25,960 nt of DNA from an uncultured Pseudodesulfovibrio sp. (lineage in GTDB: Bacteria; Desulfobacterota; Desulfovibrionia; Desulfovibrionales; Desulfovibrionaceae), in the NCBI GenBank assembly GCA_947259235.1, contig CAMYLL010000002.1, positions 1 through 25,960 of the forward strand. Direction: 5' to 3'. The notes beneath the pieces were generated by a model. The model did not search any database. It worked only from the letters and a program-made list of their open reading frames with translations, and had not been told where the DNA came from. Below, piece after piece: positions 1 through 25,960 of this stretch (position 1 is the stretch's first letter; each line of letters starts with the position of its first letter). The position numbers were made by a program, and so were the translations under genes.

Positions 1-60
1 GACATCCTCGGCTTCCCTCGTAAGCTTCATGTCCGATATGTTGACGATGTTCAGGGCCAT
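1..60 (-). CDS. 5' end of a leftward gene, possibly CheD (partial)
   Basis: An ATG at 60 on the minus strand opens a frame that runs off the left edge; only 20 codons are visible (MALNIVNISDMKLTREAEDV). An AGGA-type ribosome binding site lies a few bases upstream (reads CAGGAAAC before the ATG). The segment with 'ISDMK' followed by an acidic stretch resembles the N-terminus of CheD chemoreceptor glutamine deamidases, but 20 residues are too few for a firm call. It lies downstream of the msbA-like gene on the same strand, so the two may be co-transcribed. Confidence 0.4.
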   Translation of the reverse strand, partial: MALNIVNISDMKLTREAEDV

Positions 61-79
61 GTTTCCTGTCCGAATGCAT

Positions 80-105
80 GGCGGCGCGAGATTGCCCGCG
101 CCGCC
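80..105 (-). other. 9-bp perfect stem-loop between two leftward genes
   Basis: GGCGGCGCG (80-88) and CGCGCCGCC (97-105) form a perfect 9-bp stem with an 8-nt loop, just after the stop of the msbA-like gene. No T-run follows on the minus strand, so it may be an mRNA-stabilising hairpin or a weak terminator rather than a classic intrinsic terminator. Confidence 0.45.
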
Positions 106-129
106 GGGTTGAGCGTTGACGGACGCTTT

Positions 130-1896
130 CTACCTGATGGAGTCGTCGAACTGCATCTGGTAAAGGCGGTTGTAGAGCGGGCAGGATTCGAGCAGGTCCT
201 TGTGCGTGCCGGTGGCAAGGACCTTGCCGCGCTCCATGACGACGATGACGTCGGCGGTGAGAATGGTGGACAGCCTGTGGGCGATGACGATGGAGGTCCG
301 GTCGCGCATGAGATTCTCCAGGGCGTCCTGCACCACTCGTTCGGACTCGGTGTCCAGGGCGCTGGTGGCCTCGTCGAGAATGAGCAGGGAGGGGTTCTTC
401 ATGATGGCCCGGGCGATGGTCAGCCGCTGCTTCTGCCCGCCGGATATTTTTACCCCGCCCTCGCCGACCACGGTGTCGTAGCCGCTTGGCATGGCCGCGA
501 TGAAGTCATGGGCAAAGGCGCTACGCGCGGCCTCCTCCACCATGTCCATGTCGTACTCGTCCCTGGCGTAGGCGATGTTCTCGCGCACGGTCATGTTGAA
601 GAGAAAAGTATCCTGGGAGACCAGCCCGAGGCCGAGGCGCAGGCTGTGCAGGGTGTAGTCGTCAAGGGGCGAGCCGTTGAGCAGGATGGCGCCCCGCTGC
701 GGATTGTAGAAGCGGGGGATGAGGTTGACCAGGGTGGTCTTGCCCGAGCCGCTGGGGCCGACTATGGCCACGCGCTGCCCCGCCCTGACCGTCAGGGACA
801 CGCCGTCCAGAGCCGGAACGGGCGCGCCGGGATAGGTGAAATGGATGTCCTCGAAGCGCAGCTCGTCAAAGCGGCCGTCAAAGACGGCCTTTCCCTCTTC
901 CTCCACCGTTATCTCCGGGGAGTCGAGGATGTCGAAGACCCGCTCCGCACCGGCCAGTCCCGCCTGGATCTGATGGTTGGACATGTTGATCTTCTTGATG
1001 GGCTCGTAGAGCTGGACCATGCAGACCAGGAAGGCGGTCAGGTCGCCGGGAGTGATGGCCCCCTCGATGACCCGGCTGCCGCCGATCCACAGCACCGTGG
1101 CCCCGGCGCCCGCGGACACGAAATCCATGACCCGCGACGAGCTCTCGCTGTAGAATATCTGGCGGATGATGATCCGGCTCAGCTTCTCGTTCTCCAGCAT
1201 GAAGCGCAGCTCCTCGCGCAGCTCGTTGGCAAAGGCCTTGATCACCTTGATGCCCGAGAAACTCTCCTCCAGCACCACGTTGACCCCGGACAGCTCGGCC
1301 TGCATCTTGCGCCCGTACTTGCGCACCTTCTTGCCGAAGAAGACGATGGGATACAGGGCCACGGGCATGACCACCAGGCTCCAGAAGGCCAGCTCCGCGT
1401 CGAGATAGATGACCGTGCCCACCAGGCCGATCAGCGTGAATATCTGGCGGGCGAACATGATCAGGCTGGGCAGGCTCTGACGCACGGCCACCACGTCGTT
1501 GATGATCCGGCTCATGAGCATGCCTATCTCGCTCTCGGCGAAGAAGGGCATGGGCAGGCGAACGATCTTGCCGAAGAGGTCGCGGCGCATGTCCCGCAGC
1601 ACCAGGATGCCGGTGGCGTTCATGACGTAGACCTGGACGAACTGGAAGAACCCCTTGAAGATGATCAGCACGATGAGGCCGGCAATGCACATCTTGAGGG
1701 TGTCCATGTCCTTGGCCACCAGCACCTCGTCGGTGATGTACTTGGTCAGCCAGCCCAGGGCCGGGGCGATGGGCGAATACAGGAGCATGGCGGCGATGGC
1801 GATGGCCACGCGCATCTTGTAGGGCGAGAAATACCTGATGCTGCGCGTGAGCAGGTGGCGGTTGCCGAGGTAGTGCAGATTGTTTGATCGGGCCAC
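130..1896 (-). CDS. msbA: MsbA-type lipid A / lipid flippase ABC exporter
   Basis: A fused ABC half-transporter of about 588 residues, the usual MsbA size. It is expected to act as a homodimer in the inner membrane, flipping lipid A-core or a similar lipid using ATP. The first ~320 residues hold the six-helix exporter domain. The C-terminal ATPase has Walker A GPSGSGKTT (~380-388), ABC signature ISGGQKQR (~484), Walker B LLILDEATSALD (~503) and the H-loop IVIAHRLSTI. The start chosen is the GTG at 1896, preceded by AGGAGA. An in-frame ATG at 1938, with AGGAG 12 nt upstream, would add 14 residues and cannot be excluded. The open frame continues upstream to 2910, but that extension lies over the divergent metallophosphoesterase and has no conserved sequence. 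Related multidrug exporters share this architecture, so the lipid substrate is inferred from family. Confidence 0.88.
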   Translation of the reverse strand: MARSNNLHYLGNRHLLTRSIRYFSPYKMRVAIAIAAMLLYSPIAPALGWLTKYITDEVLVAKDMDTLKMCIAGLIVLIIFKGFFQFVQVYVMNATGILVLRDMRRDLFGKIVRLPMPFFAESEIGMLMSRIINDVVAVRQSLPSLIMFARQIFTLIGLVGTVIYLDAELAFWSLVVMPVALYPIVFFGKKVRKYGRKMQAELSGVNVVLEESFSGIKVIKAFANELREELRFMLENEKLSRIIIRQIFYSESSSRVMDFVSAGAGATVLWIGGSRVIEGAITPGDLTAFLVCMVQLYEPIKKINMSNHQIQAGLAGAERVFDILDSPEITVEEEGKAVFDGRFDELRFEDIHFTYPGAPVPALDGVSLTVRAGQRVAIVGPSGSGKTTLVNLIPRFYNPQRGAILLNGSPLDDYTLHSLRLGLGLVSQDTFLFNMTVRENIAYARDEYDMDMVEEAARSAFAHDFIAAMPSGYDTVVGEGGVKISGGQKQRLTIARAIMKNPSLLILDEATSALDTESERVVQDALENLMRDRTSIVIAHRLSTILTADVIVVMERGKVLATGTHKDLLESCPLYNRLYQMQFDDSIR

Positions 1897-2040
1897 TGTG
1901 TCTCCTGGTGCGATGGGTGGCGGCGCACCGTCGAACATGCGCTGCCAAGTCTCCTTTAAATGGTTGGCCGGGGTTAGTAAAGCCCCGCCTTGTCCGGGCG
2001 GGGGTTGCCGGAAGGCAGCTTTTGCCCGATACTGCGGGCC

Positions 2041-2832
2041 ATGATCACGCAGACTCCCCCCATGACGTCCCCGAACGCGGCCGGTCCCCTGGCCGTCCTG
2101 GCAGACATCCACGGCAACGCCACGGCCCTGGCTGCGGTGCTGGCCGACGCGTCCCGGCGCGGCGTGACCCGGCTGGTGAACCTGGGCGACACCTTCTACG
2201 GTCCCCTGGACCCGGCCGGGACATGGCGCCTGCTCAGGGACATGACCATTCCCACGGTGCTTGGCAACCAGGACCGCATCCTCCTTGAGCCAGGCTGGCA
2301 GAGCGTCCCGGCCATCCGCGCGGCGCGCGAGGCCCTCAGGCCGGACGGGCTGGCCTGGCTCGCCCGGCTGCCTGCGCGGACCGTGGTCGATCCCGGCATA
2401 TACCTGTGCCACGGCACGCCGGGGAACGACACGGCCTACCTGCTTGAGGATGTCTCCTCGGGCTCGCCGCGCCTGCGGCCGTGCGCGGACATTCTGGCCG
2501 ACCTCGCCGCCGTGCCGGATGACTGCTCCCTGGTCCTCACGGGCCACAGCCATTGCCAGGGCGCGGTCACCTGCGGCGGGATCATGGTGGTCAACCCCGG
2601 CAGCGTGGGCCTGCCCGCCTATGACGACGACTCGCCGCCCCACGCCATGGCCGCGGGCACACCCCAGGCGCGCTACGCCGTGCTCGCCCCCGCGCAGCGA
2701 GAAGCGGACACGGACGCTCTCTGGACGGTTGAGTTCGCGGCGGTGGACTACGACTGGAAGAGCGCGGCGCGGCTGGCCGAGGCCAACGGACGGCCCGACT
2801 GGGCGCGCTGGCTGGTCACCGGCAAGGCCTGA
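2041..2832 (+). CDS. Metallophosphoesterase (YfcE/MJ0936-like)
   Basis: A calcineurin-like phosphoesterase of about 263 residues. The metal-binding motifs appear in order: DIHGN (D-x-H), GDTFYGP (GD), GNQD (GNx[DE]), CHGTPGND and TGHSH (GHxH), the dinuclear-metal signature of Metallophos_2 proteins. The substrate cannot be told from sequence; relatives include phosphodiesterases of the YfcE class. The usual GNH(D/E) motif here reads GNQD, so the common histidine is absent, as in the GNCD of some YfcE-type enzymes. The start is uncertain: ATG 2041 is chosen because conserved sequence begins about 16 residues later, but no good Shine-Dalgarno precedes it. It is divergent from the msbA-like gene. 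Confidence 0.8.
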   Translation: MITQTPPMTSPNAAGPLAVLADIHGNATALAAVLADASRRGVTRLVNLGDTFYGPLDPAGTWRLLRDMTIPTVLGNQDRILLEPGWQSVPAIRAAREALRPDGLAWLARLPARTVVDPGIYLCHGTPGNDTAYLLEDVSSGSPRLRPCADILADLAAVPDDCSLVLTGHSHCQGAVTCGGIMVVNPGSVGLPAYDDDSPPHAMAAGTPQARYAVLAPAQREADTDALWTVEFAAVDYDWKSAARLAEANGRPDWARWLVTGKA

Positions 2833-3156
2833 TACGAACGGATATGACGGGTGATTCCGTCTGCGGCACAAGGGGCCCCCTTTGTAGACACACGGCTCTT
2901 TTTGATACAAAAAGTTGTAATCATTAACCTTTTTCTGAAAAGGCTTCTTTTCTTCGATACGGATTCGCCCGGGCTGGCAGGCGCTTTGGGCTTGACGGAC
3001 CTGATTTTTCCACAGGCGGATGCATTCTTCTCTGGACTTTTTTTAGATTTTTCATGAAACTGCGGGCACACTGTGGTTCTCAGACACCCCCCTTTTTTCG
3101 GGTTCGCACGGCAAACCCCCTGGGTGCATATCATCAGCATTCCACGGTCAGGACTT
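2833..3156. other. 324-base AT-richer intergenic spacer
   Basis: No convincing gene was found here. Base composition drops clearly in AT compared with the flanking genes. It contains an 18-bp near-palindrome around AGGGGCCCCCT (2868-2885) and two small AT-rich hairpins: CTTTTT/AAAAAG (2898-2914) and CCTTTT/AAAAGG (2928-2943). The last is followed by a T-rich tract, so it may be a weak terminator for the metallophosphoesterase. A TTGACG hexamer at 2992 has no good -10 partner. The promoter of the downstream amidase should lie here, but I cannot place it. Confidence 0.5.
2928..2955 (+). terminator. Possible weak terminator after the metallophosphoesterase
   Basis: CCTTTT (2928-2933) and AAAAGG (2938-2943) make a 6-bp stem with a TCTG loop, followed by the T-rich CTTCTTTTCTT. 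The stem is A/T-rich and short, so this is a tentative call. Confidence 0.3.
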
Positions 3157-5004
3157 ATGAAACCGCGTTCCGGCTCACATCGTCTCCCTCTTTTTACGGC
3201 ACTGCTGGTGCTGGCCTTCCTCGTGCTCTTTCCGTCGCCCGGCACGGCCGCCTCTCCCGCCGCCTCCTTCAACGAGGGCCACGCCGCCTTTCATTCCCTG
3301 ATCAAGGACTCCCGCCGGGCCAAGTACCGCTCCAGCTGGGAGAAGGTGGAGAAGTATTTCAGCACCTGTCTGCGGGCGGACCCGGACGGACCATACGCGC
3401 CCAAGGCCCTGTACTACATCGGCCGGGTCCATGAGGAGCTGGGCGTACAGAGCGGGCTGAAGTCCGACTTCCGGCGCGCCATCGACTATTTCGGCCGCGT
3501 GGTCAGCCGCTATCCCCGCCACGGCTGGGCCGACGACTGCCTCTTCCGCCGGGCCGAGATTTACTCCCGACGCCTCAAAGAAACGAACGAGGCCCGGCTC
3601 GATCTGGCCCGGATACTCGTGGAATATCCCCGCTCCGACATGTACGCCAAGGCCAACATAGCCCTGAAGCGGCTGGGCGGGTACGACAAGGCCGTGGCCC
3701 AGGTTTCCGGCCAGTCTGTGGAGAGGTCTCTGGACGAGGTCGCCCGCAGAGTGGCCGAGACACCTGCGCCGAGCAAGCCCGAGGTGGTCACGGACTCCGA
3801 GGGAAAGAAGCGGGTAGTCCCCGCTGATCCGTCCGGCCTGGCGCATCTCGACATGGTCCGCTACAAGTCGAGCGACGAATACACCCGCGTGGTGCTCGAA
3901 CTCGACAGCCGCGTCACCTACCGCTATCAGGTGCTGGACCCCAACCCCGAGGTGGGACGGCCCCACCGGCTCTACCTGGACCTCCAGAACTCCCGGCTCG
4001 GACACGACGTCACCTCCTCCACCACCGTCTCGGACGGCATCCTGCGCTCCATCCGCACCGGCCAGTACAACAAGGACACCACCCGCGTGGTGCTCGATTT
4101 CCTGTCCATGCAGGAATACAAGGTCTTTCCCCTGGACAACCCCTTCCGCATCGTCATCGACGTCTACTCCCCCGATCCCAAGGAGGCCGAGGCCCAGGCC
4201 GCAGCCCGTGCCGCCAACAGGGCCGCCGAGGCAAAGAAGGGCGACAAGGCGTCGAAGACCATCAAATACCGCCCGCCCAACGGCAGCAAACAGATGGCGG
4301 GCGACCTGCTCGAACAGCTCGGCCTGACGGTCAAGACCATCATGGTGGACGCGGGCCACGGCGGCAAGAACCCCGGCGCGGTGGCCAACGGCATCCGCGA
4401 GAAGGACGTCAACCTCCGCTTCGCCCTACTCATCGGCAAGAAGCTGAAGGAAAAGGGGTTCAAGGTGGACTACACCCGGACCACCGACGTCTTCATCCCC
4501 CTGGAACAGCGAACGGCCATGGCCAACGTCAAGAAGGCGGACCTCTTTCTCTCCATCCACTGCAACGCCAACAACAGCAGCAAGGTCAGCGGGCTGGAGA
4601 CCTACAGCCTCAACCTGGCCAAGAGCCGTGACGCCGTGCGCATCGCGGCCCGAGAGAACGCCGTCGATCCCCGCGCCATCTCCGATCTCCAGTTCATCCT
4701 CACGGACCTGATGGTCAACTCCAAGATCAAGGAGAGCCGCGACCTGGCCGACGACGTGCAGACCAACACTCTGGCCCATGTCCGCCGCAAGTGGCAGATC
4801 CAGAACAAGGGCGTGCGCGAGGCCCCCTTCTACGTGCTCATGGGCGCGAAGATGCCCTCCATCCTCGTGGAGCTGGGCTACATCACCAACGCGACCGAGG
4901 CCAAGCGGCTCAAGTCCGACAGCTACCTGGACTATCTGGCCCGGGGCGTGGTGGACGGCGTGCTGGCTTACAAGAGCAAGATCGAACGCTACGCCATGCG
5001 CTGA
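3157..5004 (+). CDS. Secreted N-acetylmuramoyl-L-alanine amidase (AMIN + Amidase_3)
   Basis: A periplasmic zinc amidase of about 615 residues that cleaves the bond between MurNAc and the stem peptide during cell separation or remodelling. It starts with a signal peptide (hydrophobic LLVLAFLVLF, cleavage near GTAA). Residues ~35-200 are helical and TPR-like. An AMIN domain (~230-345) follows, which in AmiC-type enzymes binds peptidoglycan or septal sites. The catalytic Amidase_3 domain spans ~395-605. Zinc ligands and catalytic residues are visible: H401 (DAGHGG), E415 (REKD), H468 (SIHCN) and E572 (VELGYITN). The N-terminal repeat region makes it longer than E. coli AmiC (~417 aa). The start is ATG 3157, with AGGA 3 nt upstream, directly ahead of the signal peptide; an upstream GTG at 3073 would bury that signal. 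A strong terminator follows. Confidence 0.92.
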   Translation: MKPRSGSHRLPLFTALLVLAFLVLFPSPGTAASPAASFNEGHAAFHSLIKDSRRAKYRSSWEKVEKYFSTCLRADPDGPYAPKALYYIGRVHEELGVQSGLKSDFRRAIDYFGRVVSRYPRHGWADDCLFRRAEIYSRRLKETNEARLDLARILVEYPRSDMYAKANIALKRLGGYDKAVAQVSGQSVERSLDEVARRVAETPAPSKPEVVTDSEGKKRVVPADPSGLAHLDMVRYKSSDEYTRVVLELDSRVTYRYQVLDPNPEVGRPHRLYLDLQNSRLGHDVTSSTTVSDGILRSIRTGQYNKDTTRVVLDFLSMQEYKVFPLDNPFRIVIDVYSPDPKEAEAQAAARAANRAAEAKKGDKASKTIKYRPPNGSKQMAGDLLEQLGLTVKTIMVDAGHGGKNPGAVANGIREKDVNLRFALLIGKKLKEKGFKVDYTRTTDVFIPLEQRTAMANVKKADLFLSIHCNANNSSKVSGLETYSLNLAKSRDAVRIAARENAVDPRAISDLQFILTDLMVNSKIKESRDLADDVQTNTLAHVRRKWQIQNKGVREAPFYVLMGAKMPSILVELGYITNATEAKRLKSDSYLDYLARGVVDGVLAYKSKIERYAMR

Positions 5005-5029
5005 CCCGCGAAAGGGACCACTTTTCGAT

Positions 5030-5056
5030 GGCCGCTCCTCCGGGGGCGGCCTTTTT
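5030..5056 (+). terminator. Rho-independent terminator after the amidase gene
   Basis: GGCCGCTCC (5030-5038) pairs with GGGGCGGCC (5043-5051), including one G-T wobble, around a 4-nt loop, and is followed directly by TTTTT (5052-5056). This is a textbook intrinsic terminator 26 nt after the amidase stop. Confidence 0.9.
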
Positions 5057-5115
5057 CTCGCCATGCGTCCCGCCCTCTGCCGTCAGTCGCCCGGACGGCC
5101 AATCCGCTTTTTCTC

Positions 5116-5144
5116 TTGACACCCGGCGACCTCGGCTCTAGTTG
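5116..5144 (+). promoter_or_regulatory. Candidate sigma70 promoter of metF
   Basis: A perfect TTGACA -35 element lies at 5116-5121. The -10 is less clear: TCTAGT (5137-5142, 15-bp spacer) or TAGTTG (5139-5144, 17-bp spacer). The metF start is ~65 nt downstream. The presumed transcription start would fall at the left edge of the palindrome at 5143-5184. Confidence 0.45.
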
Positions 5145-5184
5145 TACATCAATGTATCCGTATATGAGGATTCATTGATATACA
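5143..5184. promoter_or_regulatory. 42-bp near-palindromic operator candidate upstream of metF
   Basis: Left arm TGTACATCAATGTATCC (5143-5159) and right arm GGATTCATTGATATACA (5168-5184) are inverted repeats matching at 15 of 17 positions around an 8-nt centre. The element lies between the metF promoter and its Shine-Dalgarno sequence, an ideal place for repression. SahR, an ArsR-family repressor, is known to control metF and other SAM-cycle genes in Desulfovibrionales. Assigning this site to SahR is inference from gene context; the long centre spacing could also mean two overlapping sites. Confidence 0.55.
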
Positions 5185-5205
5185 CGAAAAACAGGAGGTT
5201 GGACC

Positions 5206-6078
5206 GTGCGTATTCCTGATTGCATTGGATCACTTGATCGGCCCTTTGTTTCCATCGAGCTGCTGCCGCCGCGCCGCGAGGGCGAGCTGGCCGGGTTCTG
5301 GCAGACCGTTGAGAGGCTCAAGACGATGAAGCCGCTCTTCGCCGCCGTCACCTGCGGAGCGGGCGGAAGCGGCGCGGTAGGAACCCTTGCCGTGGCTCGC
5401 GACCTGGCCGAAGGCCACGGGTTCACGGTGATGCCGCATCTGACCTGCGTCCATACCATGCCGGGGGAGCTGGCCGGGTATCTGGCCGAGATCCGGGCGT
5501 GCGGCATCCGCAATGTCCTGGCCGTGCGCGGCGACTTTCCGGCTGGCATGGAGCAGGGCGGGCGCGCCCTCGGCCATGCGTCCGAGCTGGTGGCCCGGGT
5601 GCGCGAGCTGGCCCCGGATTTGTGCATCGGCGTTGCCGCCTACCCGGACGGACACCCGGATTCGCCGTCCCTGGCCGAGGACATTGGCTTTCTCAAGTAC
5701 AAGCTGGATCAGGGCGCGGACTTCGGCGTGACGCAGCTCTTCTTCGACAACCGCCGCTACTTCGACATGGTGGACCGGCTGGCCGCCATGGGATGCGCCA
5801 AGCCCGTCATTCCGAGCATCCTGCCCATCCGCAGCCTGGGGCAGATCCGGCGGGTCATGGAGCTGTGCGACGCCCCTGTGCCGGGCAAGACCCTGGCCGC
5901 CATCGAGGCCGCCCATGATCGCGGGGGTGACGACGCGGTGCGCGAATACGGCGTGGGCATGGCCGCGGCCCAGCTCACGGACCTGCTGGAGCGGGGCGCG
6001 CCGGGCGTCCATCTCTATCCCTTCAACCGGGCCGAAATGTGCCTGGAGGTTGTCCGGCGGGCCGGGCTGTTGCCCTGA
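5206..6078 (+). CDS. metF: 5,10-methylenetetrahydrofolate reductase
   Basis: A TIM-barrel flavoenzyme of 290 residues, the normal MetF length, reducing methylene-THF to methyl-THF for methionine synthesis. The N-terminal SIELLPPR carries E18, equivalent to the conserved Glu of the FEFFPP motif in other MetF proteins. The VTCGAGG segment, LAVRGD, and the FAD-site region with DFGVTQLFFDN and PVIPSILPI are all recognisable. The start is GTG 5206, with AGGAGG at 5191-5196 nine nt upstream, a strong ribosome binding site. A promoter and a long palindrome precede it, suggesting control by a methionine/SAM-cycle repressor. The next gene follows after 27 nt on the same strand, so the two may be co-transcribed. 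Confidence 0.93.
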   Translation: MRIPDCIGSLDRPFVSIELLPPRREGELAGFWQTVERLKTMKPLFAAVTCGAGGSGAVGTLAVARDLAEGHGFTVMPHLTCVHTMPGELAGYLAEIRACGIRNVLAVRGDFPAGMEQGGRALGHASELVARVRELAPDLCIGVAAYPDGHPDSPSLAEDIGFLKYKLDQGADFGVTQLFFDNRRYFDMVDRLAAMGCAKPVIPSILPIRSLGQIRRVMELCDAPVPGKTLAAIEAAHDRGGDDAVREYGVGMAAAQLTDLLERGAPGVHLYPFNRAEMCLEVVRRAGLLP

Positions 6079-6105
6079 CCGGACCAAGAGTATAGTAATA
6101 GACCC

Positions 6106-6831
6106 ATGACGCGCCTCGCCATCATGTCCGACCCCCACGCCAATCTGGAAGCGCTCGCCCAGGTGCTGCGCGACGTGGAAAAGCAGGGGGCCGACGAGAT
6201 ATACAGCCTGGGCGACGCCGTGGGCTACGGTCCCCAGCCGCAGGAGTGCGTGGACCTGTTGCGCGCCCGGGGGGTGACCGCCCTCATGGGCAACCACGAG
6301 CAGGGGATGATCAACATCCACTACCTGCGCGGCTTCAACCAGCCCGCGGCCGACGCCCTGCGCCGCACCCGCGAGATGATCACCGAGGAGACATACCAGT
6401 GGCTCGTGTCCCGGCCCAAGTCACTGGTGGCGCACGACTGCCGCATGGTCCACGGCACGCCGCCGGACAGCGTGACCGACTATATATGGAAATACGAGCA
6501 GCGCATGGACGAGGTCTTCGCCCGCTACCCCGAGCCGGTCTGCTTCGTGGGCCACACCCATGACCTGATGCGCTTCGTGCACCGCGGCGGAGCCACCCTG
6601 CGCCTGCCCCTGCCCGAAGGGGAGACGCGCCTTGAGCCGGACGCCCGGCATCTGGTCAATGTCGGCGCCGTGGGCCAGCCCCGCGACGGAGACAACCGGG
6701 CCAAATACGTGCTCTACGACACGGAAAGCCGCACCGTCACCGTGCGCTGCATCCCTTATGACATCGCCACCACCGCCCGCCTGATCACGGCCCACGGATT
6801 CCACCGGGCCTTTGCCGACCGCCTCTGGTAG
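6106..6831 (+). CDS. Metallophosphoesterase, second copy type
   Basis: A 241-residue calcineurin-like phosphoesterase, a different subfamily from the one at 2041. Metal-site motifs are intact: MSDPHAN (D-x-H), GDAVGYGP, GNHE, HGTP and GHTHDL. The full GNHE keeps the catalytic histidine missing from the 2041 protein. The substrate is unknown; relatives in this group are usually annotated as serine/threonine phosphatase-like or phosphodiesterases without assay. It starts at ATG 6106 with only a weak upstream purine stretch, and follows metF closely on the same strand, so translation may depend on the metF transcript. Confidence 0.82.
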   Translation: MTRLAIMSDPHANLEALAQVLRDVEKQGADEIYSLGDAVGYGPQPQECVDLLRARGVTALMGNHEQGMINIHYLRGFNQPAADALRRTREMITEETYQWLVSRPKSLVAHDCRMVHGTPPDSVTDYIWKYEQRMDEVFARYPEPVCFVGHTHDLMRFVHRGGATLRLPLPEGETRLEPDARHLVNVGAVGQPRDGDNRAKYVLYDTESRTVTVRCIPYDIATTARLITAHGFHRAFADRLW

Positions 6832-6833
6832 CC

Positions 6834-6851
6834 ATACCCCCTGGGGGGTAT
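6834..6851. promoter_or_regulatory. Palindrome ATACCCCC-TG-GGGGGTAT, CsoR-family operator candidate
   Basis: Two perfect 8-bp arms, ATACCCCC (6834-6841) and GGGGGTAT (6844-6851), separated by 2 bp. A G/C tract flanked by an A/T inverted repeat is the general shape of operators bound by the CsoR/RcnR/CstR family, and such a regulator is encoded at 14281. It sits just after the metallophosphoesterase stop, about 125 bp upstream of the promoter for the cytochrome c/oxidoreductase operon. A terminator is less likely: the nearest T-run starts ~20 nt downstream. Confidence 0.45.
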
Positions 6852-6976
6852 CCCGGATTCCGTTGATTATTTTTTTGCCACCCCTTTTTTGCCTGTACCA
6901 TTTTTTTACATTTCACACTGATATTACTAGTAAAAAACATCGGCGACGAGCTGGCGTTGAAGTGTGCCCCACCCCC

Positions 6977-7005
6977 TTGACACCTATACCCCGTATAGGT
7001 ATATT
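6977..7005 (+). promoter_or_regulatory. Strong promoter of the oxidoreductase-rhodanese operon, with operator in its spacer
   Basis: TTGACA (6977-6982), a 17-bp spacer and TATATT (7000-7005) make a near-consensus sigma70 promoter. The spacer region holds the perfect palindrome ACCTATAC-CCC-GTATAGGT (6982-7000), which also contains the half-site ATACCCC seen at 6834. A repressor bound there would block RNA polymerase. The CsoR/CstR-like protein at 14281 is the obvious local candidate (inference). A second TATAAT at 7037-7042 lacks a good -35. Confidence 0.7.
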
Positions 7006-7113
7006 TAAATCAAAGGGACCCATACCCGGCAGCGGTTATAATGTTCACCAGCCGCCAGTATGGTATGAATGAAATAGGAAATTTTTCGGACCAACCACAT
7101 CCCCGGAGGAGAT

Positions 7114-7437
7114 ATGCAACGCAAACTGATGCTGCTGGCCGCTTCGGCCCTGGTCATGTTCATGACGGTTTCCATGGCGTTTGCCCTGGGTGACGGCAAC
7201 GGACGCAAGGGCAAGTTCCTTTACCGCAAGAACTGCCGCACCTGCCACAACGGCGCCACGGCCAAGGACCTGAGCCCGGCCGACATGACCCAGGCCGAGT
7301 GGAAGGCCACCTTTGCCGACATGTCCAAGATCAAGTGCAGCGGCGACTGGACAGTGAGCGAAGAGGACGTCAACGACATCTTCACCTACCTGCACGACTA
7401 CGCCAAGGACTCCCCGTCTCCGGCCAAGTGCAGCTAG
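7114..7437 (+). CDS. Small periplasmic monohaem cytochrome c
   Basis: A 107-residue precursor with a signal peptide (hydrophobic core LLAASALVMFMTVSMAFA, cleavage after AFA) and a single haem-binding motif CRTCH (C41, C44, H45), giving a ~83-residue mature class I-like cytochrome. A distal Met ligand could be one of two Met residues in the middle of the protein. ATG 7114 is preceded by GGAGGAG, a strong ribosome binding site. It is the first gene after the promoter at 6977 and is followed by a reductase catalytic subunit, so it probably donates electrons to, or accepts them from, that enzyme in the periplasm. The specific partner is inferred. Confidence 0.85.
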   Translation: MQRKLMLLAASALVMFMTVSMAFALGDGNGRKGKFLYRKNCRTCHNGATAKDLSPADMTQAEWKATFADMSKIKCSGDWTVSEEDVNDIFTYLHDYAKDSPSPAKCS

Positions 7438-7475
7438 ACGACAGCCCGCCTGGGACGCGGCCGCGCATGGAGCGT

Positions 7476-7563
7476 GGCGCGTCGCGGGCGGGGATGGGAC
7501 GCAAACAGGGCGACGGATGGTCGCGCAGGCACTCCCCACGGACCCGCCCGCGACAGCCGCGCC
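7476..7563 (+). repeat. Long intercistronic stem-loop before the Mo-oxidoreductase
   Basis: GTCGCGGGCGGG (7481-7492) and CCCGCCCGCGAC (7543-7554) form a perfect 12-bp stem. GGCGC (7476-7480) can add pairs with GCGCC (7559-7563). The enclosed segment has an inner hairpin GCGAC/GTCGC with loop GGATG. The structure ends right at the AGGAGG ribosome binding site (7564-7569), so it could set mRNA stability or translation of the downstream gene. Confidence 0.6.
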
Positions 7564-7579
7564 AGGAGGTCAATCATAG

Positions 7580-9772
7580 ATGCCCGACTCCAACCAGAAA
7601 CTTTCCCGCCGCGACTTTTTCAAGGCTTCCGGCCTGATAGCCGCCGGAGCTATGGGCGGCCCCGCCCTGCTGGGCGGCCTGCGCACAGCCCAGGCCGCGC
7701 CCAAGGCTCCGGCCTGGACGTCCGGGTTCTCGGCCTGCGACATGTGCTTCAACAAGTGCGGCCTGATAGCCCGCGTCGAGGACGGCGTGCTCACCAAGCT
7801 CGATCCCAACCCGAAGTTCCTCAAGTCGCGCGGCATGCTGTGCGCCCGGGGCAACGCGGGCATCAGCCATGTCTACGATCCCGACCGGCTCAAGCACCCC
7901 CTGTTGCGCAAGGGCGCGCGCGGGGAGGGCAAGTGGCAGCGCATCCCCTGGGACGAAGCCCTGGACATGGCCGCCGAGAAGATGGCGGCGGTGCGCCGGG
8001 ACTACCTGCCCTGCGGCCACCTCTTTTCCGCCGGGTCCGACCTGCAGTCCCAGTTCGTGGGGCGGCTGGCCGAGGTCTACGGCTCATTCAACATCACGTC
8101 CCACGAGTCCCTGTGCCTGGTTTCCAACAGCCGGGCCTTTCTCGACACCTTCGGCGAGGTCCCCTTTGCCGACGTGCTCCACTCCAAGTACATCATCATG
8201 GCCGGGGCCAACCGCTTCGAGGCGCTGGTCACCCCGGACTCCATGGACCTGATGACCGCCATGCGCGAGCACGGCTGCAAGCTCGTCACCCTGGACCCGC
8301 GCTATACCAAGACCGCGGCCCTCTCCGACGAGTGGTATCCCATCCGGCCCGGCACGGACATGGCCTTCATGCTCGCCCTGGCCCACGTCATCATCGGCGA
8401 GAAGCTCTACGACGCCCAGTGGATCGCGGAAAAGACCTACGGCATCGAACAGCTCACCGAACACGTGAAGCAGTACACCCCCGGGTTTGCCGCCGAGCAG
8501 TGCGGCATCCCGGCCGAGGACATCGCCCGCATCGCCCGCGAGCTGGCCGCGGCCGCGCCCACGTCCATGGTCTATCCCGGCCGCCGCAGTTCCGATTATG
8601 AGGATTCCACCCAGATCCGCCGCTCCTTTGCCATCGTCAACGGCCTGCTCGGCAACTGGGACCGGCCCGGAGGCCTGCTGGCCGCCCGCGCCGTGGGGCT
8701 CAAGGGCGTGCCCTACGACGCGCCCTGGTACGACGAGAACCACGAGGACCGCATCGACGCCGAGACCGTGCCCATGATGTTCGAGCACGAGGGCAGCTTC
8801 ATGGTCACCCGCGACGCCGTGCTGGCGGACGATCCCTACAAGATCCGGGGCTGGTTCATCTACAAGACCAACCCCATGGCCACCGCGCCCAACCGCAAGA
8901 AGACCATCGAGATGATGAACAAGATGGACTTCATCACCGTGGTCGACATCGCCATGTCCGACACGGCGTGGTTCGCGGACCTGGTGCTGCCGTCCCAGAG
9001 CTATCTGGAGCGCACGGACCCGTGCTCCGGGCTCCAGGGGTCGTCGGCCTGCGCCTGCGTGGTCAAGCGCGATCCGCTCATTGAGCCGCTCTACGAGTCG
9101 CGCCCGCTCTTCGACATCGTCAAGGGAATAGCCGGCAGGCTGGACCTGGGCGAATACTTCGACTTCACCATGCAGGAGTTCCGCACCCGCCAGCTGGCCG
9201 GGCTGCCCGGGGCCGAGGAGATACTGGACCGCGACGGCGTCTACTACAACCCGAGCAAGGTCTACGGCATCTACGACGGCAGGGTCTACAAGACGCTGTC
9301 CAAGAAGGTGGAGCTGTACAACCAGCGCTACGAGCAGATGGGCATCGACCCGCTGCCGGTCTATACCCCGCCCGCCAAGGTTCCGGCCAATCAGTTCCGG
9401 CTGGTCATCGGGCGCAACGCCCTGGTCACCCAGGGCTCCACGGCCAACAACGGCCTGCTTCACCAGTTCGTTCCCGAGAACACCCTGTGGCTCAACCCGG
9501 AACCGGCCGAGCGCCTGGGCATCGCCGACGGCGACCTGGTGGAGGTCTCAAGCGCCGTGGGCCGCCAGTCGCTCAAGGCCGAGGTGACGGACAAGATCCG
9601 AAGCGACACGGTCTACATGCTCACCGGCTTCAACTCCCTGTCCACCATGCAGCACCTGGCCCACGGCAACGGCGCCAGCATCGCCGAGGTGCTGGACGGT
9701 AAGTACGACACCGTGACCGGCAACGCTGCCCTGCACCAGACATTCGTGACCGTAACAAGGAAGGTGGCATGA
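7580..9772 (+). CDS. Molybdopterin oxidoreductase catalytic subunit (PsrA/PhsA type)
   Basis: A 730-residue Mo/W-bis-MGD enzyme of the DMSO reductase superfamily, closest in build to polysulfide/thiosulfate reductase catalytic subunits. A Tat signal (SRRDFFK, residues 9-15, then a hydrophobic stretch ending QAA) sends it folded to the periplasm. One 4Fe-4S cluster is bound by C53, C56, C60 and C88 (CDMCFNKC...GMLC). C179, in the segment SHESLC, is the likely metal ligand. Domains for bis-MGD binding follow, ending with a C-terminal molydopterin-binding beta domain from about residue 600. AGGAGG lies 10 nt upstream of ATG 7580. It overlaps the 4Fe-4S subunit by 4 nt. The substrate is not settled by sequence: polysulfide, thiosulfate or tetrathionate are favoured by the rhodanese neighbours, but arsenate or selenium oxyanion reductases are related. 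Confidence 0.9.
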   Translation: MPDSNQKLSRRDFFKASGLIAAGAMGGPALLGGLRTAQAAPKAPAWTSGFSACDMCFNKCGLIARVEDGVLTKLDPNPKFLKSRGMLCARGNAGISHVYDPDRLKHPLLRKGARGEGKWQRIPWDEALDMAAEKMAAVRRDYLPCGHLFSAGSDLQSQFVGRLAEVYGSFNITSHESLCLVSNSRAFLDTFGEVPFADVLHSKYIIMAGANRFEALVTPDSMDLMTAMREHGCKLVTLDPRYTKTAALSDEWYPIRPGTDMAFMLALAHVIIGEKLYDAQWIAEKTYGIEQLTEHVKQYTPGFAAEQCGIPAEDIARIARELAAAAPTSMVYPGRRSSDYEDSTQIRRSFAIVNGLLGNWDRPGGLLAARAVGLKGVPYDAPWYDENHEDRIDAETVPMMFEHEGSFMVTRDAVLADDPYKIRGWFIYKTNPMATAPNRKKTIEMMNKMDFITVVDIAMSDTAWFADLVLPSQSYLERTDPCSGLQGSSACACVVKRDPLIEPLYESRPLFDIVKGIAGRLDLGEYFDFTMQEFRTRQLAGLPGAEEILDRDGVYYNPSKVYGIYDGRVYKTLSKKVELYNQRYEQMGIDPLPVYTPPAKVPANQFRLVIGRNALVTQGSTANNGLLHQFVPENTLWLNPEPAERLGIADGDLVEVSSAVGRQSLKAEVTDKIRSDTVYMLTGFNSLSTMQHLAHGNGASIAEVLDGKYDTVTGNAALHQTFVTVTRKVA

Positions 9773-10509
9773 TGGCACGTCAACTGGCAATGGTCATCGA
9801 CGCGACCAAGTGCATAGACTGCAAGGCCTGCGTGGCCGCCTGCAAGGTGGCCAACAAGGTCCCCGAGGACCAGTGGCGCAACTGGATAAAGCACGAGAAC
9901 GAAGTGCCCCGCGTGGGCGCGGCAGGGGGCGGCAAGGCCCGCTTCCAGCCCGGCGCGTGCATGCACTGCGACAACCCCACCTGCGTGGCCGCCTGCCCGA
10001 CAGGGGCCACGTACAAGGACGCCGAAAACGGCGAGGTGGTTATCAACGAGGGGCTGTGCATCGGCTGCGGCAACTGCATCCCGGCCTGTCCCTACGGCGC
10101 GCGCTTCCGCAACGCGGAAAAGCGCAAGGCGGACAAGTGCAACTACTGTCCCGAGCGCAGGGCCCACGGGCTCGAACCCGCCTGCGTGGACACCTGCCCC
10201 ACCAAGGCCCGGGTCTTCGGCGACATCAACGACCCCCAGAGCGAGGCCGGACGGCTCTATCTGGCGAACAAGGACCGGCTCAAGCGGGTGGCCGCCCTGA
10301 CCGACACCAAGCCGAACATGTATTACCTGGGCGACCTGGGACCGGAGGCATGGGGCGGCGAGGCCGTAGTCCCCGCGTCCATGGTGGCCATGAAGCAGTC
10401 GGCGCCGCTGATCAAGGGTATCGTGGCCCTGTCGGGCCTGGGCGTGCTGGCCATGCTCGGCCGCCAGCTCCTGGCAGGCTCAGACCACAAGGAGGACGGC
10501 GATGCCTAA
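9769..10509 (+). CDS. Four-cluster 4Fe-4S electron transfer subunit (PsrB/PhsB/DmsB type)
   Basis: A 246-residue ferredoxin-like subunit moving electrons between the membrane cytochrome b and the Mo subunit. Four Cys clusters are visible: CIDCKACVAAC, CMHCDNPTCVAAC, CIGCGNCIPAC and CNYC...CVDTC, enough for four 4Fe-4S centres. A hydrophobic segment near the C-terminus (IVALSGLGVLAMLG) may anchor it, which is unusual for plain PsrB and more like HybA/FdnH-type subunits. The start ATG at 9769 overlaps the preceding stop (ATGA); the next ATG at 9772 is equally possible. It carries no Tat signal, so it is presumably co-exported with the catalytic subunit. Confidence 0.92.
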   Translation: MMARQLAMVIDATKCIDCKACVAACKVANKVPEDQWRNWIKHENEVPRVGAAGGGKARFQPGACMHCDNPTCVAACPTGATYKDAENGEVVINEGLCIGCGNCIPACPYGARFRNAEKRKADKCNYCPERRAHGLEPACVDTCPTKARVFGDINDPQSEAGRLYLANKDRLKRVAALTDTKPNMYYLGDLGPEAWGGEAVVPASMVAMKQSAPLIKGIVALSGLGVLAMLGRQLLAGSDHKEDGDA

Positions 10510-11221
10510 GCTGATGCACAAGCGACACGACGCCTCTGACATCTTCATCCACTGGTTCAACGCGGCCTGCTGGCTGCTGCTCCTGCTCACCGGAGTGGGG
10601 CTGATACAAAACCCGGCCATCGACCCGTTCGGGTCGGGCTATCCGGCGGCGCTGCGCTCCCTGGTGGGCGGCGGGACCAACCTGCTCGTCATCCACGAGG
10701 CCATCGGGGTACTGTGGATACTGGGGTTCGTCTTCTACCTGGCGGTCAACTTCAAGGGGGCCCGGTTCTTCCTGGCCGAGGTCTTCACGGTCAGCCCAGG
10801 ACGCGACCTGCCCTGGATGTTCAAGAAGATGGTCCTTATGACCCTGGGGCCCAAGGCGCTCAAGACCATGGGCCAGGACCCGAATCTCCCGGAGCAGGGA
10901 TACTACAACATGGGCCAGAAGGCCTTTGCCCAGGCCAGCATTGTGGGCGGCGTGATCATCGCCGTCACCGGGGTGGTCATGCTCCTGTCGGACCGCACCT
11001 TCGGCGCGGAGTCCACCGTGATGATCGGCTGGGCCGTGGCCCTGCACTTCATCGCCGTCGGGGTCGTCTTCGCCGGGCTGCTGGTCCATATCTACATGGC
11101 CGCCATCTCGCCGGAGGAGAGGCCTGGTTTCAGGTCGATGTTTACCGGCGTGGTCCCGGACGACTATGCCAAGCACCACCACCGGCTGTGGTGGGACAAA
11201 GTCAGAACCGGCGGCAAATGA
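10502..11221 (+). CDS. Cytochrome b subunit (FdnI/PhsC-like, di-haem quinone-linked)
   Basis: A 239-residue membrane protein of the Ni/Fe-hydrogenase/formate dehydrogenase gamma (cytochrome b561-like) type. Four hydrophobic helices are visible, with likely haem ligands in helix 1 (H17, FIHWFN), helix 2 (H65, VIHEA) and the last helix (ALHF...LLVHIYM). It would exchange electrons with menaquinol and pass them to the 4Fe-4S subunit. It overlaps the preceding gene by 8 nt, a sign of coupled translation. This is not the NrfD-type anchor found in classical PsrABC, so the enzyme is closer to PhsABC or formate dehydrogenase-like architecture in its membrane module. Confidence 0.9.
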   Translation: MPKLMHKRHDASDIFIHWFNAACWLLLLLTGVGLIQNPAIDPFGSGYPAALRSLVGGGTNLLVIHEAIGVLWILGFVFYLAVNFKGARFFLAEVFTVSPGRDLPWMFKKMVLMTLGPKALKTMGQDPNLPEQGYYNMGQKAFAQASIVGGVIIAVTGVVMLLSDRTFGAESTVMIGWAVALHFIAVGVVFAGLLVHIYMAAISPEERPGFRSMFTGVVPDDYAKHHHRLWWDKVRTGGK

Positions 11222-11249
11222 TCCCGCCGGAACAGATACAGTAAAAAAG

Positions 11250-11282
11250 CCCGGGCCGCCCGCGAGGGGCTGGCGGTCCGGG
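11250..11282 (+). repeat. Intercistronic stem-loop before the triple rhodanese
   Basis: CCCGGGCCGCC (11250-11260) pairs with GGCGGTCCGGG (11272-11282) over 11 bp with one G-T wobble around an 11-nt loop. No T-run follows. It lies between the cytochrome b stop and the rhodanese ribosome binding site, so it could be a stabiliser or partial attenuator inside the operon. Confidence 0.6.
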
Positions 11283-11312
11283 ATCACGAATCACCTATGA
11301 AGGGAGTATACA

Positions 11313-12413
11313 ATGCGTAAAAGAATCATGTGGATAACCATGCTGGTGGTGTTCGCCCTGACGGCGGCAACCGCTCCGGCCCTGGCGAACGAGGACGCAC
11401 AGCCCGCGTTCAAGGAATTCCATTCCATCGTGGATTACGGCTTCGTGGCCAAGTATGCCAAGATGCCCAAGCCCAAGGACGTGATGATCATCGACTCGCG
11501 TCCCTACAAGCCCAAGTTCATCGAGGGCTACATCCCCACGGCCGTCTCCATCCCGGCCAGCCAGTTCGAGAAGATGGCGGGCGAGCTGCCCAAGAACAAG
11601 GACGCCCTGCTCATCTTCTATTGCGGCGGCCTGAGCTGTCCGCTCTCCCACAAGTCCGCCTTCATGGCCGAGGCCATGGGCTACACCAACGTCCGCGTCT
11701 ACGCCGCCGGATTCCCGGACTGGAAGAAGAAGGCGCCCTATTACTCCGTGGGCGTGGAAGCGGTGAAGGACATGATGACCAAGGGCGAGAACTACATGCT
11801 CATCGACGCCCGTCCGCTCAAGAAGTACCTTGAGGGCGCCATCCCGTCCGCCATCGCCATCCCGGAGCGGGATTTCGCGGCCAAGCGCGGCATGCTGCCC
11901 ATCGACAAGGCCGAGACCACCCTGGTCTACTACTGCGGCGGCTTCGACTGCCCGCTCTCCCACAAGTCCGCCGTCAAGGCGCGCTACCTGGGCTACAAGA
12001 AGGTCGTGGTGGCCGAGGCCGGATACCCCGGCTGGACGGCGCTCTACGGAGCCTCCGGCGCGATGGAAGTCAAGGCAGGCGAGGCCGAGGGTGCCATCGA
12101 CACCGACCAGTTCCTGGCCATCCTCAAGGACAAGCCCGAGTCCATCACCCTCATCGATGTGCGTGACCCCGGCGAGTACGCCGCCGGCCACTTCCCGTCC
12201 GCCGTCAACATGCCCGTGGACATGGTCGAGAAGAAGGCGGGCGACATTGCCACGGACAAGCCCATCGTCTTCTACTGTTCCACCGGCGCGCGGGCGGGCG
12301 AGGCCTACTATCTGTTCATGGACCTTCGCCCCGAGGTCAAGGACGTCTTCTACCTCGAATCCACAAACAAGTTCGGCAGCGACAACAGCTACGAGGTCCA
12401 TCCCAACAAGTAG
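11313..12413 (+). CDS. Secreted triple-rhodanese sulfurtransferase
   Basis: A 366-residue periplasmic protein: signal peptide (cleavage near ALA-NE) followed by three rhodanese domains. Domain 1 has the loop FYCGGLSCPLSHKSA (C104, C109), domain 2 YYCGGFDCPLSHKSA (C208, C213), and domain 3 the standard FYCSTGARAG (C322, C-x4-R). Each domain also keeps its DSRP/DARP/DVRD-type motif. The two C-x4-C loops depart from the usual C-x4-R active site and suggest thiol/disulfide or persulfide chemistry on paired cysteines; domain 3 looks like an ordinary sulfurtransferase site. GGGAG lies 6-7 nt upstream of ATG 11313. Its place directly downstream of a PsrA/PhsA-like reductase suggests that it carries sulfane sulfur for that enzyme (inference). 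Confidence 0.9.
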   Translation: MRKRIMWITMLVVFALTAATAPALANEDAQPAFKEFHSIVDYGFVAKYAKMPKPKDVMIIDSRPYKPKFIEGYIPTAVSIPASQFEKMAGELPKNKDALLIFYCGGLSCPLSHKSAFMAEAMGYTNVRVYAAGFPDWKKKAPYYSVGVEAVKDMMTKGENYMLIDARPLKKYLEGAIPSAIAIPERDFAAKRGMLPIDKAETTLVYYCGGFDCPLSHKSAVKARYLGYKKVVVAEAGYPGWTALYGASGAMEVKAGEAEGAIDTDQFLAILKDKPESITLIDVRDPGEYAAGHFPSAVNMPVDMVEKKAGDIATDKPIVFYCSTGARAGEAYYLFMDLRPEVKDVFYLESTNKFGSDNSYEVHPNK

Positions 12414-12429
12414 CGATGGACACCCCTTT

Positions 12430-12475
12430 GCGGGGACGGGAGGGCAAACCATTCACCTCCCCCTTCCGTCCCCGC
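12430..12475 (+). repeat. Intercistronic stem-loop before the Sec-rhodanese gene
   Basis: GCGGGGACGG (12430-12439) and CCGTCCCCGC (12466-12475) make a perfect 10-bp stem, and GAGG/CCTC inside it can extend the fold. There is no T-run. It ends 20 nt before the GAGGAG ribosome binding site of the next gene. It is the third such element in this operon. Confidence 0.6.
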
Positions 12476-12505
12476 GCAGATACCCCGAAAGGGCGAGGAG
12501 CACTG

Positions 12506-13513
12506 ATGCTGAGAAATTTATCATTCATGGCATGGCTGTTCCTCGCCCTGTTCCTGTCTGCACCGGCGGCGGACGCGGCCGATGACGCCCTGTGGCTGCC
12601 TGCGGCCCGGGACGACAGCGAACGCGACGGCTACAAGCTGGTGGACACACCCGAGCTGCTCGCGCTGCTGAACTCCGACACGCCGCCTCTGATCATCGAC
12701 GTGCGGGCTGACTACGAATACGAGGCCGCCCACGTGCCCAGTGCCGAGAACCTGGAATTCGACCTGGGCGACCGGTCGAAGCTCTCCGACGCCAAGCGCG
12801 CGGCCTTCAAGGCGCTGGCTGGGGATGATATGGCGCGGCCCATGATCCTCTACTGCCGCAGCTTCAGGTGACTGCGCAGCGGCATCGCGGCGCGCTGGGC
12901 AGTGCGCATGGGGTATACGAACGTGTTCAGGTATCCGGCCGGGTTCCACGGCTGGAAGGAGGCGCACCCGGAGCGCGTCGTCGGGAGCGCGCAGGCACAG
13001 CGGGCGCTGACCCGGGGAGACGCGTTCCCCGACTGTCGGCTGGCCATCCTCAGCGGCGAGGGCGACCGGGAGTATCTGGGCCTGCCCGAGGACGCCCGCT
13101 GGCTCGCCCTCTCGGACCTCAACGCCCGCTTCGCGCTGATCCAGCTCTACAACACCATGTGCAACGAGTGCGTCAGCGAAACCAAGCGGCTCAGCCAGCT
13201 CTACAGACAGATAGAGGACGACCCGGTGCTGGCGGGCACGCTCAAGATAATCGGAGTGGGCATCTATGACACGAACCGGGCCGTTGTGAAATTTCGGAAG
13301 CATTACGACGTGTTGTATCCGCTCTTTTCCGACAGCCACGGCGAGATTTTCGAATGTCTGGGCCAGGCCCAGGTTCCGCTGGCCTATCTGCTGCGCGCCA
13401 AGGGCGACGGCACGTGGATCATAGAGATGATCAAGCGGGGATACTTTGAGCCGGACGAGGCGTTCCTCAACTCCCTGCGGCAGGCGGTCATCCGCTACGA
13501 GGGTATCGACTAG
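12506..13513 (+). CDS. Predicted selenoprotein: secreted rhodanese-redoxin fusion with in-frame TGA (Sec122)
   Basis: One continuous frame of 335 codons if TGA 12869-12871 is read through. It begins with a signal peptide (ATG 12506, GAGGAG 5 nt upstream; cleavage near ADA-AD). The rhodanese domain (~45-145) has DVRADYEYEAAHVPSA, the loop YC117RSFR-U122-LRSGIAA and MGYTNVF. A thioredoxin/TlpA-like domain follows (~190-335) with the redox motif C219-N-E-C222. The TGA occupies the position of the second Cys in the C-x4-C loops of both upstream rhodanese domains, and sequence on both sides is conserved and free of other lesions, so Sec insertion is favoured over a nonsense mutation. A GC-rich hairpin starts right after the TGA. 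Without Sec insertion, the product would be a 121-residue truncated rhodanese. Its stop overlaps the convergent TorD gene. Confidence 0.8.
12869..12902 (+). promoter_or_regulatory. Candidate UGA(Sec) codon with SECIS-like hairpin
   Basis: Directly after TGA (12869-12871), CTGCGCAGCG (12872-12881) pairs with CGCTGGGCAG (12893-12902) at 9 of 10 positions, with one G-G mismatch. The 11-nt loop GCATCGCGGCG starts with G and can tighten to a 6-nt loop. Bacterial SECIS elements sit immediately downstream of UGA with a G-rich apical loop, which fits. GC-rich DNA folds easily, so the hairpin alone is modest evidence. Confidence 0.5.
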
Positions 13514-14163
13514 CGGGGCGCGAGCCCGGGCCGGACATCAAGGGAACGGAGCAGGGCGGTCAGGAACTCGGCGGCCAGGCCAAAGACGGGATGCGGCTGC
13601 GCGGCAGCGAGGCAGGCCTGAAAACGGGCCACCCAGGGAAGCATGACCTCCCGGGCGAAGTCCAGACCGGCGGCCTCGGACTCTCTGTCGCCGCCCGCCC
13701 AGCCCGCGGCCAGCAGATGGTAGAGGTATTCGAGTTCAACGGCCAGATGGTCGGGCGGCTCGTTTCCGTCCACGGCCGTCTCCAGCCCGGCCTGGGCCAG
13801 ACGGCGGCCCATGGCCACGGCGGCGGCCCCCATGACCCGGGGCTTGCCGTCCAGGTGGCACGATTCGTAGGGCGGGGCCGATACTCCGCCTCCGGCGGAG
13901 ACGAACAGGCGGACATATTCCGCCTCCAGCTCGTCGAGGGCTGCAGAATCACCCGGAGCCGGTCCTAATTCTTGCAGCTTTTTGAGGATGTTCGTAAGAT
14001 GCGCAAAGCGGGAGGGGGCACGGGCGGTCAATTCGGGCAGCCCGGCCCGGAAGATGGCCGTCCAGCCATCGGGCGCGGGTCCCCGGAAGAGGGCCACGGC
14101 GAGCTCGATGGAACTGAGCACGAAGATTCGTTGATCACGCTCGGTGATGGCGGTGTCCGGCAC
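13510..14163 (-). CDS. TorD/DmsD-family chaperone for the Mo-oxidoreductase
   Basis: A 217-residue all-helical protein with the family signature YVRLF (83-87) followed by PPYESCH (97-103). TorD-family proteins bind the Tat signal and core of a specific Mo enzyme, hold it for cofactor insertion and prevent early export. The client is probably the catalytic subunit at 7580, the only Tat/Mo enzyme in the window (inference). It starts at GTG 14163, with AGGGGA about 8 nt upstream. It is convergent with the rhodanese-redoxin gene: the two stop codons overlap by two bases (13511-13512), so the transcripts must overlap. It is divergent from the CsoR-like gene, sharing a 117-bp control region. Confidence 0.85.
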   Translation of the reverse strand: MPDTAITERDQRIFVLSSIELAVALFRGPAPDGWTAIFRAGLPELTARAPSRFAHLTNILKKLQELGPAPGDSAALDELEAEYVRLFVSAGGGVSAPPYESCHLDGKPRVMGAAAVAMGRRLAQAGLETAVDGNEPPDHLAVELEYLYHLLAAGWAGGDRESEAAGLDFAREVMLPWVARFQACLAAAQPHPVFGLAAEFLTALLRSLDVRPGLAPR

Positions 14164-14192
14164 TGTTCAATCCCCTTTTTTTCGTGTGCACA

Positions 14193-14212
14193 TACCCTAC
14201 GAGTGTACGGTA
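14193..14212. promoter_or_regulatory. Palindrome in the torD-like/csoR-like divergent region
   Basis: TACCCTAC (14193-14200) and GTACGGTA (14205-14212) are inverted repeats matching at 7 of 8 positions around 4 bp. TACC/GGTA ends resemble the palindrome at 6834. The position between two divergent genes, one a CsoR-family repressor, suggests autoregulation. No clear promoter hexamers were recognised. Confidence 0.4.
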
Positions 14213-14280
14213 ATTCAGACGCCCCTGCAACGCACGCCACGGCCGCAGGGGAGCCTTCATGTCCCGACAAGGAGAGAACC

Positions 14281-14571
14281 ATGAACGCCAGTGAACAGGA
14301 ACAGGAACGGATAAAGCAGAACGTTCTCTCCCGCATGAAGCGGATCGAAGGCCAGGTGCGCGGGATTCAGCGCATGATCGAGGATGGCAAGGAGTGCGAG
14401 GACATTCTGGTCCAGGTGCGGGCCGTGCGCTCGGCCCTGCAGTCGGCCAACAAGCTCATCCTCAAACGGTACATGCTCCGCTGCTACACCGAGACCGCCC
14501 AGGGCGACCACGACGAGCACGAATCCCTCGAAAGATTCATCAAGGTGCTGACCGGGTTCCTGGAGGGCTGA
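14281..14571 (+). CDS. CsoR-family repressor, CstR-like (two Cys, no ligand His)
   Basis: A 96-residue all-helical DUF156 protein; the family forms dimers/tetramers that release DNA on binding Cu(I), Ni, formaldehyde or persulfide. RMKRIEGQVRGIQRMI is the typical helix-1 signature. C39 and C68 are spaced 29 residues apart, as in CsoR (C36/C65) and CstR (C31/C60). The copper-ligand His of CsoR, four residues before the second Cys, is Y64 here, so Cu(I) sensing is unlikely. A Cys pair without His matches the persulfide sensor CstR, which controls rhodanese and sulfide-oxidation genes in staphylococci. AAGGAGAG lies 5-6 nt upstream of ATG 14281. Together with the nearby rhodaneses, this suggests reactive-sulfur sensing; the effector is inferred. 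Confidence 0.85.
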   Translation: MNASEQEQERIKQNVLSRMKRIEGQVRGIQRMIEDGKECEDILVQVRAVRSALQSANKLILKRYMLRCYTETAQGDHDEHESLERFIKVLTGFLEG

Positions 14572-14619
14572 TCCCGGCCCGGCAGGGCGACCCCGCTCAC
14601 AAGGCCGCCCCCGGAAGGA

Positions 14620-15528
14620 TTACTCGCCCAGGCCCATGGCGCGCAGGAAGCCCGGGTCCTCGGTCCAGCCGCTGCGCACCTTGACCCACAGCTCCAGGTG
14701 GACCTTGCAGTCCAGCAGCTCGGCGATCTCAAGACGCGCCTCGGAGCCGATCTTCTTCAGGTTGGCGCCCTGCTTGCCTATGATCATGCCCTTGTGGTTC
14801 TTCTGTGACGTGTAGATCACCGCGTTGATCACGGTCATCCCCTCGCGGGTTTCCTCGTCCCATCCTTCGATCTCCACCGCAGTGGTATAGGGCAGCTCCT
14901 GGCGCAGCTGATAGAAGAGCTTCTCGCGGATGATCTCCGCCGCCATGAACCGGACCGGGGCCGTGGATATCTGGTCGTCGGGGAACATGGCCGGGCCTTC
15001 GGGGATGAAGTCCAGCACGCGCCTGAGCAGCACGTCGGTCCCCTGGCCCCTGAGGGCGGAGACAGGGATGAACTCGGCCTCGGGCCACAGCTCGCCCAGG
15101 CGGGCCATGACGGGAAGCATGGCGCCCTTTTCCTTGACCCGGTCGATCTTGTTCACGGCCACCAGCACGGGCCTGCCCGTTTCGGCCACCGGCTTGACCA
15201 GGGGGCGGATCTCCTTTTCCAGCAGGTGCGGCTTGGCCGAGTAGAGGGCCGCGTCGAGCAGGACCACCACCACGTCGGCCCCGGCCAGTGCGCTCCAGGC
15301 GGACTCCAGCAGAAAGCGGTTCATCTTGCCGCGCAGCTGATGAATGCCCGGCGTATCCAGGAACACCACCTGGGCTTCCTCGGTGGACAGGATGCCGCTG
15401 ATGCGGTTGCGCGTGGTCTGGGGCCGCGGCGACACGATGGCCACCTTCTGTCCCAGATACTGGTTCATGATGGTGCTCTTGCCCGCGTTGGGGGGGCCGA
15501 TGAGGGCCACCGTTCCGAATTTATGCAT
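14620..15528 (-). CDS. era: GTPase Era
   Basis: A 302-residue ribosome-assembly GTPase that binds the 3' end of 16S rRNA. The G-domain motifs are all present: GPPNAGKS (11-18), PQTTR (G2), DTPG (G3), NKID (G4) and VSAL (G5). A C-terminal KH domain carries [13 protein letters not shown]. Length and order are typical. ATG 15528 has AGAGG about 9 nt upstream. It is convergent with the CsoR-like gene, with only 48 nt between them, and divergent from the histidine kinase. Confidence 0.96.
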
Positions 15529-15758
15529 GTGATTGCCTCTGCTCTTGGGCCGGGCCCGTTGCTGTGGCGGCCCGTACGGCCGTGCGCCATGGCCTATCGG
15601 CCTTTGCTGAAAAAAACAACACCAAATAATTGACCGACGATGTCGATTGTGTTCCAGCTAAACTAGCAATAAGTCCCGGCTGGGGCAATGGGCGGCATGT
15701 GCGCGGCCCAATATGGCCTCAGCGCGCCGCAACCACGTCTTTCTGACCCGGAGATGCG

Positions 15759-19322
<3,564 letters not shown>

Positions 19323-19327
19323 TATCC

Positions 19328-19352
19328 CCGCCATGGAACGGCGGTCCTCTTT
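19328..19352 (+). terminator. Possible weak terminator after the histidine kinase
   Basis: CCGCC (19328-19332) and GGCGG (19340-19344) pair around a 7-nt loop, followed by TCCTCTTT. The stem is short and the tail poor in T, so this is tentative. Confidence 0.3.
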
Positions 19353-19438
19353 ATGTCGTTCCACCTTGTCTTGATCCGGGCGATGGAATATGCTGAAGTC
19401 AATACATCTAACATTTATAAGCACGACAAATACCACCT

Positions 19439-22042
19439 ATGCCTAATACGCCAGAAATTCTCGACACTCCCGCTTCCCCTCCAGCTCCTGCTGAAGAGTC
19501 CGGCCCCGTTGCTGGCTCCGGCCCTGACGGACAGGAACAGCCGCAGCCCGCGTCTGCCGCGCCGCAAGCGCCAGACCCCGCGCCCGCCGAATCCGGCGGT
19601 GAGGAACTTTTCGGCGGGGGGTCGGTCTTCGAGCCGGGCGGCGGCGTTTTCTCGCCATCGGGCATGGAATCCCCCTGGGCACAGCTCTTCGGGCAGGGGC
19701 TGCCGGAGGACGGCGACCTCGCAGGCTCCTTCATGGACGGCGCAGGCGAGATGCCGGGGCCTCTCTTTGGCGGGACGGCTCCCGGCTTTTTCTCCGGCTG
19801 GACAGGGGGGGGCGCTCCCGGATCGCTCCCGGACATCCAGCCGCAGTTCGGCGACCCGGGCCGCAATGACCCTCCCGGTCCCCATCCGGCGGCCAACCAT
19901 GACCCTGACGACGAGCCCGGCAGGCAAAACAGCGGACCCGCCGCGCCCCACGATCCGCTCTTTTACAAACAATGGTACATCACCAACACCCAGGGCGGCG
20001 TGGACCTCAACGTGCTCACCGCCTGGGACGACTACACGGGCGAGGGCATCAAGGTCGCCATCTGCGACAACGGCGTGGACTACAACCACCCGGACCTCTC
20101 CCCCAACTATCTCCGGGGCCAAGGCTACAACGAAACCCTGGGCGTCAACGACGGCTACCCTGATCCGAACATGAACCACGGAACCGCCGTGGCCGGGTTC
20201 GTGGCCGCGGCCAAGAACGGCTACGGCATCCAGGGCATCGCCTACGACGCGACCATGGCCTCCTTTGTGGACGGTGATGCGGACGGCGCGCTGGAGGCTG
20301 TCCTGCTGCGCCAGACCACCTTCGACATCTCGCAAAACAGCTGGACCCTTTCCCCCTTTGCCGATGCGACCACCATCACCGGCGCCGTGGAGACCCTGGC
20401 CCGCGACGGGCGCGGCGGGCTTGGAACCGTGGCGGTCTTCGCCGGGTCCAACGAGCGTGCAAGCGGGATAATGTCCACTTACTACAACACCAACGACAGC
20501 CCCTTCGCGCTGTCCGTCGGCGCGGTGGACAGCGCGGGAAAATATGCCGACTTCAGCTGCGCCGGGCCCAACCTGCTGGTCACCGCGCCCGGCGAATCGG
20601 TCTTCACCACCGACCGCACGCCCCCGGCCGGGGACGATCCGAACTCCTATTTCCAGACCGGCGACGGCACGTCCTATTCGTCGCCCATGGTCAGCGGCGT
20701 CATCGCCCTCATGCTCGAAGCGAACCCGAACCTGGGCTACCGCGACGTGCAGACCATCCTCGCCTCCACCGCAGTGCGCGTCTCGACCATGACTTCCGAC
20801 CCCGCCGGGCCGTGGGACTGGCAGATCAACAGCGCCTCCAACTGGAACGGCGGCGGCATGCACGCCAGCCACGACTACGGCTACGGCCTGACGGACGCCA
20901 CCGCTGCCGTGCGTCTGGCCGAGTCATGGGACACCGGCCAGCACACCCATGCCAACCTCGACACCCAAACGGTCTCCACCATCCAGAACCTGACCATCCC
21001 CGACAACACCGGCGCGAGCCTCGACACCACCGTCTCCGTGGCCACGGACATCGTCGTGCAGCAGGCCGTGGTCTCCATCGAGATCGTCCATGCCCGGTTC
21101 GACGACCTGGAGATATCCCTGACCTCGCCCACCGGAACCTACAGCGTGCTCATGTATCATCCCAACCTGACAGGCCTTGCCCAGGAGATGGACATCACCC
21201 TGGCGGAATACCAGGCCGGGGCCACCCACACCTTCGGCGTGACGAACACATGGTCCTTCATGACCTCCATGTCCTTTGGCGAGAACGGCCAGGGCGACTG
21301 GCTGCTCTCCATTTCGGACACGGTCAGCGGCGACGAGGGCCAGCTCTCGTCATGGACGCTGACCCTCTACGGTGACGATGTCAGCAACGACGACCTCTAC
21401 GTGTTCACCAACGAATATGCCGAGATGGCGGCGGCGGACCCCGCCCGGGCGACCATCGACGACGCCGCGGGAACCGACACCATCAACGCCTCGGCCGTGA
21501 CCTCGGACTGCGTGGTCGACCTGACCCCGGGCGCAACCGGCACGGTGGACGGCGCCGCACTGACCATCGGTGCGGGGACCATCATCGAAAACGTCCATAC
21601 CGGGGACGGCAACGACACCGTCATCGGCAACGACGCGGCCAACAACCTCTTCGGCTGGCGGGGCGTCGATTCCCTCTCGGGCGGCATCGGCAACGACCTG
21701 CTCTCCGGCGGCGAGGGCAGCGACACCCTCACCGGCGGCGCGGGCAGCGACATCTTCTACTACGGCTCGGCCGACGAGGGCGGCGATCTGGTCACGGACT
21801 TCAACCAGGCGGACGACGACTTTCACTTCGGCTACGATTCCTTTGGCCAGTCCGCCACGGGCGCGCTCGCCGCAAACCATTTCTTCGCCTCTGCGAACTC
21901 CGTGAACGTCACCGACGCCTGTTTCTATTTCGAATCCGACACCCTCTGGTACGACGCCGACGGCACGGGAACGGAAGCCGCCACCGCCATAGCCCAGGTG
22001 ACGGGGGACGCCGTGCAGGCCAACGACGTCGTTTTCGTCTAG
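19439..22042 (+). CDS. Secreted subtilisin-like protease (S8) with P/convertase domain and RTX repeats
   Basis: An 867-residue extracellular protease. Residues 1-~170 are a low-complexity Pro/Gly/Ala/Glu-rich leader without signal peptide. The S8 domain (~175-490) has the triad D210 (ICDNGVDYNHPD), H247 (MNHGTAVAG) and S412 (GTSYSSPM), plus the SQNSW segment that may supply the oxyanion Asn. A proprotein-convertase P-like domain (~510-645) follows, as in kexins. Next come RTX nonapeptides (GGIGNDLLS, GGEGSDTLT, GGAGSDIFY; from ~748), then a C-terminal segment. RTX repeats bind calcium and mark type I secretion substrates, fitting the lack of a signal peptide. No type I exporter lies in the window. 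No clear Shine-Dalgarno precedes ATG 19439, so the start is less certain, but most of the leader is in frame and open. Confidence 0.9.
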   Translation: MPNTPEILDTPASPPAPAEESGPVAGSGPDGQEQPQPASAAPQAPDPAPAESGGEELFGGGSVFEPGGGVFSPSGMESPWAQLFGQGLPEDGDLAGSFMDGAGEMPGPLFGGTAPGFFSGWTGGGAPGSLPDIQPQFGDPGRNDPPGPHPAANHDPDDEPGRQNSGPAAPHDPLFYKQWYITNTQGGVDLNVLTAWDDYTGEGIKVAICDNGVDYNHPDLSPNYLRGQGYNETLGVNDGYPDPNMNHGTAVAGFVAAAKNGYGIQGIAYDATMASFVDGDADGALEAVLLRQTTFDISQNSWTLSPFADATTITGAVETLARDGRGGLGTVAVFAGSNERASGIMSTYYNTNDSPFALSVGAVDSAGKYADFSCAGPNLLVTAPGESVFTTDRTPPAGDDPNSYFQTGDGTSYSSPMVSGVIALMLEANPNLGYRDVQTILASTAVRVSTMTSDPAGPWDWQINSASNWNGGGMHASHDYGYGLTDATAAVRLAESWDTGQHTHANLDTQTVSTIQNLTIPDNTGASLDTTVSVATDIVVQQAVVSIEIVHARFDDLEISLTSPTGTYSVLMYHPNLTGLAQEMDITLAEYQAGATHTFGVTNTWSFMTSMSFGENGQGDWLLSISDTVSGDEGQLSSWTLTLYGDDVSNDDLYVFTNEYAEMAAADPARATIDDAAGTDTINASAVTSDCVVDLTPGATGTVDGAALTIGAGTIIENVHTGDGNDTVIGNDAANNLFGWRGVDSLSGGIGNDLLSGGEGSDTLTGGAGSDIFYYGSADEGGDLVTDFNQADDDFHFGYDSFGQSATGALAANHFFASANSVNVTDACFYFESDTLWYDADGTGTEAATAIAQVTGDAVQANDVVFV

Positions 22043-22083
22043 CCACCGCACTCGCCCGCGCCCCCAGCGCCCCCGGCGACCCC

Positions 22084-22113
22084 TTGTGACCTGTGCGTCG
22101 ACCGTGGTAGAAT
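22084..22113 (+). promoter_or_regulatory. Candidate promoter of the small unknown gene
   Basis: TTGTGA (22084-22089) and TAGAAT (22108-22113) with an 18-bp spacer form a reasonable sigma70-like promoter 30 nt upstream of the small gene at 22144, suggesting that it is transcribed on its own. Confidence 0.45.
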
Positions 22114-22143
22114 CGGCGACACCCCATCCCCATGGAGACCTGC

Positions 22144-22437
22144 ATGCCGACAGATACCGCCCTGGAAATCCTCGCCGCCTACAAGCAGAAGCACAGGCTC
22201 AACCCCGCCGCCGACAGGGCCACCATTTTCAAGTATGTCCTGTGGGACCGGTTCAAGGGACGCATGATCCTGGACAGCGACATCGAGCGGATGGTGGCGC
22301 AATCAACCACCCTTGGGGATCTCGCCCTCCATGTCCTGGCCCGGGAAAAACCGGCCATGACCGACGGCAGGCTTGAGCAGACCGCCCGTGAGGCTATCAA
22401 GAAGTACTTCGTGCTGAATTGCCCGGACGAGGCGTAA
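22144..22437 (+). CDS. Small protein of unknown function
   Basis: A 97-residue predicted soluble protein that I do not recognise. It has no signal peptide or transmembrane segment and looks mainly helical, with charged stretches (AAYKQKHRLNP, LWDRFKGRMILDSDIERMV) and a C-terminal segment LEQTAREAIKKYF. Its single Cys is near the C-terminus. ATG 22144 is preferred because GGAG lies 6 nt upstream; ATG 22132 would place that GGAG inside the gene. It has a candidate promoter of its own and is convergent with the radical SAM gene, 11 nt away. Confidence 0.65.
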   Translation: MPTDTALEILAAYKQKHRLNPAADRATIFKYVLWDRFKGRMILDSDIERMVAQSTTLGDLALHVLAREKPAMTDGRLEQTAREAIKKYFVLNCPDEA

Positions 22438-22448
22438 GTCCGGGGAGA

Positions 22449-23486
22449 TCAGACCAGCACAAACTCGCGGGCGTCCACGTAGCGGACGGATTGGCCGGAC
22501 AGGCCGATGGCTTCGTATTCCAGGGCAAGCTCCCGGCCATGGCCGAAAAACTCCCCCTGATAGCGGCGGGGAACATCAAGACGCGACGGCGCGCGGCCCA
22601 GCCGCCTGACCGCGTCCTCCACCACGCGCACCAGGGCCAGCCCCCGCGCCGACTGCCCCAGGGCGGGATGCCACGGTCCGGCCAGGACGTTGGCCTCCAG
22701 CGTATCCTCCGGGGCCAGCCCGAGACGGACCACCCGCACCCCGCGCGACCAGAACACTGCCAGCGCCGAGGCCAGCTCCCGTCTGGCCCGCTCCACGTCC
22801 CACGGCACATACTCGCCGCGCTCCCACAAGGCAGCCAGCCCGGTTCCGCGTACCACGAGGCATGGATAGAGCCGGGCTATCTCCGGGGCCAGCGCCGCGG
22901 CCTGCCGCGCATCCGACTGAAAGAGGCCGGGCCTGTCACCGGGCAGTCCGGGCAGGAGCTGGATGCCCAGAGCCAGCCCCGCATCGGTCACGGCGGCGCA
23001 GCCTCGCCGGGCGGTTTCGCCGTCGTAGCCGCGTCCGGCAGCGGCCAGGGCGCGGTCGTCAAAGGACTGGATGCCAAGCTCCACCATGTCCAGCCCCTGG
23101 TCGCGCAACCCGGCAAGGGCGGACGCGTCCACGCAGTCCGGGCGGGTTGAGCAGCGCACGCGGGTGAGGAGCCCGGCCAGGCGAAAGCGCGCGGCCAGGG
23201 CCAGGAATGTCTCGGGCCAGGGGAACGGCAGTGCGGAGAACGTGCCGCCATAGAAGGCCAGCTCGTAGGGGCCGCGTCCGGCGGCCAGGGCGTCTGTCAG
23301 GTCACGCTCAAGGGAGTGGAGCACGGCGCGCAGGTCCGCCTCGTCGCGGCCGGTCTGCTTGTCCTGCGCGCAGAAGACGCAGCGGAAGGGACACCCTGCA
23401 AAGGGCAGGAACACCGGCCAGACCCGGATGGACGGAACCGGGGGAACCGGCTCTGGGTGCTGGAAAACGATCCGCTCGGCCGCCAC
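22449..23486 (-). CDS. Radical SAM protein (Elp3/HemN-like)
   Basis: A 345-residue radical SAM enzyme. The 4Fe-4S/SAM motif CPFRCVFC (C32, C36, C39) is followed by YGGTFSALP, which resembles the GG(E)TF SAM-binding motif, and by the barrel segments MVELGIQSFDD and GIQLLPGLPGD, the pattern of the Elp3/HemN/YhcC group. No acetyltransferase domain is attached. The reaction is unknown; tRNA or small-molecule modification are possibilities within the group. It starts at GTG 23486, 6 nt after the galE stop with a weak CGGA upstream, so it is probably translated from the galE transcript. Confidence 0.85.
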   Translation of the reverse strand: MAAERIVFQHPEPVPPVPSIRVWPVFLPFAGCPFRCVFCAQDKQTGRDEADLRAVLHSLERDLTDALAAGRGPYELAFYGGTFSALPFPWPETFLALAARFRLAGLLTRVRCSTRPDCVDASALAGLRDQGLDMVELGIQSFDDRALAAAGRGYDGETARRGCAAVTDAGLALGIQLLPGLPGDRPGLFQSDARQAAALAPEIARLYPCLVVRGTGLAALWERGEYVPWDVERARRELASALAVFWSRGVRVVRLGLAPEDTLEANVLAGPWHPALGQSARGLALVRVVEDAVRRLGRAPSRLDVPRRYQGEFFGHGRELALEYEAIGLSGQSVRYVDAREFVLV

Positions 23487-23492
23487 GTTCCG

Positions 23493-24464
23493 CTACCGGG
23501 TCATCCAGCGCCAGGCGTGCTCGATGGTCTCGTGAATGTCCTGATAGCGCGGCTCCCAGCCCAGGGCCTGCCCGGCCAGGGTCCGGTCCGCCACCAGCCG
23601 GGACGGGTCGCCGGGACGGCGCGCGCCGTATTCCGGTTCGATGGGTGCGCCGGTCACCTCGCGCGCGGCCTCGATGATCTCGCGCACGGAGTTGCCCGTG
23701 CCGGTCCCGAGGTTCACGGCCAGGGACGCATTGTCGGCCAGGTAGTCCAGCGCGCGGATGTGCGCGTCGGCCAGGTCGCAGACGTGGATGTAGTCGCGGA
23801 TGCAGGTTCCGTCCGGGGTGTCGTAGTCCGTGCCGAACACGGTGATGGGCTTGTCCGGCTCGCGCGCGGCCCGGAGCACCAGGGGGATAAGATGGGTCTC
23901 CGGGTCGTGGGCCTCGCCAATCTCCCCATCCGGGTCGCCCCCGGCGGCGTTGAAGTAGCGCAGGGCGCAATGGCGCGTGCCGTGGGCCCGGCCGAAGTCC
24001 TCAAGCATGCGCTCAACCATGAACTTGGACCAGCCGTAGGGGTTGACCGGCCACTGGGGGTGCGTCTCGGCCATGGGGATCGCCTTGGGAGCGCCGTATA
24101 CCGCGCAGGTGGAGGAAAAAACGATGGGCGCGACGCCGTGGTCTCGCATGGCTTCGAGCAGGGTCAGGGTTCCGGCCACGTTGTTGCGGTAATACTTGCC
24201 CGGAGCCTCGACGGACTCGCCCACATAGCAATACGCCGCGAAATGGATGACGCCCGCGATGTCATGGCCCGTGAACACGGCGTCCAACGCGGCGCGGTCC
24301 TCTATGTCGCCCGTGATCAGCGGCCCCCATTTGACGGCCCACTCGTGGCCGTAGACGAGGTTGTCGAAGGTCACGGGGGTGTAGCCCCGGGCGGCCAGGG
24401 CCTTGCATGTGTGGCTGCCTATGTATCCGGCCCCGCCCACCACGAGGATGGTTTTCTTGGTCAT
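23493..24464 (-). CDS. galE: UDP-glucose 4-epimerase
   Basis: A 323-residue extended short-chain dehydrogenase converting UDP-glucose and UDP-galactose, supplying precursors for surface polysaccharide. It shows the NAD-binding GGAGYIG (10-16), the catalytic region SSTCAVYG (T119 at the Ser/Thr position) and the Y143-x3-K147 pair in NPYGWSK, with LRYFNAAG downstream. ATG 24464 has TTGGAGAG upstream; an in-frame ATG at 24494 lacks support. It sits between a glycosyltransferase and the radical SAM gene on the same strand. Confidence 0.95.
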   Translation of the reverse strand: MTKKTILVVGGAGYIGSHTCKALAARGYTPVTFDNLVYGHEWAVKWGPLITGDIEDRAALDAVFTGHDIAGVIHFAAYCYVGESVEAPGKYYRNNVAGTLTLLEAMRDHGVAPIVFSSTCAVYGAPKAIPMAETHPQWPVNPYGWSKFMVERMLEDFGRAHGTRHCALRYFNAAGGDPDGEIGEAHDPETHLIPLVLRAAREPDKPITVFGTDYDTPDGTCIRDYIHVCDLADAHIRALDYLADNASLAVNLGTGTGNSVREIIEAAREVTGAPIEPEYGARRPGDPSRLVADRTLAGQALGWEPRYQDIHETIEHAWRWMTR

Positions 24465-24557
24465 GACGTGCTCTCCAAAACCCATGAGTTGCATTGACTG
24501 TGTCTGCCCGCCCCGTGTTTTCTGCCCTTGGCGGGCTCCGGTCGTCTTCTATCCGTC

Positions 24558-25367
24558 CTACTTTTCCAGGTGGCGGCGGGCCATGCGCACCAGCTCGCCG
24601 GACTGCTCGAAGAGCCGTCGCCAGTTGTCGCTGGAGTGATTGTACACCTCACGCTCCGGGCCGTGGTGACGGACATTGGCCAGGGCCTTGGGCACATGGA
24701 CCATGTCCGCCCCGCCCATGGCGAAGCGCAGGAACATGTCGTGATCCTGGGGGTATACGGCAGGATCATAGTAGCCGAAACGGTCATGCAGGGACCGCTT
24801 GTACAGCTTGCACACGCCGCACAGATACCAGTGGCAGAAGGCCGCGTCGAAAGTGTAGTCCGGCAGGGAGAAACGGCGCAGGATGCGGCCCGCATCGTCC
24901 ACCACGTGCATGTCCGCATAGGCCATGTCCGCCCCGCTTTCCTCCAGGGCGGCCGCAAGCTCCGCCACCATGGAGGGCAGGAGCGCGTCGTCCGAGGCGA
25001 TGAAGGTGCAATACTCGCCGGTGCAGGCCCGAAATCCGGTGTTCAACGCCTCGGAAAGCCCCTTGTTCCGCTCGTGGTGGATGACCGTCAGCTCGCGCCC
25101 GTCGGTGCGGTACCGGGCGTGGGTCACGCGCTCCACCGCGCCCGACACCTCGTCGAGATGGGCGGCGTAGGACACGGTTTCAGTACCGATGGCGGCCGCG
25201 AACTCCTCGATGACCCGCGCCGTGCCGTCGGTGGAACCGTCGTTGACCACCACGACCTCAAGGGGCGCGTACTCCTGGAACCAGGCGGCATCGAGGCACA
25301 CGCCGAGGTATTTTTCCTGATTGTAGCAGGGGATGACGACGGAGACTTTCTTCATTGGCTTGTCCAT
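24558..25367 (-). CDS. Family 2 glycosyltransferase
   Basis: A 269-residue GT-A fold enzyme that transfers a sugar from a nucleotide-sugar, probably to a cell-surface glycan. VSVVIPCYNQ (8-17), VVNDGSTDGT (40-49) and the metal-binding SDD (125-127) are classic GT2 motifs. An insertion of about 30 residues (~60-90) after the first nucleotide-binding strand is less typical. There is no transmembrane segment. ATG 25367 has AGG about 8 nt upstream; the ATG at 25355 (MKKVSVV) is an alternative. The acceptor is unknown. Confidence 0.9.
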   Translation of the reverse strand: MDKPMKKVSVVIPCYNQEKYLGVCLDAAWFQEYAPLEVVVVNDGSTDGTARVIEEFAAAIGTETVSYAAHLDEVSGAVERVTHARYRTDGRELTVIHHERNKGLSEALNTGFRACTGEYCTFIASDDALLPSMVAELAAALEESGADMAYADMHVVDDAGRILRRFSLPDYTFDAAFCHWYLCGVCKLYKRSLHDRFGYYDPAVYPQDHDMFLRFAMGGADMVHVPKALANVRHHGPEREVYNHSSDNWRRLFEQSGELVRMARRHLEK

Positions 25368-25418
25368 GTGGTTACCTGTTCTGGTTTCGCCGGAGCGTCG
25401 CGCCGGAGGCCGGTATGG

Positions 25419-25960
25419 TCATGCGGGCTGAACGCTCGTTTCTGCCGGAGGGAGAGCTGCGAGGCCCAGAGCGTCCAGGCTCAGGACGTCGACCACGGCC
25501 GTGCCGTCGGGAAAGGGATGACCGCCCCGACCGCTCACGCCCAGAAAGGGCACGCCGCACTCGCGGGCCGCCCGGCAGTCCGTCATGGCGTCGCCCACGA
25601 ACACGCAGCGCGACGGCGTCAGGCCGTGACGGGCCGCCACGTCGCGCACGATCTCGACCTTGGTCCGGGGCGAGCCGTGGACTTCGGCAAAGACCCCCTC
25701 GCCCAGACGGGTCAGCACGGTTTGGTCCAGCTCGGCCTGGGGCGTACCGGAAGCCACGAAGGCCGGGATGCCCCGCGCGGCCAGCCCGGCCAGGGTCTCG
25801 CGCGCGCCCGCAATGAACGGCGCGGCCATGACCTTTGCCAGGCTCAGCGCGTTGAAGGCGTCGCACAGCTCGGCCATGAGCGCGTCGGTCATGGCGATGC
25901 CGAGCAGGTTTTCGTGAAAATGCCGGAACTTCTCGAAGCGCGACACCCCGCCGTTAGCCA
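25419..25960 (-). CDS. HAD-family phosphatase (partial, N-terminus beyond the window)
   Basis: About 180 C-terminal residues of a haloacid-dehalogenase-type hydrolase resembling phosphoglycolate phosphatase/GmhB-like enzymes. Motif II (VASGTP), the motif III Lys (RTKVEIV) and motif IV (FVGDAMTD) are visible. The frame stays open to the right edge, and the residues before the GTG at 25946 (NGGVSRFEKFRHFHENLL) look like continuing protein, so the nucleophile motif DxDxT/V should lie outside the window. It is followed by the GT2 and galE genes on the same strand, suggesting a role in sugar-phosphate or surface-glycan precursor metabolism. Confidence 0.82.
   Translation of the reverse strand, partial: ANGGVSRFEKFRHFHENLLGIAMTDALMAELCDAFNALSLAKVMAAPFIAGARETLAGLAARGIPAFVASGTPQAELDQTVLTRLGEGVFAEVHGSPRTKVEIVRDVAARHGLTPSRCVFVGDAMTDCRAARECGVPFLGVSGRGGHPFPDGTAVVDVLSLDALGLAALPPAETSVQPA

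Follow-up and report, generated by a model that had tools for sequence, protein, structure and literature searches.

Does the in-frame TGA that interrupts a rhodanese-like gene of an uncultured Pseudodesulfovibrio encode selenocysteine (Sec), and what would a Sec-containing rhodanese do beside a molybdenum (Mo) reductase? The gene lies in the 25,960-nt stretch of DNA that was analysed as a whole (hereafter the window), and an earlier note, made from the letters of this stretch, had described it as an apparently new selenoprotein in which a rhodanese is fused to a redoxin. We address the question from the architecture of the gene, its relatives, the Sec machinery of the genome, the selection acting downstream of the TGA, and the neighboring genes.

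The Reading Frame and Its Two Domains

With TGA read as Sec (U), the frame encodes 335 residues with a single recoded codon, U122, and a ribosome-binding-like GAGGAG is located just 5' of its ATG; the read-through translation thus bears out the claim that one TGA splits a continuous frame (table 1). The rhodanese loop of the protein reads C117-R-S-F-R-U122-L-R-S125. The TGA had been placed opposite the second loop Cys of domains 1 and 2 of the triple rhodanese encoded upstream (C104-GGLS-C109 and C208-GGFD-C213), and this alignment holds because that protein has cysteines at positions 104, 109, 208, and 213; its fifth is at 322.

The N-terminal signal-like helix is followed by a rhodanese domain (residues ~44–158), which contains the catalytic Cys and is matched by PF00581 (58.7 bits, cut-off 22.2), and by a ResA/TlpA-like domain of the thioredoxin fold (~168–332), which contains a CxxC motif and is matched by PF00578 (AhpC-TSA; 34.0 bits, cut-off 26). 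An AlphaFold2 model obtained with 25 sequences (mean pLDDT 87) shows the N-terminal helix and two confident domains, the arrangement of which is uncertain because the pTM is only 0.56. The best PDB matches of the C-terminal domain are ResA structures, and CcmG structures are matched too. The fusion of a rhodanese to a CxxC redoxin, as first described, is therefore confirmed by Pfam domains, structure matches, and the C219-x2-C222 motif. Secretion had also been proposed; it agrees with the signal-like helix of the predicted model, and we infer from the hydrophobic start that the fusion protein is probably secreted.

Both C219 and C222 are kept in 36 of the 37 aligned fusion proteins. The exception, L055, has lost the CxxC and kept the Sec, which counts against the functional explanation that we favor below. 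In the examined loci of families f2 and f4, as well as in four genomes of family f1 (G065, G071, G075, and G077), the match consists of a rhodanese domain alone. A profile of the C-terminal domain detected no ResA-like companion gene (E < 0.01) beside single-domain versions in nine regions (L160–L168), the output being restricted to these nine and three fusion regions. In the mechanism proposed below, the single-domain rhodaneses must use an outside reductant.

The codon directly 5' of the TGA (12866–12868) shows a bias of its own. Among the 29 Sec genes of family f1, it is AGG in 20 of the 27 Arg codons found at this place, and AGG makes up 78 of the 714 Arg codons of these genes as a whole. 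The AGG codon makes CAGGTGACTG, which contains the Shine-Dalgarno-like AGGTGA.

Table 1. Features of the window discussed in the text, in order of position
Feature	Position	Strand	Basis
Molybdopterin reductase, PhsA-like, 4Fe-4S domain, SRRDFFK start	7580..9772	+	Profile matches
Iron-sulfur electron-transfer subunit	9769..10509	+	Profile matches
Cytochrome b membrane subunit (PF01292)	10502..11221	+	Profile matches
Triple rhodanese, signal-like N-terminus; C-x4-C loops in domains 1 and 2, single Cys in domain 3	11313..12413	+	
Sec-rhodanese/ResA-like fusion gene	12506..13513	+	TGA-as-U translation, Pfam, AlphaFold2, structure matches
TGC, Cys117, catalytic Cys position of the rhodanese loop	12854..12856	+	Translation, alignment
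In-frame TGA, putative Sec122, second position of the C-x4-U loop	12869..12871	+	Translation, alignment
Candidate SECIS-like hairpin: 7 bp, GGGC loop, stem from 18 nt past the TGA	12890..12907	+	f1 alignment, folding
C219-N-E-C222, redox motif of the ResA-like domain	13160..13171	+	Translation, alignment
TorD/NarJ-type chaperone gene, convergent with the Sec gene and sharing its last 4 bases	13510..14163	-	Profile matches

Cys and Sec Alternate at the Second Loop Position

The read-through protein was searched against 148 relatives and gave matches at E ≤ 0.001 in 111 of them, many being weak, partial, or limited to one domain. The genus is represented by 36 genomes, including the window's own. 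By a combination of search and locus alignment, we identified a full-length gene with exactly one TGA in 24 of these, in all cases in the same column, and TGC (Cys) in this column in five (G008, G013, G015, G020, and G031); in the other seven, the search with the read-through protein found no full-length match to the fusion. Eleven of the 23 other genus genomes with a TGA in this column are listed as single-contig assemblies, and the same-column TGA is also present in other families. The earlier note had considered a random nonsense mutation unlikely, and chance is indeed excluded by the recurrence of one TGA in the same column in 24 of 36 genomes.

At a larger scale, we searched 395 genomes of the phylum with a profile and obtained matches at E ≤ 1e−15 in 56. 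The best match was read in 48 loci from these 56 genomes, 46 of which were kept after two repeats (L088 and L128) had been dropped. To these we added 62 loci from the first search, which gives a set of 108 rhodanese domains, from which we also excluded L031 (almost identical to L030), L084 (once more the window gene), L048 and L049 (whose places are identical to those of L032 and L031), and L050 (a match to the C-terminal domain only). The loop pair is Cys-Sec in 62 of the 108 domains, Cys-Cys in 33, and Sec-Sec in 13, with the provisos that these are strong matches and not all rhodaneses, weaker matches to ordinary rhodaneses falling outside the count, and that the pattern applied to the 46 rows expects Cys or Sec at both loop places (no row failed it). 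The alternation of Cys and Sec for which the earlier note had suggested looking is thus found both within the genus and among the 108 domains, which have only Cys/Sec pairs. A quick tree of these domains implies at least 10 changes of loop state, with few firm branches (13 of 105 starred); the starred branches alone force three changes for C-U and three for C-C. Cys117 is kept in all 55 aligned close homologs, and a Ser is found at the place of S125 (UxxS) in 51 of the 55.

Other loop types were encountered on the way. The window's own genome encodes a further C-x4-C rhodanese (L132, contig C120; YCGYVKCGRS), which groups with the phylum-wide Cys-Cys rows. Rhodanese domains with UxxxxU, that is, Sec at both positions, are present in seven relatives (L077–L083, from G096, G116, G104, G066, G107, G077, and G113, respectively).

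Selenocysteine Machinery

The window's own genome contains matches to selA (609.5 bits), selD (315.5 bits; L010, contig C52), and tRNA-Sec (77.4 bits). The genes named for this check, selA, selB, selC, and selD, are thus accounted for except that selB is not whole: the assembly, which comprises 474 contigs and is 82.8% complete, contains only a C-terminal piece of it, located where contig C207 ends. A selB match above the cut-off is present in 34 of the 36 genus genomes, and the two that lack it, the window's own and G029, are both fragmented and about 82% complete. The selD gene of the window's genome itself has an in-frame TGA, with Sec at residue 17 of the translated stretch.

We found selA in 128 of the 148 relatives; the Cys forms are therefore no sign of lost Sec machinery. 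In particular, the data do not support machinery loss as the reason why Cys forms exist in the genus, as selA and selB matches are present in all five genomes concerned.

Selection and RNA Structure Downstream of the TGA

In eight comparisons that involve the window gene and include one Cys form, pN/pS after the TGA is 0.22–0.39; it is 0.38–0.71 before the TGA in comparisons with the same gene and 0.04–0.17 after the TGA in three closer pairs, synonymous sites being near saturation in several comparisons. These ratios indicate that the codons 3' of the TGA are under purifying selection. Because the column alternates between Cys and Sec, the machinery is encoded, and the gene is conserved after the TGA, the reading of codon 122 as Sec, and of the gene as a selenoprotein, is strongly supported.

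The evidence for a SECIS element in the window gene is mixed, and we regard the hairpin listed in table 1 as a candidate. Its distance from the TGA and the G in its loop fit the rule for bacterial SECIS elements. The hairpin was tested on 29 aligned f1 sequences, 25 of which are distinct. In the distinct sequences, 90.3% of the hairpin cells are paired (17 of 175 unpaired), compared with 2.9–69.7% when the partner strand is slid. Two base pairs show changes on both sides, and likewise two in the control in which the partner strand is slid by +2; the covariation score of the hairpin was reached by 4 of 500 shuffles, which ignore relatedness. The Ala codon that closes the loop is GCA in 21 of the 26 Ala codons found there, as against 122 of 973 gene-wide in family f1. 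On the other hand, the hairpin is absent from the minimum-energy fold of 47-nt and 60-nt stretches, in which another fold is preferred, and single sequences give weak z-scores (−0.78 for the hairpin of the window and −0.61 for 60 nt). By eye, at least one hairpin position is unpaired in 8 of the 29 f1 rows (L020, L027, L028, L032, L053, L054, L060, and L070); L054 folds into a shifted hairpin.

When the amino acids are held fixed, the RNA near the TGA is more stable than its synonymous variants in the genus, in other f1 sequences, in f4, and in f5 (lowest means over the windows of this test −1.4, −1.7, −2.1, and −2.1, respectively), and less so in f2 (−0.6), which shows little excess structure, and in the six Cys forms (−0.5), values that are suggestive only because they are minima over many windows in related rows. 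A search of all 25,960 nt of the window with Rfam at the gathering threshold gave no matches. The Cys form (TGC) of a close relative, L024 (G015), retains the hairpin letters after the codon, which are perhaps a relic SECIS following a recent change from Sec to Cys.

A Conserved Mo-Reductase Neighborhood

The gene adjoins those of a PhsA-like reductase, an iron-sulfur subunit, a cytochrome b, and the triple rhodanese (table 1), so that the Mo-reductase operon context initially described stands. The SRRDFFK start of the reductase is a Tat-like motif. We compared 40 regions chosen because they hold the Sec-rhodanese gene or its Cys form. All four partner genes accompany it in 39 of them, the region of the exception (L147) ending at a contig end. 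The window's gene order is kept in 38, L165 having the triple rhodanese after the chaperone gene, and a TorD-type gene is detected at E ≤ 1e−8 in 33.

The stretch that runs from the reductase to the TorD-type chaperone gene (7580–14163) resembles in make-up the MOLY cluster, a proposed marker of sulfur disproportionation (PMC12998232). Further downstream, the window encodes a large hybrid sensor kinase that combines an ABC-type substrate-binding part with PAS, GAF, HisKA, HATPase, and receiver domains (15759–19322), and a subtilase-family protease with a P-domain and RTX-type calcium repeats (19439–22042).

A Putative Persulfide Reductase

The explanation that we favor, and consider fairly probable as a whole, is that the gene encodes a genuine selenoprotein that is probably secreted and acts as a persulfide reductase, or sulfur-release partner, linked to the Mo reductase. 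Its steps can be proposed by analogy with rhodanese and ResA chemistry. UGA codon 122 would be decoded as Sec by the SelA/SelB/SelC/SelD system of the genome. Cys117 would accept sulfane sulfur, with thiosulfate, polysulfide, or the triple rhodanese as donor, to give Cys-S-SH; Sec122, five residues further in the loop, would then attack Cys117, so that sulfide leaves and a Cys-S-Se-Sec bridge is formed. This selenenylsulfide would be reduced by C219-x2-C222 of the ResA-like domain or, in single-domain versions, by an outside redoxin. The fusion protein would thus need no further component to serve the Mo reductase as its persulfide reductase or sulfur-release partner.

More tentatively, and with some doubt on our side, the scheme may be extended to the whole family. 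Sec at the second loop position would turn a rhodanese sulfur carrier into a self-resolving persulfide reductase, the selenenylsulfide of which is recycled by the fused ResA-like domain; C-C, C-U, and U-U loops would be graded versions serving PhsA-like reductases, and TsoB a double-Sec, membrane-coupled relative.

Other roles can be envisaged for a selenoprotein of this type. The conservation of the catalytic rhodanese Cys (55 of 55 rows) and of the gene order (3' of the reductase and the triple rhodanese, as in the window, in 38 of the 40 regions chosen for the gene) points to sulfur transfer. It makes it unlikely that the role of Sec122 lies in oxidant resistance or in general thiol-disulfide exchange, with an only regulatory link to the Mo reductase, even though the C-terminal domain is ResA/TlpA-like and, according to a recent inventory, many selenoproteins of prokaryotes have homologs among the thiol oxidoreductases (PMC13188914). 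Sulfur transfer, in turn, could mean that the protein carries sulfur to the Mo reductase, loading or feeding it, a role with which the conservation of the operon would also agree. The title of a 2012 paper by Aussignargues, cited in PMC12998232, reportedly presents a rhodanese as the sulfur supplier of sulfur-energy enzymes. We nevertheless give the carrier role a rather small chance, as the fused ResA-like CxxC and the second nucleophile of the loop suggest reduction over passive delivery. Finally, that the TGA is a real stop, as genetic code table 11 reads it, and the gene a pseudogene, a sequencing error for TGC/TGT in a fragmented assembly (474 contigs), or the source of a truncated 121-aa protein, is highly improbable given that 23 other genus genomes (11 listed as single-contig) and other families have one TGA in this very column, that the column is otherwise occupied by Cys in the compared rows, and that purifying selection persists past it. 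The recurrence and the selection are the grounds on which pseudogene and sequencing error were rejected.

If the persulfide reductase mechanism is true, selenium supply would be tied to the respiration of sulfur compounds in sulfate reducers. The protein would also provide a defined enzyme in which to measure the value of Sec over Cys in persulfide handling, with its natural Cys-Cys, Cys-Sec, and Sec-Sec relatives as a comparison set.

Relation to Known Sec-Rhodaneses and Reductases

A 2026 inventory counts 119 selenoprotein families and subfamilies, including five Sec-rhodanese forms with the motifs UxxS, UxxG, CxU, UxxG, and UxxxxU, the fifth of which is TsoB (PMC13188914). Sec-rhodaneses or Sec-sulfurtransferases are also listed for GOS data, 2016 bacterial genomes, and a marine deltaproteobacterium, mostly with no motif that could be compared. 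The literature consulted further comprises PMC1088965, PMC2398784, PMC9312934, PMC8318568, PMC12013277, PMC1794560, PMC5877670, PMC5029168, and PMC9751629. We did not uphold the idea of an entirely new Sec site, because TsoB has Sec at this position as well and the site of form 1 (UxxS) may coincide with it. The claim of a new selenoprotein can thus be retained in part: Sec-rhodaneses with UxxS (form 1) and UxxxxU (TsoB) were already catalogued, whereas the fusion and its operon context, neither of which was found in the open-licence literature searched, are apparently new, as is the series of Cys-Cys, Cys-Sec, and Sec-Sec loops. No NCBIfam model scores above its cut-off with the window protein, and automatic annotation may therefore well cut such genes at the TGA.

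Like form 1 (WP_010941598.1; Table 1 of PMC13188914), the window protein has a single Sec in its rhodanese domain, and its U122-L-R-S125 fits UxxS, a motif also present in 7 of the 11 distant C-x4-U loci L114–L124 (all but L115, L116, L121, and L122). The Sec site of form 1 may thus be the same as residue 122; the inventory table names no fusion for this form. Matches to NF040886 occur in 39 of the 395 phylum genomes and are spread over many families, so that they do not single out Geobacter genomes for a comparison with form 1. Form 3, rhodanese_LYCAU (NF041203), is likewise a Sec-rhodanese that retains a Cys nearby, but its spacing is CxU instead of CxxxxU, and the window protein scores 20.1 bits against a cut-off of 115.

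The C-terminal domain shares its fold and CxxC with ResA/TlpA/CcmG oxidoreductases; it differs in being fused behind a rhodanese and scores 36.7 with the ResA NCBIfam model, the cut-off of which is 170. The PhsABC thiosulfate reductase operon, in which PhsC is a cytochrome b, resembles the window in that PhsA-like, iron-sulfur, and cytochrome b subunits are present in the latter. To these the window adds genes for the triple rhodanese, the Sec-rhodanese, and the TorD-type chaperone, and its molybdopterin reductase remains below the cut-off of the PhsA equivalog NF012032 (537.7 bits vs. 694).

The best NCBIfam match of the window protein is the TsoB model NF045694 (residues 32–154), which all 25 scanned fusion proteins match at E ≤ 0.001. 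With 88.8 bits against a cut-off of 805, and with C-x4-U instead of UxxxxU, the window protein lies outside TsoB proper; relatives above this cut-off are L077 (971.5 bits), the one of L077–L083 that was scored, and L131 (G422), a natural Cys-Cys form (913.3 bits). TsoB and the window protein nevertheless share the spacing of the rhodanese loop, Sec at its second position, and the joining of a rhodanese to a disulfide-reducing module. They differ in the first loop position, which is Sec in TsoB and Cys in the window protein, and in the part joined to the rhodanese, which is DsbD-like in the former and ResA-like in the latter.
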